DNA of 64,000 nucleotides from a virus. Positions 1-64,000 of the stretch are shown here, piece by piece. Below the pieces are notes generated by a model. The model was not told the DNA's origin and searched no databases. It worked only from the letters and a program-made list of their open reading frames with translations. Positions within the stretch are counted from its first letter, which is position 1. Each line of letters opens with the position of its first letter. The stretch covers positions 27,046 to 91,045 of the IMG/VR virus record IMGVR_UViG_3300021085_002857; one strand, written 5' to 3'. Position numbers and translations under genes: made by a program.

Positions 1-323
1 CTGCCATTTGTGTGTATATAAAGTGCAGTTTCTGGATGATAGCGGCAATATGTTTGTAACATTTCAACTAAATTAGGATGCATCATTGGATCTCCCCAAT
101 TACCATTTAATGTAAGTTCAATAATAAACCATCCTCGAGTATCATCTATTACAAGTCTATTCCATACATCCATGTCAAAATGTTCCATTGGTATTTCTGG
201 CTTAACCATATCACCATCAACATTACGTACACATGCTCCACATCTTGCATTACAGAAGCTAGTAATATCAACTTGTAAATTGTTAACTACCCTAGCCCAA
301 TCCATCCATTCAAAAGTCGACAT
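1..323 (-). CDS. Radical SAM protein, N-terminal part (runs off the left edge)
   Basis: The first 107 residues of a radical SAM enzyme are in the window; the gene continues past base 1. The CX3CX2C cluster motif is C24, C28 and C31, followed by an NGNWGDPMMHP segment near residues 73-83 like that of the next gene upstream. I chose ATG 323 because it overlaps the end of the preceding gene by 14 bases and has an AGGA about ten bases upstream; an internal ATG at 305 is possible. It is a paralogue of the 310-1353 gene. The C-terminal SPASM-type cysteines are not visible, so the substrate class is unknown. Confidence 0.85.
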   Translation of the reverse strand, partial: MSTFEWMDWARVVNNLQVDITSFCNARCGACVRNVDGDMVKPEIPMEHFDMDVWNRLVIDDTRGWFIIELTLNGNWGDPMMHPNLVEMLQTYCRYHPETALYIHTNG

Positions 324-1353
324 CAGCATTTTCCTTTCTTTCGTGTGGGCCTATGCATTGTTCATTACATAAACTCCAAGTCTTATTTTTTATTCCTCCT
401 GCAAGTTCTTTGTTATACCAAGGATCCTGTAGGATTTCTTTCATTGATCTGTGCTGTAGATTGAGTCTGTCTCTCAGCGTTGTATCTCTTAATTGTATTG
501 TTTCGTTAGGTTTGCCCAATTTGTCATGACCAAATGAATTTAAACTTACCCAACAACAAGGCCACAATGTTCCAAAAGGATCAATTTGCACAGAAGCTTC
601 TCTATAGAATACACATGGTGTTGTCTTTCTCTCTTCGTCAAAGCCTCTAATAATATCGTTATCAACTGCATACCAAATTTCTTTAAACTTTTTACGTTTT
701 TTGTGTTGTTCAGGTATAGGCAAATCAGCAGTAATAATTTCACCCTTGCTGTTTTCCATATCGTTACTATTACTTTTTCTTGCTCTAAACACGGCACATC
801 CGTATTCTTCTGCAAGTTTTGCAGCTTCATCTATTTGGTGTATATTATGGTCAAACACAGTAAACATCCAGATGCCATATCCACCTGCATCGTTAAATGC
901 TCGCATGTTTTCAACTACTTTATTATAATTTGTTTTTAATCTATATAGTTTATGTGTATCCTCTAAACCGTCAATACAAAAAACAACATTGCATCTCCAG
1001 TTTAAAACTTCTGCCAAAGCAGTCCACCATTTTTTAGTTCTCAGGCTTCCATTAGTACTAATTTTGATACACATTTCAGGATTGTGTTCTAAACAATATT
1101 CTATCATAGGTACTAGATCTGGGTGCATACATGCATCGCCCCAATTACCATTAAAAAATAATGTTTTTACTCCTATTTCTTTGAAGTCTTTTTCACATAA
1201 TCTGTTCCAAAGTTGTCTATCAAAATGTTGTAGCTGTAGACCTTTGTGTAATTCTCCAGTAACACTATCATGTCTCGCACACGCTAAACATGCCGCATTA
1301 CAATATGTGGTCATGTCTATCTGTATTTCTAAGATTACTTCATCCCATTGCAT
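310..1353 (-). CDS. Radical SAM/SPASM-like protein
   Basis: A 347-residue radical SAM protein. CX3CX2C is at C18, C22 and C25; glycine-rich and barrel-strand motifs follow (FFNGNWGDACMHP, STNGSLRT, FCIDGLEDT). The C-terminal third has a cysteine set typical of SPASM-like auxiliary clusters: one cysteine before the GTLWPCC motif, then a CNEQC pair near residues 329-333. Such enzymes usually act on peptides or small metabolites using SAM and a low-potential electron donor. It lies between an amidinotransferase gene and a partial paralogue, with short gaps or overlaps that suggest one transcript. Nothing in the sequence names the substrate. Confidence 0.88.
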   Translation of the reverse strand: MQWDEVILEIQIDMTTYCNAACLACARHDSVTGELHKGLQLQHFDRQLWNRLCEKDFKEIGVKTLFFNGNWGDACMHPDLVPMIEYCLEHNPEMCIKISTNGSLRTKKWWTALAEVLNWRCNVVFCIDGLEDTHKLYRLKTNYNKVVENMRAFNDAGGYGIWMFTVFDHNIHQIDEAAKLAEEYGCAVFRARKSNSNDMENSKGEIITADLPIPEQHKKRKKFKEIWYAVDNDIIRGFDEERKTTPCVFYREASVQIDPFGTLWPCCWVSLNSFGHDKLGKPNETIQLRDTTLRDRLNLQHRSMKEILQDPWYNKELAGGIKNKTWSLCNEQCIGPHERKENADVDF

Positions 1354-1355
1354 GG

Positions 1356-2420
1356 TTAATCAATGTACCTTTCACAATCACCTTCTCGTTGAATGTCACT
1401 TGTTAAACAGTGAATACCACCATCCCAAAAATACTGATGACGGAATCTCCACACAATAGGCTCAATACCATGTGCTTCCATTCTGCGGAAAGCTTCATCA
1501 TTACGTCCAGTACAGATAACTGTATTCTCGTCTAGTGATAACACGTTAACATCAAATACACTTTCATCTGCGTAGCCTACCCAATGCCCTAGCCATTTTT
1601 CAACATATTCTTTATAAAAACGGCGCTTGCGAGTATTAAGAAAATCTTCTGGCATCTCGTGGTCATCATCTACTTCAATAATATCCCAATGCTTCATTTC
1701 TTCTGGAACCCATTTTTTGTTCCAAGTCATTAATACGCCAGGACGTAGTAATGCAATTTTTCCATCTACATGTCCACCTACTGGAACATTAAGAAATTTA
1801 GTACCAGGATATCTTTGGCTGATTTGTCTTTTCATCCACTCTTTACCTAGTAATGTGCCTTTACCTTTTTTATTATCTTCTTCCCATGTCTGGCTAAACA
1901 ATACAGTATCTCCGCATTTAATCATATTAGCCGCATGATACAACACACGCTGATTAGCACTGTACTGTTCATATGTACTATTGTCTACCATTGCACCTGG
2001 CATACTTACCCAATCTGCACCTTGTTTAAACCACTCTACACAATGATCATAATAGGCAAGATTTTCAAAGTATCTATTATCGCCTCCTGTAAAACATTCA
2101 AAGATTGTATGTCCATAAGGCATAAGTGTATCACGTGGCATTAATGGATGGTTAGGAAAACCACAACTCATCCAAGGTAATTGGATCTGTTCTTGTCCTG
2201 TAATTGTAAAAATATTTTTTGGACGTACTACTTCAATGCCTCTATCTTCCAATAGCTTTGCTAAGATGTCAATATCTTCTGCTGTCTCTTCGAAGATTTG
2301 ACGCATTACGTCTCTTGTCTCTTGATCTTTATGCCAGTCAAAAGTTTCTGGCGGAAATGGAGCACCAAGCACAACCCGTTTTAACGGTTGAAACTCGCTC
2401 CATGCGTTTACTGATTTCAT
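1356..2420 (-). CDS. Amidinotransferase (glycine/inosamine amidinotransferase type)
   Basis: A 354-residue protein resembling the arginine:glycine and scyllo-inosamine-phosphate amidinotransferases, which move an amidino group from arginine to an amine. The N-terminus (NAWSEFQPLKRVVLGAP) is typical. A GGHVDGK segment could carry the active-site histidine, and GGIHCLTSDIQR near the C-terminus places a cysteine at residue 338 where the nucleophile is expected. I start at ATG 2420 because GAGG lies six bases upstream; an in-frame TTG at 2432 is less likely. A late-type box at 2451-2458 reads into it. The nearest reading is guanidinoacetate or another guanidino compound, but the acceptor cannot be assigned. 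Confidence 0.85.
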   Translation of the reverse strand: MKSVNAWSEFQPLKRVVLGAPFPPETFDWHKDQETRDVMRQIFEETAEDIDILAKLLEDRGIEVVRPKNIFTITGQEQIQLPWMSCGFPNHPLMPRDTLMPYGHTIFECFTGGDNRYFENLAYYDHCVEWFKQGADWVSMPGAMVDNSTYEQYSANQRVLYHAANMIKCGDTVLFSQTWEEDNKKGKGTLLGKEWMKRQISQRYPGTKFLNVPVGGHVDGKIALLRPGVLMTWNKKWVPEEMKHWDIIEVDDDHEMPEDFLNTRKRRFYKEYVEKWLGHWVGYADESVFDVNVLSLDENTVICTGRNDEAFRRMEAHGIEPIVWRFRHQYFWDGGIHCLTSDIQREGDCERYID

Positions 2421-2442
2421 GAAATACCTCAATTTTATTGTC

Positions 2443-2458
2443 GATAAATATATTTATA
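2443..2458. promoter_or_regulatory. Back-to-back late-type promoters
   Basis: GATAAATA (2443-2450, plus) abuts TATTTATA (2451-2458), which reads TATAAATA on the minus strand. T4-type late promoters consist mainly of this box. The pair would drive the amidinotransferase leftward and the 2478 gene rightward. Both genes have leaders with Shine-Dalgarno sequences here. Confidence 0.6.
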
Positions 2459-2477
2459 CATATTTAATGGAGCAGAA

Positions 2478-3314
2478 ATGACTAGAATTGCACTAGACAC
2501 CAATGCCGCTCAAGAATTTACTGTACATGTTTTTGATGCAAATGATATCAATAGTATAACACAATCTGATGAAATATACAAGTGTTTTGAGAGCGGATGG
2601 CCAGTAGTTATTAAAAATTTAACTATACCTAATTTAGACTATGATTATTACGACAATTTACCAGACTGGACTATTAAGGATAATAAATGGATTATGCCTT
2701 GGTACAATAGCCATATTAAAAAACGTGATAGGCTACGTGAGGAACGTGGCTGGAGTGAAGATAAAATAGACAAATTTCATAAAAAACATAAACAGTCTAA
2801 TAATGGCTGGAACGAAATATTCGATATGATATTCCCCAAATATAATACAAGTGAACGTATGCTTAGTCATAGATACAATACATTGGTAGAAAACAAACTA
2901 CATTTGGATGAACTAGACGAACAACACACTGGCGCAGAACAACAAATACGTATGTTTGTTAATTTGGATAAAAAACGCCCACGTGTATTAACATTTGGTC
3001 CAGACTTAGAACAAATGTGGTACAAGTATAAGGACGAGTTTAATCTACAAGAACTTGATAAAAATAACATACATACATTTATTACTGAAATGAGAAATCG
3101 TTGTGTATGGAATGATAAAATGTGGGATCAGTTTCACCATCCATTACACTATATTACTTTTGATCCAGGTGACATTTGGTTTTTCAATGCACAGTGGATA
3201 ACACATCAGATTGTTTTTGGTACAAAATTACAATGCTTTGAAGCAGACATAATGGATAGTAGTTTAATATATCCAGACCTATGTATGAAAGAAAGAATTG
3301 CAAATTTAAAATGA
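2478..3314 (+). CDS. Possible 2OG/JmjC-like oxygenase, uncharacterised
   Basis: A 278-residue protein on one of the few plus-strand islands. The C-terminal part (DPGDIWFFNAQWITHQIVFG, then a final strand) looks like the distal-histidine strand of cupin-fold Fe(II)/2OG oxygenases, but I cannot find a clear HxD motif, so the assignment is weak. It has GGAG about eight bases before ATG 2478 and overlaps the next gene by ATGA, so the two are probably translationally coupled. The oxygenase context of the next gene supports the guess. Confidence 0.45.
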   Translation: MTRIALDTNAAQEFTVHVFDANDINSITQSDEIYKCFESGWPVVIKNLTIPNLDYDYYDNLPDWTIKDNKWIMPWYNSHIKKRDRLREERGWSEDKIDKFHKKHKQSNNGWNEIFDMIFPKYNTSERMLSHRYNTLVENKLHLDELDEQHTGAEQQIRMFVNLDKKRPRVLTFGPDLEQMWYKYKDEFNLQELDKNNIHTFITEMRNRCVWNDKMWDQFHHPLHYITFDPGDIWFFNAQWITHQIVFGTKLQCFEADIMDSSLIYPDLCMKERIANLK

Positions 3315-4357
3315 AGTTAACTACAGAGCCTTTTGAGTATCGATTACAGGAAAATAAACTTCCAGATAATTTTTCCGATCAATATATTAATGACTATCCT
3401 GGAGAATATATTAAAGAATATTGTAGTAATCCTGAATGTAGTGAATATGAAGCGGCATTAGATGGTACGTTTAGTGCGCCTTTGGATCAAGGAAAAGATC
3501 CAATTCTTACAGAATATGTTGAGCAAAATATTATTCCTGAAATTATAAATGCAGCATTTGGCGAAGATAAAAAATACGATCACTTTTATGTAAACTGCCA
3601 TTACGATATGCCAGGTAGTAGTTTGGGCATACATAACGATTTAAAAGACTTTCGTTGGTTAATAACAAATCAAATCTATATGGACGAAAGTGATCAAGGT
3701 GTAAGATTGCTTAACAGAGATGCAAGTCCAAACAAAAGGGTACCATGCAATCCTAATTTATTTTACAGCCTTGAAGCTACACCTTATAGCTGGCATGATG
3801 TGCCAGATCTGCATAGTGAAAAGCGTAGTATTTTATTTAGAGTAGGTAAGCGCAAACATAAGACAGTAGCTCAGCCTAGTTCTAAGAGCGATACAGCGTA
3901 TGTTATTTTCAATGGACATCACAGGGATAGTCATTATGCAAAGCTAGGATTGCGTATGGGTAATTTGACTGAAAGTTGGATTGCAAATATGGGAGCAAAA
4001 AATATATATCATATTAGGTGGAGAGATCCTAGTACCATAAGACCAGTTCTCAACTTTGCCGTACAAAATCATAGTCGTGTGGTTGTAATGTTAAGTGGAT
4101 ATTTTCCTGCAGATTTAGATGACAGAAATGATGTGTGCCAAGATTATACTGGACAATATACATTAGAACCAAATAAAAATGTAGAGCATTATCATTTAAT
4201 TACAGATGATAATATAAAAGATGTAGCTGATGCAGTGTTTTGCAAAGATACATATTCTGCTATTACAGAAGCAGAATCTGTTTTGTGGGATTATACACAA
4301 AACAAAAACTACTTAAATTACAAAAATATTAGATTACGTTGGAACCCTGAAGATTAA
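3311..4357 (+). CDS. Fe(II)/2OG oxygenase-like protein with extra C-terminal domain
   Basis: The start is ATG 3311, which shares ATGA with the stop of the upstream gene; an upstream in-frame ATG at 3281 would give a long overlap and is rejected. The 348-residue product shows an HxD pair at H108/D110 (GIHNDL), a distal histidine at H162 (SWHDV) and an arginine at R172 (KRSILFRVG), the usual metal and 2-oxoglutarate ligands. Residues from about 185 onward form a separate domain I do not recognise. The 3' end overlaps the convergent radical SAM gene by four bases. Confidence 0.75.
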   Translation: MKLTTEPFEYRLQENKLPDNFSDQYINDYPGEYIKEYCSNPECSEYEAALDGTFSAPLDQGKDPILTEYVEQNIIPEIINAAFGEDKKYDHFYVNCHYDMPGSSLGIHNDLKDFRWLITNQIYMDESDQGVRLLNRDASPNKRVPCNPNLFYSLEATPYSWHDVPDLHSEKRSILFRVGKRKHKTVAQPSSKSDTAYVIFNGHHRDSHYAKLGLRMGNLTESWIANMGAKNIYHIRWRDPSTIRPVLNFAVQNHSRVVVMLSGYFPADLDDRNDVCQDYTGQYTLEPNKNVEHYHLITDDNIKDVADAVFCKDTYSAITEAESVLWDYTQNKNYLNYKNIRLRWNPED

Positions 4358-5607
4358 AGTTCATCTTTTATGCGTTTAAATTCTGGTGCCACTGTCATTA
4401 CATCATGCATACGAAACTTATCATAGTTTTCAGTTATATCTACATATTGTTTCATTATTGCTGGATTATATTGGTGTTCTGGATCTTTACCAAAATTAAT
4501 AATTTCCATTAAAGGTTCCTCATAGTCTTCAAAATGTGGACTATTGCCTATACTGGATAAAAATTCTAGTATTTGTTTTTCCTGTTCATCTTTAAGCCAT
4601 TGTGGTGCATGTGCCATACTATAATAGTGTGGCTCAATAAGTTGGTTACTACTCATACCAATACCTCTATCGCTAGTCATTTGGTAGTCATGCATAAAGC
4701 GCCAAAAGTCTGCAATATGCAATGCATTTGTCATTTGATTGACTGTGGTAACTCGTACTTTAATACGTTTACCTTCTTTAGTATTGCTATATTTGACTAG
4801 TTTATCAAAGTTTTTCCAGACAGAAGGCCACTTGGAAGGTGGACGCAAATAGTCGTTCATATCGCCCATACCTTCCAAGGAGCAGTTTACAATCACTTTT
4901 TCGAACTTCCCTAATTGTTCTAACCATCTGTCTTGCATATTAGTAATATTGGTATAGAAACTAAGTTCGATATGACTGGCGTGTCCGGATTCTACTGCGA
5001 GGTCTAGCAAGGTAAACATGTCCTTGGCAACCGTAGGTTCCCCGCCTATTAGTTTGATTTTACGAGCTTTCCCAATCATTTCCTCAAAGCTCGCCCAGTC
5101 TATTCCAGGTTGAAGAAGAGCCTGCTTCTTGTTTGCAATCATGCCATGCCAATCGGGATGGTCTGCCCCGAGTCCGCTTTCAACCATTTGTGCTCGCTCG
5201 ACACTTACTAAGTGTGAAGCCTCTTTATTGCACATCTGACATTGTAAATTGCATAAATTACCAAGCCTGAAATCAAATTGTAAAGGTTGTTCTACCTCCC
5301 AATCGTTGACGGAAGCGTCAGCAACCACTTCGTCAATTACGTCTTCCCACACCTCATTTTCCCATTGGCGTGAGCTAACTATATTATTTCTTTCTAGATG
5401 TTCACATTCTACACATTCAGGAAGCCACTCCCCTTCTGCCATGCGTCTACGTACATCTTTTATGTAGTCGTGATTCCATGTACCCTGGATCCCAAGTTTT
5501 TCTTGATCCACAAGTTCTTCTGGCTCCTTTGCCATACAGCAAAGCCTATATCGACCTCCATTATATGTACTATATTGTACAAATGGTAAAGCACAAAATC
5601 CGCTCAT
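4354..5607 (-). CDS. Twitch-type radical SAM protein
   Basis: A 417-residue radical SAM protein with an N-terminal cysteine module before the core. C5 in FCALPF, C23-C24 in RLCCMA and C64/C67 (ECVECEH) look like an auxiliary Fe-S site; the CX3CX2C motif is C118, C122 and C125 (CNLQCQMC), followed by a KLIGGEPT motif. This order (CC module, CxxC, then the SAM core) is shared with the genes at 5604, 7686 and 56866 and is found in marine phage proteins annotated as twitch-domain radical SAM. It overlaps the 5604 gene by four bases. Substrate unknown. Confidence 0.88.
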   Translation of the reverse strand: MSGFCALPFVQYSTYNGGRYRLCCMAKEPEELVDQEKLGIQGTWNHDYIKDVRRRMAEGEWLPECVECEHLERNNIVSSRQWENEVWEDVIDEVVADASVNDWEVEQPLQFDFRLGNLCNLQCQMCNKEASHLVSVERAQMVESGLGADHPDWHGMIANKKQALLQPGIDWASFEEMIGKARKIKLIGGEPTVAKDMFTLLDLAVESGHASHIELSFYTNITNMQDRWLEQLGKFEKVIVNCSLEGMGDMNDYLRPPSKWPSVWKNFDKLVKYSNTKEGKRIKVRVTTVNQMTNALHIADFWRFMHDYQMTSDRGIGMSSNQLIEPHYYSMAHAPQWLKDEQEKQILEFLSSIGNSPHFEDYEEPLMEIINFGKDPEHQYNPAIMKQYVDITENYDKFRMHDVMTVAPEFKRIKDEL

Positions 5608-6719
5608 AATAGTTCTCTTATATCTTGATTAAAGTAATTGTCTATTACTTTTTCTTTGTTTATAATTTGTTCATCAGTATATGTTTTCTCTGATTCCTGT
5701 TCTAATGTATTTAACAATCTTTTTCTAAACGTTTCATATATATCTAAGTTCTTAATATATTCTTTAGCCAGTTCTTTATCTTTTGGATCCATATTTGCAA
5801 TACACATATGAAAAGGACGTCTGGCAATATCCATACTATACCCAGTACCTTTGCTTTCAATATAGTCTAATAAAGGCTGTAAATTAAAAATGTTAAATCT
5901 ACTTACAACAAAATGTACACGCATTGTTATGGGGAAACCTGTATCTTTTAAGTTTAAATAAAAATTAAAAGTGTTATCTATGTCTTTCCATTTATACGGT
6001 CCAGGTCTTAGTGTTTCGTTTAATTTACCATACCCATCTATACTTAATACTATTGTAAGTGCTTTAAGTTTTTTCCACGTTTCTAGTACCTTTTTGCTAG
6101 GCAATATAGTTGCATTTGTATGATAGTCAATTTGTACTTTATTAATATTACTACTCTGGCTTGCTAATTTTTTAATAAACTCGTCGTGTTGTTTTGCAAG
6201 TAAAGGTTCCCCTCCTACTAATTTTACACGTTCAATACTAGATAAATCTGTATCAAACCAGTCTATACTAAAGTCTAGATCCTCTGTAACATCTTCTGTA
6301 AGGGGGGTGTTGGTGTGTCTTTTTATAGCAAGCCATTTGCTACTATAGCCTTCATTACACATTCTACAAGCAAGATTACAATGATGGCTAAATGCCATCT
6401 CTAAAAATTTTAGTTTAGGGGGTTTTGTAAATGTGTTATCTTTTAGATAGGTGTTATTAGCATCAGTACGCATACTCTTTCCTGATGTTTGTTCATCCTT
6501 AAAGCATCTAGAACAACCAGATGGTTGTTCATTATTTAAAAACTGCTGTCTAAGTTTACTATAATAATCGCCATGCGACCAGCCTTGTTTTAAGCCTTGT
6601 GCAACAGTGGGTAATTCGTTTGGTTTATTACTAAATCTACAACAGGGTTTTAGCTCTCCTGCTATATCAACAGCGGTATGCACCCAAGGAAATATACATA
6701 AATTCTTAGGTGCATCCAT
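5604..6719 (-). CDS. Twitch-type radical SAM protein
   Basis: A 371-residue paralogue of the neighbouring radical SAM gene. The N-terminal module has C8 (LCIFPWVH), C26-C27 (KPCCRF) and C69/C72 (CSRCFKDE). The SAM-binding cysteines are C114, C118 and C121 (CNLACRMC), with VKLVGGEPL after them. Two bases separate it from the upstream nucleosidase gene and it overlaps the downstream paralogue by four, so the run from 9113 to 4354 looks like one operon. Two different enzymes may act in sequence on one substrate, but that is inference. Confidence 0.88.
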   Translation of the reverse strand: MDAPKNLCIFPWVHTAVDIAGELKPCCRFSNKPNELPTVAQGLKQGWSHGDYYSKLRQQFLNNEQPSGCSRCFKDEQTSGKSMRTDANNTYLKDNTFTKPPKLKFLEMAFSHHCNLACRMCNEGYSSKWLAIKRHTNTPLTEDVTEDLDFSIDWFDTDLSSIERVKLVGGEPLLAKQHDEFIKKLASQSSNINKVQIDYHTNATILPSKKVLETWKKLKALTIVLSIDGYGKLNETLRPGPYKWKDIDNTFNFYLNLKDTGFPITMRVHFVVSRFNIFNLQPLLDYIESKGTGYSMDIARRPFHMCIANMDPKDKELAKEYIKNLDIYETFRKRLLNTLEQESEKTYTDEQIINKEKVIDNYFNQDIRELL

Positions 6720-6720
6720 A

Positions 6721-7269
6721 TTACATGTCTTTAAATAATTCTAAAAACAGATCAGCACCCTTGGCCTGATTTGCTTCCCATTCTTCTGCAGCATTTTCAT
6801 CTGCAAAATCACTTGCATATTTTACAATACGAACTTTTTTATTAAAAACAGCAGCAACTTTTGCAATAGCATAACCTTCCATGTCAACTATATGACTATT
6901 TAATTCTGGTGGTGACATTACAAAATTATCTCCTGTAGATAACACCATATTATTTTCAGCAATTCGTAATGAAGCTTCAAATCCAGTATTCTCAAAAGGA
7001 GTTGTGCCAAGTTCTGCTTGTGGACGAGCATCCATATCTCTCTGTCGTACAATGCCTACATCATATATTTTACCCGCAAGCTCAGGTACAAGTGTACCTG
7101 CTGTACCATAATTAACAATTAATGAACAATCGTCCTGTGCTGCCGCTAGAGTTGCCATCATAGCTGCATTGACTTTGCCAACACCAGTATACCATACTTT
7201 AAATTTTTCAGGATTTAAACTACTGTGATCAGGTAGTTCGCCTTCCAATGCAACTAAGATATATATCAT
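6721..7269 (-). CDS. MTA/SAH nucleosidase-like protein (PNP/UDP phosphorylase family)
   Basis: A short (182 residues) member of the nucleoside phosphorylase family, closest in motifs to 5'-methylthioadenosine/S-adenosylhomocysteine nucleosidase. Visible landmarks are E9 (ALEGEL), NYGTAG (53-58), the VDMEG motif with M130 and E131, and D154 in YASDFAD, matching the base, substrate and catalytic Asp sites of the family. E. coli Mtn is about 232 residues, so this is a compact version. These enzymes also cleave 5'-deoxyadenosine, the inhibitory by-product of radical SAM chemistry, which fits its place between two radical SAM genes. The start overlaps the pseudoazurin stop (TAATG). Confidence 0.8.
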   Translation of the reverse strand: MIYILVALEGELPDHSSLNPEKFKVWYTGVGKVNAAMMATLAAAQDDCSLIVNYGTAGTLVPELAGKIYDVGIVRQRDMDARPQAELGTTPFENTGFEASLRIAENNMVLSTGDNFVMSPPELNSHIVDMEGYAIAKVAAVFNKKVRIVKYASDFADENAAEEWEANQAKGADLFLELFKDM

Positions 7270-7685
7270 TATAGATCCTTTAACAATGCTTTTAGTTTTT
7301 TCTTTGACTTGCCTTTTACTTTGGCTTTTGAAATATCGTTATCTCCATCGCCCACAACCACAATAGCAATCATGCCCATTGTTTTATGTGGTGAACACTG
7401 ATACAAATATACGCCTGGTGTATCAAATGTCATTTCAACTTCTTTACCCAGTTTTGATTTACGTGGTGCATCCCATCCATCTGGTCCTGCAATAAATTCT
7501 ACATTGTGACCTTTTGATGTTGGCAACCATGTGATTGTATCGCCTACATCAATACGTGCAATATCTTCACTATATACCATCTTAGCACCATCATCACGCT
7601 TGTTTAGCATGTCAATAGTTAGATCTTCTGCATTTGCACTTGTTGCAAATAAAGCAAGTAAACTTGCGGTAATAATATTTTTCAT
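7269..7685 (-). CDS. Pseudoazurin-like secreted blue copper protein
   Basis: A 138-residue type 1 copper protein. Residues 1-19 are a signal peptide ending ANA, so it would act in the periplasm. The copper ligands fit pseudoazurin: H60 (KGHNVEF), C97, H100 and M105 (CSPHKTMGM). A lysine-rich tail follows from about residue 118. GAGG lies eight bases before the start. Pseudoazurins carry electrons to nitrite reductase, cytochrome oxidase and similar acceptors. A phage copy inside a radical SAM operon is unusual; it may maintain periplasmic electron flow rather than serve the cytoplasmic enzymes. Confidence 0.88.
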   Translation of the reverse strand: MKNIITASLLALFATSANAEDLTIDMLNKRDDGAKMVYSEDIARIDVGDTITWLPTSKGHNVEFIAGPDGWDAPRKSKLGKEVEMTFDTPGVYLYQCSPHKTMGMIAIVVVGDGDNDISKAKVKGKSKKKLKALLKDL

Positions 7686-9113
7686 TTATTCATCCTCTGG
7701 TTCATCTAATAAATAGGCCATCTCTGGAAAAGTGGCTCTAAAGTCAGTGCCTCTCTGGGCATCTAATTTCGTCAAATATTCTCTAAATTCAGGTAGTCTG
7801 CGTGTCCAGTCTTCGCTACGTGCAAAGCTAATCATTCCACGCAATCTTTTAATACCATAGCTTGCATTTTCCCATTCGTCATATGTTACTTTGCCCTTGT
7901 GCCAACTAGGAACACCTAGTTCCCAATTTTCTTTCCACCACTCAATAAATTCTTCGTATTTGGCTTCACATTTGTCCATAAATTCATCTGGTAGTACTTT
8001 AACATTTAAGTGTCCTGGCCAATATACAAAGTGATAGTTGATACCACCTGCACCAAATGGCCACATATTTGTTTTGTGTAATCCACTCTCTGTTAGTTTC
8101 CATTTAAGGAAATCTGGAATATAGTAAATGTTAAGAGCGTTCACTGCACATGCAATTGTAACTTCTACATTATTACTTGTTTGTGTATCTAGGCGTTTAA
8201 ACATTTCCAATTGGTGATCCCATTGACTAGGGTATCTAATATAATCATTCATTGCACCAATACTGTCAATACTGTAGTGGAAGCGTACCTTTTTAAAATG
8301 TTTCCATTGCTCTAACAATCTATCAGGTAACTCGATACCATTACTATTATATCGTACTTCGATTTGATCTGCATATCCCATTTCAATAACTTTATCTAGG
8401 ATTTCATAATGCTCGTCAATAACAGTTGATTCGCCACCAGCAAAATATAGTTGTTTAATGAATGGAATTTGTGCATAAAACTGTTCCCAAAACACTGGGT
8501 TATCTTTATGCCAGTTGTAACTTGCGCCAAATGTTTTGCCTTTATTTGCCCAAACCATAGTTTCTTTAAGGCTCTCGTTAGAGATTTTAGGATATAATCC
8601 TTGCCAATCTTTTACCCAACCACTTGAATCGTGAGGAGAACACATTACGCATCCTAACTGACATTTTGTACCCATACGGATATCAATATATCTTAGTTTA
8701 CTATTTGTGCTACCATCCTCATATGTTTCTTTTACAAGTTCATCAATATCAATACCATCACGCATCCAATAGGCAGTTTCCCATTGGCGTTTACTCATGT
8801 GTCCTGCATCTTCTTCTTTATAACACTTTAGACAACTTGCTGGCTTTTGTCCTGCAAGCATCATTTTCCTTACACCTCGCATATATGTATTATTCCATGC
8901 GGTGCTTAAATCTGTAGTATTTAAATTGGCTGGCTTTCCGTCTTCTGTTTTAACGATTCCAATTCTGCCGCCATGTTTCTTATCGTTGGTTGCTCCTACA
9001 CTACTAGCATTTGCTGTACAGCATACTCGCATACTTCCGTCTGGTCTTGTGCTTAAATGTATCCAAGGCAAAATACAAAAGGTGTCACTGGGTAATTTTT
9101 GATCTTCTGACAT
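7686..9113 (-). CDS. Twitch-type radical SAM protein, long form
   Basis: A 475-residue radical SAM protein, the longest of this group here. N-terminal cysteines: C13 (FCILPWIH), C31-C32 (RVCCTA) and C94/C97 (CLKCYKEE); core motif C151, C155 and C158 (CQLGCVMC) and a YFAGGEST strand later. Its C-terminal region is rich in Trp and Tyr. It is followed within one base by the pseudoazurin gene and preceded by a sulfotransferase-like gene. It shares its layout with the genes at 4354, 5604 and 56866, but the sequences have diverged, so they probably have different substrates. Confidence 0.88.
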   Translation of the reverse strand: MSEDQKLPSDTFCILPWIHLSTRPDGSMRVCCTANASSVGATNDKKHGGRIGIVKTEDGKPANLNTTDLSTAWNNTYMRGVRKMMLAGQKPASCLKCYKEEDAGHMSKRQWETAYWMRDGIDIDELVKETYEDGSTNSKLRYIDIRMGTKCQLGCVMCSPHDSSGWVKDWQGLYPKISNESLKETMVWANKGKTFGASYNWHKDNPVFWEQFYAQIPFIKQLYFAGGESTVIDEHYEILDKVIEMGYADQIEVRYNSNGIELPDRLLEQWKHFKKVRFHYSIDSIGAMNDYIRYPSQWDHQLEMFKRLDTQTSNNVEVTIACAVNALNIYYIPDFLKWKLTESGLHKTNMWPFGAGGINYHFVYWPGHLNVKVLPDEFMDKCEAKYEEFIEWWKENWELGVPSWHKGKVTYDEWENASYGIKRLRGMISFARSEDWTRRLPEFREYLTKLDAQRGTDFRATFPEMAYLLDEPEDE

Positions 9114-9121
9114 TAATTTTC

Positions 9122-9811
9122 CTATGTTTGATGTTTGACAAACTCATATGTAGTATTAGATTCTCCAGGAATTTTTACTACGGATGTATATACATCTGGT
9201 TGTCTATTGTCAACGTATTTAGCCGCTTTTTTATCAAAGCCTGGTAAAGTACTAAAAGAAGTTTTAGGATCATACTTTTGCCAATCCATATTTTTACGCA
9301 TTGCAAAGTCTGTTATTTTAGAACTTTCCTGCCATAGTAGTTCCCACATTCTATCGTAGTTTTTATAGCCTGGTCTGTAATCAGGATAGTGTAGTTCATC
9401 AAAACACATAACTTCGCTCCACCAAGCAAAACTTTTTTGTGGTTCCCTATATACTAGGAATATATAATCACCAGGAAAGTGATTATAGATATAGTCTAGA
9501 TTAAAATTACGGGCAAAGAAATGACTTTTAATAATACGATATCCATCACCTGAGAATACATTGTTGATGTCATCAGTTAATTTATGAGGTTCAACAAAGT
9601 TAAAATCTGTCCAATCCTCACCACAGCCCATACCAGGTCCCCAATAACTTCCTCGATGACCGTTGTTGTCATCCTCTTTAGTTCTTGGTCTATGATATTG
9701 TGTTCTGTTTGGAGTTTCGTCTGAGCGGTCTGCTGGAAGTAGATGTCGCATTACAATATCTATGCCGCTCCATTTACTTCCAGGAATTCCGCAAAACCAT
9801 ATGTTGTTCAT
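9122..9811 (-). CDS. Sulfotransferase-like P-loop protein
   Basis: A 229-residue protein whose N-terminus (IWFCGIPGSKWSG) resembles the nucleotide-binding loop of sulfotransferases, with a later FLVYREPQKSF segment where these enzymes have an R-P/S motif that helps bind PAPS. The serine of the second motif is replaced by Gln-Lys, so binding of PAPS is not assured. It sits just upstream of the radical SAM/pseudoazurin operon. It may modify a metabolite or surface glycan, or only share the fold. Confidence 0.55.
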   Translation of the reverse strand: MNNIWFCGIPGSKWSGIDIVMRHLLPADRSDETPNRTQYHRPRTKEDDNNGHRGSYWGPGMGCGEDWTDFNFVEPHKLTDDINNVFSGDGYRIIKSHFFARNFNLDYIYNHFPGDYIFLVYREPQKSFAWWSEVMCFDELHYPDYRPGYKNYDRMWELLWQESSKITDFAMRKNMDWQKYDPKTSFSTLPGFDKKAAKYVDNRQPDVYTSVVKIPGESNTTYEFVKHQT

Positions 9812-9817
9812 ATTTTC

Positions 9818-10105
9818 CTACTTAAAATATTTTCCAAGGTAGTCGCCTACACCTGATATTACGTCTTCTTTAATTGATTCAAAGTCAAGTTTGACTGAAA
9901 CGTCAATCATATCTTCTCGATGCAATCCACCAAGCGCATCATGTTGTCCTCCGTCTATCATCATTAGATCATCTCTATAGAGTGTCATTTGTGTGTTGTC
10001 GGCTAACGTGATAGTGACCTCTATGATATAATCAGCAGGTATGGTATCCATACTTACCTGATCAAAGATAAGATCAAAAGAACGGTCCTTGCGCTCAATA
10101 GGCAT
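9818..10105 (-). CDS. Conserved-looking phage protein, unknown
   Basis: A 95-residue acidic protein. It has alternating strand-like segments (IIEVTITLADN, MTLYRDDLMMI) and ends in an amphipathic GVGDYLGKYF. I recognise no domain. Small acidic proteins of this type are common between the core genes of T4-like marine phages. It is co-directional with and close to its neighbours. Confidence 0.6.
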   Translation of the reverse strand: MPIERKDRSFDLIFDQVSMDTIPADYIIEVTITLADNTQMTLYRDDLMMIDGGQHDALGGLHREDMIDVSVKLDFESIKEDVISGVGDYLGKYFK

Positions 10106-10143
10106 TATAAAATTTCCTTGTACTGTGTTACTATTTACTATTT

Positions 10144-10986
10144 TTAGGTACCCGGTAAGTACCCAGTTAAACTGAGAGAAACTTTTACACTCATGCCAGC
10201 ATTTGTACTACAATGATATACATGCTCAGGTAACTCATAAACATCACCACTTTTCCACCTAGGATAAAATGTGTTTGCCATTTGTAACATATGTCCCCAA
10301 TGCCAATCTGTAATAAACACTAAGTATCTAACGATCTTACCGCCATCACATCTACGTGTTTCTGCATTTGGATTCAAATGTTCATTTAGTCTGTACCAGT
10401 TTCCCATAAAGTCAAAGTGAAAAGGTAATGTCTGTCCAGGCAAATATGCCAATAAGCGTGGTAAGCATGTTTCCATATCCATACCCAATTCATCAAACAT
10501 TTCTTGACCAATCATTTGCTTAATCTGGTTACTTGTGTCTCCATACAGACCCCAATTATATTCACAATTGTTAGCCCAATTATATCCACATTTCATTGGC
10601 AAGTTTAATGTAAGCTCGTTAACGCCTGCATGATATGGTCTTTTTTCAGTAAATTTCTTCTGACATGTTGCTTCATTATCCAACATATACTGAATCCATT
10701 TATCTTTATTGTCCGATACCTGGCTGAAGTTTCCAATGTAATCTTGTGCAGGGTCACGTTCTGTAGTTAAATCAGCACCCGTTTCTTCACAAAATTTAAT
10801 CCATTCTTTGTCAGGTCTATCACGAAGAAAGTCAAATAGCGTTACTTCTGGGTATCTCGCCATCTCACTATTCTTCATGTAATAGTTAATATCTTCTGGA
10901 ACAGTTCCGTAATCACCCAATACTACTTTAAATTCTGTATTACCTGATTCCGACCATTCTTCTCCTTTATTATTTTCTTCTGTCAT
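10144..10986 (-). CDS. Fe(II)/2OG oxygenase-like protein
   Basis: A 280-residue protein with a likely 2OG-oxygenase core in its C-terminal half. H190/D192 (LPFHFDF) would be the HxD metal pair and H258 (YHCSTNAG) the distal histidine, with K268 or a nearby basic residue to hold 2-oxoglutarate. The intervening DWHWGHMLQM segment resembles the one in the 46753 gene. The first 100 residues are unassigned. It could hydroxylate a protein side chain or small molecule; the substrate is not deducible. Confidence 0.7.
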   Translation of the reverse strand: MTEENNKGEEWSESGNTEFKVVLGDYGTVPEDINYYMKNSEMARYPEVTLFDFLRDRPDKEWIKFCEETGADLTTERDPAQDYIGNFSQVSDNKDKWIQYMLDNEATCQKKFTEKRPYHAGVNELTLNLPMKCGYNWANNCEYNWGLYGDTSNQIKQMIGQEMFDELGMDMETCLPRLLAYLPGQTLPFHFDFMGNWYRLNEHLNPNAETRRCDGGKIVRYLVFITDWHWGHMLQMANTFYPRWKSGDVYELPEHVYHCSTNAGMSVKVSLSLTGYLPGT

Positions 10987-11004
10987 TTTAAATTGCTTCC
11001 AATA

Positions 11005-11679
11005 TTATGCGGTTACCTTTGCAACCGCCGCGGCTGCTGCCGCTTCAGCTTCAAGCTGAGCTTTTGATTTTCTGCCCCTCTTGGGCTTTAAATCAGGATT
11101 CAATTCATATGCTTGTTGGCGTAATCTTTCTGCTTCGGCTGCAAATTGATCTGCTTGTGCAATCAAAGTTTGTGCCATATCAACATCATCGATTTCAACT
11201 GGGCCTGGATCTGGATTAGCTACACTAGGCATTTCTGGTGCAGTTGATTCAGTTAGAGTTTCAGACTCTTGGCCTGCCATTCCCAATTGATCTTCTGGAG
11301 GAGATACCACTGGCTCACCATCTGTTTGCTCTCTAATAATACTGTTAAGTTCATCTAAAGATATTTGAACTGTATTATTAGGAGTCATTACAACATTACT
11401 TGTTTTTTGGTGTTGCAAACGATTAGTTTGGTGTAGAGTTTGTAGCATATTAGTACCGTCTGTAAAAACAGTTCTTTCTGCATACTCATAGAAATTTGCA
11501 CATGCTTGAGCACCTGGTGATTCAACTGCTGTAATAATGTTATCATGCATCCAGTCTGGAAGTGCATCTGTATCTACTACTAAGCAATGATCGGCATCAT
11601 CTGGTAGTTCGCGGAATACCACGACTACTTTTTTTTGTGTATTGACTAATTGTCCTACATGTTTTATATTTCTACTCAT
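11005..11679 (-). CDS. Unknown phage protein with Ala/Lys-rich tail
   Basis: A 224-residue protein. The N-terminal 85 residues look globular (VGQLVNTQKKVVVVFRELP), the middle is Pro/Glu/Ser-rich and probably disordered, and the end is a charged helix finishing in a run of alanines. I start at ATG 11679, eight bases inside the preceding gene and preceded by GAGGAG; an in-frame GTG at 11688 is less likely. I cannot assign a function; a structural or DNA-associated role is possible. Confidence 0.65.
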   Translation of the reverse strand: MSRNIKHVGQLVNTQKKVVVVFRELPDDADHCLVVDTDALPDWMHDNIITAVESPGAQACANFYEYAERTVFTDGTNMLQTLHQTNRLQHQKTSNVVMTPNNTVQISLDELNSIIREQTDGEPVVSPPEDQLGMAGQESETLTESTAPEMPSVANPDPGPVEIDDVDMAQTLIAQADQFAAEAERLRQQAYELNPDLKPKRGRKSKAQLEAEAAAAAAVAKVTA

Positions 11680-11890
11680 TATTTTCACTCTCCTCTACAG
11701 GTTCTGTAGAGCCTTCCGTTGGTTCAGTTGCTGGTGTATTTGCTTTTACAAAAGTTACCAGTTTGGTAAAGCAATCTCCTACTTGAGTTGCTTCTGCCGC
11801 CTTAAATGCGCCACGCTGTGTCGCCAAATCGATTATATTTGCCGCTAAGACTAGATCAGAAATGGCAATCTGTGTTTGCTCTTCGCTCAT
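11672..11890 (-). CDS. Small acidic phage protein, unknown
   Basis: A 72-residue protein with a helical first half (ISDLVLAANIIDLATQRGAF) and a Thr/Glu/Pro-rich tail. AAGGAG precedes ATG 11890, and a late-type box (CATAAATA, minus, 11925-11932) lies 35 bases upstream, so it probably heads a late unit with the next gene. Confidence 0.7.
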   Translation of the reverse strand: MSEEQTQIAISDLVLAANIIDLATQRGAFKAAEATQVGDCFTKLVTFVKANTPATEPTEGSTEPVEESENNE

Positions 11891-11924
11891 TTTATTCTCC
11901 TTTTGAATAATTAAATACTATGTT

Positions 11925-11932
11925 TATTTATG
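11925..11932 (-). promoter_or_regulatory. Late-type promoter box
   Basis: CATAAATA on the minus strand, one base off the T4 late consensus, 35 bases before the start at 11890. The leader contains a strong Shine-Dalgarno sequence. Confidence 0.45.
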
Positions 11933-11935
11933 GTA

Positions 11936-12217
11936 TTAGTTTCTTGCTAATTTACTTACCATTAAATCTTTTTCAAATTGTAGTAAATCTTCACTTAATT
12001 CAAACCAAATTTGATATACACTATCACTTTTGTCTAAACTTCTAATATGATACAAACCTGTTGTGTTTCTTATTAGTTCTTCCCATTCAACCTTTTCTTT
12101 GGTTTGGACAACTATAAGGACACGGTTACGCATCATCTCTAAAAGTAACTCAGTACCACTTATTAATGCCAAGTCCGATTCGCTCAAACTGCCACCATTT
12201 TTAATTAACCTAATCAT
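11936..12217 (-). CDS. Small unknown protein coupled to the VWA gene
   Basis: A 93-residue protein beginning MIRLIKNGG at ATG 12217, eight bases inside the end of the VWA-domain gene; the longer in-frame start upstream would sit deep inside that gene. It has alternating helix and strand with a MMRNRVLIVVQTKEKVEW centre and a charged end. No known domain. The coupling suggests expression with the VWA protein. Confidence 0.6.
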   Translation of the reverse strand: MIRLIKNGGSLSESDLALISGTELLLEMMRNRVLIVVQTKEKVEWEELIRNTTGLYHIRSLDKSDSVYQIWFELSEDLLQFEKDLMVSKLARN

Positions 12218-13385
12218 AATGAATTGTAACCCCAAACGGAGACTGAATGCTATGCTTTGGATCACCATGTACAACAAATAGTGTATCACAGTAATCTGGG
12301 TTTCCCCAGGATCCCCAAGGTAAGCCGTCAGTGAACATGACTAATTGGTCAGGTTCTATGTTCTGTTCACTCAAATAGTTGAACACAACGTCAAAATCAG
12401 TGCCACCTCCACCAATAACTTCATATTCACTTAGGTTACGGCCATCGTCGCTTGTAAAGCAATCATCGCCATATACTCCTGTATCGAATTGGAAGATATG
12501 GATCTTGTAGCTCTGGTATTGGTCCATAATGCCTTGTACTTCACTAAGGAAGACACGCAACATGTCTGCACTAATACTGCCAGATGTGTCTAGCGCCACA
12601 CATATATTTAGCTCTTCGTCTCTATTCATGCCTGGAAATATAACTTGTCCGCTACGTTTACTAGGACGCATAAATGTAAAGTCTGATTTTATTGAGCTTT
12701 CTAATTGTGTTCTAAGCACATCACGCCAATCCATTCTAGGCGCAATTAATTCATTAATCATACGTTTAACAGCCTCAGGTGCTTCTCCACCTGCAGCTTG
12801 TGTTGCTTGAATTACAGCTTGTTTAATTTCGTCTTGCAATGCTTTACGCTCTTCTGCAGACATAGGCTTAAACCCACCTTTGCCTTCGCCCTCACCTTCA
12901 CCATCTCCTGATCCATCTAGATCTAAGTGAAAGTCCATGCCCATTGCTTCTGGCATAGTTTGAAGTAGGTCATCATATATTTCATACGAGTTCCAACCTG
13001 TATACTTCCAATCTAAGCAAGGCTTGCCGCCATCTAGTTTATCTTCTCCAATTATTTTACCTACATTTTGTTCAATAAGAGTCATGTTAATATTATAATC
13101 TGCCGCGGCATTATATAGTCTATGTAGTCGATCTCCACGTGCTTCCATGTGATCAAATACACAGTGTAGAACTTCATGTCCTACTAAAAAGTCAAGTTCG
13201 TCATCGTCTAGTCTATCAATAAACTGTCGATTAAACAAAAACTGACGACCATCTGTTGCCGCTGTAGGGCACCATTCACTCGCATCTTTTAATTTAAGAC
13301 GGATGGCAAGTTGGCCAAACCAAGGGCGAGTGAGTAGCAGTCTTACTCTACTCTGTGTAATGCGTTCTTCAGCTGTTTTCTGCAT
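12210..13385 (-). CDS. VWA-domain, metallopeptidase-like protein (MoxR partner)
   Basis: A 391-residue protein. The N-terminal part has a zinc-peptidase-like HEVLH motif at about residues 70-74 with further histidines; a Gly/Glu-rich linker follows; the C-terminal half is a von Willebrand A domain with a DTSGSIS metal site near residue 265 and a MFTDG strand near 340. I use ATG 13385, since AGGATCATCAC sits before it, rather than ATG 13400. With the AAA+ MoxR-type gene upstream it forms the usual MoxR-VWA pair that remodels or matures protein complexes. A consensus-like promoter lies just upstream. Confidence 0.85.
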   Translation of the reverse strand: MQKTAEERITQSRVRLLLTRPWFGQLAIRLKLKDASEWCPTAATDGRQFLFNRQFIDRLDDDELDFLVGHEVLHCVFDHMEARGDRLHRLYNAAADYNINMTLIEQNVGKIIGEDKLDGGKPCLDWKYTGWNSYEIYDDLLQTMPEAMGMDFHLDLDGSGDGEGEGEGKGGFKPMSAEERKALQDEIKQAVIQATQAAGGEAPEAVKRMINELIAPRMDWRDVLRTQLESSIKSDFTFMRPSKRSGQVIFPGMNRDEELNICVALDTSGSISADMLRVFLSEVQGIMDQYQSYKIHIFQFDTGVYGDDCFTSDDGRNLSEYEVIGGGGTDFDVVFNYLSEQNIEPDQLVMFTDGLPWGSWGNPDYCDTLFVVHGDPKHSIQSPFGVTIHYD

Positions 13386-13414
13386 GTGATGATCCTTCAT
13401 TAACTTACTCGTAG

Positions 13415-13443
13415 ACTATACATGGTATTTGAGACGTTGTCAA
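13415..13443 (-). promoter_or_regulatory. Sigma70-type promoter for the VWA gene
   Basis: TTGACA (13438-13443), 17-base spacer and TATAGT (13415-13420) on the minus strand, followed by GAGTAAGTTAAT. The same downstream element, TAAGTTA, follows two other promoters of this class (start sites near 14895 and 27447). Confidence 0.75.
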
Positions 13444-13446
13444 GCA

Positions 13447-13776
13447 TTAAATTGAAAGTTTAAAAAGCATAGCTTCTTCTGGGTTTTTAAAGTAGACCGC
13501 ATGTGAATCATCTGGGTTTGCATATTTTTGTATTTCAAAATCTTGATGAAAGCAATGTGTTTTACACCATTTTTGAGCTTCTGTATACTTACCTCTGATG
13601 TCTACTTTTGTTGCAGTGGACTTCCATTTAGTCTTATATTCAAATATATCTACTGGAAGTACGTCTTTAAAATCTAATCCATATAAACGGATATTAGTTC
13701 TTTGTCGAGGGGAGTAGAGGGAGAGGTCTACCTGCTCTCCCTCCTTTAGTTTAGGCGTCAAGTACGAGTCGACCAT
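13447..13776 (-). CDS. Unknown phage protein
   Basis: A 109-residue protein starting at ATG 13776, which overlaps the end of the MoxR-type gene by 26 bases. It is rich in Lys and Tyr with a KWCKTHCFHQDF centre and no recognised domain. It ends four bases before the -35 box of the VWA promoter. The choice of start is uncertain because the ribosome site is poor. Confidence 0.6.
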   Translation of the reverse strand: MVDSYLTPKLKEGEQVDLSLYSPRQRTNIRLYGLDFKDVLPVDIFEYKTKWKSTATKVDIRGKYTEAQKWCKTHCFHQDFEIQKYANPDDSHAVYFKNPEEAMLFKLSI

Positions 13777-14866
13777 AACGGTTAAAATACTCCTCAAATC
13801 GTTCAATTTTATCTTGTTTTGGCATCAACTTATATTGTTGCATTGCGATACGGCTTGCCATAATAACCATTTCAGTCTCAAAATTATCCATCATAAATCC
13901 GATAAAGTTTGAAAAACTTTTGTGGAAGTTATCCATCTTGCCTGATTTTTCGCCGTTAATATTACGATCACGCAACTCATAACATAGGCTAGTAGCAAGT
14001 GCATACGCCGCACTAATTTCTGATGTCTCAAGTTTCTTAACTTTACCATCCAATACATCTTCTGGCATTGGCAAGTCACTAGCAATTTGACGATGTGACA
14101 TAAACTTTACGGCAATGCCTTCTCCAATACATCCTGCAACTAAATCTGTTTGCAATCCTGCACTCAAGTCTTCACTATCTTCTAGCAATTCTGAAACAAA
14201 TGTCCATGATCGCGGTGTGGAAAAACCACGTGAGCTAGATTGCGGATCGAAGTTATATAAGTCGCCTTTTGCAAAACTAATATAACCAACAACATCTGCA
14301 TCGATATTGTTTTCTGGAGCAACAGCCCAGTTCAACCAATCTTGGAAATCAACACGTAGTTCAAAGTGAACAAAACGATTCTCAAGTGGCTTAGGCATAC
14401 GATATGTAACGCCTTTGTCAGTTTCGCGGTTACCAGCGGCAATAATTACCACATTGTCTGGCAATACATATTGACCAATTCGACGATTTAGAATAAGCTG
14501 GTATGCGGCAGCCTGTACACTAGGTGCAGCACTATTAAGTTCATCTAGGAACAAAATAACAGTATCATACATAGCTGCCATTTCAGCAGTTGGTAGATCT
14601 GCGGCTGGAAGCCAAATCATTTGTTTAGTTTCCATGTCTGGTGCTGGATAACCACGCAAATCTGTAGGCTCAAATAATGCAAGACGCAAATCAATTACAT
14701 GAGTGTTACCCATGACACCACTTGCACCGATTCCTTCAACAAGCTCTGATTTGCCAATACCTGGAGGTCCCCAAAGGAATACAGGGCGTTTTTTCTTAAA
14801 CGCTCGTGTAATAAGTATTTTTGCTTCTGAAATCTTTACAGTACGTGTTTCTGTAATAGTAGACAT
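13751..14866 (-). CDS. MoxR-type AAA+ ATPase
   Basis: A 371-residue AAA+ protein. Walker A is GPPGIGKS (33-40) and Walker B is ILFLDEL (104-110), followed by NSAAPSVQAA and an AAGNRETD sensor region. I take ATG 14866, eight bases after AAGGA; a longer in-frame extension would run into the promoter. These ATPases work with VWA proteins, and one is encoded just downstream. In phages the pair may act on virion or host protein complexes, but the client is unknown. Confidence 0.87.
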   Translation of the reverse strand: MSTITETRTVKISEAKILITRAFKKKRPVFLWGPPGIGKSELVEGIGASGVMGNTHVIDLRLALFEPTDLRGYPAPDMETKQMIWLPAADLPTAEMAAMYDTVILFLDELNSAAPSVQAAAYQLILNRRIGQYVLPDNVVIIAAGNRETDKGVTYRMPKPLENRFVHFELRVDFQDWLNWAVAPENNIDADVVGYISFAKGDLYNFDPQSSSRGFSTPRSWTFVSELLEDSEDLSAGLQTDLVAGCIGEGIAVKFMSHRQIASDLPMPEDVLDGKVKKLETSEISAAYALATSLCYELRDRNINGEKSGKMDNFHKSFSNFIGFMMDNFETEMVIMASRIAMQQYKLMPKQDKIERFEEYFNRYGRLVLDA

Positions 14867-14901
14867 TCGACATTCCTTTTTGTTAACTAACTTACTCTTA
14901 C

Positions 14902-14930
14902 ACATTACAGTAAGACGCATTGGTTGTCAA
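14902..14930 (-). promoter_or_regulatory. Sigma70-type promoter for the MoxR gene
   Basis: TTGACA (14925-14930) with a 17-base spacer and a weak -10, TAATGT (14902-14907), minus strand, then GAGTAAGTTAG. The bases before the -10 (GTCTTACTGT) are the same as in the promoter at 62544-62572. Confidence 0.6.
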
Positions 14931-14954
14931 GAAAAAAAAGACAATAAAATTAAA

Positions 14955-15278
14955 TTAATTTCTGTTATATCTCACGTATAGTTCTTTTATACTGAGAGAC
15001 GTATCAGGTCTTCTGTCTTTCTTTTTCGTATGTTTGGATTTTTTAATTTGTACAGTATAAGCACCAGTATTTGGATCTAGCCTACTGCATCCTGTTGCAT
15101 ATTCGCTATTATGCGTCCATGCTATAATTTCGTTTGATATTTGTCCATGTCCAGTAACTATTATAGTACTTTTGATACCATTATAAAAGCAATTAGAAAG
15201 ATGTGTATTAAATATATTCCAAGCGTTATGTACTGTATATCCATGCAAATCCAAGGATGTCATTTGCTTACTATCCAT
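14955..15278 (-). CDS. Smr-domain protein
   Basis: A 107-residue stand-alone Smr domain, the small nuclease-like domain found at the end of MutS2. LDLHG at residues 9-13 and TGHG at 42-45 are the two signature motifs; the Lys-rich end (KKSKHTKKKDRR) could bind nucleic acid. It overlaps the upstream gene by 19 bases. A role in RNA or DNA cleavage is likely from the family but not shown. Confidence 0.78.
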   Translation of the reverse strand: MDSKQMTSLDLHGYTVHNAWNIFNTHLSNCFYNGIKSTIIVTGHGQISNEIIAWTHNSEYATGCSRLDPNTGAYTVQIKKSKHTKKKDRRPDTSLSIKELYVRYNRN

Positions 15279-15553
15279 GCATCTACTCCTCCTAGCTTGG
15301 CCATAAATGCATCACGTTCACTGAATAACATTACTTTTTTTGTGTCAAAATAATAGGGCATCTTCATTTTGCGTTGTAAATGAATTATTTGTCCTGTAGT
15401 TATTCTATTATCTAAAAGAAATGTCCAATGGTCAAAGTTTTCACAGAAAACCTTGCATCCGAGTTTAGTAAGTCTTAGTGAGTCTTTACTCTGAAATAAC
15501 TTCTCTTCTCCTGTGTTACCAAGAGAGCTAATCAGTTTATTTTTTATCTCCAT
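15260..15553 (-). CDS. Unknown phage protein
   Basis: A 97-residue basic protein starting at ATG 15553 inside the end of its neighbour; a GTG three bases earlier is possible. It contains an FDHWTFLLDNR segment and ends in DAWIVSK. I recognise no domain. The chain of overlaps with genes on both sides indicates one transcript with the late-type box at 15880. Confidence 0.6.
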   Translation of the reverse strand: MEIKNKLISSLGNTGEEKLFQSKDSLRLTKLGCKVFCENFDHWTFLLDNRITTGQIIHLQRKMKMPYYFDTKKVMLFSERDAFMAKLGGVDAWIVSK

Positions 15554-15836
15554 CACGTGTAACTACTTCTCCTTCAAGTAGTCTTACTACTGTAAAATCG
15601 TCAGTGTTAAACTGTTTATTTAATCTTGCAGCCAAATTAAAAGCATGTCCACTGTTACTGAAACTTATCTTTTTGTATTTGGGTCCTGGATAGTTTACTA
15701 AAGTACTTAATGTTCTTAAATTAATTGGTTGTCCTTTGTAAAAAACAGCGTAAATTGCACTTGCCTCTAAGATTTGCTCTGAGTTATAGTTCTTATCTAC
15801 GTGTTCCAGTAATATAGTTGGTTTTGGTCTAGCCAT
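15537..15836 (-). CDS. Unknown phage protein
   Basis: A 99-residue basic protein (PKPTILLEHVDKNY, YYKK-like segments, HAFNLAARLNKQF). No domain recognised. It is the first gene after a late-type promoter box at 15880-15887, with two small overlapping genes after it. Confidence 0.6.
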   Translation of the reverse strand: MARPKPTILLEHVDKNYNSEQILEASAIYAVFYKGQPINLRTLSTLVNYPGPKYKKISFSNSGHAFNLAARLNKQFNTDDFTVVRLLEGEVVTRDGDKK

Positions 15837-15879
15837 GTTTTAATTCTTATCCTTACTACGTATTGTCCCCCGACATACT

Positions 15880-15887
15880 TATTTATA
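15880..15887 (-). promoter_or_regulatory. Late-type promoter box
   Basis: TATAAATA on the minus strand, 43 bases before the start at 15836, in the gap between 15837 and 15909. Confidence 0.6.
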
Positions 15888-15909
15888 AGAATTTTAATTA
15901 AAACATGTT

Positions 15910-16314
15910 TTATTGATTGTCTGGGCTTATTAATCTAAGTCCAGTACCTTGATGAACAATACAAGTCGTATTAAACTGTGGAGCAATGAATATAAAACTA
16001 TATTCTCCAGTAATTGCATTAATTAGTAATGCGGTGTATTGAAAAATACCTGGATCTTGTGGATACTTTTCTCCAGTTACAAAAACTTGTTTACCTGTGG
16101 ATATCATCATGTCTCTTATAACTTGGCTATTACCACATAACATACCTGTTTCATAATTTTGTAATGGCGCCTCTTGTGGTGTCAGATCAGGTTCTGACAG
16201 ATCAGGTTCTGGTAACGTTTCTATATCAGGTACATCAGGAAGAATATCTACGCCTAATCCTTGAGCGTTTACTTGTGTTGCTAATAAAAGCAATATAGCT
16301 ATATATCTAATCAT
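15910..16314 (-). CDS. Exported small protein, unknown
   Basis: A 134-residue protein with a clear signal peptide (RYIAILLLLATQVNAQ, cut near residue 18) and a short Pro/Asp/Glu repeat region (PEPDLSEPDLTP) before a globular part. Two cysteines (GMLCGNS and NTTCIVH) could form a disulfide. The product would be periplasmic or outer-membrane associated. It overlaps the 16307 gene by eight bases. Confidence 0.65.
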   Translation of the reverse strand: MIRYIAILLLLATQVNAQGLGVDILPDVPDIETLPEPDLSEPDLTPQEAPLQNYETGMLCGNSQVIRDMMISTGKQVFVTGEKYPQDPGIFQYTALLINAITGEYSFIFIAPQFNTTCIVHQGTGLRLISPDNQ

Positions 16315-16741
16315 ATTTTTTAGTCCTTTTAAGTTGTAAGTTCATGTCCCATTCTGTTAAAAAAGGACCATTGTACTCATAGTTCTGTAACGTAGATAGT
16401 CTAGGACAGAAACTAGGTAACCATTTCTTAAACTTTATTATATAATAGCCTGCAGCATGTGGTTGCTTCATACTTGGCTTTTTATAAAATATAGGCAATT
16501 TTTCATGCTCGCCATTATATACTATACTACTATTAGTAGGATAACCTTGACATGTTTTGAGATCTGTTTCTTGCTTTTCTATGCTACCAAAGTCATTAAG
16601 ATTATCTATATTTGTAGTTGTTTTATCTAATTGATTAAAGAACTCATAGCCAGTAGATACTTTTCTAATAGTACCCACTTTACCAATTCTGGATTCTACA
16701 ATCCAAAATTTATCTTCTATAAGCTCAATAGTATTATACAT
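16307..16741 (-). CDS. Unknown phage protein
   Basis: A 144-residue basic protein (IELIEDKFWIVES at the start, ending LKRTKKYD). No domain recognised. The stop of the upstream Fe-S protein gene overlaps its start, so the two are coupled. Confidence 0.6.
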   Translation of the reverse strand: MYNTIELIEDKFWIVESRIGKVGTIRKVSTGYEFFNQLDKTTTNIDNLNDFGSIEKQETDLKTCQGYPTNSSIVYNGEHEKLPIFYKKPSMKQPHAAGYYIIKFKKWLPSFCPRLSTLQNYEYNGPFLTEWDMNLQLKRTKKYD

Positions 16742-17064
16742 TATACGTTACTATGTGATCCATCACAAGTTTTAACTGCACTTTGTGTTTTGCCACAAGT
16801 ACATGCCGCACCCAAACGTTTAAAATCTGTAACATTTTGTACTCTAAATGCACGCCAACCTTCTGCCTTGACATCCCATACACTTACTACTTCCTCGTTT
16901 AGTTCACGAATCTTTTTTTGTGTCATTGTGTCTTCTTTTATAGCTTTAGGCAAAACACGTGGATGCAAAGTACAATTCATTATCCTTTGCTCTCCACTAA
17001 TTTTATTAAATGTGACTTCAAAAACTCCACGTTTAAGTTTATCAATATATTCGTTATGTGTCAT
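16741..17064 (-). CDS. DUF2693-like protein with C-terminal CDGSH-like Fe-S motif
   Basis: A 107-residue protein. Residues 1-40 match the SH3-like small phage family DUF2693 in pattern (EYIDKLKRGVFEVTF, then MNCTLHPR). The end has C88, C90, C100 and H104 in CTCGKTQSAVKTCDGSH, which is close to the mitoNEET CDGSH motif that holds a 2Fe-2S cluster with three Cys and one His, though the C90-C100 spacing is one residue longer. I start at ATG 17064 because the family begins there; ATG 17088 is possible. A redox or cluster-transfer role is inferred. Confidence 0.7.
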   Translation of the reverse strand: MTHNEYIDKLKRGVFEVTFNKISGEQRIMNCTLHPRVLPKAIKEDTMTQKKIRELNEEVVSVWDVKAEGWRAFRVQNVTDFKRLGAACTCGKTQSAVKTCDGSHSNV

Positions 17065-17239
17065 AATATCCAATTCTCCATTTTTCATAAATTTTCCATC
17101 CTTCCCACAATAAAGCTAAAATAATTGCTGTAATGATTCCTCCACCAAATAGTGTCGCAAACAAAAATGTATGAAATAAATTGGAAAATACTAATATTGC
17201 AATCCAATCATACCATTTAAAAAGATGCAGATCAGTCAT
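17054..17239 (-). CDS. Small membrane protein
   Basis: A 61-residue protein with two hydrophobic stretches (IAILVFSNLFHTFLFATLF and GIITAIILALLW) and a charged end. It overlaps the exonuclease gene upstream by eight bases and the Fe-S protein gene downstream. Function unknown; small inner-membrane proteins are common in T4-like phages. Confidence 0.6.
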   Translation of the reverse strand: MTDLHLFKWYDWIAILVFSNLFHTFLFATLFGGGIITAIILALLWEGWKIYEKWRIGYYDT

Positions 17240-18224
17240 TGTATGCCTTATTCAAGTATACTGCATGATCATTCACTCTTTCAGCCAATCTAGCTAAGTC
17301 ATGTTTGCCGCATAAACGCATAAGGTGTATACCTACTTGCGACTTACGTTCTTTCTGTACTTGCTCTACGATAGCTTTATCTAACTGTTCCTTTACATTA
17401 TCGGGCTGTGCAGTAAGATCAATAATATGCACATTGCGTTGATAGTCTTCCAACACACGATGCTCATCATTGTTATGATCTACCCAACGCTGTAACATAA
17501 AATTATTCCAATTGTAGCCTTTTGTGTTGCGATCCTCAAATGCTTCCATCATACCTACTTTATTTTTAGTGCCTTTCTTACGAGCACCTGGACATGCACT
17601 AAACACATTATCAGCAGTATCACCACGTATGCACTTTTCAAACAATAACCATTCAGGATCGCCTATCAGTTTAGGCTCTTTAGTTTTCTTATCAATAACT
17701 GGCTTACCACGGTCATCAAAGATACCTTTGGTTGTAATAAGTTGTCCAGTAATACCATTGTATTGTGTTACGTTCTCATTAAGCAATTGATAAAAGTCAC
17801 TGTCACTACTTACGATGCAATGTTTGTCGTTAGGATGATTTTGTATCCAACGTGCAATAAAGTCATCTGCTTCACAAATACTATCCTGTAATACTGTTAC
17901 ATTTGTTTTGTCACGCATAAATGTTTGGAACTCATCAAAAGCATCCCAAAACTGCTGATCTTCCTGTTGCTCACGATCTGTTTTGGCGGCAATAGCTTCC
18001 TTACGATTTCGCTTGTAAGGCTCATAAAAGTCCTTGCGCCAGCTTCGTCCCTCAAGACACATTACAACATGTGAGCCATCTTGATCACGCCATACTTTAT
18101 TAATACTATTAAACATAATATGATATGCCATACCAATTTTAGTACTCATGTCATCGCCACGTACAACATGTCGAGCTCGCATAAACATATTAGCCGCATC
18201 TACCAGTATATAGGTATTACTCAT
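17232..18224 (-). CDS. 5'-3' exonuclease (T4 RNase H/FEN type)
   Basis: A 330-residue member of the 5' nuclease family, comparable in length to T4 RNase H (305). Acidic metal-binding motifs are visible: LVDAANMF near residue 7, CLEGRSWRKDFYEPYKRNR in the arch region, then CEADDFIARW and SSDSDFYQL. A helix-hairpin-like region follows. The role would be removing RNA primers from lagging-strand DNA beside the sliding clamp. It starts one base after the DUF465 gene. Confidence 0.85.
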   Translation of the reverse strand: MSNTYILVDAANMFMRARHVVRGDDMSTKIGMAYHIMFNSINKVWRDQDGSHVVMCLEGRSWRKDFYEPYKRNRKEAIAAKTDREQQEDQQFWDAFDEFQTFMRDKTNVTVLQDSICEADDFIARWIQNHPNDKHCIVSSDSDFYQLLNENVTQYNGITGQLITTKGIFDDRGKPVIDKKTKEPKLIGDPEWLLFEKCIRGDTADNVFSACPGARKKGTKNKVGMMEAFEDRNTKGYNWNNFMLQRWVDHNNDEHRVLEDYQRNVHIIDLTAQPDNVKEQLDKAIVEQVQKERKSQVGIHLMRLCGKHDLARLAERVNDHAVYLNKAYND

Positions 18225-18416
18225 TTAAACCTCATTTAGTTCGTTTGTTAATTTTGCGATTTCTTGTTTGATATGTAGTTTTTTGGTTTTAAGTTCTTTT
18301 ACTTTAAATTCACTTACACTTATTGGTAATGATAAAATTTCATTATCTAAACTACGGTGTTTTTTCTTAAGACTTTCGATATATCGAAATTTACTATTCA
18401 CTGTTCCTGTTCCCAT
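18225..18416 (-). CDS. DUF465/YdcH-like small coiled-coil protein
   Basis: A 63-residue helical protein with the KHRSLDNEI motif of the DUF465 family and a second Lys-rich helix (KTKKLHIKQEIAKL). The family's biochemical role is not established. The gene is headed by a strong promoter at 18439-18467 and followed by the exonuclease gene. Confidence 0.7.
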   Translation of the reverse strand: MGTGTVNSKFRYIESLKKKHRSLDNEILSLPISVSEFKVKELKTKKLHIKQEIAKLTNELNEV

Positions 18417-18438
18417 AATAGTCTCCTGTTATAGTATT

Positions 18439-18467
18439 ATTATACAATAAAGAGTAAAGGACGTCAA
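18439..18467 (-). promoter_or_regulatory. Sigma70-type promoter for the exonuclease operon
   Basis: TTGACG (18462-18467), 17-base spacer, TATAAT (18439-18444), minus strand. The -35 lies inside the inverted repeat described next, so the end of one gene and the promoter of the next share bases. Confidence 0.75.
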
Positions 18468-18483
18468 GCATTATTGACGTCCT
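18458..18483 (-). terminator. 10-bp inverted repeat over a gene end and -35 box
   Basis: AGGACGTCAA and its complement TTGACGTCCT are separated by six bases. On the minus strand the hairpin contains the TGA stop of the 18464-18754 gene and is followed by TTTAC, so it may act as a weak terminator or an operator at the promoter. Only its symmetry is certain. Confidence 0.5.
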
Positions 18484-18754
18484 CTGCAATACCCCTACAT
18501 AAATTGGTAAACCAAGAATCAATTATTTCTTCTTCGTCTTTTCCACTATATCCAGCTTCTAAAAGTTGTGCAACAAATAGTTGATTCCAGTCTAATTCAA
18601 AATATCCTTGTCCTGGGTTTTCAGGATCAATATTGACTTCTACGACTTTTACAAATGGTTCCCCACGTGCTGTTGCTTTTTCTTTTTCAGTAAGAATACT
18701 TTGTTCTTTTTTAGTTGTTTTTAATTTTTGAGTTAGCTTATTCCACCATCCCAT
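18464..18754 (-). CDS. Unknown phage protein
   Basis: A 96-residue protein with a basic N-terminus (WWNKLTQKLKTTKKEQ) and an acidic end (LDWNQLFVAQLLEAGYSGKDEEEIIDSWF). It resembles small conserved T4-like marine phage proteins of unknown role. It is three bases from metK, so probably in the same transcript. Confidence 0.62.
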   Translation of the reverse strand: MGWWNKLTQKLKTTKKEQSILTEKEKATARGEPFVKVVEVNIDPENPGQGYFELDWNQLFVAQLLEAGYSGKDEEEIIDSWFTNLCRGIAEDVNNA

Positions 18755-18757
18755 AAT

Positions 18758-19861
18758 TTACCATCCGATCTGTTCCCAAGGAACGTTTTTATTACCAAAG
18801 TGACCATAAACACAGTTTTCACTATATCCATAATAGTTGTACATGTCAAATCTGTCAATGATTCCTTTTGGTGTTAAATCAATATTATCTTCAATGAACT
18901 TTTGAATTGTTCTATTGTGTCCATTTGAATCTACATAGATACTTGTTGGTTCCTTAACACCAATAGCATATGACAATTGAATTTGACACCAATCAGCCAT
19001 GTTGTCTGCTACTACATTCTTTGCTAACCATCGTGCCATATATGCCGCACTACGGTCTACTTTGGTAGGATCTTTACCACTAAAAGCACCACCGCCATGA
19101 GGAGCAAAGCCGCCATAGGTATCAACAATAATTTTGCGTCCGGTAAGTCCGGTATCGCCGTCAGGACCGCCAATAACAAAGTTACCAGTAGGATTAATAT
19201 GCCATATTGTATTTTTATCAATTAGATCTCCTAATATTTCTTCTGCCGCATCACGTGCAGGTGCCACAGTACTGTGAACAAAACCTTCTTTATGTTGATG
19301 TGACACAACAATTTGATCAATACGCTTTGGTTTACCGCCCTCGTATTGGACACTCACTTGTGACTTTGCATCAGGTAATAAAAAATCATATCCATCATTA
19401 CGATACTCTTTTAGCTTTTTTAGTATTTCATGCGAATAATGAATTGGCGATGGCAAAAATGCGTCATTTTCGTTACTTGCGTAACCAAACATTAGTCCTT
19501 GGTCACCTGCACCAAAGTCATCAGTACCCAAACCAATGTCTGCACTCTGACTATGTAATTTATTGTTGATGGTTTTATTATCAATTGTTAATTTTTCCCA
19601 ATGGAAACCATCTTGTTCGTATCCAATCTCTTTAACTTTGTCTCTAACAATTTGTTCAACTTCATCGTTAGTAACGTTAAAGTTTTTTACTTCGCCCGCC
19701 AATGTTACATAATTGGTGGTTACAAGTGTTTCAACCGCGACACGAGTAGTTTCGTCGCCTGCTTTAAGTCCTGCGTCAACTAGTGCATCACTAATTTGGT
19801 CTGCTACTTTATCTGGGTGTCCATCACTGACACTTTCGCTTGTAAAAATATAGTCGTTCAT
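18758..19861 (-). CDS. metK: S-adenosylmethionine synthetase
   Basis: A 367-residue methionine adenosyltransferase, slightly shorter than the bacterial enzyme (about 384). Motifs: SDGHPDKVADQ near residue 13 (ATP and Mg), the GAGDQG hexapeptide near 117-122, GDTGLTGRK and the GGGAFSGKDPTKVDRS loop. It makes SAM from methionine and ATP, the shared substrate of the many radical SAM proteins and methyltransferases here. SufE lies just upstream. The gene looks complete and functional. Confidence 0.95.
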   Translation of the reverse strand: MNDYIFTSESVSDGHPDKVADQISDALVDAGLKAGDETTRVAVETLVTTNYVTLAGEVKNFNVTNDEVEQIVRDKVKEIGYEQDGFHWEKLTIDNKTINNKLHSQSADIGLGTDDFGAGDQGLMFGYASNENDAFLPSPIHYSHEILKKLKEYRNDGYDFLLPDAKSQVSVQYEGGKPKRIDQIVVSHQHKEGFVHSTVAPARDAAEEILGDLIDKNTIWHINPTGNFVIGGPDGDTGLTGRKIIVDTYGGFAPHGGGAFSGKDPTKVDRSAAYMARWLAKNVVADNMADWCQIQLSYAIGVKEPTSIYVDSNGHNRTIQKFIEDNIDLTPKGIIDRFDMYNYYGYSENCVYGHFGNKNVPWEQIGW

Positions 19862-19875
19862 ATTATATTATTTTC

Positions 19876-20274
19876 CTATAATGTTTTTATTTTTGTAGAA
19901 ATTGTTTGTATGAGACTTCCTAGCCCATTTCTACGTTGTACTGAAAGAAGTTCTTTGATTCCCAACTTCTCAAAATCTTGTTTAGTTAATTGCTTTGCTT
20001 CATCCAATGGGATATCGCTAAAACAATCAGCAACTACACTAGTGATACCTTTTGTAATCATAGCATCGCTATCATAGTAAACTTGTACTAAATCCTCTTG
20101 TACTCCGACATCGATCCAAATTTGGCTCATACATCCGTGTACTAGTCTATCATCTGTACGCAATTCAACTGGTAGATTGGTTGGTTTTTTTGCCAAGTCT
20201 ATCAGATGAACTAATCTATCATCATCATCCAAGAAACTAAATTCCTCAGTCCATTCATTTATTTTTGTATTCAT
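19876..20274 (-). CDS. sufE: SufE-like sulfur acceptor
   Basis: A 132-residue SufE family protein, about the normal length. The acceptor cysteine is C48 in LVHGCMSQIW, the family's invariant site, and LPVELRTDDRLVHGC is the classic run before it. SufE takes persulfide from SufS and passes it to SufBCD for Fe-S assembly. No SufS or SufBCD is in the window, so it would work with host proteins. It overlaps the DNA methylase gene by four bases and precedes metK. Confidence 0.92.
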   Translation of the reverse strand: MNTKINEWTEEFSFLDDDDRLVHLIDLAKKPTNLPVELRTDDRLVHGCMSQIWIDVGVQEDLVQVYYDSDAMITKGITSVVADCFSDIPLDEAKQLTKQDFEKLGIKELLSVQRRNGLGSLIQTISTKIKTL

Positions 20275-21383
20275 TTCTTTTTAAAGACGTATACGCCTTC
20301 CCATTTTTCTCGACCTTCTAGTTTGTCGTTGCCAACACCTGGTCGTGTGTTTAGCATCATCTTAATCGTTTTTGTATGCTCGAAGCCCACCTTGCCAGCC
20401 GTCGAAATCCAGTCTTCCACAACATTGAATTCCTTGTTTCCATAGCTTTTATAGTCAGCAATGTTCGTAGCAAATATTCCTTCATCATTTAGTCCTTTGT
20501 GTATGTTCTTCATTGTTGGAGCAACATACCCTTCAAACCATTCGTCTAATGTAGTATAGTTAACCATGCATTGTGTAGGTTCATCACTATACTTTTCTAA
20601 GTTAAAATAAGGAGGACTACTAAATGCAAGATCAATATCTTCGCTTTGATAATTTTCACTTACGTCTTTTATAATTTCACTATCACTGTTTAAAAAAGTG
20701 TTCAAATAATTTAGATAATTAAATGTTTCGGTATTGGGGTCGGTGCCCACATAGGTGTATCCCATGTTACTACTACTTATACCTAATAATCTACCACCAT
20801 ATCCACAACTGTAGTCATAAACTCTTCCCCACATAACAGGACACAAATGCTCTACAATAGCACGAGCGTTCTGTGCTTTAAAGTTTGTTACATTCTCACC
20901 AGTAACTAGTTCTAATGCTCTACGCATCGCTGTAGGATATACTAACTTGTTACCTTCTCTGAACTCAAAACAAATACGAATAGCACGTTTAAGTTTTTTC
21001 TCATCATTGAATCTGTCTCTTAATGAGTTGGATCCTCTTCCTTTGGGCTCGGCAGTCTGCATATTAGTAAAAATAAATCTATTAAGGGTTTGTCCTGCGT
21101 TATTACCCAATCCGAGCCTTCCATTCTGCACACCATTATAGGACTTAGTTCTAAAGGATTTAATTTTTTGACTTATTCCTTGCTCAGTGAAATATGTAAT
21201 AGGAACAAGATTTCGATTACGATATAACTCAAAAACCCTGTCAATAGTGTCACTAGGATTAGCATCATACACCTCTTTAGTAAATGTGTCAAATTGGGGA
21301 TAAAGGTCTTCATACCCTGTAAATTCATCACTGAAAATATGTTCATCTTTTATTCCCCAAAAATCGTATATACTATCTATCAT
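20271..21383 (-). CDS. DNA methyltransferase (SPPY type)
   Basis: A 370-residue class I methyltransferase. The catalytic motif SSPPYF near residue 255 marks amino-methylating (N6-A or N4-C) DNA enzymes; the SAM-binding motif is YDYSCGYGGRLLG with a following TYVGTDPN strand. The first 150 residues could hold target recognition. It may protect phage DNA or regulate it. It overlaps both neighbours by four bases, in one operon with sufE and metK. Confidence 0.82.
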   Translation of the reverse strand: MIDSIYDFWGIKDEHIFSDEFTGYEDLYPQFDTFTKEVYDANPSDTIDRVFELYRNRNLVPITYFTEQGISQKIKSFRTKSYNGVQNGRLGLGNNAGQTLNRFIFTNMQTAEPKGRGSNSLRDRFNDEKKLKRAIRICFEFREGNKLVYPTAMRRALELVTGENVTNFKAQNARAIVEHLCPVMWGRVYDYSCGYGGRLLGISSSNMGYTYVGTDPNTETFNYLNYLNTFLNSDSEIIKDVSENYQSEDIDLAFSSPPYFNLEKYSDEPTQCMVNYTTLDEWFEGYVAPTMKNIHKGLNDEGIFATNIADYKSYGNKEFNVVEDWISTAGKVGFEHTKTIKMMLNTRPGVGNDKLEGREKWEGVYVFKKK

Positions 21384-22045
21384 ATATTGCTTCCGCTAAA
21401 CTTACAAATAGGTGTCATGTCTTCACTATACATAATTAGATTATAAGATTTATCTTGTCCAATAAATATCTTCTCACCTGGATTAATATTTCCAAAATAA
21501 TAGATATCACTTAATCTTTTAAAGAAATTGTGTTTATCCATATATCGATATGCAAACGTAATATAATTAGCACAATATAAAATGCCTGCGCTATTAAAGT
21601 CTACCAAGTAACTTGTCTCATATTGTTGTAAAGAATCTGCTGTTGTAATACCTAACTTTTCTGTTCTGTGTTTATCCCAAAAGTTGTCACGGCGCACACC
21701 AGTTTTATCTACACGTAATACTTTATGATCTTGTACATGTATACCAACTGTATACATCTTAATTGTATTATTATTAAATTTATGTGTGCTACAATAGATA
21801 TAATCATCTAATTGTTTGCCAGTTGTTTCCATCGTAAACTTATCATCTTCACAAAATTGTTCTGTGATATTGATATCAGTATACAAGAAACTATTATATA
21901 CTCGCTTGCCATTTGTATATAGTTGGCTAGGATTGTCAACTTGTACTCTCCAGTGTGCATCACCAGTTAATTTAACAAAATGGTTTAAGTTTAGTTCGCC
22001 ATTAGCAAGAAGATGTGGCATACCTATAACAACATCAGTTTTCAT
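21380..22045 (-). CDS. LnmK/Pnap_2097-like hotdog-fold protein (tentative)
   Basis: A 221-residue protein beginning VVIGMPHLLANGELNLNHFVKLTGDAHW. That start (a GMPHL run, then GDxHW) resembles the N-terminus of the Pnap_2097/LnmK family, hotdog-fold proteins linked to acyl-carrier chemistry. The rest, with strands such as IYCSTHKF and ILYCANYITFAYRY, is compatible with two hotdog units. The match is from memory of motif pattern only. If right, an acyltransferase or decarboxylase-like role is likely; otherwise it is an unknown protein. Confidence 0.5.
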   Translation of the reverse strand: MKTDVVIGMPHLLANGELNLNHFVKLTGDAHWRVQVDNPSQLYTNGKRVYNSFLYTDINITEQFCEDDKFTMETTGKQLDDYIYCSTHKFNNNTIKMYTVGIHVQDHKVLRVDKTGVRRDNFWDKHRTEKLGITTADSLQQYETSYLVDFNSAGILYCANYITFAYRYMDKHNFFKRLSDIYYFGNINPGEKIFIGQDKSYNLIMYSEDMTPICKFSGSNI

Positions 22046-22149
22046 TATAAACCTGCTTTACGTATTTTGTCTTGGTCAATAGGTGCTTTCATTGCCTTTT
22101 CAAGTTGAGTTTTTTGTTTGGTATTAAGTTTATCAAGTCCCCCAGGCAT
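22045..22149 (-). CDS. Possible 34-residue protein
   Basis: A short reading frame from ATG 22149, overlapping the end of queE by 17 bases and the ATG of the LnmK-like gene by one base. The product (GGLDKLNTKQKTQLEKAM, ending KIRKAGL) is a charged helix. It fills the only gap between two genes, but it has no convincing ribosome site. Confidence 0.35.
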   Translation of the reverse strand: MPGGLDKLNTKQKTQLEKAMKAPIDQDKIRKAGL

Positions 22150-23026
22150 TTCCGAATAAGCTGATGTGGAGTCTGGGGGTAAATCTCCATCCTCTTTCCA
22201 TGCATGCTTCTGCGACTTCTTTGACGTTAAGGTTGTATTCTTCTGATCGTCCTCCCAACGGCATGAGGTATACAGGGCATCTAATTCCCGCTCGCTCATA
22301 CGCACTGACAGCTCTGCCGACTTCTTCAAAATCGTCTTCACTAGCCACAACAAACTTAAAATAAATGTCGCTACCGTCAACAAGGCTATACTCACGAGCA
22401 ACGTCAGGTTTAATAGCAGTTTCCCAAGGTTCTCCGCTGACAGATAGCTTTGGGGAACAACTCCAAGTGACTTCAAATCTATCTTGATCTGTGAGATATG
22501 TGTAGAAATCGTTGTGTAAAGGTTGTGTAGTGTTTGTTTCAAATGTAACATTTTTTAGATCTTTCATACGTGGGTGCTCAAATAGTTCTACGTACAATCG
22601 TTGCCACGCCAACAAAGGTTCGCCGCCAGTAAGTATTAAGTGTACGTCCTGGCCGTTATTCATTGTCCATTTACCTTCTGGTGTAAGCGACAATAGATGC
22701 TCAACAACTTCATCAATAGTTGCTTCGCGATTAAAATGTTTAAATTCAGGATAGATACTTGCATAGGTATCACAGCCCGTATGGACAATTGGTAATTCTT
22801 CAAATGTTTTTGTATCTTCATGTACTCCTGCATCAATAAGCTCTTTTACTTCTGCATTATAACGTTGGCCTTCTTTATGCTGTTGCCAACGATCTTTTGT
22901 TTCATTTGTACCAAAATTCATACAACGAAAGTTACAACCAAATGTACGTAAAAACACACTAGGTACTCCTACAAACTTGCCTTCGCCTTGCACTGAATAA
23001 AATGCTTCACTATATCTTAGTTTCAT
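22133..23026 (-). CDS. queE: 7-carboxy-7-deazaguanine synthase (QueE), phage type
   Basis: A 297-residue radical SAM enzyme making CDG, the first deazaguanine base, from carboxytetrahydropterin. It starts YSEAFYSVQGEGKFVG and has LILTGGEPLLAWQ, both strong QueE marks. The cluster motif is atypical: C31 and C35 (CNFRCMNF) with F38 where a third Cys is usual; C85 in HTGCDTYAS, about 47 residues on, probably supplies the third ligand, as in other phage QueE proteins. FolE and a QueD-like gene are nearby. Its own promoter lies upstream. Confidence 0.9.
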   Translation of the reverse strand: MKLRYSEAFYSVQGEGKFVGVPSVFLRTFGCNFRCMNFGTNETKDRWQQHKEGQRYNAEVKELIDAGVHEDTKTFEELPIVHTGCDTYASIYPEFKHFNREATIDEVVEHLLSLTPEGKWTMNNGQDVHLILTGGEPLLAWQRLYVELFEHPRMKDLKNVTFETNTTQPLHNDFYTYLTDQDRFEVTWSCSPKLSVSGEPWETAIKPDVAREYSLVDGSDIYFKFVVASEDDFEEVGRAVSAYERAGIRCPVYLMPLGGRSEEYNLNVKEVAEACMERGWRFTPRLHISLFGNAWGT

Positions 23027-23055
23027 TAGTAACTAAACTCCTGTTAATTTTAACC

Positions 23056-23084
23056 ATTATATTATAAAAATAGTTAAAAGTCAA
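23056..23084 (-). promoter_or_regulatory. Sigma70-type promoter for queE
   Basis: TTGACT (23079-23084), 17-base spacer, TATAAT (23056-23061) on the minus strand, followed by an AACAGGAG ribosome site for queE. Confidence 0.75.
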
Positions 23085-23097
23085 ACAAATAACTTGT

Positions 23098-23463
23098 TTA
23101 TGTATTATCAATCAATTTGCTCCACTTTTTTAATTTTTCTTCTTTAGCACTACTACGTGCATAGATGTGCTTCCAATCTAGGACACCGTGTTCTGTCATT
23201 AGATTAATCATACAGTAAACATCACCAACTTCTTCTAATAGTTTCTCACGTTGTTGTTCTGTAATTTCATCCACTGTATTAAATTTACGGACAATCTTTG
23301 AACAACGCTGTGTAAGCTCTCCACATTCTTCTGCTGTAATAATCATTAATTGTTGTAATGTATTAAGCGGATCCTGTTTATGTGCTTCAGAGTTAACCAA
23401 GTCTACTGGATATTCTTCTTTTAGTCTACGGGCCATGTAATCATAGTATCCTTCTCTTGACAT
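23098..23463 (-). CDS. MazG-like NTP pyrophosphohydrolase
   Basis: A 121-residue all-alpha NTP pyrophosphatase-like protein. The acidic metal motifs are EECGELTQ and LEEVGDVYCMI, matching the EExxE and ExxD pattern of MazG-like enzymes. Family members hydrolyse (d)NTPs or (p)ppGpp-related nucleotides and are common in marine phages. ATG 23463 is nine bases after GGAG; the gene overlaps the end of the one before it. Confidence 0.75.
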   Translation of the reverse strand: MSREGYYDYMARRLKEEYPVDLVNSEAHKQDPLNTLQQLMIITAEECGELTQRCSKIVRKFNTVDEITEQQREKLLEEVGDVYCMINLMTEHGVLDWKHIYARSSAKEEKLKKWSKLIDNT

Positions 23464-23938
23464 CAATTGCTTCTCCTAGTTGTATTTTATACCATTTATC
23501 TTCATGTACTTTTTTCATAGCTAATTCTCCATCTACACAACCCAATGTTATATGTTCTGAAATTGTAATATTGGTAGATGTGACGATTCCTTCTTCAAAA
23601 TTTCCTCGCATAATATGAGGTGTCTCTTTACTCCCAGGTATATCCATACCTAATCCTATTCTAAATTCAGGACCTTGTTTTGTTCTTATGGCTTGCCACC
23701 TGACTAATACAGTAGGATCAGGATCTAACTTAGTATATTGATAGCTTTGTGTTAAACTTAAACCTATTTCATATTGTGGTATTTCACTGGTATCATCTAT
23801 TAAATTTTGCCAAATAACATCTTCGCAGTTTTGTTCTCCTATATTAGGAAATGTATAATTTAATGATAGTGGATAGGTATCATTTAAATGACTGCTAACA
23901 ATCACTGGCTTATTTATTTTTAGATCCGGTTTTCTCAT
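23441..23938 (-). CDS. Unknown protein
   Basis: A 165-residue protein that looks all-beta (VIVSSHLNDTYPLSLNYTF, EFRIGLGMDIPG, TSTNITISEHITLGCVDG). No domain recognised. It starts one base after the small 58-residue gene and ends inside the MazG-like gene; the string of contacts indicates one operon with thymidine kinase. Confidence 0.6.
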   Translation of the reverse strand: MRKPDLKINKPVIVSSHLNDTYPLSLNYTFPNIGEQNCEDVIWQNLIDDTSEIPQYEIGLSLTQSYQYTKLDPDPTVLVRWQAIRTKQGPEFRIGLGMDIPGSKETPHIMRGNFEEGIVTSTNITISEHITLGCVDGELAMKKVHEDKWYKIQLGEAIDVKRRIL

Positions 23939-23939
23939 T

Positions 23940-24116
23940 TTAATGTATCGTTTTGTTTTCGCTACCTAGGATATCATCGTCATAAACTAGTTTGATCATC
24001 ATGCGTATTTCTACTGGTACTTTTCCTAAGTCAAGTTCTCCTTCGGGCATAAGTACACCTTTTAAACTACCGTCAGGACTTACTACAACAGCCCAATCTT
24101 CGTCACCTAATTTCAT
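23940..24116 (-). CDS. Small unknown protein (58 residues)
   Basis: A complete reading frame of 58 codons filling the gap between thymidine kinase and the 23441 gene. Its ATG at 24116 overlaps the TK stop (TAATG), and its TAA at 23940-23942 is one base before the next ATG. The product (KLGDEDWAVVVSPDGSLKG, then MPEGELDLGKVP and VYDDD) reads like a compact beta protein. The exact end-to-end fit argues that it is real; the function is unknown. Confidence 0.65.
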   Translation of the reverse strand: MKLGDEDWAVVVSPDGSLKGVLMPEGELDLGKVPVEIRMMIKLVYDDDILGSENKTIH

Positions 24117-24688
24117 TATTTACTTTCCCAATGTTTAGCGCATCGCGGTTCATAGGTTTCTGTGCCTCCTACTGCAATGCGTCCACCTGCTTTTTTAAGT
24201 CTTTGCGTTTTAGATGCAGTTTGGCCACATATGGCACAAAATGCAGTAATTTTATGAATATCATCTGCTAATGCAAGCATACGTGCCGTTGTATCAAAGG
24301 GTACTCCTCTACTATCCTGGTCTAGGCCAGCACATACAAAATTAACACCTGTTCTCAATCCCTCTTCTACAAACCATAATGTTTCTTTAGGATCAAAAAA
24401 TTGCACTTCATCAATAAAAATTGTATGAAAATTATATGGTTTAATTGTATAATTATCTTTAACTAATTCCAAATCAATAACAGGCACTGCACTATGCTTT
24501 AATTGATTGTGTGTTACGATCATATTATCATCATACCTGTCATCTATGACTGGTTTTAAAACTAATACTTTCTTACCACTGTGTTCTATAAAAAGTAATC
24601 TTTTTAAAAGTTCGCTGCTTTTACCTGCAAACATGGGGCCGGCTATAACTTCTAGCCGCCCCCTTGTATATTGATAGTTGGTTGACAT
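24116..24688 (-). CDS. tdk: Thymidine kinase
   Basis: A 190-residue type II thymidine kinase. P-loop GPMFAGKS is at residues 17-24, the IFIDEVQFFD Walker B region is in the middle, the substrate loop is AGLDQDSRGVPF, and zinc-binding cysteines (CAICG and a late C) are present. Length is normal for the family. It phosphorylates thymidine for DNA synthesis. The start overlaps the stop of the large subtilase gene. Confidence 0.93.
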   Translation of the reverse strand: MSTNYQYTRGRLEVIAGPMFAGKSSELLKRLLFIEHSGKKVLVLKPVIDDRYDDNMIVTHNQLKHSAVPVIDLELVKDNYTIKPYNFHTIFIDEVQFFDPKETLWFVEEGLRTGVNFVCAGLDQDSRGVPFDTTARMLALADDIHKITAFCAICGQTASKTQRLKKAGGRIAVGGTETYEPRCAKHWESK

Positions 24689-27423
24689 TAAAATGTAACT
24701 TTCAAGTTAAATCCAGCTTCTGCTGTATCATTATTTGTACCAGCATAATTAGTGCGTACTTCCAAGAAAGTATCGAAGCTGATATTATCATTTAAGGAAG
24801 TATTATAAAACACACCAAAGTCTACTTCTTGACTAGTTGTTGCTAGTGAGCTATTGTATGTTGCCATTTCAATATCTCCTGTAGAACTTACACTACTTGG
24901 CATTGCAAACTGTGCATTACCTTGTGCAATTGTAACTGGTATACTTGTAACAAATCCAACTGTTGACTTGCCTATAGTTTGTTTAATACCTGCGGTTGCA
25001 CTATAGCTCATTAGCGTATCTGCTTGTTTAAGGAAACTGTTAGAATCTACATCTAAACTAGTTGCACCAATCTGTGCGCCACCAAATAGGTTTCCATTAT
25101 CAAAGTTATAACCAGCATATGCAGTTGTTGCACCATTTACCCGCATAATATCACTATCTGCAATATTACCTAAAAAAGTATCTGATTCATTAGTAATTCC
25201 AAAGCTGATACCATCAAACTGTTGAACTAATGCAAAATCATTACTATCATCACTTAGTGTAATTGCGCCATTACCAATTGGGACAATTTGTCCACTTGCA
25301 TAGCCCAAGTAATAATCTGACGAATATCCTGCCTGAGCATTACGAGTTGCACTAGTAGTACGTGTGTCTACTGCAAAGTCATTATTAGCATTCATATAAA
25401 AGTCACGATCGTAATCATCTACAACCATTACATTGTTTAATGCACTAATGCTACCACCGCTAACTGCAATTGTACCATTTACGGCAACTTTACTACCATT
25501 TACACGACCAGTTGTTGGAATTCCAACAACACCCTGTGGGCTTGTAGCTTCTGCAAGGTCAAGTAAACCCTGTCCGTGTAAATTTACATTGTAGTTGGCT
25601 ATATCCTTATTACCAGTATCAAGTAGCAATTTACTTACATTTGCACCTGTCATATGTGGCCACATCTGATGTACTACTGCTACAGCACCACTAACCATTG
25701 GAGCCGCCATTGACGTACCACTGTTTGTACGATATTCTCCATTATTATCGGCACTCATTACAAACTGTCCTGGAGCAAGTAGAAAGCGATCGCTTACACG
25801 TTTTTGGTTATTACATGAATTGGTAGTACTATTATAATCTAAGCAAAGGGTACCTGCTGTATTACTTGAACTTGCTAGTCCATCTTTTCTTGCATCGTAG
25901 TTTCCTACTACAATTACACGATCTCCTACATCAGGGTCAATTGCAATTAAACTTGGTAGTCCTGCAATATTAAGACGCTGATTACCTGCTGACATTACTA
26001 ATACAGTTTCGTGACCCTTCATGGCCTCTACTATATTTCCATACAACGCATCATCGCCATAAACGTTACTATATCCTAGTTTATCATACGTCCGTCCGTT
26101 TCTACCACGTGTATCATCTGATACCCAAATACCTGGGTTAACCTCTGTAAGTGATAGTTTATATGTACGATCTACATTATAGTTGGCACTCATGTTAACT
26201 ACGTCAGCACCATTTTGTACTGACCATGCAATTGCTTCGTCTACAGTACTAAAGTCAAAAAATCCACCATCATATGCTGTTTTAGCAATAAGCAAATCTG
26301 CATCATATGCTACACCAGTATTACCATTACCATCTAGATTACCTGCCGCAATTCCTGCAACATGTGTACCATGTGAGTAACGGTTTTTATCTTGTACAGT
26401 TTCATTACCTACTGAACATGCTCTAGTAAAGCATTTTGTGCCTTTAATTTTGCCTTCAAACTCATTATGATCCATATCAATACCAGTATCAAGGATAGCA
26501 ATTGTACTACCTTTACCAGTCCATCCACGAGCCCATGCATCTGGTGCATTAATTATACCTAAGCTATTAGCATACTTACTGAGTCCACTTTCACGTGTAA
26601 TATAATCTACATTAGTATTAGAGTTTACATTATGTACAGCATCAGTATATGCATCAGATCCACTAAGTAATACATCATCACGTGAATTATATTCATTCAC
26701 AGATAATACATTTGTAGTAGCAATGCCATTTTCTGTAGTAACAACCTCTACTGGCTCTTCTACAATAACTTCTTCTTCAACAACTACAATAACTTCTTCC
26801 ACTGGCTCTTCTATCAGAATTGCAGTTTCTGTAATTAGTTGTTTATCTACAGTAGTTTTTACATCATTAGTAACAGTTTTACTAACTACTTTTGTTTGGT
26901 TATCTGTAGCACGAGTGCCATCACTATAAAATTTAGTTGTTACAGTTGTTTCAGCAACATGTTTATGTTTTGGGGTTGTTGTTGTAACTGTTGTAATTGC
27001 ATACTCACGTATAAATTTACCGTCATTTTCAGTTTCATTTACAGTAGTAGATGATGTTGTAACTTTTCCGTCAAATTCACGCACAAAAGTATCTACTCTT
27101 ACTTTAGTATCAACAATTGTAACTACTTGGCTGGCATTATCAATAAGATCTTGATACTTTTTAATCTCTGCCAATTGGAATTCATATACACCTACAAAGC
27201 GTTGGAACCACGAATAGTGTCCAAAGCGTGTACCAAAACGATCAATTAAATTTTTATATGATTTGTTAGAATTTGTATAGTTACGAATCATGGCTTGGCT
27301 ATAATTTAGCTGGTGGCTAGTATTAAGGCCTAGTGCATATTCATAGTAACTTTTGGGTGCTGCATTTGCAGTACCAGCCATTAGCGTGGTAGCAACTACA
27401 ATTGATATAAGAAGTTTTTTCAT
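24688..27423 (-). CDS. Secreted subtilisin-like (S8) protease with autotransporter-like C-terminus
   Basis: A 911-residue exported protease. Residues 1-21 are a signal peptide; a Thr/Val/Glu-rich linker spans about 100-240; the S8 catalytic set is D312 (AILDTGID), H351 (SHGTHVAG) and S571 (SGTSMAAP), with N481 for the oxyanion hole. The last 300 residues are beta-rich and end LKVTF, a terminal Phe as in outer-membrane barrels, so this may be an autotransporter-like protein. It could degrade host surface or extracellular proteins. It has its own strong promoter. Confidence 0.88.
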   Translation of the reverse strand: MKKLLISIVVATTLMAGTANAAPKSYYEYALGLNTSHQLNYSQAMIRNYTNSNKSYKNLIDRFGTRFGHYSWFQRFVGVYEFQLAEIKKYQDLIDNASQVVTIVDTKVRVDTFVREFDGKVTTSSTTVNETENDGKFIREYAITTVTTTTPKHKHVAETTVTTKFYSDGTRATDNQTKVVSKTVTNDVKTTVDKQLITETAILIEEPVEEVIVVVEEEVIVEEPVEVVTTENGIATTNVLSVNEYNSRDDVLLSGSDAYTDAVHNVNSNTNVDYITRESGLSKYANSLGIINAPDAWARGWTGKGSTIAILDTGIDMDHNEFEGKIKGTKCFTRACSVGNETVQDKNRYSHGTHVAGIAAGNLDGNGNTGVAYDADLLIAKTAYDGGFFDFSTVDEAIAWSVQNGADVVNMSANYNVDRTYKLSLTEVNPGIWVSDDTRGRNGRTYDKLGYSNVYGDDALYGNIVEAMKGHETVLVMSAGNQRLNIAGLPSLIAIDPDVGDRVIVVGNYDARKDGLASSSNTAGTLCLDYNSTTNSCNNQKRVSDRFLLAPGQFVMSADNNGEYRTNSGTSMAAPMVSGAVAVVHQMWPHMTGANVSKLLLDTGNKDIANYNVNLHGQGLLDLAEATSPQGVVGIPTTGRVNGSKVAVNGTIAVSGGSISALNNVMVVDDYDRDFYMNANNDFAVDTRTTSATRNAQAGYSSDYYLGYASGQIVPIGNGAITLSDDSNDFALVQQFDGISFGITNESDTFLGNIADSDIMRVNGATTAYAGYNFDNGNLFGGAQIGATSLDVDSNSFLKQADTLMSYSATAGIKQTIGKSTVGFVTSIPVTIAQGNAQFAMPSSVSSTGDIEMATYNSSLATTSQEVDFGVFYNTSLNDNISFDTFLEVRTNYAGTNNDTAEAGFNLKVTF

Positions 27424-27453
27424 GTCTTTCCTCTATGATTAACTTACCCTATT

Positions 27454-27482
27454 ACTATAACACCAATATGCTTTGGTGTCAA
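27454..27482 (-). promoter_or_regulatory. Sigma70-type promoter for the subtilase gene
   Basis: TTGACA (27477-27482), 17-base spacer, TATAGT (27454-27459) on the minus strand; then GGGTAAGTTAATC. The spacer is a near palindrome (ACACCAA and TTGGTGT), a possible operator. Confidence 0.75.
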
Positions 27483-28063
27483 GTGTTTTTTATAAATTTA
27501 TATTGTCTATTATCCTCATTGGGGTGTCTCTGGCTATGATCTTGTGTTTTACGCATTTTGCCTTCGTACAACACCCTGTCTATAACTTCAATACCTTCAA
27601 CTAACTTAGTATGTAATTTTAGTTTTTTAGGATTAAATTCTTCTGTATCTAGAGTTATATCTACAAATGTACCTTTTTTATCAAAGCGTGTTCTCAAAAA
27701 ATAACCAGAGCCAAGTTCATCATCATTTATCTCTCTTGCGTATACTGGCTCTATAGTATCCGTAGACCAAACTAAATTATCTTGTTCATCAAAAACTTTG
27801 CAATGAAAGTAATCTATAAATGCATTACACACACTACAAGTATCATTATGATGTCTCCACATTCCAATATCTTTAGGATCATCACTATCTAAATTTTCTA
27901 CATAATTCTCGTCTTTTATACCGTTCTTGTCAAATGCAGGAAACAACCTGGAGTCCAATTCATTAGGATCTCCCACAGTTGTCCAATATTCATAGAAGTG
28001 TTCGGGTATGGTGCCTATATTAATTTGGCAACCATATCCCGCAATAATAAGTTTATATTTCAT
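27479..28063 (-). CDS. Unknown protein, paralogue of the 28072 gene
   Basis: A 194-residue acidic protein from ATG 28063, just after the stop of its upstream neighbour. It begins KYKLIIAGYGCQINIGTIPEHFYEYW; the next gene begins similarly (FTIEINGYGGEMVLGSVSKEAYEYW), and both share the order of later motifs (pathway-like DDP, W..H, YF). They look like a tandem duplication. A CSVCNAF segment could bind metal here. No function can be assigned. Confidence 0.62.
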   Translation of the reverse strand: MKYKLIIAGYGCQINIGTIPEHFYEYWTTVGDPNELDSRLFPAFDKNGIKDENYVENLDSDDPKDIGMWRHHNDTCSVCNAFIDYFHCKVFDEQDNLVWSTDTIEPVYAREINDDELGSGYFLRTRFDKKGTFVDITLDTEEFNPKKLKLHTKLVEGIEVIDRVLYEGKMRKTQDHSQRHPNEDNRQYKFIKNT

Positions 28064-28071
28064 AAGTGTAT

Positions 28072-28641
28072 TTACAAGTTTTCGTAAAATTCCCAACCAG
28101 TGGCTTTGCTGTTAGTATCGCCACCGATGTTATCTAAATCTTCTCCATCGTATGTAACACTATCAATAACTACATCACAATCAATATTAGTAGCACCAAA
28201 TTTTAATTTGGCAGGATCAAACTCATCTAAATCAATATCACAACAGAAGAAGTTTCCTTTTTCTGTACTCCATCCTTTAAAATAATAACCCTCTGGTTGA
28301 TCATCTGGGTCTGAAATCTGTGTTGATTCTACTTCTGGATCATCGTTTTGATAAACAGTCTCACCATCTTCGTTTGTTACTACAACCCAACATTGGTCGT
28401 AAAATGCTCCATGAGTGTGATCAATGTCATCAATCTCATGCCAGTTTCCAAGGAAACGTGGATCTTCATCGTCAGTAATTTCATTACCATCTGATTCTTC
28501 ATATGGATCCCAAAACAAGTGACTATGCAATCCCTCGTCATCTTCTCCTTTTACTCCCCAATACTCATATGCTTCCTTAGATACAGAACCGAGAACCATC
28601 TCGCCACCATATCCATTTATTTCAATCGTAAATGTTGCCAT
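28072..28641 (-). CDS. Unknown protein, paralogue of the 27479 gene
   Basis: A 189-residue acidic protein of the same family as its neighbour, with a strongly acidic middle region and a final VIDSVTYDGEDLDN. Its start overlaps the stop of the 28641 gene. No domain recognised. It probably comes from a duplication within this locus. Confidence 0.62.
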   Translation of the reverse strand: MATFTIEINGYGGEMVLGSVSKEAYEYWGVKGEDDEGLHSHLFWDPYEESDGNEITDDEDPRFLGNWHEIDDIDHTHGAFYDQCWVVVTNEDGETVYQNDDPEVESTQISDPDDQPEGYYFKGWSTEKGNFFCCDIDLDEFDPAKLKFGATNIDCDVVIDSVTYDGEDLDNIGGDTNSKATGWEFYENL

Positions 28642-29024
28642 TATTTTTCTCCAAGTCTATTTAGAAATCTTTGCTTTTCAATACGCTCTTGTACATTCCA
28701 TTGCAAATTAAAATCGCTTTGTTCTACCATCTCTTGAATCATATCAGTTAAAACTTGTATTTGTAACTTTTGTTCATGAATGATTTCAGTTATATTAATA
28801 CTTCCATCTGGTGTCTCCTGGATAATATCTCCTGAAACTGTTAAGTCAGAAGGTTCATCTCCAGTAATGGTTATGTTATTCCAATCTATATTATATCCAC
28901 TATCATCAGTATCAATATAGTCCACAACAGAAATAACATTAGGAGCGTCAGTATCAACGTACATTGTATCCATACCAGGTGTAGTTACATCTATTGTATA
29001 TTTTTCATTATTAGAAGTTTCCAT
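28641..29024 (-). CDS. Unknown acidic protein
   Basis: A 127-residue protein starting ATG 29024, overlapping the phosphoribosyltransferase gene by 14 bases; it begins ETSNNEKYTIDV. The first half is beta-like and acidic, and the end is a coiled-coil-like helix (EQKLQIQVLTDMIQEMVEQ). No domain recognised. Confidence 0.6.
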   Translation of the reverse strand: METSNNEKYTIDVTTPGMDTMYVDTDAPNVISVVDYIDTDDSGYNIDWNNITITGDEPSDLTVSGDIIQETPDGSINITEIIHEQKLQIQVLTDMIQEMVEQSDFNLQWNVQERIEKQRFLNRLGEK

Positions 29025-29562
29025 AATCACGCTCGCCTTCCCAAGGATACACAATCCAAACTGGATCTTCCTCTTTATTAATTTCTAGAGCAGTATAATC
29101 TACTTCTCCAAAATTGCTTGCACCATTATCAATTAGACATGCAAATCTAACGTTATTGTGCCAAACATTATCCCAACCTTTATGATTGGGTAAACATCCA
29201 GCAGACCAATCATTTCTAATCCAGTTTAGTGTTTTGCCACTGTCATTTATATCATCAATGATTAAGATATTTTTCTTATGATTATCATGTGTTAGACCGT
29301 CACCTTTATATCCAAGTGCATCCTCTGCCATCCAACAATTACTTTCAGGACCGCTGTAATTTTCATCTGTATCTCTAAATCTTACATCTAGTGTATGGCA
29401 TAAGATACCTGTCATGTTTGACATGATAACAGCTGGCACAAGCCCCCCACGTGTTAAACCCACAATGTAATCTGGGCGCCAATTGTCTGTATACATAAGA
29501 TTATTAATACTCATAACCATATGCTCGACGTCTTTCCATGTATAATGAATTTTTTTAACCAT
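29011..29562 (-). CDS. Phosphoribosyltransferase
   Basis: A 183-residue type I phosphoribosyltransferase of the xanthine/hypoxanthine-guanine kind. The PRPP-binding signature is ILIIDDINDSGKT; the N-terminal hinge region is WRPDYIVGLTRGGLVPA. It would make nucleotides from bases and PRPP. Purine salvage in an infected cell is the likely use. It sits one gene from FolE, so it might also handle deazaguanine bases, but that is speculation. Confidence 0.8.
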   Translation of the reverse strand: MVKKIHYTWKDVEHMVMSINNLMYTDNWRPDYIVGLTRGGLVPAVIMSNMTGILCHTLDVRFRDTDENYSGPESNCWMAEDALGYKGDGLTHDNHKKNILIIDDINDSGKTLNWIRNDWSAGCLPNHKGWDNVWHNNVRFACLIDNGASNFGEVDYTALEINKEEDPVWIVYPWEGERDYGNF

Positions 29563-29571
29563 TTTTTTCTC

Positions 29572-30273
29572 CTATTTGGGTGCAAACTGTTGCTGTAATT
29601 TAATATTATCCATAAACTCTATTTTACAATGCGGATCATTATGGAAGCTACCTTTAAGTACAGTAGTCTGTGTTAAACTACTATGCGCTCTTATACCGCG
29701 GTTTTCACAGCAACCATGTGTTGCTTGAATATAAACACCAACATCTTGTGACCCTGTTGCAGACATTATTTGACGTGATATCTCCATAGCAAGTTCTTCT
29801 TGTAAGGTACCACGCATTGCACACCATTGAGCAATACGAGTATACTTGCTTAATCCAATAAGTTTATCTGCGGCAATAATGCCAATGTATGCTACACCAC
29901 TAACTGGTTGATGATGATGTGAACACATGCTTGTTAATTCACTACGCACAACTAACATGCCTTCATACTTTTCATTAGTAATATTATCTGGCTCATTTGG
30001 AAATGCTGTTGCAGCAGGCGCAGGATCGTAGCGGCCGCTCATAATTTCATTAAAATACATTTTAGCTAGGCGGCGGCCTGTGTCCATACTATTTGGATCA
30101 TTTTCTCTATCAATAAGTAATGTATCTAGCACTTGTTCAAAAGCTACTGTGGCTTCATCAATTAATGCTTCTTTATCGCCTGGTTGCAATACTGAAGAAA
30201 TATTATCTCCTGCCCAGAATCTTGCGCCTGTATCTTTTAGGCGTGCTCGAATATTTTCGGAAGTCTTTTTCAT
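29572..30273 (-). CDS. folE: GTP cyclohydrolase I
   Basis: A 233-residue FolE. Zinc and active-site motifs are MCSHHHQP and HGCCENRG, with GLSKYTRI between; all are conserved. It converts GTP to dihydroneopterin triphosphate, the entry point for both folate and 7-deazaguanine synthesis. With the QueD-like and QueE genes and the TGT-like protein nearby, the deazaguanine route is the more likely purpose here. Confidence 0.95.
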   Translation of the reverse strand: MKKTSENIRARLKDTGARFWAGDNISSVLQPGDKEALIDEATVAFEQVLDTLLIDRENDPNSMDTGRRLAKMYFNEIMSGRYDPAPAATAFPNEPDNITNEKYEGMLVVRSELTSMCSHHHQPVSGVAYIGIIAADKLIGLSKYTRIAQWCAMRGTLQEELAMEISRQIMSATGSQDVGVYIQATHGCCENRGIRAHSSLTQTTVLKGSFHNDPHCKIEFMDNIKLQQQFAPK

Positions 30274-30294
30274 TTATACTATGTTCCTCTTTTT

Positions 30295-31359
30295 TTATAG
30301 TTCTAGTATTCTGTCTATCATGACAGAACTATTTAGATAATTGTTCATTAAAATTTGTTGCTGTTTGGCAACTAATGGTAACAAACTTTCATAATTGTTT
30401 AGTTTATCTTGGATAAACGACTCTAAATCTTTTCTATGGAAATTAAATAATTCCTCATTTTCTGTCCATTGTGTAGGGTATTTAAATTCAGGTAAATACA
30501 TTTCTTTATAACTACATCTATCAGGGACAATTGGAATAGCACCTGTAAGCACTGCTTCCATTACACTTATTCCTAAATTTTCATGCAAAGCGCAACTAAA
30601 GACAATTTTACTTGTTGCCATTTTATCATAATATGCATCTTTATCTAAATTCATTTTTTGTGTAATGCACATGTCAAATTTATCACCCAATGCTTCAGCA
30701 ATAAACGGTTGCTTATCATCATTATAACGATGCGGCCACATAACTGTATTAGTTTTAGGTGTACTTTGCCTTAGCATTAGAGGCTCGATAATAAGCTCAT
30801 GTGGCTGTCCACTCCTAATTGCACGATCCTGATATTTTTCTGGAATGTCTAAATTTTTAACAAACATATCCTTGTGACTATCAGTTGCAAAATAGTTATA
30901 ATCACTTGACATAAACCACGCTTGCTCTTGTAGCCAAGGCCATGGTTTACTCATTGTATATCCAAGTATGTCACTAGGATCATATGCACCCGCATGCCAA
31001 ATACTATGTATTTCTACATTAATACCTAATAGCTCGCTCATATACTTGATTGGAGTAATAATAAAATTCCAAGCATCTGTAATTAAAAACTTATCGCCAT
31101 CTTTAATAATACCATTACTAAACATACGACTTACTTCTGCCGCTTGTGTAGATTTATATACATTTGTTGCACCAAAGTCTAAAAACGCACCTTCAGTACG
31201 TTGTTCAGGAGAAAAGTCTTCTCCATCAATAGTAACAATATTATATGCTAAACTTTCTACCCTAACCCGCTTTTCAATAATTTTAGGAATATTGTCATAC
31301 CATTGTTTGGTGTATCTCTGATCGATAGGTTCGATTGGTATAATATAAATTGTATTCAT
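30295..31359 (-). CDS. Glycosyltransferase (GT4-like)
   Basis: A 354-residue protein with a GT-B-like layout. The C-terminal half has ENLGISVMEAVLTGAIPIVPD, a family-4-like nucleotide-sugar segment, then SYKEMYLPEF. The N-terminal half includes SIWHAGAYDPSD and an acceptor-like loop. It could add a sugar to DNA, a virion protein or an envelope glycan. It overlaps the aldolase gene by four bases. Confidence 0.75.
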   Translation of the reverse strand: MNTIYIIPIEPIDQRYTKQWYDNIPKIIEKRVRVESLAYNIVTIDGEDFSPEQRTEGAFLDFGATNVYKSTQAAEVSRMFSNGIIKDGDKFLITDAWNFIITPIKYMSELLGINVEIHSIWHAGAYDPSDILGYTMSKPWPWLQEQAWFMSSDYNYFATDSHKDMFVKNLDIPEKYQDRAIRSGQPHELIIEPLMLRQSTPKTNTVMWPHRYNDDKQPFIAEALGDKFDMCITQKMNLDKDAYYDKMATSKIVFSCALHENLGISVMEAVLTGAIPIVPDRCSYKEMYLPEFKYPTQWTENEELFNFHRKDLESFIQDKLNNYESLLPLVAKQQQILMNNYLNSSVMIDRILEL

Positions 31360-32345
31360 TCACTTGCCTTTGTTATCATTTTAATATTTTGTTCCAATTT
31401 AGCATTAAACTCGTTATCTGTCAATGAATAATCCAATCCTTCGCTTAATGCTCTCGAAAAACTAGCAGTTACATCTGCATTCGCACTCAGTCTGCGGCAT
31501 GCTTCCATAGTAGGATATCCACCACTTAGGAATACAACTTTTTCTACATTAGGAAACGCTGTAAGGTTATGATATAAGTTGGGTACTTCTGGCGGTGTTA
31601 GTTTAAGAATGCATTTACCTGGAAACTCATCCAGAAACTCTTGTAAGTGATACATAAGAGCTGATTCAACTTTAGCTTTAATAGGATTGTCGATAGGTAT
31701 TTCAGGCTCAATGATTGGTACAAGACCGTAGTCACAAATAGTACGAGCAAGTGTAAACTGTTGTTTGAGTACAGGATGTACCATGCCTACACCTTTAACA
31801 ATGCTACGCATCTTTGTACCATAAATCTTAGGACCAATACCGTTTGTAGCAAACTCTAACATCTGCTTTACTGGAAACTGTTTGAGTGTTCCATCTTCGT
31901 CACATCCACTGTCAATCTTTAGGAATGTATCAATACCTTTTTCATCCAACACATTAACCATACCACGTGTAACTGTGTCTTGGTAGAGGATCGCCGCCCA
32001 AATATTTTCATCGCTAAAAGCTGGTGCGTTTACCATACGCATACGCATTTCATGCACACGATCCATTTTATTATCTTCTGTATACTCACGCCCGTAGCGT
32101 TCTAGTACGCCGCCTGTTGAACCACCGCTGTGATCCATTGCTGCTATAAATCTACAATCCATTTTTTGTCTCCATGCTTCTTCAAAACCTTCTTCATAAT
32201 CAGATAATGGTGCTCCATTACTACCAGCAATCCATAACCTTTTAAAATAACTATCTACTGATGATAATACTGTAGCATCTGTAGTTCTGATATGTCCTTT
32301 GACCAGCCAAAACAACCTGTATGCTTCTTTTTTAGATACATCCAC
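31356..32345 (-). CDS. fda: Class I fructose-bisphosphate aldolase
   Basis: A 329-residue class I (Schiff-base) aldolase. FIAAMDHSGGSTGGVLERYG, GLVPIIEPEI, CILKLTPPEVP (with the probable Schiff-base lysine) and VVFLSGGYP are visible. It interconverts fructose 1,6-bisphosphate with triose phosphates. Marine phages often carry carbon-metabolism genes, though a glycolytic class I aldolase is less usual than transaldolase. It is probably a metabolic helper that redirects host carbon. Confidence 0.85.
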   Translation of the reverse strand: MDVSKKEAYRLFWLVKGHIRTTDATVLSSVDSYFKRLWIAGSNGAPLSDYEEGFEEAWRQKMDCRFIAAMDHSGGSTGGVLERYGREYTEDNKMDRVHEMRMRMVNAPAFSDENIWAAILYQDTVTRGMVNVLDEKGIDTFLKIDSGCDEDGTLKQFPVKQMLEFATNGIGPKIYGTKMRSIVKGVGMVHPVLKQQFTLARTICDYGLVPIIEPEIPIDNPIKAKVESALMYHLQEFLDEFPGKCILKLTPPEVPNLYHNLTAFPNVEKVVFLSGGYPTMEACRRLSANADVTASFSRALSEGLDYSLTDNEFNAKLEQNIKMITKASE

Positions 32346-32363
32346 GGGCTGTCCTTTTCATTT

Positions 32364-32525
32364 CTAGTCACCCAAACCTAAACAAGGAATAAGAATAGAT
32401 TGTTTACAGTTGTCTGGATAAGCAATTGCTGACCCAAGGATGGGCATACCTACCATCCCAATAATAATAATTAAAAAAGCCCATCCTAGACCTTTTGTTG
32501 TACAATAGTTTGTTTGTTCACTCAT
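32364..32525 (-). CDS. Small single-span membrane protein
   Basis: A 53-residue protein from ATG 32525, overlapping the phosphatase gene by eight bases. It has one strong hydrophobic segment (GWAFLIIIIGMVGMPILG) and two cysteines after it. A longer frame upstream is not supported by the ribosome site. Confidence 0.55.
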   Translation of the reverse strand: MSEQTNYCTTKGLGWAFLIIIIGMVGMPILGSAIAYPDNCKQSILIPCLGLGD

Positions 32526-32856
32526 ATGACTCTCCTGTATCTCTAAAGAAGTTTTCACTCCAAAATGCTTTGTCGTCAATCCAAATATCGTAGTTCTCTT
32601 TTTGACCTACACTTAGTTCATGATATTTGCAACCCCAACTGTCTAGCTGATCCTGTGTTAATCCGCCATAATCGATACCACTTACGCAACCACGAGCAGT
32701 CATATATTTGATTGTGTGTCCTGCATCGTACAATGCATTTACTTTTGCAATCCTATCGTACATAGGAATATGATTAGCATAATCTTTTTTGCCACCACTG
32801 TCAGGTATAATTACTTCTTTACAGATAGTGCCGTCGATATCAATTACATATTTCAT
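32518..32856 (-). CDS. HAD-family phosphatase
   Basis: A 112-residue HAD-like protein: DIDGT (residues 6-10) is the nucleophile motif, MTARG supplies the threonine of motif II, and IWIDDKAFW the acidic pair. This short form resembles phage and bacterial nucleotidases and capsule-sugar phosphatases. The substrate cannot be deduced. Confidence 0.75.
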   Translation of the reverse strand: MKYVIDIDGTICKEVIIPDSGGKKDYANHIPMYDRIAKVNALYDAGHTIKYMTARGCVSGIDYGGLTQDQLDSWGCKYHELSVGQKENYDIWIDDKAFWSENFFRDTGESYE

Positions 32857-33119
32857 TTGTCTTTCCTTTTTTTATTCCATTTATACAGTCCGTATATACT
32901 GATAGCCGCCCAAAATATTTCAAGGGTAATATTGGCTAGTACTGGTTTAAAATATAGATTTACAAATAACAATAATGCTACCATTAGGTTTGCAAAACTA
33001 TAAAAGAAACCTTTAGCATCAATTTTATCTGCTTGTAATAGCAAATAGGTTGATACTAAGAGTAATACTCCCATATTTCCAAATATGTCGCTCCAGTGTA
33101 ATGCATAATAATCAGTCAT
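32853..33119 (-). CDS. CBU_0592-like small membrane protein
   Basis: An 88-residue protein with three hydrophobic stretches (GVLLLVSTYLLL, FANLMVALLLFVNLY and LEIFWAAISIYGLY), matching the pattern of the CBU_0592 membrane-protein family. Its role is unknown in the family. It lies between the phosphatase and nucleotidyltransferase genes with overlapping ends. Confidence 0.6.
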   Translation of the reverse strand: MTDYYALHWSDIFGNMGVLLLVSTYLLLQADKIDAKGFFYSFANLMVALLLFVNLYFKPVLANITLEIFWAAISIYGLYKWNKKRKDK

Positions 33120-33880
33120 TAGTCTCTCCTTTCAATATCGTCCTCAGACAGTTTCTCACCCATCCAGACTTCAATTACTTTGGCAGTCCTACTTCCTACA
33201 TTATATGCTTTGTGCCATGTTAGTACTGGAATGTCAATACTTTCACCTGGACCATATCTTTTGCTTTCCTTATCGCCATTAGGAAATTCTAAATCCATAC
33301 GGATTGTTCCTTCAATGACATGCCAGTGTTCACTACGAATAAAGTGTCGCTGATCACTAAGTGGTGTATCCGTGCCAAATGCTAACTCTTTAACAGCCCA
33401 ACCTGGACCATTATGTAATACTGTATAACTTCCCCAAGCACGTTGTGTTGTAGGTTGGCTCCACTCTTTAAGTATCCAACTGCTACTATTCTTTTTATCA
33501 TTTCCCCCAACACCAAACTCAAACGTTAGGCGTGGATCTTGTACTGACATTTCTGGAATATTATCTTTTCCACGATCACCACCATTTGCAAATAAAACTG
33601 GATTACCTTTCCATTCTGCTAGTGTATCAGTAAGTGCCGCGCATGCTGTGTTATCGCTATCGTCAAATTCAATGACTTGGTCTACGACTGCCAATTCTTT
33701 AATAATTGACATGCGTTCTTTCCAAGGCATAAATGGTTGTCCTTTTTTGCGTGTTAGCCAATCATCACTATTAAGTGCGACAACCAAGACGTCTCCCAAC
33801 GCCTTGGCTGCTTTAAACATGGCAATATGACCGCTGTGGACTGGATCAAATCCTCCACTAACTACCACTACCCTTTTCAT
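33119..33880 (-). CDS. Cytidylyltransferase-type domain fused to a cupin
   Basis: A 253-residue fusion. Residues 1-130 are a nucleotidyltransferase with an HxGH site (H15 and H18) and a SxxPF/KK loop as in glycerol-3-phosphate and ethanolamine-phosphate cytidylyltransferases. Residues about 165-250 form a cupin (HWHVIEGTI, then PVLTWHKAYN) like that of type II phosphomannose isomerases. It may activate and then bind or isomerise a sugar or polyol phosphate for surface or DNA modification. The fusion is uncommon. Confidence 0.72.
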   Translation of the reverse strand: MKRVVVVSGGFDPVHSGHIAMFKAAKALGDVLVVALNSDDWLTRKKGQPFMPWKERMSIIKELAVVDQVIEFDDSDNTACAALTDTLAEWKGNPVLFANGGDRGKDNIPEMSVQDPRLTFEFGVGGNDKKNSSSWILKEWSQPTTQRAWGSYTVLHNGPGWAVKELAFGTDTPLSDQRHFIRSEHWHVIEGTIRMDLEFPNGDKESKRYGPGESIDIPVLTWHKAYNVGSRTAKVIEVWMGEKLSEDDIERRD

Positions 33881-34203
33881 TAGGCTGCCTTCGATGTATA
33901 TAAAAGGCGTCCTACATGAATTTTAAGTTTTTTAGGACTACGATCCTTGTGAATACGTATTTCTAAATCATATGTAATTGCGTTATCCTTTTCAGTATCA
34001 CGAATTACAAATTCACGGATCTTGTATGCTTTACGAAGATCACCTAGAAAAGATTCAAACAAAGAACGTACTTTATCTGTATCCTTGCGATTATACATAT
34101 ACCCATCATGTGGTGCAATAATTTTAAGTAAATCATACTTAATATCTTGCAAAGTATATATACCTCCAATATTAAATTGGTTAGGATTTTTTGTATTAGA
34201 CAT
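33880..34203 (-). CDS. Unknown basic protein
   Basis: A 107-residue protein from ATG 34203 with a strong AAAGGA site; ATG 34224 would lie inside the QueD-like gene. It is rich in Lys/Arg/Tyr (YMYNRKDTDK, RIHKDRSPKKLK) and may bind nucleic acid. No domain recognised. Confidence 0.6.
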   Translation of the reverse strand: MSNTKNPNQFNIGGIYTLQDIKYDLLKIIAPHDGYMYNRKDTDKVRSLFESFLGDLRKAYKIREFVIRDTEKDNAITYDLEIRIHKDRSPKKLKIHVGRLLYTSKAA

Positions 34204-34213
34204 TATTTTTCCT

Positions 34214-34603
34214 TTATGTTGCATTAAATGTCATTGTTGCTCCGTTTTCATTATCTTCAGCTACGCTGATTGTAATGTTACGGCCCGGATATTTTTGATT
34301 GATAGATTCTGCTAATTCCTCAGCAATCATCTCACAACTACGATGATTCAACTCCAGCGTTCCTACTGAATACAGTGATTCTAGCCACCGCTTGAATTGG
34401 ATAAATTCAATATCTCTGTCATTGTGTTGTACATCAATCGCTACACGAAAATGGAAAATATGACGATGTGCGTATCCTAAAAAAGATACATCGTCCCACT
34501 TTCCTGTAGCAAGAGCTGGGTCATCAATAGCGGCAGGATACAAGTGTATCCCTTCACGTTGGAATGTAACCCAAATCTGTCTCGTGTTGACTTTCAAAGC
34601 CAT
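34214..34603 (-). CDS. QueD/PTPS-like protein, divergent
   Basis: A 129-residue protein with a 6-pyruvoyl-tetrahydropterin synthase-like pattern: IHLYPAA, then GYAHRHIFHFRVAI (two of the zinc histidines) and LELNHRSCEMIAEEL. In true QueD a cysteine near the C-x3-HGH site does catalysis; here that segment reads FLGYAHRH and the cysteine is not apparent. It may be a QueD variant using other residues, or a protein that lost activity. Context with QueE and FolE supports the family. Confidence 0.72.
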   Translation of the reverse strand: MALKVNTRQIWVTFQREGIHLYPAAIDDPALATGKWDDVSFLGYAHRHIFHFRVAIDVQHNDRDIEFIQFKRWLESLYSVGTLELNHRSCEMIAEELAESINQKYPGRNITISVAEDNENGATMTFNAT

Positions 34604-34604
34604 T

Positions 34605-34796
34605 TTACTTTCCTTCAGTTTGTGTACGAAGGATCTTTAGGATTTCCCAAAGTTTCCAGTCAATTGCCTCAGCATATTTCATAAGCTGGGCCGCTTGCTC
34701 AGGAGAGAATACTTCTCCTGATACTGGTACTGATGGATCGATTGCTGCATTTTCTTCTACAGGTTCGCCATCTACAAGTCTAATCTTCTTTGCCAT
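34605..34796 (-). CDS. Small unknown protein
   Basis: A 63-residue protein (KIRLVDGEPVEENAAIDP, then SPEQAAQLMKYAEAIDW). No domain recognised. It heads the QueD unit behind a TTGACA promoter at 34823-34851, with GGAGACAATA before its ATG. Confidence 0.6.
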   Translation of the reverse strand: MAKKIRLVDGEPVEENAAIDPSVPVSGEVFSPEQAAQLMKYAEAIDWKLWEILKILRTQTEGK

Positions 34797-34822
34797 TATT
34801 GTCTCCTATCATGGTTATATTT

Positions 34823-34851
34823 AAAATAACAGAAAAATTTATTTCTGTCAA
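34823..34851 (-). promoter_or_regulatory. Sigma70-type promoter
   Basis: TTGACA (34846-34851), 17-base spacer and TATTTT (34823-34828), minus strand, then a GATAGGAG ribosome site. The -35 overlaps the end of the TGT-like gene. Confidence 0.6.
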
Positions 34852-36353
34852 GCACTTAATGTTTCCAGGAATTCGCTTGCTTCTTCCTGCTCTTCTTCAC
34901 TATACTCTCCACTAACTGTAGCTTTTTGTTCTTCAACATCGAAAAGATTACTAAAACTATTGTTAGTATTGGTTAGTGTTTTTTGCCCATTAAAATTAGC
35001 AAGCATTGGCGCAGCCTCATCAAGCATTGTCATAGGCGTTTCACTTTTAAATAGTTCTTCAATAAAGTTAACCATATAAAGTGTATTACGTGGTACCCAT
35101 GCATCAAACTGTTGGTCACGGTTACCATTTTTAACTTTTCTCCAAGTCTTGTGGCTTGTATCAAATCTTGTTTTTGCTGTGTCAACAAGTACGTTTGCAC
35201 GTTGGACACTTTCAATATGCTGATATACATTATGTGCCATTAGCAAGAAGTAGGATAAACTATCCCAACTTGTTTTACCTTCTTTGCCAATCTTGTTAAG
35301 CATGCCTGGAGCATACCAACAGACATCACCCATTGTAAGTCTGTCACCTACAGGACTACCCCAAGGAAAAGGAATATTACTATTTGCTAGTTTTTTATCA
35401 TCTACTGCACTTTCCATTACATAACCAAACTTATCATTTTGATGTCTGTGTTGTGTGTAGATTTGACCTTTAGCAGTTGCAATAAAAGGAGATGCACAAT
35501 CAAACATTACTTCTATATCACTGTTTACTGTTTCACGTAAACTACGTTTAATTTGTGTATATGCCGCTGCCCATTCTAGTTTACTAATACCTAGATAATG
35601 TAATAGGTCACGCTTACCTTTTTCAAGCTGTTTATCGTCACGCATTTTTAATAGTGTACGTAAAATGATATTAATATCATTCTTAGCACTACCACCAAAT
35701 GCAAATCCTTCGAGATCATGATGTTTCATTTTCTCATACCAGTGTTCTGCTTCGGCCCAATTACGACCCTGCATAACATTAAGATACTTTGTTTGATACT
35801 TACGATTTTTCTTAAACCAATTTACATTAAAATCTGTATAGTCTAAGCACTCATTGAAGCTACTAATTCCTGTTCGTTCACGGAATGTAGGTTCTGCAGC
35901 TAGTGTAGGAATATCTAAAATCATACTATAGTCTGATGTATGTTCTAACCAGTTTAGAATAGTATGCCTCAAACTATCATCAGTTTTAAAGTTTGGCCAG
36001 TCACATTGGATAACACCTTTAATAATCTGGAACCCACCTGAGTCACCAAGTATAAAAGTATTTTTTCTGTCACGTGCTTGCACCATATTATCATGTGCAT
36101 TAGCTTTAGAAAGATCTAGTTGGGCATGTCCTGCTGAATATAACCCCCACTTATAATTGTAATAAGCATCAGGTTTTAAAAAGTCACATCCGTCAATACC
36201 ATTCTCAAACGCATCAGGTATACGTTCATCAGGAAAGAAATCTGATCCTAGTTCTCTATACTTACTAATAGTACGATCATAAAAACTACTAATACTTGGC
36301 AAAAATACACTGTAGTCTTTATTACTGTCAGTTAGATTAACTTTGTTAGCCAT
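34848..36353 (-). CDS. TGT-like protein (DpdA type, deazaguanine insertion)
   Basis: A 501-residue relative of tRNA-guanine transglycosylase. The first catalytic motif DSGGFQ is D104-Q109 and the second is D285 (EVMFDCASP), matching the base and nucleophile aspartates of TGT; LNVMQGR, GFAFGGSA and LHYLGIS are also typical. I do not see the CxCx2C zinc site of tRNA-acting TGT. Long phage members (DpdA) insert deazaguanine into DNA, so with FolE, QueE and QueD-like genes nearby DNA modification is more likely than tRNA queuosine. The C-terminal 80 residues are acidic. Confidence 0.8.
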   Translation of the reverse strand: MANKVNLTDSNKDYSVFLPSISSFYDRTISKYRELGSDFFPDERIPDAFENGIDGCDFLKPDAYYNYKWGLYSAGHAQLDLSKANAHDNMVQARDRKNTFILGDSGGFQIIKGVIQCDWPNFKTDDSLRHTILNWLEHTSDYSMILDIPTLAAEPTFRERTGISSFNECLDYTDFNVNWFKKNRKYQTKYLNVMQGRNWAEAEHWYEKMKHHDLEGFAFGGSAKNDINIILRTLLKMRDDKQLEKGKRDLLHYLGISKLEWAAAYTQIKRSLRETVNSDIEVMFDCASPFIATAKGQIYTQHRHQNDKFGYVMESAVDDKKLANSNIPFPWGSPVGDRLTMGDVCWYAPGMLNKIGKEGKTSWDSLSYFLLMAHNVYQHIESVQRANVLVDTAKTRFDTSHKTWRKVKNGNRDQQFDAWVPRNTLYMVNFIEELFKSETPMTMLDEAAPMLANFNGQKTLTNTNNSFSNLFDVEEQKATVSGEYSEEEQEEASEFLETLSA

Positions 36354-36358
36354 TTATA

Positions 36359-37114
36359 TTATACCGTTAATGCTGGAAGAATATAGTTATATTGTCCAAT
36401 ACCACTATCTACACTAATTTGTAGTGCGCCTCGTTTACTAATTTGCATTACGCATGCTCCGCTCATTCCTAGTTTTAGGATTGATAGTACTTGTGCCAAT
36501 GGCCATGCATAGCCTTCATTAAGTTCCCCATCTACATTTTGTGCAAATGTACGCTTACCTGTAAAGCTACCATCAGCGGCACCCACAGTAACAATCAAGT
36601 TACCATTTTCAGTCTTTACAGTAAAGTTAGGTTCAATGCCACCATAGATACCAGCAACTTGTGTAAGTTCACTTACTTTTGCTTTTGTTGGTTCAAATGT
36701 AACATCCCATTCAACACCTTTAAACTTAACAGTTTGTAGTGTTTGTTCAACAATCTCTTTGCTCATAAAACGATACTGGTCAGTATTACCTTCAACGTCT
36801 TTAAATAAGATTGCATCTGGAATTGTTTGTCCGTTACGTTCACGACTTACAATTTCAATAGACGCATCTTCAGCTTGGTAACTTGTTAGCCCAGTAATAC
36901 CATTTAGGAAACCAAGGTTACCCAAACCAAACTCACCAAAAAATTCTGGTACATTGTTATGCAATTTTGCTTGTAAAATAACAGTTCTATCACTATCCAT
37001 AGCGTCTAGTTTTGTATCTTCTTCTGTTCCTGTGACTTTAACACTGTTAATAAATCCAAGTCCAGCTGTATGCTTGACAATATCTTGCACAACATCACGT
37101 GTGTTCATACTCAT
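36359..37114 (-). CDS. Sliding clamp (T4 gp45 type)
   Basis: A 251-residue protein recognised as a T4-like DNA polymerase clamp (T4 gp45 has 228 residues). I see the two-domain clamp pattern: FGLGNLGFLNGI, then QYRFMSKEIVEQTLQTVKF and a final MQISKRGALQISVDSG. It would hold the replicative polymerase on DNA and, in T4, also couple replication to late transcription. Tandem promoters lie upstream. Clamp-loader genes are not in this window. Confidence 0.85.
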   Translation of the reverse strand: MSMNTRDVVQDIVKHTAGLGFINSVKVTGTEEDTKLDAMDSDRTVILQAKLHNNVPEFFGEFGLGNLGFLNGITGLTSYQAEDASIEIVSRERNGQTIPDAILFKDVEGNTDQYRFMSKEIVEQTLQTVKFKGVEWDVTFEPTKAKVSELTQVAGIYGGIEPNFTVKTENGNLIVTVGAADGSFTGKRTFAQNVDGELNEGYAWPLAQVLSILKLGMSGACVMQISKRGALQISVDSGIGQYNYILPALTV

Positions 37115-37147
37115 AAGTATCTCCTTTTATAAAATGTAATTTATATG

Positions 37148-37176
37148 ATAGTATAGCAAATCTATGGTCTTGTCAA
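37148..37176 (-). promoter_or_regulatory. Promoter for the sliding clamp (proximal)
   Basis: TTGACA (37171-37176) with TACTAT (37148-37153) at 17 bases; TATACT at 15 bases is an alternative. It is about 35 bases before the clamp start at 37114, which has an AAAAGGAG ribosome site. Confidence 0.55.
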
Positions 37177-37200
37177 TAGATTTCTTTACTAAGTGGTTAT

Positions 37201-37229
37201 AATATAGCATAAAAGTGTAAAAAGGTCAA
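37201..37229 (-). promoter_or_regulatory. Promoter for the sliding clamp (distal)
   Basis: TTGACC (37224-37229), 17-base spacer, TATATT (37201-37206) on the minus strand, about 50 bases upstream of the proximal promoter. Tandem promoters would fit early, strong expression. Confidence 0.55.
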
Positions 37230-37238
37230 GGATTAATA

Positions 37239-37739
37239 TTAAGGTTGATCGAAGGTTACGCTTGCGTCATAAACTTGAAATGGTTTTGTTTTAACTAGCA
37301 CTGTTTTTTGATCGGTAAACATTCCATTACTACACGAATAACTTCCAGTAAATTGTGTTGCCCAATGTCCTGCATATATTGCTTTTGGTGTATGGAGTGC
37401 AAATTTAATATCAATATCTTTTCCTGGGCCAGTGTTTGGTTCTGGAGATATAGCCAGGTGGTTGTGATTAAGCATTAGTGTATCTTGATTAGATGTATTG
37501 ATAAGCAACACAGTAAATCCTTTTAAGGTACACATAATAGCTCTATCATACTTTCCTCGAAAGACTATATGTGGACTTTCAGTATTAATGGGATCAACTG
37601 TAACTTCTCGTATATTTTGTAAGGGATGGCTACTTGTTAATTTGGCATACGTACATACAATAAAAATATTAATAGCCAACATTACAATAATAATACTTGC
37701 CAAAACTACATTAAAAATAGATGTCCTTTTTTGTCCCAT
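37239..37739 (-). CDS. Membrane-anchored unknown protein
   Basis: A 166-residue protein with an N-terminal transmembrane anchor (FNVVLASIIIVMLAINIFIVC) and a beta-rich C-terminal domain outside, with two cysteines (AIMCTLKG and GSYSCSNG). No family recognised. It is separated from the clamp gene by the two promoters. Confidence 0.6.
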   Translation of the reverse strand: MGQKRTSIFNVVLASIIIVMLAINIFIVCTYAKLTSSHPLQNIREVTVDPINTESPHIVFRGKYDRAIMCTLKGFTVLLINTSNQDTLMLNHNHLAISPEPNTGPGKDIDIKFALHTPKAIYAGHWATQFTGSYSCSNGMFTDQKTVLVKTKPFQVYDASVTFDQP

Positions 37740-37751
37740 ACAAGTATTTAG

Positions 37752-38120
37752 TTAATCCCAGTGATTTTTACTAGTAAGTTGCGTATTAAACTCAGAAACC
37801 AACTCAATCATCTCTTGAGTGCTAATTCTAAAACTCCAATCGTTAAATTCTATTGCTACGTAGTCTGCTGGCTCACGAAGTGGTCGAGGACCACAATTTC
37901 TATGCTCCCAAAATACTTTCCCCATAGCAGTTTCAATACCGTCCTCGAAACCTTCTCTCCAGTTATTGCAAATATTTCTAAAATCTTTAATACTAATCCA
38001 ATCACTATAAACACAATTGCGGCTAATTTTAAAACTAATCTTAACTTTGCCTTCATCTTTAAATGTATAAATTTTTATTGGTTTTGTAAACTCAAGTATA
38101 TCTGTATTCATGTCCATCAT
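37752..38120 (-). CDS. Unknown protein
   Basis: A 122-residue protein starting with ATGATG at 38120-38115, 29 bases inside the end of the gene upstream. It has mixed strand and helix (IYTFKDEGKVKISFKI, then WREGFEDGIETAMGK). No domain recognised. ATG 38111 is an alternative start. Confidence 0.55.
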   Translation of the reverse strand: MMDMNTDILEFTKPIKIYTFKDEGKVKISFKISRNCVYSDWISIKDFRNICNNWREGFEDGIETAMGKVFWEHRNCGPRPLREPADYVAIEFNDWSFRISTQEMIELVSEFNTQLTSKNHWD

Positions 38121-38859
38121 ACTCCAAACGTAATTCTGCTTCTAATTCTAAATTAAATTCTTGATGTGCATCATAATCTTCAATATATGCATCAATCCAT
38201 TCTTTATCAGGTGGAGTTATTCCAACAGTATCCCATAATGTGTATATTTCTGGTCTTTTCATCCATTGTTCTTGTTTAATTAATCTGTCTGTATCCTCAT
38301 CTTCAAGCTCTCTATCCATATGCATTCTTGAGATAAATTCATTTGCAACTTCCGGGCTACCTGGCCAAACGTGATCATATCCACTAAAGTTTGCATTTTC
38401 ATCATCTTCCATAAGATAATTATACTCTCTTGCTGCCCAAGTTTCTATATTCCTGTCCCAATCACCTATTACTGCATTAATTAAAATTACAGGTTTAGCT
38501 CTGCTCCATTCGAATACAAAATCTAAATTTTGTGCATGTAGTAATAATGCTATACTTTTGTCTTCAATTAAATTTAAAAGTCCGTCCAATTGCTCTTCTG
38601 TAATTTCCAATTCATTACGTATATCAAAATTATAATATTGTTCTTTTTCTGAGGAAGTTAAATTCCAATAATCATCATGTACTCTAACTTTTCCCAATGG
38701 GCCTGGCTCATGATCAATAGACTCTCCATTTAACATGTATTCTGCATAATGTTCTCCTGCTTTACTTTCGCCATGTAAGTCAGGACTGTTATTTAAGAGA
38801 TATGGTATCTCCATTTGGTTCATGCAACTACGGCTACATACGAGGTATAGTGTATTCAT
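38092..38859 (-). CDS. Unknown protein, possible P-loop/sulfotransferase-like fold
   Basis: A 255-residue protein from ATG 38859 (NTLYLVCSRSCMNQMEIPYLL). The first strand and loop vaguely resemble a sulfotransferase or nucleotide-binding start, but no clear motif follows. The middle (AKPVILINAVIGDWDRN) and the acidic end are unassigned. A longer in-frame start at 38937 is discounted because it lies inside the upstream gene. Confidence 0.55.
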   Translation of the reverse strand: MNTLYLVCSRSCMNQMEIPYLLNNSPDLHGESKAGEHYAEYMLNGESIDHEPGPLGKVRVHDDYWNLTSSEKEQYYNFDIRNELEITEEQLDGLLNLIEDKSIALLLHAQNLDFVFEWSRAKPVILINAVIGDWDRNIETWAAREYNYLMEDDENANFSGYDHVWPGSPEVANEFISRMHMDRELEDEDTDRLIKQEQWMKRPEIYTLWDTVGITPPDKEWIDAYIEDYDAHQEFNLELEAELRLEYDGHEYRYT

Positions 38860-38875
38860 TCTCTGTCTACTTTCT

Positions 38876-39142
38876 TCATTTGTCTTGCTGTTTACGTTTT
38901 TCTCTGATTGCTTCTTGCAAATCAAGTATTTGCTCATTTTCTATTAATCTGATAATTGTTTCATTAACACCTATTTCGTGTTGTATCATTCCTAATTTAA
39001 CCATTAGCTTATCAATTTCTTTTGTGTAAAATTCTAGTTCTTTTTTCTTACGGTCACGCCTATCATAAATGTCAGTAATATCTATAATAAGATCTGATTT
39101 TCTTTCTTTATCGCCACTGTTGTGTCCAATTAAACTACTCAT
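38876..39142 (-). CDS. Coiled-coil protein, unknown
   Basis: An 88-residue charged helical protein (DRRDRKKKELEFYTKEIDKLM, then QHEIGVNETIIRL). A late-type box at 39161-39168 lies 18 bases upstream, with an AAGAGG site before the ATG. No family recognised. Confidence 0.6.
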   Translation of the reverse strand: MSSLIGHNSGDKERKSDLIIDITDIYDRRDRKKKELEFYTKEIDKLMVKLGMIQHEIGVNETIIRLIENEQILDLQEAIREKRKQQDK

Positions 39143-39160
39143 TATTACCTCTCTTTTAAA

Positions 39161-39168
39161 TATTTATA
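39161..39168 (-). promoter_or_regulatory. Late-type promoter box
   Basis: TATAAATA on the minus strand, spanning the stop codon of the oxygenase gene (39164-39931) and reading into the 39142 gene. Confidence 0.6.
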
Positions 39169-39931
39169 TCTTCTTATAAAACTGTATATTAATACCACTT
39201 TTTAACCAACGAAAATTGGGTCTGTCAATAGGTACACAACTTGCATGTATCTGACAAGCATCAAATACCATTATGTTTCCTGGTTTAAATTCAAATACGT
39301 TTTCAATACTTAAACCTCTATTATTTTCTTTTGGTATGTGCGGAAATATATAATCAGGATGGTTTTGTATTCCTTTAAATTTACTAATACTACCATCAAC
39401 CATATGGAAGTCTGGATACTCTCTGGAAATTTCATACATGCTGTCATCTTGCGAACTTATATTTTCTCTATCCAGTGTAATACTAAATCCAATATGACGT
39501 TGATGAAAAAAGGCAGTATGAGCTACTGCACGTGCAGATATAATTAGAGGTATTACACAACTTTTGTAAGGAATAATTCCATCTGTCCAGTCCTCGTTTG
39601 TTTCTTCTTTTGTAATTAAATCAGCATGAGCATCATGTAGCTGTGTAGTAATAAAATAATTGCCGCTATGTTCTCTTTCATAAAAGTCGCCTATTTCTTG
39701 TTGTATTATTTCTGTTAACCAAGGAAAATTTTTCATTAATTCTGTTATATGCACAGTGGGTTGTAAATTACTACTAGTAGCAGTCCACTTTAAATTATTA
39801 GTATTTTGAAATGCAAAAAGTAAAATTTGTTTTACTTGTTCTTCTGTCAAAACATTCTCTAATACTTTCGCAGGACTAAAATTTTTTATTATTTCATCTT
39901 TGTGTGCAACAAATGCTTCGCCGTATTTCAT
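39164..39931 (-). CDS. Fe(II)/2OG oxygenase-like protein
   Basis: A 255-residue protein. The HxD pair is H102/D104 (LHDAHADLI); the distal histidine is in FDACQIHASCV near residue 231, and RPNFRWLKSGINIQF follows with the basic 2-oxoglutarate ligand. This full set makes the family likely. It overlaps the ferredoxin-reductase gene by one base and lies downstream of a radical SAM gene, a layout that suggests a shared pathway. Confidence 0.78.
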   Translation of the reverse strand: MKYGEAFVAHKDEIIKNFSPAKVLENVLTEEQVKQILLFAFQNTNNLKWTATSSNLQPTVHITELMKNFPWLTEIIQQEIGDFYEREHSGNYFITTQLHDAHADLITKEETNEDWTDGIIPYKSCVIPLIISARAVAHTAFFHQRHIGFSITLDRENISSQDDSMYEISREYPDFHMVDGSISKFKGIQNHPDYIFPHIPKENNRGLSIENVFEFKPGNIMVFDACQIHASCVPIDRPNFRWLKSGINIQFYKKI

Positions 39932-40698
39932 TAATCTACAAATGCCTTTTCTAAAACAAATTCACCTCGATGATTTGCATTGCCTTCAGTACATCCTACT
40001 TCTTCTATGAAATATTTACGCAATTCCATATTCATTTCTTGGGATCCACAAATCATAACTCTATCATGTTCTTTATCAAAAGATTCTAGTCCTAATACTT
40101 TTTGTACTTTTCCTTCATACATAGCATCAGTTATTCTGCCAGTATTTCTAAAATCCTCTCTTGTAACAGTTGGATAAAATAAAAACTTATCTTGTGTTAA
40201 TTCACCATATGTTTCATCTTCATTAAGTTGGTCCCAATATTCTACAAAAGGCAATTCTGCAACAGTTCTTGCTCCCCATAGTAAAACAATTTTCTCATAC
40301 ATATCATATGCTTCTAATCCACGTGCAACACTTAAAAAAGGAGCAACTCCTGTTCCAGTACCCATTAGATATAAAGTACGTCCAGGCTTTAAATTGTCAC
40401 ATACCAAAGTACCAACTGCTTTGCTATTCACAAGTAACTCATCTCCTGGTTTTATGTGTTGTAATCTACTTGTTAATGGTCCATCTTGTACCTTAATACT
40501 AAAGAACTCCAAGGTATCCTGATGACTAGGACTTGCAACACTATATGCTCGCAGTAGAGGCTTACCATCTACCATTATTCCTATCATTAAAAATTCACCA
40601 TCTCTGAATCTAATACCAGGATCTCTAGTAGTGATAATACGGAAAAGTCTGTCCGTATAGTGTTCTACTTTTAACACTTTTTCTTTTATAATCGCCAT
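39931..40698 (-). CDS. fpr: Ferredoxin-NADP reductase
   Basis: A 255-residue FAD-dependent reductase. RAYSVASPS binds FAD, GTGTGVAPFLSVA binds NADP, and the end EFVLEKAFVD is typical of bacterial Fpr proteins. It moves electrons between NADPH and ferredoxin or flavodoxin, the reductant needed by radical SAM enzymes. ATG 40698 shares bases with the stop of the upstream radical SAM gene (TAATG), so they are co-translated. No ferredoxin gene is visible in the window; a host one would be used. Confidence 0.93.
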   Translation of the reverse strand: MAIIKEKVLKVEHYTDRLFRIITTRDPGIRFRDGEFLMIGIMVDGKPLLRAYSVASPSHQDTLEFFSIKVQDGPLTSRLQHIKPGDELLVNSKAVGTLVCDNLKPGRTLYLMGTGTGVAPFLSVARGLEAYDMYEKIVLLWGARTVAELPFVEYWDQLNEDETYGELTQDKFLFYPTVTREDFRNTGRITDAMYEGKVQKVLGLESFDKEHDRVMICGSQEMNMELRKYFIEEVGCTEGNANHRGEFVLEKAFVD

Positions 40699-41660
40699 TA
40701 ATTTACTCCACACGAAAAATTACATACAGTACAAGGTTGGTCACTGAAACTTTGATATAATGATTGCCACCAACTATTATTCATTATATCTGCTAAAGAG
40801 TAGTTTTCTAGATTATTCCAATTGTACTGTTCATTGTATATAAAATTTTTTGTTTCTTCCAAAAATCTAGAATCTACAAGCCCGCCATTTATCATACAAC
40901 ACGGAACTACGTGTCCACTTACATTAACATATATACTTTTTCTACTAAAGCATCTATCGTTAATTTTTCGTTGTATGGTTGAGTAAACATTTTGCACTTC
41001 CATAATAGGTTGCTTGGTGCTATAGTTTACATCTGCTGCTTTAATATATTTAGCAGTATCTTTTGGAGACCTATCTGTTGTTGTTTTAAATTTTGATAGT
41101 CCTATTTCTTTACTAAGTTGTTTGGCTTCTTGCACCTGGTGCTCATTCCAAGGAAAAATTATATATTTCCACTGTGCTTTGCCTCCTGCATCCACAAATG
41201 TTTTAATATTTTCCATAACTTTTTCCCATATGACTCCACGCCTATACAGATGATTGGTATCTTTTAGACCATCTATACTGAACTTCACAATGCTTTCATT
41301 GTGCTTGGGGAATTTACTAGCTAATTCTTTAAAGAAATTTTTAGTCCTAAGACCTCCGTTTGTGTGTAAATTTATAAATGCATTAGGTCTGTAATGAAAT
41401 ACTATGTCTATTATTTCAAGTATATCATTGTGTGCTACTGGTTCTCCCAATAATCCTACAAAGTCTATTCCCACATCTTCAGACAATAGTTCACATTGCA
41501 TAACCTTTTCTATAATCTCTTTGGGCAGACTTTCATTAAATTTTACAAATGGATTTCGCATAAGTTCGTTATCATATACCACATGCCTTGCACATGACGG
41601 GCAAAAGGCATTACATGTTGTGTTTATATCAAATTCTATTATATCTATTTGGTTGTACAT
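40698..41660 (-). CDS. Radical SAM/SPASM-like protein
   Basis: A 320-residue enzyme. CX3CX2C is C16, C20 and C23 (CNAFCPSC); GLLGEPVAHND and NLHTNGGLRT follow. The C-terminal cysteines (RCFSRK, VPCCMI and CTVCNFSC) look like SPASM clusters. It is co-transcribed with ferredoxin reductase and an oxygenase (41660 to 39164). It resembles the 310-1353 gene in layout. Substrate unknown. Confidence 0.88.
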   Translation of the reverse strand: MYNQIDIIEFDINTTCNAFCPSCARHVVYDNELMRNPFVKFNESLPKEIIEKVMQCELLSEDVGIDFVGLLGEPVAHNDILEIIDIVFHYRPNAFINLHTNGGLRTKNFFKELASKFPKHNESIVKFSIDGLKDTNHLYRRGVIWEKVMENIKTFVDAGGKAQWKYIIFPWNEHQVQEAKQLSKEIGLSKFKTTTDRSPKDTAKYIKAADVNYSTKQPIMEVQNVYSTIQRKINDRCFSRKSIYVNVSGHVVPCCMINGGLVDSRFLEETKNFIYNEQYNWNNLENYSLADIMNNSWWQSLYQSFSDQPCTVCNFSCGVN

Positions 41661-41683
41661 GATGATTAATTAAAAGCTACTAT

Positions 41684-41691
41684 TATTTATA
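41684..41691 (-). promoter_or_regulatory. Late-type promoter box, minus
   Basis: TATAAATA on the minus strand, 23 bases before the radical SAM start at 41660, overlapping the plus-strand box by two bases. Confidence 0.6.
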
Positions 41692-41697
41692 TAAATA
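41690..41697 (+). promoter_or_regulatory. Late-type promoter box, plus (leaderless)
   Basis: TATAAATA, then five bases (CCATT), then ATG 41703. If the box is at -13 to -6 as in T4, transcription begins at the A of the start codon. Confidence 0.7.
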
Positions 41698-41702
41698 CCA
41701 TT

Positions 41703-42266
41703 ATGAAGATTTTGATAACAGGAAACCGTGAAAAAGACTTAACAGGATATTTAGTACCATTGCTAGAAGATGAAGGACATGAAGTCTTTACTGCTAGTAG
41801 AGAAAATGGATATGACTTTGAAGATCCTGGATGCATTAAATGGATTTCTAAACTGAGCGATAATTACGATGTTTTTATTAATATGTATGCTAACTTCCAT
41901 TTTAAACAAAGCATGCTATTACATACTGTATGGCATCGTTGGGCAGAACAAAAGCAAGCAGACAAACGCATTATAAACTTAGGTAGTACTACTGATACTG
42001 TTAGACGAGGAAAGTCTAATCTATATCATTATGAAAAACTTGCATTAAATGAAATGTCTAATGGACTCGGTATAATAGGAAATTGGCAAAATGCACCTAA
42101 AGTCTCACATATTAGTTTTGGAACATTGAGTAATAAACAACATAAACATGAAGATAGAACAACTATACCTTTAGAGACTGCTGCAAAGTATATAAAATGG
42201 ATTTTGGATCAACCGACAGATTTAAATATTAATACGTTATCTATTGATCCCATCCAGAATTCATAA
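41703..42266 (+). CDS. SDR-like NAD(P)-binding protein
   Basis: A 187-residue short-chain dehydrogenase-like protein. The N-terminus (KILITGNREKDLTGYLVPLL) is a Rossmann strand with a glycine loop; a YHYEK segment near residue 110 gives the YxxxK pair. It is shorter than usual (about 250), so the substrate part is reduced. It is the first gene of a plus-strand group and probably leaderless. Its 3' end overlaps the convergent GNAT-like gene by 26 bases. Confidence 0.65.
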   Translation: MKILITGNREKDLTGYLVPLLEDEGHEVFTASRENGYDFEDPGCIKWISKLSDNYDVFINMYANFHFKQSMLLHTVWHRWAEQKQADKRIINLGSTTDTVRRGKSNLYHYEKLALNEMSNGLGIIGNWQNAPKVSHISFGTLSNKQHKHEDRTTIPLETAAKYIKWILDQPTDLNINTLSIDPIQNS

Positions 42267-42795
42267 TACGCCAAACATTTTGTTTAGTATAAAATACCGT
42301 AGCATTTTTTTCTACTAATTTAGCTAACCCGTTTGGTTCAAAAGTCTTTGCAATAGCCCTGTTTGTTCTCAAACTATTGGTATCGCCATCAGAGTCACTA
42401 TTAGTAGTAAAATACATTTTTTTGGCACCATTACGTGCCGCATAATCAACTTGATAGGAAAGAATATGCCCCCAATTAAAATCATTATGCATCAAACGCA
42501 GACTTCCTGGTGCCCGTCCTCTATATTCTTTAAGAGTAGCAGTACGGACCATCAATCTCCATGCGTCAGGACCATATTCAGGCCAAGCATGGCATCCGCT
42601 TATACTGATAATAATACCATTATGCCAGGTACACCACCAGGCTTCTTCCCCCCACTTGCCAATTTTCATAGCATCTTTGCTTACATTATTAACAAGGCCT
42701 TCTTGTTTACATGCGTTACAAAAGTCAAAAAATTCGTTAGGAAGATTGTCAATGTTTAATAACATTATTTCAAAGTCTGTAATACGGGATGACAT
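42241..42795 (-). CDS. GNAT-like acyltransferase
   Basis: A 184-residue protein with an acetyltransferase-like core: MVRTATLKEYRGRAPGSLRLM resembles the acyl-CoA loop and the NGAKKMYFTTNSD strand follows. I place the start at ATG 42795 because AATAAATA ends five bases upstream (42801-42808), the spacing seen at other leaderless starts. It lies between two plus-strand genes, overlapping the hydrolase gene head-to-head by 44 bases. The acetyl acceptor is unknown. Confidence 0.62.
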   Translation of the reverse strand: MSSRITDFEIMLLNIDNLPNEFFDFCNACKQEGLVNNVSKDAMKIGKWGEEAWWCTWHNGIIISISGCHAWPEYGPDAWRLMVRTATLKEYRGRAPGSLRLMHNDFNWGHILSYQVDYAARNGAKKMYFTTNSDSDGDTNSLRTNRAIAKTFEPNGLAKLVEKNATVFYTKQNVWRIMNSGWDQ

Positions 42796-43513
42796 AAAAT
42801 TATTTATTCCTTTTTGGTGCAGGGATCCTGACACATTGGTTGTGATAAGTCATGGTAGTGGTGGGGTAGGTAGTGCTGAAAATAATATCGCACATGAATT
42901 TTTACTCAAAGGTTATAATGTCGCTATATTAGATTACTTTACAAAATATAATATTGAATCACTAGGATGGATAGATCATGGTCCTTTTATGGATAAACAT
43001 AGCTGCACGTATCCGCAAATGTTTGATATTGAGCTACCTAAATATGAAAACTATATCCATATTGGATGTAGTTTAGGTGGATACTATGGTTTATATCATG
43101 CACAAAAGTTTATAAAAAACTATTGCTTTTATCCTGGTGTATTGGGCGTTACCCAAGAACTTATAGATCAAGACTATAGCAATACAACAGTATTTTTACC
43201 AACAAATGATACTTGGTGCACCAGTTACCAAACGTTCAAGGGCATGTGTGCTAAACCTCCTAAAGAATATAATGTCCCTAATTGTTATCATGGCTTTATG
43301 CTAAGTAATAAAGATAGAGAAATACTAATAACAAAATATAACACAACTCAACGTATTTTGTCAAGTGACCAATTAAACACACTTAGACCAAACCATTACG
43401 CATTTGCACTATTATTTCCTGGATATTATAATGAAAAAATAAGATTGCAATCTAATCCAGAATATAGTACAATATGTCTAGAATATATATTTGAGGAAAT
43501 TGCCAATATATGA
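42752..43513 (+). CDS. Alpha/beta hydrolase (dienelactone hydrolase-like)
   Basis: A 253-residue hydrolase. The strand and oxyanion loop are TLVVISHGSGGVG, and the nucleophile elbow is IGCSLGGYYG (GxSxGG). The last part has LRPNHYAF, where a catalytic histidine may sit. I take ATG 42752, which overlaps the divergent GNAT gene head-to-head; an upstream in-frame ATG is possible. It ends with an ATGA overlap into the ATP-grasp gene. Confidence 0.68.
   Translation: MFNNIISKSVIRDDIKLFIPFWCRDPDTLVVISHGSGGVGSAENNIAHEFLLKGYNVAILDYFTKYNIESLGWIDHGPFMDKHSCTYPQMFDIELPKYENYIHIGCSLGGYYGLYHAQKFIKNYCFYPGVLGVTQELIDQDYSNTTVFLPTNDTWCTSYQTFKGMCAKPPKEYNVPNCYHGFMLSNKDREILITKYNTTQRILSSDQLNTLRPNHYAFALLFPGYYNEKIRLQSNPEYSTICLEYIFEEIANI
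42801..42808 (-). promoter_or_regulatory. Late-type promoter box (leaderless)
   Basis: AATAAATA on the minus strand, five bases (ATTTT) before ATG 42795. One base differs from the consensus. Confidence 0.55.
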
Positions 43514-44832
43514 ATATAATTATTATATCACACGAACGAAGTTTAAATAAAGCACAGGGGTTACTTAGTGCATATAAGAATGAGAATGCATATCTGGTTG
43601 TAGATAGCAATCCCAATCAAACCAAAACATATGTTAGTGATGCACGTCACTTAATAGTAAGCAAATGTTTAGATGTGGTAGATATTACTAAGCAGATACC
43701 AAAAGCAGATAAAATTTTGTGTGTAAGTGAAAACTTGTTGCCACTACAATCTCAGTTGGAAAGTTATTATGGTATTAATAATATCAGTCCGTTCGCTGCT
43801 GAAGTATTAAGTAACAAGCAAAAGTTTGATGACTTTTTAAGAGAAATAGGATTATCACAATATACTCCTGCCAGCATTACACCTAGAAATCATAGTAGCT
43901 TGGGAGTGTTTAAGAACAAGCAAATATTTAGTAAGCCCGATATTGGCACTGGTAGTAACGTTTTTTATCCAGGAGATGATAATAACGCACCTAGTATAGA
44001 GTATAGACGCTGGAACAATAGACATCACTTTTTAAAACATTTAAAAGACAAAGGATCTCATAATGACTTCTTTGATCTTAATAAAAAAGGTATACATTTA
44101 CAAAAATTTAACTACAAAACTTGCCGTATTATGTTTCAAGAATATCATTGGAGTTATAGTCCTACACTATGCCCTATGGGTTATGTGAAAGACGGAAAAG
44201 TTGTGATTGAGTTTTTTGTAAAAAATAGCAAAATTAAATATGGTGATGTTGTAGATCCCAATAGTGATCCAATTGAAAGCCATAGTGTAAGCGAAACAAG
44301 TGATATTACAAGAGAACGTGCAGTATGGGTTGTAGGTAAAGAAGAAGTAGCACAAGAGCTACAAGATTTATCATACAAATATATACAAACCATAGTAGAC
44401 TCTTTAAAAATCAAAGATTTGTTTTTTGCAGGACCAGATTTTCATCAAACTCTAGATGGAAAAATTATTGGCATTGATTTTAATCCACGACCAGGGCAGT
44501 TTGTAAACATATTAGATAGTGTAAACAATAATGAAATTATTACTAACTTTGTTAATCAAGAACCTATTGCTATTAAAAATAAACTTCTTTGGGGATGTGC
44601 ATTACTGAAGCCTGGTAAAATTAAATCACTTGGCAATCTAGATATAATTAAACCTTATTTTAACGCACAAAACGTAGGATTAGAGGTTGATGCTAAAATA
44701 CCTGAATGGCAGAATTTGCAAAACAAACAATTTAATGTAAACTTTGACATTATCGGAGAGAACGAAACAGAGCTTTTTAAAAATTACAGCGAAGCTAATA
44801 GAATATTACAAAACTGTATTACTTATTACTAA
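43510..44832 (+). CDS. ATP-grasp ligase-like protein
   Basis: A 440-residue protein with an ATP-grasp core. The metal-binding strand LFFAGPDFHQTLDGKIIGIDFNPRPGQ is the strongest mark, where Asp and Asn/Glu ligands bind Mg-ATP; an FDDFLREIGLSQYTPA segment starts the fold and a Lys/Ser-rich ATP loop follows. Such enzymes join acids to amines or thiols, often in peptide or natural-product synthesis. It is coupled by ATGA to the hydrolase gene and overlaps the permease gene at its 3' end. Confidence 0.72.
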   Translation: MNIIIISHERSLNKAQGLLSAYKNENAYLVVDSNPNQTKTYVSDARHLIVSKCLDVVDITKQIPKADKILCVSENLLPLQSQLESYYGINNISPFAAEVLSNKQKFDDFLREIGLSQYTPASITPRNHSSLGVFKNKQIFSKPDIGTGSNVFYPGDDNNAPSIEYRRWNNRHHFLKHLKDKGSHNDFFDLNKKGIHLQKFNYKTCRIMFQEYHWSYSPTLCPMGYVKDGKVVIEFFVKNSKIKYGDVVDPNSDPIESHSVSETSDITRERAVWVVGKEEVAQELQDLSYKYIQTIVDSLKIKDLFFAGPDFHQTLDGKIIGIDFNPRPGQFVNILDSVNNNEIITNFVNQEPIAIKNKLLWGCALLKPGKIKSLGNLDIIKPYFNAQNVGLEVDAKIPEWQNLQNKQFNVNFDIIGENETELFKNYSEANRILQNCITYY

Positions 44833-45712
44833 CCTGTTTCCACAGTTGCAATCTAGCACACCAGTATTGTGTCAATCTGTCCAATATTATTGCAAGGAAT
44901 ACAATTGCTAAACCATTTAATAGCCCAATAGTTAATCGCTGTTGGGTTATTGCTGTTAGTACGTTTGCTCCTAAACCTTGCAAACCAATCATACTTGCAA
45001 TTACTACCATACCTAGTGCCATCATAATAGTCTGATTCAATCCTGCAAATATATTTGTGTATGCTAAAGGTATTTGTATCTTTACCATAGTAGCCCACGG
45101 CTTCATACCCAGAGCTTTTGCTGCTTCTATCATACCATTATCTACTTCTCTTATACCAAGATCAGTAAATCTTATAATAGGAGGAATAGCGTAAACACAT
45201 ATAGCAATCAGGCCTGGTAGATCTCCAATACCAATAAGCATAATAATAGGAATTAGATACACAAAGCTAGGTATAGCTTGCATAAAGTCTAGTATTGGAA
45301 GTATAAATGATCGTACTCTTTTGTGTTGTGACATCCATATACCAACAGGTATACCAATTATAACACAAATGCAAACACTTATAATTACAATACTAAGTGT
45401 AATCATTGCAGATTCCCACATACCAAACAAACCTATAAACAATAGTATTGCTGTAAATGTAAGAGTAAACTTAAAATGTTTTGTAGTGTAAAAACAAATT
45501 AATGTAAGCGTGGATAGTACAACTATCCATGGCATGTCTACAAAGAATGCCTCGCTTACATCAATTAGAAATTGAAATGGATAAAGTGAGTTTTCAATTA
45601 ATTCCCCATAGTTTCTACTAAACTCAAAAAAGTTGCTATCTAATGTACGCCTAATTAATTTAAGAATACTTTTATCTAGGCTAGGAAACTCTTCTAAAAA
45701 CTCACTTTCCAT
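44819..45712 (-). CDS. ProW-like ABC transporter permease (betaine/choline type)
   Basis: A 297-residue membrane protein with six or seven hydrophobic spans. The EAA loop for the ATPase contact is EAAKALGMKPWATMVKIQIP, as in ProW/OpuAB permeases of glycine betaine or choline. Two bases separate it from the binding-protein gene, so they form a unit. I find no ATP-binding subunit in the window. It may use a host ATPase. Confidence 0.88.
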   Translation of the reverse strand: MESEFLEEFPSLDKSILKLIRRTLDSNFFEFSRNYGELIENSLYPFQFLIDVSEAFFVDMPWIVVLSTLTLICFYTTKHFKFTLTFTAILLFIGLFGMWESAMITLSIVIISVCICVIIGIPVGIWMSQHKRVRSFILPILDFMQAIPSFVYLIPIIMLIGIGDLPGLIAICVYAIPPIIRFTDLGIREVDNGMIEAAKALGMKPWATMVKIQIPLAYTNIFAGLNQTIMMALGMVVIASMIGLQGLGANVLTAITQQRLTIGLLNGLAIVFLAIILDRLTQYWCARLQLWKQVSNK

Positions 45713-45714
45713 AT

Positions 45715-46692
45715 TTAAAGAGCAGCTTTAATTGTTGCTACTTCTTCTGCTGTAAACCAGTCTGTCCAAATTTCTTCATTATTACGAAAAAAGTCTTCTA
45801 CTGCTTCTTCAGCTGTCGATTGTTGTGCTTCCATATCAATAAGCTGTGCATTGATTTCATCAATACTAAAATCACGCTTTGCTAGGTATGATACCATTGC
45901 AGTATTGTCTGCTGCAAAACCTGGTGCCATTAGAGATCGGATAGTTGGTTTTGGAAAATCTGAAACTTGTGGATTGGCACAATCTACATCTGTTGCACAT
46001 GAGTTCCAATATTCGTCACCAGCATAACCTGCTGTAGTTGGCAATGGCACAAGACCAAACTTACTAAGCATACCTGCTGGCGCCCAATAAAAACCAAACC
46101 AGCCATGTCCACGTGCATCTGCATTTGCAATACTTGCGTCAAATGCTGCACCTGAGCCTGGAACAATTAGTTCAAAACCTTTTGACTTTACATCTAATGC
46201 AAGTAAGTTATTTGTCATTGTTGCATTACATCCCCAACCACCTGGGCATGTGAATACTTTGTTTCCTACTAACTCTGGATGCTCCAATAGATCTTCTACT
46301 GTTTTAATTTCTGGGTTTGCGTCTAGCACACTTTTACTTACATAAAATCCTTCTTGTGCGCCGCCCTGATATGGGTCAGCATTTGCCACAAGAATACGAC
46401 CTTCTGCAATTGCTTGGTCTACTACATCGCCTACACTAACGCTAATAAATTCACCCGCGATATGTGGTGTACCTTTTTCTGTCATACTTGTTGCAATTGC
46501 AATACTTGCCGCTGGCATTAGTTCTGCTTCACAGCCATATACTGTTTCTGCTACAAACTTATCTAAGTATGCCATAAATTGTCCTGAACTCCAGTTGGGT
46601 TCTGAAATTACGATTTCGCAATCTGCTGCTTGTGCAGTAGTCGCAAAAGATAGTGTTATAGTCGCTAGAGCGACTGATAATAATTTTCTCAT
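45715..46692 (-). CDS. ProX/OpuAC-like substrate-binding protein
   Basis: A 325-residue periplasmic binding protein: signal peptide to about residue 22 (SFATTAQAA), then EPNWSSGQFMAYL, GFYWAPAGML and a pair of aromatic residues typical of quaternary-ammonium-binding OpuAC proteins. It lies two bases upstream of a ProW-like permease gene. Uptake of glycine betaine, choline or a related osmolyte is likely, but substrate specificity needs the aromatic box to be mapped. It has its own AAGGAAA ribosome site. Confidence 0.85.
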   Translation of the reverse strand: MRKLLSVALATITLSFATTAQAADCEIVISEPNWSSGQFMAYLDKFVAETVYGCEAELMPAASIAIATSMTEKGTPHIAGEFISVSVGDVVDQAIAEGRILVANADPYQGGAQEGFYVSKSVLDANPEIKTVEDLLEHPELVGNKVFTCPGGWGCNATMTNNLLALDVKSKGFELIVPGSGAAFDASIANADARGHGWFGFYWAPAGMLSKFGLVPLPTTAGYAGDEYWNSCATDVDCANPQVSDFPKPTIRSLMAPGFAADNTAMVSYLAKRDFSIDEINAQLIDMEAQQSTAEEAVEDFFRNNEEIWTDWFTAEEVATIKAAL

Positions 46693-46752
46693 TTTCTATT
46701 TCCTTATTGAGATTTTTATGTGCCTAAAGGCGGTGTAATACACCTGTTTAAT

Positions 46753-47421
46753 TTAGAGGCTTGCTTGTACAAATTCTTTGTATTTTTCTGTTACTTTGCC
46801 AGTAACTTTAGCTAAACTTCTTGGCCAAGGGCCTGTGTTTACTGTACTATGAGGTATGTTTGACCAGTCAAACCAAATTACATCCCCTTTTTTCCAAGGA
46901 TGTACATAAGTATTACCAAACTGAATAATATGTCCTGGAGCCCATTCGTCTAACATTACGAACACTCTCCCCCATTCTACATCTGTTGCTCTACTTGCAG
47001 CATTATCTGATCTTTCTTTACGTAGACCTGTCAAGCTGTCTATATGTAAATGTAACATCATACCTGTATATTGTGTCTGTATATTTATTTGTGCATCAGC
47101 AAGCCCTACTTTGTCAGCTAGGCTGTTTAATATTGGTGTTGTTTCATCAGTTGTCCACTGTCTATAAATCACATGGTCTTCTGGTATACCCCAATCTTTA
47201 CACAACAATTCTTCATAATCATAACTAAAATGATCGCCGTCAGGTGCTACTGGTGACGGCCAGTAAAAATCATACTCTTTACTACGAGCTGTTTTTACTT
47301 CTTCTGTCCAGTCTTCGTATATATTTGCTACAGTTCTGAATCCACTACCATGATCACTTTCTCTAAAAGGATTAAAATCATAGTTACTTGTTTCTACTGT
47401 AACATCCCATCTATTCTTCAT
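46753..47421 (-). CDS. Fe(II)/2OG oxygenase-like protein
   Basis: A 222-residue protein with H126/D128 (LHLHIDSL), distal H191 (SNIPHSTVN) and R201 (WPRSLAKV), a complete ligand set. The central DEWAPGHIIQFGN loop resembles that in the 10144 gene. It overlaps the upstream methyltransferase gene by 11 bases, so the two are probably functionally linked. Substrate unknown. Confidence 0.78.
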   Translation of the reverse strand: MKNRWDVTVETSNYDFNPFRESDHGSGFRTVANIYEDWTEEVKTARSKEYDFYWPSPVAPDGDHFSYDYEELLCKDWGIPEDHVIYRQWTTDETTPILNSLADKVGLADAQINIQTQYTGMMLHLHIDSLTGLRKERSDNAASRATDVEWGRVFVMLDEWAPGHIIQFGNTYVHPWKKGDVIWFDWSNIPHSTVNTGPWPRSLAKVTGKVTEKYKEFVQASL

Positions 47422-48328
47422 GAGTCATCTCCACAAATAATCTCCACATAGGAGGCCTGTATAGATTACAATGATCATAATCTATTTTAGATACTTTAAG
47501 TCCTACATGTTTAGCTAATGTTGACATACTGTGTTCTGTATTATTAAAGTACCAAGTATATTTCCAATCTCTATCTACAAAAAAGAAAGCACTATTACGT
47601 TGTGCATCAGATAAGTCTCCATGAAGCCATGTGTGTGCATGTTCTGCATCTGGCTGAAATAGTTTATAATAGTTATGGTTGTGACTCCATAATAATAGCC
47701 CATTGGGTGCTAAACATTCCTTTAGCTTTGCCATATTACGATATTGCTCATCATACGTATACCAATTCATTGGACCAAAGCATATAATTACATCCCATGT
47801 CTGTCCTTGAGGATCAAAGTCACTTTGCTTGGCAAGTATGTCTGCCTCCTCTCTATATGGATCTACACCTGTCACATTGTTAAGATACTTTTTGTATTCA
47901 TTAACACCGCAACCCATATCCAATATAGTGAGGTCAGGATTATCAGCCTGCATAGCCTGCAATCTATCTACAAGTGCTTGTCCTCGTATATTCCATTTAT
48001 TTGCAATGGGTTTATCATTTATATCTTTTATTTCACCAACTACACCTGTAGTACTTGTTCCATTTTCTCCAACAAAATAATTATGCTGATACTGTTTATC
48101 TATTTCTTTTACAAAGTCCTCCATTGTCAAATTTTGCCAATGACTTACTTTATACAAGTGTATTGGATAATGTGTATCTCTGACTTGCATACTAAATTCT
48201 TGTTCACAGGCAGCTATAAACTCCTGTGTAAATGGAAGTTGGTTAATGGGAGATTCTGGCGCAATGTTCCAACCAAACATTTCCTGCACTTTATCCCATA
48301 CTAATTTATTAAGTGGATTTTTATACAT
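47411..48328 (-). CDS. SAM-dependent methyltransferase
   Basis: A 305-residue class I methyltransferase. Motif I is ILDMGCGVNEYKKYL near residue 135, with VTGVDPYREEA and IICFGPMNWY further on. The first 110 residues form a separate region with no match. It is preceded by a leader of about 200 bases, and followed by an oxygenase gene. It could methylate a metabolite or protein. Confidence 0.78.
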   Translation of the reverse strand: MYKNPLNKLVWDKVQEMFGWNIAPESPINQLPFTQEFIAACEQEFSMQVRDTHYPIHLYKVSHWQNLTMEDFVKEIDKQYQHNYFVGENGTSTTGVVGEIKDINDKPIANKWNIRGQALVDRLQAMQADNPDLTILDMGCGVNEYKKYLNNVTGVDPYREEADILAKQSDFDPQGQTWDVIICFGPMNWYTYDEQYRNMAKLKECLAPNGLLLWSHNHNYYKLFQPDAEHAHTWLHGDLSDAQRNSAFFFVDRDWKYTWYFNNTEHSMSTLAKHVGLKVSKIDYDHCNLYRPPMWRLFVEMTHEE

Positions 48329-48528
48329 TTTCGTAATAGTACCTTTCTAAATGGTCTATACCCATTTGTTGTCTCAATTGTTTGGAAAATACACATTCTA
48401 TCCTTAAACTAAAGGTATAACTGTGTGTGCTTTAAAAGCACTTCTAGATGTAATTGGGACAGGTTCTATTCCGTCTAAGACGTAAAATGTTTTGTCCGAG
48501 CCAAAGTTTATCAGATAAACTCTTCTCT
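48329..48528 (-). other. Structured 5' leader, about 200 bases, no gene
   Basis: Between the late-type box at 48534-48541 and ATG 48328 no gene is visible. On the minus strand four hairpins can be drawn in series: AGTTTATC/GATAAACT, CGTC/GACG, GTGCTTT/AAAGCAC and CCTT/AAGG. A long structured leader is unusual where most gaps are below 40 bases. It may be a cis-regulator or an independent RNA. Confidence 0.5.
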
Positions 48529-48533
48529 ATTTG

Positions 48534-48541
48534 TATTTATT
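48534..48541 (-). promoter_or_regulatory. Late-type promoter box
   Basis: AATAAATA on the minus strand, downstream of the 48565 gene and reading into the structured leader of the methyltransferase gene. Confidence 0.45.
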
Positions 48542-48564
48542 AAAATAATATTTTTTATTAAAAG

Positions 48565-50226
48565 TTAATTTTTCCATGCCCTAGTAAATCGTCCTCTTAC
48601 ATGTATATCCTGTAGCCAGTCTTCCAAATTATCAATACATTTCATATCTTTTTTATTTTGGCCAGTAATATAACCATATTCAGGATACATCTCTGTTAAT
48701 ACATCATATATATTATTTTGCACATAGTATAAATGACTATATGCTGTGTCTGTATAATACTCAGTCAAATTATTAATTATACTATATCCTATATGGTCGT
48801 ATTTGTCAATACTTTTAAAATAATGATCTTTCATTTCACTTTTAAGCTGTTTAAATTTAGGAATATCAAAAAGTTTATTATACATATCTATAATTAGTTC
48901 ACTTCTATTAGAATGCAGTGTATAGTTTTCATTAAGCATATATGTTGCTAATCCATACCAATACATTGGAATTACAAATGATCTAGAATAAAAAAGTCCT
49001 TCAAATACTTCTTCTTTTGTAAGTGTATCTGTTGATACACATATTTCATCTATAACATCGTTATCGTAAGGCTTTGCTGTACCTTTAATATTTGCCCAAG
49101 TTAAAGTTTTAAATCCTGTATTAAACTCTGTATTACTCAATCTACTTAAAGTATTAATTTGCATCATCTGGAAAGGGGCTGGCATATCTAATATTTCATG
49201 TAATCCGTTCTTAAAATTCAATAAAGTATCGCCAGGCATAGGAAATATTAATTCAGTATAGCTACTTAAATTATTATCTGACATGTCTTTTATTATGGGA
49301 ATAAATCCATTGATATCATATGTATTTTTACGTTTTACATTGTCTAGTGTTTCTGGATTAGTGCTTTGTAAACTAAATCCAAATATTTCATCAACTCCGC
49401 TTTCTTGTAATTTTTTAGCAAGTTTAATAATTTGCTCTCCGTGAGTTTTTGCCCATGTGGGCATGAAACTGCCATCAAAGTTTCCTTGCATTTTTTGATC
49501 TACAATAAAGTCAACCAATTTTTCGTCTCTTGGAAATATACCAAAATTACTATCTGCAACATCTACAGCTCTTACATTATTATCGCATATCCATTTTAAT
49601 TCTGCTAAACATCTATCTGTGTCAAACATTTGTATCTTTTGATACTTTTTATGTCCTATATCACAAAAACTACAACTATAAGGGCATCCTCTATTACCTT
49701 CAAACACAACACGTATTTTCTGTTTATTCCCTTCCAACAGCTTGTCAAAAAATCCATTTAAATAAGGACTGGGTATCAATTTAGGATCTGCATATTCTGC
49801 TTCAAGTGCATTATTAAAGTCTTTAGTAACAATACCTGGCAAATTTAAACTATCACTAGTAAGTATTTTACGCATTGTTTCTTCGCCATAGTAAGCAATC
49901 ACTGCATCTACTTCTGGATGCTCTCGACACCATTCACTTGTGTATTTTGGATCTGGACCACCTACTATAATAATACATTCGGGATATTCTTTTTTAATCT
50001 TTTTTAGCAAGTCATATGTTTCTTTCCAATTCCACATGTAACAACTTGCTGCTATAACCTTAGGATTTACTATTTCAATATCGTCTTTCCACAAGACACC
50101 TGCCAACTGATATCTATCAGTAACTTCTTTAAACTGCTCGCAATATCCCCAAATAGTGCCTATAGCTTGGGGCAAACAGGCCATGCTTCTCGATAAAGGT
50201 AGTTGTATAAAGTATAGATTATCCAT
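48565..50226 (-). CDS. B12-binding-type radical SAM protein
   Basis: A 553-residue protein. The N-terminal region (IIIVGGPDPKYT, IAYYGEET) has the layout of a cobalamin-binding domain, followed by the radical SAM motif RGCPYSCSFCD and FGFSLQSTNPETL. The DxHxxG base-off motif of B12 is not obvious, so cobalamin use is uncertain. I start at ATG 50226, overlapping the upstream oxygenase gene by eight bases; the longer frame is rejected. It is a paralogue of the 52553 gene. These enzymes often methylate unactivated carbon. Confidence 0.85.
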   Translation of the reverse strand: MDNLYFIQLPLSRSMACLPQAIGTIWGYCEQFKEVTDRYQLAGVLWKDDIEIVNPKVIAASCYMWNWKETYDLLKKIKKEYPECIIIVGGPDPKYTSEWCREHPEVDAVIAYYGEETMRKILTSDSLNLPGIVTKDFNNALEAEYADPKLIPSPYLNGFFDKLLEGNKQKIRVVFEGNRGCPYSCSFCDIGHKKYQKIQMFDTDRCLAELKWICDNNVRAVDVADSNFGIFPRDEKLVDFIVDQKMQGNFDGSFMPTWAKTHGEQIIKLAKKLQESGVDEIFGFSLQSTNPETLDNVKRKNTYDINGFIPIIKDMSDNNLSSYTELIFPMPGDTLLNFKNGLHEILDMPAPFQMMQINTLSRLSNTEFNTGFKTLTWANIKGTAKPYDNDVIDEICVSTDTLTKEEVFEGLFYSRSFVIPMYWYGLATYMLNENYTLHSNRSELIIDMYNKLFDIPKFKQLKSEMKDHYFKSIDKYDHIGYSIINNLTEYYTDTAYSHLYYVQNNIYDVLTEMYPEYGYITGQNKKDMKCIDNLEDWLQDIHVRGRFTRAWKN

Positions 50227-50764
50227 TGTATTTAAAATGCTCAGTATCTGTCCAAATTCTTCCTTGATCTGTTTTACGGAATAGATCATCTGGCCAGTCA
50301 AATAAGTCCATCATTAAAGCCCACCTAGGACCTGTTGCTTCTTTTAATCTTGGAACACTATGCATCATACGAGTGTTAAAAATTGTAGGCTTGTCTAATA
50401 CAAAACTTTCTACCCTATGATTAAATTGATCATGAAAGTATTGTGGCGTAGATTCGAAGTCTCCCATAAGAGGTATACCAAAGTTTGCCCATTTCCTTTG
50501 ATCAATATGATTTACTAATCCTCCAGGCTCTACACTGCTAATAAACCAACTACGATGCCCAAAATCAAAATTTAATCCCTGATAAATTTCTTCTAAAATA
50601 GGAAATTCTGATTCAAATACATCCAGCTCTCTCACATTCCATTGCAATCCGTTTTGATCATAGCCATCTTTCCATTCATCAGATTCTTCTGCAAATTCGA
50701 TCAGGTCTCTAAAAATACTTGGATCATATTCTAAATCTATTTTTCTGTGGTACCAATTCGTCAT
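50219..50764 (-). CDS. Fe(II)/2OG oxygenase-like protein
   Basis: A 181-residue protein with H86/D88 (LVNHIDQR), distal H135 (MMHSVPRL) and R147 (GPRWALMMD). This is a full, compact oxygenase core. It sits between a B12-type radical SAM gene and a second oxygenase gene, with overlaps at both ends. Substrate unknown. Confidence 0.8.
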   Translation of the reverse strand: MTNWYHRKIDLEYDPSIFRDLIEFAEESDEWKDGYDQNGLQWNVRELDVFESEFPILEEIYQGLNFDFGHRSWFISSVEPGGLVNHIDQRKWANFGIPLMGDFESTPQYFHDQFNHRVESFVLDKPTIFNTRMMHSVPRLKEATGPRWALMMDLFDWPDDLFRKTDQGRIWTDTEHFKYNG

Positions 50765-51408
50765 TATTTTAACCTATAATTTTCAATAATTGTTTCATAT
50801 AATTTTTCATCAAAGTTTAGACAAAATACAATCATAATACAATTGTCTGTCATACTAAACACACTATGACGCTTACTTGCATTAAAGTAATATAAGCTGC
50901 CTTCTTTTACATTTAAGACTTGGTCACCATATATAAACTTCATTGTATCTTTGCTACACTTATTTACAAAAGCAATTAGCCTTGCATCCTCATAACTATA
51001 ATCAAGTTTATTAATATCATAATGCTCTGGAAAGAACCCTCCACTATCTAATCTTAAATAGTGACATCTACCTAACCATGGTTTCCAGGGCTCAATAATT
51101 TTTTGTAGCTCTGGACTATCTTCGTATACATCTGTGTAAGTTTTAATATCTTGATTTGTTATATTCGTACCATTATTTTTATTATATTCATATAAACTGT
51201 CTAAGTCTGGAATGCCGCTTAGTTCTCCATCCAAACTTGTAATACTAAGTCCCCAACGATTGTTTGGCTTACGTACATTATACGGCTTCCAATCATCTTG
51301 ATATCTTTCCATTTCTTTTATTAGGTTTTTAGGATTAAATGACTTCATCTCAAGCCAGTCTTCCATGCTATGTAAACGCATTAACGCTCTGTCTTTTTTA
51401 TCCATCAT
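50764..51408 (-). CDS. Fe(II)/2OG oxygenase-like protein
   Basis: A 214-residue protein. H129/D131 (FPEHYDINK) and distal H181 (SKRHSVFS) mark the active site; the basic 2-oxoglutarate ligand is not clear. ATG 51408 overlaps the stop of the upstream gene by four bases. The N-terminal 90 residues are charged and may bind a partner. Confidence 0.75.
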   Translation of the reverse strand: MMDKKDRALMRLHSMEDWLEMKSFNPKNLIKEMERYQDDWKPYNVRKPNNRWGLSITSLDGELSGIPDLDSLYEYNKNNGTNITNQDIKTYTDVYEDSPELQKIIEPWKPWLGRCHYLRLDSGGFFPEHYDINKLDYSYEDARLIAFVNKCSKDTMKFIYGDQVLNVKEGSLYYFNASKRHSVFSMTDNCIMIVFCLNFDEKLYETIIENYRLK

Positions 51409-52046
51409 ATAAATTTAATCCTTTTGTTACGCTCGTTTACGTCCCAATTTACAAAAGATCCATCTTTTAGACCCGACAATACTTGTTCATATGTATGATG
51501 TCTCCAACAAACACTAAGTATACTTCTGTCTGTATCATCTATATTTTTAACACCATGTATTTTAGGTCCACTAAACAACCAAGGAGCCATTACATTTGTT
51601 TGCTCGCTTTCTGTATAAAGCATTTCAAACTCCAGTGTGTCTCTATCAAAGTCGTTGTAAAATGTTTGTGGACTACTTTCATTATATTTTCCTCTAATTG
51701 CAAAGTTTATAATTGCTAACCTATTTCTGTCTTGATGAGGAGGAATACCACCAACTGGCGTATTTGTATATAGCATTGTATCTGGCATAATAGGAGGATT
51801 AAAAAGCTCTGCAAGCTCTTTGTGAAATTCAGTAAACTTATAATTCTTAGACTCTAATCTTGGAGTATCCATTGTTTCATGTACTGTCCAACGTATATGC
51901 CCACAATCAAATACATACCAATTATCATCAGCAATACCATTTACATGATCTAATAAAAAATCTCTATCATACCACAGTGTTGGTAATTCACAAGCATACT
52001 CACTTGCTTTTTCCGTCAGCGGTAATTGTATCTCTCGCTTCATCAT
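51405..52046 (-). CDS. Fe(II)/2OG oxygenase-like protein
   Basis: A 213-residue protein from ATG 52046, six bases after AAAGG; ATG 52043 is an alternative. H104/D106 (IPPHQDRN), distal H164 (PKIHGVKN) and R174 (TDRSILSV) give a complete set. It is the third oxygenase in this run. The first 45 residues, with WYDRDFLLDHV, may form a lid. Confidence 0.8.
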   Translation of the reverse strand: MMKREIQLPLTEKASEYACELPTLWYDRDFLLDHVNGIADDNWYVFDCGHIRWTVHETMDTPRLESKNYKFTEFHKELAELFNPPIMPDTMLYTNTPVGGIPPHQDRNRLAIINFAIRGKYNESSPQTFYNDFDRDTLEFEMLYTESEQTNVMAPWLFSGPKIHGVKNIDDTDRSILSVCWRHHTYEQVLSGLKDGSFVNWDVNERNKRIKFI

Positions 52047-52569
52047 TAAACCTTTCATATGTTGTTTTTATGTTTTCCAAATAGTTTAGCATACTATTTG
52101 CATCACTTACTTGAAAGCATGTCATGGGATTATGTGTAAAATCTTCATACTTTACAATTTTACAAATAAGGTTGTCTATGATCATACTATATCTATGACT
52201 ACGATTTTTTCCTAATCCTTCTTTTGACATGTCTTCCAACATGCCAATTTTTTCTGCCCATTCGTATGCAGGGTCAGGAAGTGCTTGTATATCTGTGATA
52301 CCTTCACTATTCAACCAAGCACGTTGTACATATGTATCTTCTGTACTTGTAACCCAAATCTCATCTATTCCCAACTCTTTAAATTTAGTGTAAAAGAATT
52401 CATATGTACGCATTTGGCTTGCGGCATACTCAACAATAAAACTACCTGGTACGCCTATAAGTAATATTCTTTTATCTTTAAAAAGTTCGTGTGTACTTTT
52501 CCATTCTGTTGTATATCCAGTCTTATGTAATGTTTTTACATCTGGTATAATATCAGCTATCCTGATCAT
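52000..52569 (-). CDS. Prx5-like protein lacking the peroxidatic cysteine
   Basis: A 189-residue member of the peroxiredoxin-5/redoxin fold. ILLIGVPGSFIVEYAAS corresponds to the family PGAFTPTCS motif, and IDEIWVTSTEDTYVQRAW to the SVNDPFVMDAW strand. The catalytic cysteine is replaced by Y48, so it cannot be a normal peroxidase. A later FQVSDANSML also fits the fold. The overlap with the B12-type radical SAM gene suggests a partner or repurposed role. A C-terminal helix follows. Confidence 0.7.
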   Translation of the reverse strand: MIRIADIIPDVKTLHKTGYTTEWKSTHELFKDKRILLIGVPGSFIVEYAASQMRTYEFFYTKFKELGIDEIWVTSTEDTYVQRAWLNSEGITDIQALPDPAYEWAEKIGMLEDMSKEGLGKNRSHRYSMIIDNLICKIVKYEDFTHNPMTCFQVSDANSMLNYLENIKTTYERFNDEARDTITADGKSK

Positions 52570-54436
52570 ATTCTATTACCCTTTCATTTGTTTCTAAGAA
52601 GCATCTTTTTGCTTTTCTACCATACCAAAATAAATGTTTTGCATGATCCAAGATGTCCTTATAGTTTTTTATTTTTACAGTAACTTCACTTTCTACGTCT
52701 TTTAAAGGATCATTTTTCAAAAACCAATTAGTATAATTTTTAGTAAATGTTCTACTGTCTGTTGATCTATTGTATCTATCTAATATATGCTTATTGTACT
52801 CTAGCAATTCAGTAATATCCAGATCCCACCTAGCACTTACAATCATTTTTAATTCTTTATAAATTTCATCTATATTTGTATATAGCCAAGATGCAGTTGC
52901 TCCATTATCTTGCATATGGAAGTTATCTTGTGATTTGTAAACTGGCCTGCCCCATGGTTTATTTTTAAATAAACTATCCTTTACACTGTCAGTATGAACA
53001 ACATATTCTTTATGTAATGCACCACTACTTATTTTGCTCCACTCAAACAAAAATTTATAATATTCTATAAGAGGAACATTGAGCTCTCTGTTTAAATAAG
53101 TTGCAATAACTTGGCTGAATCCATGATAATGATGTGGGATAACAATGCCTTTGGTAAAGAAGTAACAATCTATCCATTCTTCCTCTGTCATAGTATTACT
53201 TGAATAACAAATGTAATCTATCTCGTTGTTGCTATCTTCTGGATAAGTATTGCCTCCTGCAGGTGCAGGTGTTGCAGTATATTTTAATCCATATAAGTTT
53301 TTATAGTCGTCTTGCATAAAAGGAGTATTGGGTACAATGCTAAGTGGATGCATTTGTAATGCATGATCACTTCCTATGTCTAAAATTTGTGCAATACCAT
53401 TTATCCAACTATCAAAAGATTCGTTAGGTAGTCCTAATATAAGCTCACAGTAATTATCAACACCATTTTTATGAAAGTCGTCTATAGTTTCTTTTAATTT
53501 GTCATTTGCTGCATTAACACGTTTAATTGCAGCCAATGTATCTGGGTTCATACTTTGTAAAGCAATAGTCATCCCTCTACTAATACCTGCTTCCTGATTA
53601 AGAATTTTACCTAGTTCTGTAACTCTCTCTGGTGACTGTTTTGCTGTAGCGTAGTCAATATTTCTAGGATATCCTGTTTTTACTTTATTTTTAGCAACTC
53701 TTTTCATAATTTTTAAGTCACGTTCAAAAATACCTAGGTTACTATCTGCAAAATAAAGAAAGTCAATTTTCTTCTTTGATACCCAGTCTATTTCCTTTAG
53801 AACTCTTTTTTCTTCAAACTTTGCTATTTTATTATAGTAGAGTGCCTCTTGGTCACAAAATGTACATTGGTATGGGCAACCTCTATTTGTTTCTATAATA
53901 GCACTATATTTTTTGCCTTTTTGCATAAGGCTATCCATAAGTCCACTAAGATAAGGACTTGGAATATCATCTATATATTTGTCTGGTTTAGGGGCTTTAT
54001 AATCATGATCTAAACTTAAAATACCAGGCGTATCTAAATTATTTCTAAGTATTTCAGCAAAAGTTCTTTCTCCAGCATATGTAATAATTATATCACATAT
54101 ATCTGTATTTTCCTCTAACCATTGCTTTTTGTAAGGCACTTGTGGGCCGCCCATTACAACTTTGCAGTCTGGATATTTTTGCTTAATTTGTTTTGCTAGT
54201 TCTTGACTTGCTTGCCAATTCCAAACATACGTACTAATTGCAACTATATCAGGATCTTGTATTTGTTCTACATAGTTTTCAGTAGTATCTCTTTCAAAAA
54301 TAATACCACCCAATTCCCAATTTTTTATAATATCTTTTTGTGTTTTACAATACTCCCACAGATAAGCAACCGATAACGGCAAAAAGGTCGCATCTGCAAT
54401 AATATTATTAATCTGTGTAAAGTAAATTTTTTTCAT
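52553..54436 (-). CDS. B12-binding-type radical SAM protein
   Basis: A 627-residue enzyme, the largest radical SAM protein here. The N-terminal region (VVMGGPQVPYKKQWL, IITYAGERTF) is of B12-binding layout; NRGCPYQCTFCD binds the cluster; MTIALQSMNPDTL and CELILGLPNESF are barrel strands. A C-terminal part of about 180 residues is unassigned. I choose ATG 54436 with AAGGGA upstream over a GTG at 54439. It heads an operon of six genes behind a CATAAATA box. Confidence 0.87.
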   Translation of the reverse strand: MKKIYFTQINNIIADATFLPLSVAYLWEYCKTQKDIIKNWELGGIIFERDTTENYVEQIQDPDIVAISTYVWNWQASQELAKQIKQKYPDCKVVMGGPQVPYKKQWLEENTDICDIIITYAGERTFAEILRNNLDTPGILSLDHDYKAPKPDKYIDDIPSPYLSGLMDSLMQKGKKYSAIIETNRGCPYQCTFCDQEALYYNKIAKFEEKRVLKEIDWVSKKKIDFLYFADSNLGIFERDLKIMKRVAKNKVKTGYPRNIDYATAKQSPERVTELGKILNQEAGISRGMTIALQSMNPDTLAAIKRVNAANDKLKETIDDFHKNGVDNYCELILGLPNESFDSWINGIAQILDIGSDHALQMHPLSIVPNTPFMQDDYKNLYGLKYTATPAPAGGNTYPEDSNNEIDYICYSSNTMTEEEWIDCYFFTKGIVIPHHYHGFSQVIATYLNRELNVPLIEYYKFLFEWSKISSGALHKEYVVHTDSVKDSLFKNKPWGRPVYKSQDNFHMQDNGATASWLYTNIDEIYKELKMIVSARWDLDITELLEYNKHILDRYNRSTDSRTFTKNYTNWFLKNDPLKDVESEVTVKIKNYKDILDHAKHLFWYGRKAKRCFLETNERVIEYDQDS

Positions 54437-54531
54437 CACATTCCCTTAAAGGATCATATGGTAGATGTGGCCCCATAAAGCCAAATGTGAAATACTAGCT
54501 AGAACTAGCGCCGATCAGGCAGTAACACTCT
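54437..54531 (-). other. Leader of the B12 radical SAM operon
   Basis: About 95 bases lie between the box at 54532-54539 and ATG 54436. On the minus strand TGGC/GCCA and CTAG/CTAG pairs can form, but I see no known riboswitch motif and no gene. It could be an ordinary leader or hold the processing end of the tRNA-Trp transcript. Confidence 0.35.
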
Positions 54532-54539
54532 TATTTATG
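54532..54539 (-). promoter_or_regulatory. Late-type promoter box
   Basis: CATAAATA on the minus strand between the tRNA-Trp 3' end and the B12 radical SAM operon. Confidence 0.45.
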
Positions 54540-54544
54540 CGAAT

Positions 54545-54618
54545 TGGCAAAGGTGAAGGGAATCGAACCCCTATCTTCAGTTTTGGAGACTGACGTGTTG
54601 CCACTACACCACACCCTT
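54545..54618 (-). tRNA. tRNA-Trp (CCA)
   Basis: The cloverleaf is complete: the acceptor AAGGGTG pairs with CACCTTT (one G-U), the anticodon stem TCAGT/ACTGA encloses CTCCAAA with anticodon CCA, and the T arm reads GGGTTCGATTCCC. The 3' CCA is encoded. A TTGACT promoter lies upstream. Confidence 0.92.
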
Positions 54619-54626
54619 ATAGTTAC

Positions 54627-54654
54627 ATATTAGCATACTTAGCATTTAAGTCAA
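54627..54654 (-). promoter_or_regulatory. Sigma70-type promoter for tRNA-Trp
   Basis: TTGACT (54649-54654), 16-base spacer and TAATAT (54627-54632) on the minus strand, nine bases before the tRNA. Confidence 0.6.
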
Positions 54655-54658
54655 GCAA

Positions 54659-54666
54659 TATAAATA
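54659..54666 (+). promoter_or_regulatory. Late-type promoter box (leaderless)
   Basis: TATAAATA, then five bases (TAATT), then ATG 54672. It lies back-to-back with the tRNA-Trp promoter. Confidence 0.7.
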
Positions 54667-54671
54667 TAATT

Positions 54672-55322
54672 ATGGACAAATATGAATATGCATTTGACTT
54701 TGCTGTAACGACATTCTGCCAATCTAAATGCAGGACATGCCCTAGAACAAATACTGATACAGGAGAAATGGTTGATTGGTTAACACCAACACATGTTCCT
54801 TTGGAAACTCTTAAGCATCGTTTTGATAGTATAAAGTCTATATTGCCAAGATCTAAATTTTTACATGCACAGCTATGTGGAGAGTTTGGAGATCCTATAA
54901 TGCATCCACAGATAGATAAAATTGTAGATTATTTGCAGTCTTCTGATCATGTTAGTGCAATAGAAATAAACACAAATGGCGGATTACGACAACCCAAGTG
55001 GTATGAAAAGATAGGTGAATACGATAAGATAGAAATTATATTTGGTATTGATGGTATTGATCACGACACTAATTGGAAATATAGAGAAGGTGTTGACTTT
55101 AAAAGAGCATGGGAAAATATGTTAGCATTTAAAAGCAAAAGCAATAGAATCAACTGGCAGTTTATAATATTTGAATGGAATTGGCATCAAATAGAAGAAG
55201 CCAAACAAATAGCTGATGACTTAGATATTAAAATTAGCTTTATCATAAACAGAGGATTTCATGGTAGATTGACACCTGAACTTCGCAATAGAGTGGAGAG
55301 TATTTTAAATGTCCTGTCTTGA
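54672..55322 (+). CDS. Radical SAM protein, N-terminal part of a split enzyme
   Basis: A 216-residue radical SAM core: C16, C20 and C23 (CQSKCRTC), CGEFGDPIMHP and IEINTNGGLR. It stops at TGA 55320-55322, just where related proteins carry on into a C-terminal cysteine domain, and that domain is encoded by the overlapping next frame (55309-55605). It has a late-type box five bases before ATG. Either a true two-gene split or a frameshift. Confidence 0.8.
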   Translation: MDKYEYAFDFAVTTFCQSKCRTCPRTNTDTGEMVDWLTPTHVPLETLKHRFDSIKSILPRSKFLHAQLCGEFGDPIMHPQIDKIVDYLQSSDHVSAIEINTNGGLRQPKWYEKIGEYDKIEIIFGIDGIDHDTNWKYREGVDFKRAWENMLAFKSKSNRINWQFIIFEWNWHQIEEAKQIADDLDIKISFIINRGFHGRLTPELRNRVESILNVLS

Positions 55323-55605
55323 TTGCCACGTGATACATTTGTCATATAGAAAAATGTTTGAAGTTACTGCACAGGGCAGAGTATGGCCATGTTGTCATTT
55401 GGCATCCCATTATGATGAAAAACATCCTATTGAAGATAAAGTACTTACAGACAAATTTAAAGATGATCCAGATTGGAATAATATTGACAAACATTCTATT
55501 GACAAAATACTGGATGATAAAATGTTCAGGGAAGTTTTCCCTTCGCATGAAAACCCACAGGGCTCAGTTTTAAAAACTTGTCAAATATATTGTAAAAAGA
55601 AGTAA
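55309..55605 (+). CDS. SPASM-like C-terminal half of the split radical SAM enzyme
   Basis: A 98-residue cysteine-rich protein (SCLDCHV, GRVWPCCHLA and a CQIYC pair near the end) that matches the C-terminal domains of the intact relatives at 310 and 40698. It is in the +1 frame relative to the 54672 gene and begins with an ATG that overlaps that gene's end by 14 bases. Translational coupling could make the two halves as separate subunits; a single frameshift error could also explain the split. Confidence 0.72.
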   Translation: MSCLDCHVIHLSYRKMFEVTAQGRVWPCCHLASHYDEKHPIEDKVLTDKFKDDPDWNNIDKHSIDKILDDKMFREVFPSHENPQGSVLKTCQIYCKKK

Positions 55606-55680
55606 TGGCTGGAACGATAGGACTCGAACCTATACTCTGCGCTACCAAAAAGCGATGCATTACCATTATGCTACGTTCCA
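55606..55680 (-). tRNA. tRNA-Gln (UUG)
   Basis: Acceptor TGGAACG pairs with CGTTCCA; the anticodon loop TTTTGGT carries TTG; the T arm is ATAGG/CCTAT; the 3' end GCCA is encoded. The anticodon stem has one T-C mismatch at 27-43. The tRNA begins one base after the stop of the split radical SAM gene. Confidence 0.9.
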
Positions 55681-55689
55681 ATATAATTT

Positions 55690-55718
55690 AATATAACACC
55701 TGTTAATGTAATTGTCAA
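55690..55718 (-). promoter_or_regulatory. Sigma70-type promoter for tRNA-Gln
   Basis: TTGACA (55713-55718), 17-base spacer and TATATT (55690-55695) on the minus strand. Confidence 0.72.
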
Positions 55719-55731
55719 CAGTTTTATTTAT

Positions 55732-55739
55732 AATAAATA
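55732..55739 (+). promoter_or_regulatory. Late-type promoter box (leaderless)
   Basis: AATAAATA, then five bases (AAACT), then ATG 55745. One base from the consensus. Confidence 0.6.
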
Positions 55740-55744
55740 AAACT

Positions 55745-56518
55745 ATGGAATATAATGATAATAATCGTGCTGATATTGAAACTATAAAATATTTTATAAA
55801 AGAATCACAACAATATGAGCATTATGAGCTTATACAACCTAAGCCTACAAAATTTGATAACTGGCAAGGCGATATAGATATAAGGCAGGAATATGCTAAA
55901 TGGATTAGTGAGGAATCAAGAGCACCAACGTTAAAGTTTGATCTTCCCAACTTACCAGTCCAAGAAATGGTTGATGAGGCATACAACGCTAGTGAATATT
56001 TTATAAAACAGCGAGCTAACGCCCATCCTGGATGGTTTAGTATGGCGCTGCATGCACAAGGCGAACCTGGTTCTGGATCTATGTATACTGATAATCCTAG
56101 ATATTATCCTGGAGTGGAACAAGAACATAGCTGGACAGAGCTTGCTGAATTTTGTCCACGGACAACAGAATGGTTTAAAGATGTCTGGCCATCTTCAGAT
56201 AGATTAAATCGTGTAAGATTTATGTTATTGCGTCCAGGAGGTTGGATTGGTATACATAGCGATACTGGCGAAAATGCTTGGCGTTTAATGACATATAATA
56301 TAGCATTAACGAATCCTAGCAATTGTTTATTTGCTCAAGAAAAAGCAGGAACAGTTCCTTGGGAAATTGGAGATATTCGTTTTATGGATGTCTCAAGATT
56401 GCATTGTGTATATAATGATACAGATCAAGATCGTTTACATATGATTGTTTTGGATGATTATAATGAACCAAAGCAGGAATTAGCATGTAATAGCTATGAT
56501 AAACTTATTGGTAGTTAA
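55745..56518 (+). CDS. Fe(II)/2OG oxygenase-like protein (aspartyl-hydroxylase-like)
   Basis: A 257-residue protein. RVRFMLLRPGGWIGIHSDTG holds an HxD pair, with a distal histidine in MDVSRLHCVYNDTDQDR and the arginine ligand after it, like aspartyl/asparaginyl beta-hydroxylases. I start at ATG 55745 because of the box spacing; upstream in-frame codons from 55712 lie on the promoter. It is a free-standing plus-strand gene between tRNA-Gln and tRNA-Glu. Confidence 0.8.
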   Translation: MEYNDNNRADIETIKYFIKESQQYEHYELIQPKPTKFDNWQGDIDIRQEYAKWISEESRAPTLKFDLPNLPVQEMVDEAYNASEYFIKQRANAHPGWFSMALHAQGEPGSGSMYTDNPRYYPGVEQEHSWTELAEFCPRTTEWFKDVWPSSDRLNRVRFMLLRPGGWIGIHSDTGENAWRLMTYNIALTNPSNCLFAQEKAGTVPWEIGDIRFMDVSRLHCVYNDTDQDRLHMIVLDDYNEPKQELACNSYDKLIGS

Positions 56519-56529
56519 ACCAAATTAAG

Positions 56530-56604
56530 TGGTAGTCCCTACGGGAATCGAACCCGTCTTTCCAGGTTGAAAACCTGGCGTCCTAACCGATAGACGAAGG
56601 GACC
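56530..56604 (-). tRNA. tRNA-Glu (UUC)
   Basis: Acceptor GGTCCCT with AGGGACT, anticodon stem CCAGG/CCTGG around TTTTCAA (anticodon TTC), T arm ACGGG/CCCGT, encoded 3' CCA. It follows tRNA-Ser on the same transcript. Confidence 0.92.
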
Positions 56605-56608
56605 ACTG

Positions 56609-56699
56609 TGGCGGGCAGTTAGGGATTCGAACCCTAGGAACGCTATTAACGCTCGTCCGCTTAGTAGGCGGGTGCTTTAAACCACTCAGCCAACTACCC
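56609..56699 (-). tRNA. tRNA-Ser with anticodon ACU
   Basis: A long-variable-arm tRNA: acceptor GGGTAGT/ACTGCCC, D arm TGGCTGAGTGGTTTAAAGC, anticodon loop CTACTAA (ACT), discriminator G and encoded CCA. These are serine-type features. Bacterial tRNA-Ser for AGC/AGU normally has GCU; A34 here is unusual. The upstream RNA stem ends one base before this tRNA. Confidence 0.85.
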
Positions 56700-56700
56700 T

Positions 56701-56799
56701 AACAGTTTAGAAATACATACTCGCTTGCGCCCTTGTGAGGCCTTGTCCCATACACTGAAAAGCAGGTGTATCTGCTCCGGTATGCATTTCTAAACTGTT
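56701..56799 (-). ncRNA. Structured RNA of unknown class
   Basis: A 99-base element whose first and last 20 bases pair perfectly except for one G-U (arms 56780-56799 and 56701-56720). The 59-base interior has an AGCAG/CTGCT hairpin whose loop ATACAC is complementary to GTGTAT downstream, so an H-type pseudoknot can form; GCC/GGC and a GCGCAAGC tetraloop-like hairpin follow. A TTGACA-N17-TATAGT promoter predicts transcription from 56799, the first base of the stem, and tRNA-Ser follows one base after its end. It matches no class I know. Confidence 0.75.
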
Positions 56800-56805
56800 A
56801 AACTT

Positions 56806-56834
56806 ACTATAATACATTTATTATTTATTGTCAA
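56806..56834 (-). promoter_or_regulatory. Sigma70-type promoter for the structured RNA and tRNA-Ser/Glu
   Basis: TTGACA (56829-56834), 17-base spacer and TATAGT (56806-56811), minus strand; the predicted start is the stem base 56799. Confidence 0.78.
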
Positions 56835-56852
56835 GCCTTTATTATGTATGTA

Positions 56853-56860
56853 TATAAATA
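56853..56860 (+). promoter_or_regulatory. Late-type promoter box (leaderless)
   Basis: TATAAATA, then five bases (TAATT), then ATG 56866, divergent from the structured-RNA promoter. Confidence 0.7.
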
Positions 56861-56865
56861 TAATT

Positions 56866-57936
56866 ATGAAGTGCAAATGGCCATTAAATCATTTAAGTAT
56901 TAGTAGTACAGGTGTCTATAGACCATGTTGTGCTTGGCAAGAATCTGAAGGACAACCTCTTGTTGCTACAAATACCTTACAGGATTATCTTAATAGTAAT
57001 TTTTATAAAGACATCATTAATGATCTATCTAATGGTAGGTTCGCTAAAGGCTGTGAAGAATGTGTATTGGATGAACAGGCTGGTGTTGAAGGCATGGTAC
57101 ATAGTGGAAACTTCAGATATCCAGATAAAACAGAATTTTCTGTATACGATATGGAAATTAAATTTGGGAATATTTGTAACGCAGGTTGTATAATGTGTAG
57201 TGCATATAATAGTAGCCTTATAGAAGAAGAAAATAAAAAGAATAGTGAACTTTTAAAGTATAGACGTAACTTTACTAGCCCTACAGGAAATTGGTTTGAA
57301 GATCCTGAAAAGTTCGAAGAGATAGCCATACTAGCATCACAATGTAAAAAAATACGTTTTACTGGAGGAGAACCAACAGTACGTGGATTAGTAGATGATT
57401 TTCTTGCAATTGTAGCAAAACATAGCACTAAGCCACTTATCCAACTTACAAGTAATGGAAGTAGTTTTGGTGGCAAATTACAAGAATGTCTACAACAATT
57501 TGACAAAGTGAATATGAACCTAAGTATTGATGGGTTTGACAAAGCTAACGATTTTATTAGATGGCCAATTAAGTGGAAAAAACTTACTAAGAATATAGAC
57601 AAAATGCAAAGTTATAAAAATATACACTGTAATGTTGAAACAAGTTTACAAGCAGGTAGTCTACATAAATTAGATAAACTTGTTGAGTTTTGTAATGAGA
57701 GAAACTTAGACTGGAATCCATGCAGTGTCTATAGTCCAGAATATTTACAACCTTTCTTAGCTAATGAAGAAATTATAGAAAAAGCAATGAGTTTAGGAAA
57801 TAAAAAAGTAAACAAGTTGCTTGTATATAATAGCGGTAAACAAAAGAAGGAAATTTTGAGATCTAAAATGATTAGATACTATGATACATTAAGTAAAGTT
57901 AGAGGTATAGATTGGAAGGAATGTTTTGATGTCTGA
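56866..57936 (+). CDS. Twitch-type radical SAM protein
   Basis: A 356-residue member of the group at 4354, 5604 and 7686. N-terminal cysteines include CKWPLNH, YRPCCAW and CEECVLDE; the core CX3CX2C is CNAGCIMC with IRFTGGEPTVRG after it. The start is set by the promoter box, five bases before ATG 56866. Its end overlaps the next oxygenase gene by eight bases, so it is linked to an oxygenase, as elsewhere in the window. Confidence 0.87.
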   Translation: MKCKWPLNHLSISSTGVYRPCCAWQESEGQPLVATNTLQDYLNSNFYKDIINDLSNGRFAKGCEECVLDEQAGVEGMVHSGNFRYPDKTEFSVYDMEIKFGNICNAGCIMCSAYNSSLIEEENKKNSELLKYRRNFTSPTGNWFEDPEKFEEIAILASQCKKIRFTGGEPTVRGLVDDFLAIVAKHSTKPLIQLTSNGSSFGGKLQECLQQFDKVNMNLSIDGFDKANDFIRWPIKWKKLTKNIDKMQSYKNIHCNVETSLQAGSLHKLDKLVEFCNERNLDWNPCSVYSPEYLQPFLANEEIIEKAMSLGNKKVNKLLVYNSGKQKKEILRSKMIRYYDTLSKVRGIDWKECFDV

Positions 57937-58483
57937 TTTTTTAGAACATATTACAAATAAAATTACCAATGCGAAATTAGTAACTGACCCTTGGAAGTAT
58001 ATAGTTATTAATGACTTCTTTCCTGAACCTGTTTTGGAAAAATTTCTCGCAATGCATGAAAGTTTAGATTGGGAAGATTTATTTGACGAAGAAAGTAGTT
58101 GGTTTACAGTCAAAAAGCCTAATAATGAAATGAATATATTGAAAGGAGATACATTTACACAATCTCTATTCGAAATATTTGATTATTTTCCTGGAGAGTA
58201 TATTACCAAACAATCTTTCAAAGACGATACAGACAAAAATACATTACAACCTCCCCATAGAGACAAAGGCGAGTTTATAATGACACTACAGGTATTCTTA
58301 CAGCCTAAATCATATAAAGATGGCGGCACAATCGTAATGAGTAACAGTGAAACAGATGTAATAGAACTTCCACTAATTACAAATAGCTGTACAATATTTT
58401 TAACGAATGACAAATCTTGGCACAGAGTCGAGCAACGCAATTATGAAAGAAAAAGTTTTTTACAAAGATGGATCGCAACTTAA
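57929..58483 (+). CDS. Fe(II)/2OG oxygenase-like protein
   Basis: A 184-residue protein from ATG 57929 inside the radical SAM stop region. HxD is in LQPPHRDKGEF, the distal histidine in NDKSWHRVEQ, and an arginine in RKSFLQRWI. This is a full set of prolyl-hydroxylase-like ligands. It overlaps the ParB-like gene by 16 bases; the three plus-strand genes 56866-58863 look like one transcript. Confidence 0.8.
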   Translation: MSDFLEHITNKITNAKLVTDPWKYIVINDFFPEPVLEKFLAMHESLDWEDLFDEESSWFTVKKPNNEMNILKGDTFTQSLFEIFDYFPGEYITKQSFKDDTDKNTLQPPHRDKGEFIMTLQVFLQPKSYKDGGTIVMSNSETDVIELPLITNSCTIFLTNDKSWHRVEQRNYERKSFLQRWIAT

Positions 58484-58863
58484 TACAAAAAATGCATGTT
58501 AGCATTTTATTCCCATATAGAAATAATGCCTATAGTCCTAATGATGATTTAGCACTTATGGAAGATATAATGCAGAATGGAATTGTAGACCCTATAATTC
58601 TAGGTGTTGGTGTGTGGAGTAGAAAGGTTAGGTTAGATACAGGCAATCATAGGATATACTTGGCGCCTAAACTTGGAATTACACATTTGCCTGTAATTGC
58701 ACGTGTGCATAATTATTGTACTTTTGAGCCAGGTAATGGAGATCATAGTTATGACTGTCCATATATTACTCCAAAAAAGGAATGGCTTGACACAGATTAC
58801 TATGCCAAGCCTAGTGATGTTTTAGATATTATGGAAATATTAAAGGGTATGGAGATAGGCTAG
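58468..58863 (+). CDS. ParB/sulfiredoxin-like domain protein
   Basis: A 131-residue protein with a ParB-N-like pattern: IVDPIILGVG, then VRLDTGNHRIYLAPKLGITHLPVIARV, where the GNHR segment fits the GxxRxxA nucleotide-binding motif. Relatives bind or cleave nucleotides and DNA. The gene overlaps the radical SAM-linked oxygenase gene, and its end overlaps the convergent peptidase gene by 24 bases. Confidence 0.62.
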   Translation: MDRNLIQKMHVSILFPYRNNAYSPNDDLALMEDIMQNGIVDPIILGVGVWSRKVRLDTGNHRIYLAPKLGITHLPVIARVHNYCTFEPGNGDHSYDCPYITPKKEWLDTDYYAKPSDVLDIMEILKGMEIG

Positions 58864-59865
58864 TAAAATATCCTTAGTAGCCTGCAAATCTCGCTTGTCC
58901 GCCATTTCAGTAACAGTATGAATATATCTAGTGCCTACAGCTAGATTAATAGCTCTAGATCCTCCTGCTATTTGTTGGCCTCCTGCGGCATCTTGTCCGC
59001 CTCCACCAGAGGCTACCCGTTGCATTGGAATATCTTTTTCTTTGGCAATTGCTACAATTGTCTTTACTAATTCTTTATCTGATATCATACTTGCATCTCT
59101 AATACCTAAACAAAATCCTTCGCCTAGTTTACTAGTAGTTTTGTTTCCTGGTACCCCTGGTGTGTCACAAGCAAGTGTTACATCCAAACCAATTGTAATA
59201 TCAGGTTTTACATTATAAGATGCTGTTTTAGCACCACGCAGGCCTACTTCTTCTTGTACTGTGAATACAACGTAAAGATCAGTATGTCCATTAAAGTTAC
59301 GTAATGCTTCAATACCTAACCAACATGCAATTCTATTATCTAGTGCTTTACTAACAACTCTATGTTCTCCCAATTCTAGAAACGGCTCGTCCATGACCAC
59401 GTAGTCTCCAATTTCAATAACATCCTTGGTATCTTTGCCCATACCAATATCAATCATAAATTCATCTGGATTGGGTACTTTTTTTCTATCTTCTGGCTTT
59501 GCAAGATGCACAGGCAATCCTGCAGGATTCATTACACCTTTGTAATTGCCATTATCTGTACATACTAGTACCCTGCGAGAGAATAAATTTCTTGCGTCAA
59601 ATCCCCCTAGTGGTTGAACGTGTATAAATCCATCGTCATTAATATAATTTACAATAAATCCAATTTCGTCCATATGACAAAGTAGCTCTACTTTTGGTCC
59701 GTTTAATCCTGCTCCCCTACAATGCACAATTAAATTACCCATAGGATCAATTTCATGATCACACGGCAAGTCTTTAATTTCATCTAAGATAAGATTTCGT
59801 AAATTTTCTTCACTACCAGCAATGCCTGGCGTTTCACATAAGTTTTTTAATAATTCAATATTCAT
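58840..59865 (-). CDS. M42-family aminopeptidase
   Basis: A 341-residue peptidase with all M42 metal and catalytic positions: ELLCHMDEIG, SKALDNRIACW, VQEEVGLRGAK, IGLDVTLA and RYIHTVTEM. These enzymes remove residues from peptides as large complexes. In a phage it may recycle peptides from host protein or act on a modified product. It starts just after tRNA-Asp with AAAAGG upstream, so it may ride on tRNA transcription. The nearest alternative is another di-zinc peptidase of the same clan. Confidence 0.9.
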   Translation of the reverse strand: MNIELLKNLCETPGIAGSEENLRNLILDEIKDLPCDHEIDPMGNLIVHCRGAGLNGPKVELLCHMDEIGFIVNYINDDGFIHVQPLGGFDARNLFSRRVLVCTDNGNYKGVMNPAGLPVHLAKPEDRKKVPNPDEFMIDIGMGKDTKDVIEIGDYVVMDEPFLELGEHRVVSKALDNRIACWLGIEALRNFNGHTDLYVVFTVQEEVGLRGAKTASYNVKPDITIGLDVTLACDTPGVPGNKTTSKLGEGFCLGIRDASMISDKELVKTIVAIAKEKDIPMQRVASGGGGQDAAGGQQIAGGSRAINLAVGTRYIHTVTEMADKRDLQATKDILLAYLHTL

Positions 59866-59883
59866 ATTTTACCTTTTGTTATT

Positions 59884-59960
59884 TGGCGCGGTTGACGGGA
59901 CTCGAACCCGCGACCCTCGGCGTGACAGGCCGATACTCTAACCAACTGAGCTACAACCGC
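59884..59960 (-). tRNA. tRNA-Asp (GUC)
   Basis: Acceptor GCGGTTG/CAACCGC, anticodon stem TCGGC/GCCGA around CTGTCAC (GTC), T arm GCGGG/CCCGT, encoded CCA. Confidence 0.94.
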
Positions 59961-59982
59961 GTAGTTGTAATTTATTGTCACG

Positions 59983-60059
59983 TGGTAGAGACAAGTGGAC
60001 TCGAACCACCGACCTTTCGCTTATCAGGCGAATGCTCTAACCAACTGAGCTATGTCTCT
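59983..60059 (-). tRNA. tRNA-Ile (GAU)
   Basis: Acceptor AGAGACA/TGTCTCT, anticodon stem TTCGC/GCGAA around CTGATAA (GAT), encoded CCA. Confidence 0.94.
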
Positions 60060-60063
60060 ATAT

Positions 60064-60138
60064 TGGAGCGGGCGATGAGATTCGAACTCACGACAGTTTC
60101 GTTGGCAACGAAAGGCTCTACCACTGAGCTACGCCCGC
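60064..60138 (-). tRNA. tRNA-Gly (GCC)
   Basis: Acceptor GCGGGCG/CGCCCGC, anticodon loop TTGCCAA (GCC), encoded CCA. The stop codon of the 60129-60353 gene lies inside its 5' part. Confidence 0.94.
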
Positions 60139-60353
60139 TTAATAAATGCTCCTTCAGTACTTTGCATGGCACTTAAAATTTCGTCCCATTGTTCTGGTGA
60201 CATCAATACGTTTGTATATAAATCACTTTTAGCGTTGTACTGTTCTACTTTTACACTGTCTTCCATGAAGCTAATAATAATTTCTTCATGTCTTCCTGTA
60301 TCGTCCAATACACGTAGTTCAGTGTTATCAAAATTAAACTCTACAGTAAACAT
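60129..60353 (-). CDS. Small unknown protein ending inside a tRNA
   Basis: A 74-residue acidic protein (FTVEFNFDNTELRVL, then SPEQWDEILSAM). It starts at ATG 60353, overlapping the nuclease stop (TGATG), and its TAG is made of bases 8-10 of tRNA-Gly, so gene and tRNA share ten bases. No domain recognised. Confidence 0.65.
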   Translation of the reverse strand: MFTVEFNFDNTELRVLDDTGRHEEIIISFMEDSVKVEQYNAKSDLYTNVLMSPEQWDEILSAMQSTEGAFIKRA

Positions 60354-60787
60354 CAATTACACCATGATTCTTTTTTATCACCGTAATATTCTCTGGCAAA
60401 GCCTTTTTTAATTAATTGCTTTCTTAGACTCTTTCCGTCTATCAATATGTCACCTAATACTCTGCCACCAAATTTATCCCACTTGTAGATTCCAACCTTG
60501 ATTTCTTTAGCTGAATCAATAAGTTTAGTAGTAAATTTAGAGGCTTGTTCTCCACGAGTTGCTTCGCTATTACATTCAGCTCTCCAACTTTTTTCAGGAG
60601 TGTCTACTCCATATACTCTTATACTTAACTGTTGCTTTAAAGGTGCTGGCAAAAAATCTGCATTGAATACGACAGTGTCTCCGTCGATAATCCTAACAAC
60701 TTCAAAATCATAATATTTCATTTCAACTTCTTTTGCATGCACCATACTTGCAAATACAATTGATAATATAGTAATAAAAACTTTCAT
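60353..60787 (-). CDS. Secreted thermonuclease-like (SNase) protein
   Basis: A 144-residue nuclease with a signal peptide (FITILSIVFASMVHA). The SNase domain has VRIIDGDTVVF, IRVYGVDTPE, SWRAECNSEATRGEQASKF and GGRVLGDI; the Ca/active-site residues (D, E and two R) look present. It starts only nine bases after the tRNA-Ser 3' end, without a clear ribosome site; in-frame upstream codons cross the tRNA and are rejected. It may scavenge extracellular or periplasmic DNA. Confidence 0.82.
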   Translation of the reverse strand: MKVFITILSIVFASMVHAKEVEMKYYDFEVVRIIDGDTVVFNADFLPAPLKQQLSIRVYGVDTPEKSWRAECNSEATRGEQASKFTTKLIDSAKEIKVGIYKWDKFGGRVLGDILIDGKSLRKQLIKKGFAREYYGDKKESWCN

Positions 60788-60795
60788 AATGTATA

Positions 60796-60883
60796 TGGCG
60801 GAGAGGGTGGGATTCGAACCCACGGAACATTGCTGTTCATTGGTTTTCAAGACCAACGTAATCGACCACTCTACCACCTCTCC
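60796..60883 (-). tRNA. tRNA-Ser (UGA)
   Basis: Long-variable-arm tRNA: acceptor GGAGAGG/CCTCTCC, anticodon stem TTGGT/ACCAA around CTTGAAA (TGA), discriminator G, encoded CCA. Confidence 0.93.
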
Positions 60884-60892
60884 TTTCGCGTT

Positions 60893-60968
60893 TGGCTCCC
60901 TGTGCTGGGCTCGAACCAGCGACAAATTGATTAACAGTCAATTGCTCTACCAACTGAGCTAACAGGGA
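60893..60968 (-). tRNA. tRNA-Asn (GUU)
   Basis: Acceptor TCCCTGT/ACAGGGA, anticodon stem ATTGA/TCAAT around CTGTTAA (GTT), encoded CCA. Confidence 0.94.
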
Positions 60969-60978
60969 TCTTTCACCC

Positions 60979-61010
60979 AAAAAACCCTCAACTAAGTTAG
61001 TTAAGGGTTT
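60979..61010 (-). terminator. Hairpin with T-run between tRNA-Ala and tRNA-Asn
   Basis: On the minus strand AAACCCT and AGGGTTT plus TAACTAA and TTAGTT pair, followed by a run of T. It resembles an intrinsic terminator after tRNA-Ala, but could be a processing hairpin because tRNA-Asn has no obvious promoter of its own. Confidence 0.55.
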
Positions 61011-61018
61011 AAAAAGTT

Positions 61019-61094
61019 TGGTGGAGCCTAGGAGGATCGAACTCCTGACCTCCTGCTTGCAAAGCAGGCGCTCTCCCAGCTGAGCTAAGGCCCC
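61019..61094 (-). tRNA. tRNA-Ala (UGC)
   Basis: Acceptor GGGGCCT/AGGCTCC, anticodon stem CCTGC/GCAGG around TTTGCAA (TGC), encoded CCA. Confidence 0.94.
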
Positions 61095-61100
61095 AAACTG

Positions 61101-61301
61101 TTACTTGAAATATTTATCAAGTACTTGTAGTTGTTCTTCGTACTTTGCAATCTGTTCTATTTCAAGTTCAAGTGTTGTTACGATATCACTATGTTCTCCT
61201 ATACCAACCACTTGATGCAAATACACTTCGACATTTGCCTTGTGTTTTGCTATTTGGCCATCTGCATGGCTTCGTAATGCTTCTAGTAATTGTTGTCTCA
61301 T
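61101..61301 (-). CDS. Small helical protein, unknown
   Basis: A 66-residue coiled-coil-like protein (RQQLLEALRSHADGQIAKHK, then LELEIEQIAKYEEQLQVL). It lies between two tRNAs and ends six bases before tRNA-Ala. No family recognised, though similar small proteins occur in T4-like phages. Confidence 0.62.
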   Translation of the reverse strand: MRQQLLEALRSHADGQIAKHKANVEVYLHQVVGIGEHSDIVTTLELEIEQIAKYEEQLQVLDKYFK

Positions 61302-61490
61302 TTATTATCCTATATACTTATAATATTCTCTATATGTTTTCCTAGTTGTGTGCCTCTACACTGTCCGTTTTTATCTTCACAAATTTCCAAATTGGAAATA
61401 GAGGTGTTTCTATATTAGTTTTATCGTCTTTTTATGTCCTATAAGGCTAACCGTGGCCCTATGCGTGTTTATTAAGTAACAACCCTATCT
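61302..61490 (-). other. Untranslated gap of 189 bases
   Basis: No gene fits between the 61301 start and tRNA-Leu. On the minus strand TTTCCAA/TTGGAAA and CCTCTA/TAGAGG can pair, nested. It may be a leader of the 66-residue gene, trailer of tRNA-Leu, or an unannotated RNA. I see no known motif or strong promoter. Confidence 0.4.
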
Positions 61491-61575
61491 TGGTGCGCCT
61501 GGAGGGACTTGAACCCCCACGCCGTAAAGCACTAGAACCTAAATCTAGCGTGTCTACCAATTTCACCACAGGCGC
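61491..61575 (-). tRNA. tRNA-Leu (UAG)
   Basis: Long-variable-arm tRNA: acceptor GCGCCTG/CAGGCGC, anticodon stem CTAGA/TCTAG around TTTAGGT (TAG), encoded CCA. Confidence 0.94.
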
Positions 61576-61580
61576 ATTAA

Positions 61581-61656
61581 TGGTGCTCCCACACGGACTT
61601 GAACCGCGGACCTACTGATTACAAATCAGTTGCTCTACCAACTGAGCTATAGGAGC
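61581..61656 (-). tRNA. tRNA-Thr (UGU)
   Basis: Acceptor GCTCCTA/TGGGAGC, anticodon stem ACTGA/TCAGT around TTTGTAA (TGT), encoded CCA. Confidence 0.94.
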
Positions 61657-61676
61657 GTTATATACTGTTTTATTTA

Positions 61677-62210
61677 TCATTGTCCTACATTAACTCTAAT
61701 GCTTGACATAACTTTTTCATTATTACGATATTGCTTTTGGCTTACAAACTCATATCGGTAGTAGTCTAAAGAAGGTACTTCAACCACTGTAAGGTAACCG
61801 TCAATTCTACGTGTGTTTGATTGTACATACTCTGTAGAACATTGTTGTTGCTGTTGGTATCCAACAATAACTCTCTTTGACTTACCTTTGTCTGCACTGA
61901 TAATTCCGCCTAATACTGCGCCAGCAGCGGCTCCATTATCTTTGCCAGTAATACCTTTTCCTAATAGTCCACCAATAATCATTCCACCAAGAACGTCAGC
62001 ACCACTAGCACCACTACGTTGCGTTTGGCCATAAATTGGAACATCAACAGTTCTACAGGTCTGTTTAGGAACACTTGATACATCATTGCTGTAAATAGGT
62101 GCACTTTTAATAACAAATCCTTCTCTCTGGATAACTGTTGTACCTGCTACAGCGAATGAGCTTGTTAGCATGATTGTTGCAGTAAGGGCTGATAAAAATA
62201 ATTTTTTCAT
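61677..62210 (-). CDS. Exported glycine-zipper protein
   Basis: A 177-residue protein with a signal peptide (residues 1-22, SSFAVAG) and a glycine-zipper segment (GADVLGGMIIGGLLGKG, then GAAAGAVLGGII), as in SlyB/Rick_17kDa outer-membrane proteins. A Gln run (YQQQQQ) follows. It may alter the host envelope during infection. GGAGAAAGAA precedes the start. Confidence 0.75.
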   Translation of the reverse strand: MKKLFLSALTATIMLTSSFAVAGTTVIQREGFVIKSAPIYSNDVSSVPKQTCRTVDVPIYGQTQRSGASGADVLGGMIIGGLLGKGITGKDNGAAAGAVLGGIISADKGKSKRVIVGYQQQQQCSTEYVQSNTRRIDGYLTVVEVPSLDYYRYEFVSQKQYRNNEKVMSSIRVNVGQ

Positions 62211-62219
62211 TTCTTTCTC

Positions 62220-62507
62220 CTATGAAAGTTCTGGAAACATTTGTTTCACATAGTTGCGTACAATAATTTTAGTTTCACTATCTACATCAAAGACAGCTTC
62301 AGTAGGGCTACCTGTGCCTAGTACCAGTATCTCATCTTTTGCAAGTTGAAATAGTTGTCTTTTATTAAGTTGTTGTACCTTATTTAGATTAATATTTTGG
62401 TGCTTTATTGCACACAGAATATAATCTCCTACATCAGTAGCACTTAAAGGCACTTCTATTTTTGCATTGATACGCTTAACACCGTCAGCGTATTGAGTAG
62501 CTCGCAT
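62220..62507 (-). CDS. Unknown small protein
   Basis: A 95-residue protein starting at ATG 62507, ten bases after GGAG; the longer frame to 62561 would cross the promoter. Mixed helix and strand (KRINAKIEVPLSATDVGDYIL, NKRQLFQLAKDEILV). No domain recognised. Confidence 0.62.
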   Translation of the reverse strand: MRATQYADGVKRINAKIEVPLSATDVGDYILCAIKHQNINLNKVQQLNKRQLFQLAKDEILVLGTGSPTEAVFDVDSETKIIVRNYVKQMFPELS

Positions 62508-62543
62508 TTGATTTAAACTCCATCTTCTTTTAATTACACTACT

Positions 62544-62572
62544 AATATAACAGTAAGACACTTAGGTGTCAA
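62544..62572 (-). promoter_or_regulatory. Sigma70-type promoter
   Basis: TTGACA (62567-62572), 17-base spacer, TATATT (62544-62549) on the minus strand. The spacer has GACAC/GTGTC symmetry and shares GTCTTACTGT with the MoxR promoter. Confidence 0.72.
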
Positions 62573-62601
62573 GTAAAAAAGGTTACTTTTTTTAATTTTT
62601 T

Positions 62602-63513
62602 TTAGCTGGTTGCATATCCGTTATTACCAAGCACTTGTTGCGCCCAAGGATATTTAGGTAGTCCAGTTCTACTACCATTAGAGCCCCATGCTACTTTGGA
62701 TCCACGAATATCAATATGCGTAAATGTATTATATATTCCTATGGCTGTAAATCCACTATCAATTGCTGCTTGAATAAATTCTTGGCGTTGCTGTTGTGTA
62801 AGGCCGGTTTGTACAATATCAACTGCATTACCTTGCATGTGTTGGCTTTTCTTTGCTCCACCAACACTTGAATTATATTCTGGGCTTCTATAGCCACTTG
62901 TTACTGTAAGTGCATATCCTACAGTTTGGCTTAAATTTTCTAAATTAGATACAACCTGCGGCTTAACTCTAGTGTCTACATGAGATAACCATATAATATA
63001 TTGGCCGTCCTCGTTGCTAGGTTGTTCACTAGCTGTTTCTTCTACACCATCTCCTGTATCTGAAGCTGGTGCTGGAATAGGGCCTGCTTCTTGTGTCACT
63101 GGACTTATATTGTTACGTCTAGACGAAGATATACCTCCGTCCCCGTACTCCAAACCTTCTTGCGTAGGATCAGTCCAATCTTGGATCTCTACTTGTTCTT
63201 CTGGACTAATAAAAACAGGCCTACTAAACACATTAGTATTAATAGTGACAGCAACATCGCCCACAAATACATTACCACTTCCAGAAGCTGAATGCCCGCA
63301 AGTTGCATTGTCTCCTGCATTACATACTGCAATATTACCAACAAAAACATTTGCTGATCCTGCTATCATTGTAGGACTGCTATGGGGGCTTAGTCCATGC
63401 CCAGCCACATTGTCGCCATTCACTATAACTTCTTCATTATTTGCAAATACAGTTGACTGACTTGGAATTAAGTCGCCTCCTGCTGCATCGTTATCGCGAC
63501 ATATGCCTGGCAT
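62602..63513 (-). CDS. PAAR-repeat protein fused to an M15-type peptidase
   Basis: A 303-residue fusion. Residues 1-95 have PAAR-type turns (Gly/Asn-rich, NVFVGNIAVCN and NVFVGDVAVT) that cap phage spike tips. Residues 175-300 are an M15A-like domain with zinc ligands H225 and D232 (SQHMQGNAVDI) and H266 (FTHIDIRG). This would be a cell-puncturing tip with peptidoglycan-cutting activity, as in T4 gp5-type function. A low-complexity linker joins the parts. Confidence 0.83.
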   Translation of the reverse strand: MPGICRDNDAAGGDLIPSQSTVFANNEEVIVNGDNVAGHGLSPHSSPTMIAGSANVFVGNIAVCNAGDNATCGHSASGSGNVFVGDVAVTINTNVFSRPVFISPEEQVEIQDWTDPTQEGLEYGDGGISSSRRNNISPVTQEAGPIPAPASDTGDGVEETASEQPSNEDGQYIIWLSHVDTRVKPQVVSNLENLSQTVGYALTVTSGYRSPEYNSSVGGAKKSQHMQGNAVDIVQTGLTQQQRQEFIQAAIDSGFTAIGIYNTFTHIDIRGSKVAWGSNGSRTGLPKYPWAQQVLGNNGYATS

Positions 63514-63806
63514 TAAACTGTTACAATTCCTGTTGTTGCTTTGGTATACATGTCTGCTGCATCTTTTGCAGTTCTAACTGTAACCATAACACTATTTATT
63601 TGCACTTTATAACTAGACGTTGGATCAGTAGTAAACATAAAGGGTGCAAGTCCAACTCCGCCGCCATCGCCAGATACTAACATCATTGGTTTTTTAATCG
63701 TCATAGATGACGTTCCTTTTTTCTCCAGTCGAGCAATTACTTCTTCGCCGCTTGTTAATTTAATACTAATCACATCGCCTACTTCATAAGGCTTTTCAAT
63801 AATCAT
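63513..63806 (-). CDS. Unknown protein, possible Sm-like fold
   Basis: A 97-residue protein (VGDVISIKLTSGEEVIARLEKK, then SMTIKKPMMLVSG). The first half reads like an Sm/LSm-type beta barrel common in T4-like marine phages. Its stop overlaps the start of the PAAR-peptidase gene by one base. Function unknown. Confidence 0.58.
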   Translation of the reverse strand: MIIEKPYEVGDVISIKLTSGEEVIARLEKKGTSSMTIKKPMMLVSGDGGGVGLAPFMFTTDPTSSYKVQINSVMVTVRTAKDAADMYTKATTGIVTV

Positions 63807-64000
63807 AAGGTAAATCCTGTTCCGTTAAAATTTGTTGTTTCAATATAGGTAAGAAGTTGCTCATACCCACCAATATTATTTCCATTGATAAACACTTGTG
63901 GAAATGTTCGAGCTGTTGGAGCAACTTCCATTAAATCTTCTCTTGTAAAGTCTTCATCGAGCATTTTTGCTTCAAACTCAATATTCATTTTTTCAAGCAA
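63803..64000 (-). CDS. Glutaredoxin, C-terminal part (runs off the right edge)
   Basis: The last 65 residues of a glutaredoxin. FPQVFINGNNIGGYEQL is the conserved cis-proline and glutathione-binding segment. The CPYC active site should lie beyond base 64000 on this strand. Phage glutaredoxins usually reduce ribonucleotide reductase. It ends with an overlap into the next gene. Confidence 0.85.
   Translation of the reverse strand: MLEKMNIEFEAKMLDEDFTREDLMEVAPTARTFPQVFINGNNIGGYEQLLTYIETTNFNGTGFTL

Follow-up and report, generated by a model that had tools for sequence, protein, structure and literature searches.

A marine T4-like phage carries a conserved structured RNA between a promoter and a tRNA-Ser gene. 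In a homologue on another viral contig (L001), the helices of this RNA have changed by compensatory substitutions and its core has kept exactly the same sequence. We think that this locus of ~100 nt is a phage gene for a small non-coding RNA, which would be co-transcribed with the tRNA, freed by RNase P, protected by its closing helix, and active in trans through its core. We give this reading a probability of roughly 0.55.

A long closing helix between a promoter and tRNA-Ser

The RNA is encoded in the window, i.e., the whole 64-kb stretch of DNA that was analyzed (Table 1). A preliminary description of the locus had reported two arms (56780-56799 and 56701-56720) pairing over 20 bp with one G-U; these can be read directly from the sequence, and the inverted-repeat tool extends them to 21 bp. 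The extended closing stem, with its single G-U, is 95% complementary and encloses 59 nt. Of the 12 inverted repeats listed for the window, it is the strongest, and the longest that is near-perfect and short-range. Folding of the minus strand from 56700 to 56806 gives a minimum free energy (MFE) of -41.1 kcal/mol (z = -6.6), which none of 200 shuffled sequences equaled. Inside the helix, the loop of a small hairpin (S1, AGCAG/CTGCT) has the sequence ATACAC, and this loop is, as first described, the exact complement of a GTGTAT further on; we call this second potential pairing S2.

The promoter-like pair TTGACA/TATAGT matches the consensus at 11 of 12 positions, and its predicted start falls at the base of the closing helix, in agreement with the earlier proposal that transcription initiates at the first paired base. 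At the other end, the 20-bp arm and tRNA-Ser are indeed separated by a single base (56700). We found no terminator between the RNA and tRNA-Ser, and no expression platform (terminator or ribosome site) 3' of the RNA. Two more tRNAs stand isolated in the window (tRNA-Gln and tRNA-Trp), each with a promoter directly upstream and no RNA of this kind.

In this part of the window (52553-58483), minus-strand tRNA genes with their own promoters alternate with plus-strand radical-SAM and aspartyl-hydroxylase genes. The latter look inserted between the tRNAs, since a related phage (G002, see below) has its Ser, Gln, and Glu tRNAs next to each other. The tRNA-Ser has the anticodon ACU (A34), where GCU is usual, in the window (56609-56699, minus), in L001 (5433, plus), in L183 (7852, plus), and in many of the loci L283 to L361. 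A tRNA-Ser(ACU) pattern matched at least 119 viral stretches, and such tRNAs appear to be common in phages.

Table 1. Features of the RNA gene and of its surroundings in the window
Feature	Position	Strand	Remarks
-35 hexamer TTGACA	56829..56834	-	Identical TTGACA in L001
-10 hexamer TATAGT, 17-nt spacer	56806..56811	-	Predicted +1 at ~56800-56798; TATATT and N16 in L001
Structured RNA	56700-56800	-	Between the TTGACA-N17-TATAGT promoter and tRNA-Ser
Closing stem, 5' arm TAACAGTTTAGAAATGCATAC	56780..56800	-	From inverted repeat and fold
Inner closing pairs C-G and G-C (A-U in L001)	56778..56779 with 56722..56723	-	One compensatory change
49-nt core	56724..56772	-	49/49 identical in L001
S1, 5' strand AGCAG	56772..56776	-	AGUGG in L001, wobble pairing kept
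S2, 5' strand AUACAC (the S1 loop)	56766..56771	-	Perfect complement of 56750-56755; possible pseudoknot
S1, 3' strand CUGCU	56761..56765	-	Partner of 56772..56776
S2, 3' strand GUGUAU	56750..56755	-	10 nt downstream of AUACAC
Predicted small hairpin GCCU-CACAA-GGGC	56729..56741	-	In MFE folds of the window and L001 sequences, mean pair probability ~0.7; invariant
Closing stem, 3' arm GTATGTATTTCTAAACTGTTA	56700..56720	-	Ends at the tRNA-Ser 5' end
tRNA-Ser (anticodon ACU)	56609..56699	-	Putatively co-transcribed with the RNA, whose 3' end would be defined by RNase P cleavage here
tRNA-Glu (UUC)	56530..56604	-	Second tRNA in the unit

Covariation of the helices and invariance of the core

A search of IMG/VR for homologues, by exact match to 19 nt of the core, retrieved two loci. 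One of them, L006, comes from the same phage as the window and has an identical RNA. The other, L001, is a contig of 5.5 kb with a run of tRNA-Arg, tRNA-Met, and tRNA-Leu, and encodes proteins that we take, from inspection by eye, to be T4-like gp32-like and UvsX/RecA-like. Its UvsX is 76% identical in protein and 77% in DNA to that of the sister record of the window (G001), and L001 is thus a diverged relative. There, a TTGACA-N16-TATATT sequence, the RNA (5332-5422, plus), and an incomplete tRNA-Ser, again with ...TTACTAA... in the anticodon loop, follow each other in the same order as in the window, so that both the promoter and the place directly before tRNA-Ser, two elements of the preliminary description, recur in the homologue. 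The position of the RNA in the genome differs, ~2.7 kb after uvsX in L001 versus ~33 kb after uvsX in G001.

The window and L001 RNAs align without gaps over 91 columns (alignment A2). They differ in 13 of these. All 13 fall in helices, and none of them abolishes a pair. Both partners have changed in five pairs, of which four belong to the closing stem and one to the inner closing pairs, and the compensatory changes that were to be sought in homologues are therefore present in one independent sequence. The 16 aligned closing-stem pairs show, besides the double changes, one G-U/G-C switch and none that is broken. In S1, two one-sided changes preserve wobble pairing. Sliding the 3' partners by 1 to 3 columns gave zero double changes, and a column-shuffle control gave 20/500, a value whose floor is not much lower with two sequences. 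Within the core (56772-56724) 49 of 49 bases (100%) are identical, compared with 77% for uvsX DNA, 75% for tRNA-Ser, and 72% for the closing stem.

The re-pairing of the helices by compensatory changes, together with the unchanged core, indicates that the RNA is real and selected. Hence, this is a conserved structured RNA. One could argue from the recovery of only two independent copies that we are looking at a chance or relic inverted repeat, with no function as RNA. We find this hardly credible, given the z-score of the fold and the invariant core, and it is contradicted by the covariation in L001. The drift of the closing stem argues against a very recent transfer, and the contrast between a fixed core and a drifting helix argues for a core that is read as sequence on a helix that drifts freely.

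A possible pseudoknot in the core

The pairing of AUACAC with GUGUAU makes a pseudoknot possible. All six S2 pairs are invariant between the window and L001, and the covariation, with two sequences only, is neutral on this point. Together, S1 and S2 would make up a compact pseudoknot of the H type, whose loop of 5 nt reads UUUCA and in which the S1 pair adjoining S2 would probably have to open, leaving a 1-nt connector. The two helices compete in nested folding, with values of -32.8 (S1) and -30.9 (S2) in the window and of -25.7 (S1) and -25.9 (S2) in L001. In the latter, S1 is held by wobble pairs alone, is not the best nested fold, and competes with alternative pairings. We considered a G-A kink-turn at the inner junction and found no evidence for it. 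A resemblance by eye of CACCUGCUUUU to the 3' end of 16S rRNA, which we take to be CACCUCCUUUC, was dropped because CCUGC would pair poorly with a Shine-Dalgarno sequence.

A compact core with an H-type pseudoknot is typical of aptamers and small ribozymes. The invariant core and the possible pseudoknot could thus belong to a riboswitch-like sensor or to a self-cleaving ribozyme placed before the tRNA. We regard this as quite improbable, since no expression platform lies downstream and no riboswitch or ribozyme family of Rfam matches the RNA credibly even at E<=10.

A rare addition to phage tRNA units

The RNA is a rare accessory element, for which we have two independent sequences. Four more RNA patterns and one tRNA-Ser pattern, run on viral contigs, yielded no homologue other than L001 and L006 among the matches listed, and two protein-anchored viral scans gave no homologue besides these. 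The RNA was not found by two patterns in 85,000 prokaryote genomes, nor at the 79 loci with phage tRNA-Ser(ACU) or similar genes among the matches listed, and blastn against phage isolates and plasmids gave nothing convincing. In a covariance search of 50 plus 20 whole related phage records, many of them fragments, only the sister record has the RNA, and the 49 plus 20 others lack it. All other pattern matches were coding or due to chance, the best chance ones being L151 and L305 (~17.5 bits).

The closest relative of the window by its MoxR-type ATPase, G002, has a corresponding tRNA-Ser(ACU)-Gln-Glu unit, in which the RNA is absent and the promoter lies immediately before the tRNAs. Judging from the sequence of this unit, the RNA is dispensable for tRNA expression. 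The operon of G002, together with tRNA-Gln and tRNA-Trp of the window, indicates that a promoter followed by a tRNA is the default design and that the RNA is an addition to it, which favors an independent product over a leader needed by the tRNA.

A 183.8-kb relative (G018) encodes a permuted tmRNA of the alphaproteobacterial type (L192, 1818-2001, minus; RF01849, 65.5 bits). This phage tmRNA hints at an alphaproteobacterial host.

Other structured RNAs that end at phage tRNAs

We scanned the related loci upstream of tRNAs for stems whose 3' arm ends at most 12 nt from the tRNA. Such stems, with a score of at least 14, precede 13 of 562 tRNAs, against 0 of 562 in mononucleotide-shuffled upstream regions. 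The true number of families is below 13, since some of the contigs are redundant and some of the stems are ordinary short hairpins or surround whole tRNAs. Several of these stems (14-24 bp) close RNAs that match no Rfam family and are unrelated to that of the window. An RNA of ~160 nt, closed by a long stem, ends 3 nt before tRNA-Asn in L186 (G005, IMGVR_UViG_3300031703_000599; 1740-1901, minus; MFE -65.5, z -7.9). Another one, whose ~110 nt are closed by a near-perfect stem of 18 bp, ends 2 nt before tRNA-Asn within a tRNA array in L207 (13845-13954, plus; z -6.8), and the same sequence is present in L284 and L299. A family with a closing stem of 15-18 bp recurs before tRNA-Phe(GAA), upstream of L323 12684 (plus), L352 4694 (minus), and L356 5134 (minus), with a diverged member, equally without Rfam match, upstream of L340 231 (minus); this family lends itself to a covariance study. 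Finally, a structured element of ~180 nt, closed by a stem of 16 bp, precedes tRNA-Ser(ACU) in L331 (~1285-1466, plus). A second, weaker structured RNA lies before tRNA-Gly in L186 (1060-1170). We rejected the idea of general complementary processing stems flanking the tRNAs of these phages, as flank pairing was not clearly above that of re-paired flanks.

The recurrence of long closing stems upstream of phage tRNAs, and the fact that in both phages the helix stops exactly where the tRNA begins, could also mean that the RNA is a leader for tRNA maturation or stability, in which the helix merely insulates tRNA-Ser, blocks 5' decay, or sets the processing site. Such a leader would not require 49 invariant core bases while the tRNA itself varies by 25%, and a tRNA-Ser without the RNA exists in G002. 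We consider this explanation unlikely. The long-stem RNAs at other phage tRNA 5' ends suggest a wider class. Much more tentatively, and with the odds rather against it, this could be an unrecognised class of RNAs with a variable long closing helix, a fixed core, and a 3' end matured by RNase P exactly where the tRNA begins, the cores acting in trans on host functions or defenses.

How the RNA could be made and act

We favor a small RNA that the tRNA transcript probably yields in addition to the tRNAs, through cleavage by RNase P, and that would act in trans. Host RNA polymerase, recruited by the sigma-70-type promoter, would start where the closing helix begins and make one precursor transcript of the RNA, tRNA-Ser, and tRNA-Glu. 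The RNase P cut at the tRNA 5' end would release the RNA with both ends locked in the 20-bp helix, which should make it resistant to end-dependent decay. This helix, which has varied in the two sequences while remaining paired, probably presents the invariant core, with a compact and partly predicted fold made of S1, S2, and the small hairpin. The core would most likely bind a host protein or RNA in trans, and might be a decoy, an inhibitor, or an RNP scaffold useful during infection. That its 49 nt stayed constant while the tRNA, uvsX, and the helix drifted by about a quarter implies strong selection on its sequence, and this points to a specific host partner.

The chief alternative is a nascent antiterminator of the put type, i.e., a cis-acting element (put-like or EAR-like) that would fold on leaving the promoter and make the polymerase processive, or otherwise control the untranslated tRNA unit. 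The putRNA of HK022, ~70 nt long, acts unaided on RNA polymerase, and putL lies just downstream of PL (PMC9378689). The RNA described here is also small, structured, and directly behind a promoter, in both the window and L001, these promoters being recognized by consensus match only, and a sequence-fixed core would suit binding to the conserved host polymerase. Yet putRNA consists of two stem-loops in protein-coding early operons, and not of an invariant core within one long closing helix. Furthermore, with so short a unit, and with separate promoters in front of the other isolated tRNAs of the window, there is no evident need for long read-through; in G002 the equivalent operon is driven without the RNA; and there is no terminator in the region. 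On balance, the odds are clearly against such an element.

Relation to known RNA families and systems

The RNA belongs to a known general kind, the small RNAs encoded with phage tRNAs, and lies outside all the families tested. At gathering thresholds, cmscan with Rfam 15 reported only tRNAs in the whole window and nothing over the RNA, which bears out the earlier view that it is not 6S, SRP, tmRNA, or a recognised riboswitch, and which means that the check for a confident match to a known family came out empty. A local Rfam search of the RNA region at E<=10 gave only weak or tRNA-overlapping chance matches, the best one besides the tRNA families being sX4, with 33 of 70 bits, over the tRNA. 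The riboswitch, ribozyme, ROOL, and GOLLD families all stayed below their gathering thresholds. A retron msr-msd was rejected, as there is no RVT_1 match in the records of G000, G001, and L001, which are fragments, and the control genomes were positive.

ROOL and GOLLD are phage and prophage non-coding RNAs of no known function that are often found near tRNA islands (PMC12286853). They could be seen as analogues on a larger scale, being phage-linked and close to tRNAs, but they are far larger and their models do not match our RNA. RNAC and RNAD of T4 (species 1 and 2 RNA) are transcribed from the tRNA region, were confirmed by northern blot, and have no known role (PMC3014915, PMC9697503). Like the RNA of the window, they are small (119-139 nt) and encoded in the tRNA region of a T4-like phage, and RNAD lies 1 nt from a tRNA. 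Unlike it, they follow tRNA-Arg, whereas our RNA precedes tRNA-Ser behind a promoter, and their folds have no 20-bp closing helix from end to end. No homology was detected, the best blastn match (word size 7) being a 9-nt chance word (E 0.42), and the covariance model R1 gave no match in the T4 region L127. We regard RNAC and RNAD as the nearest functional analogues of our RNA, and not as its homologues. A second, more compact RNA unrelated to them, with signs of more such families, makes the role of tRNA-linked phage RNAs testable with short synthetic constructs.
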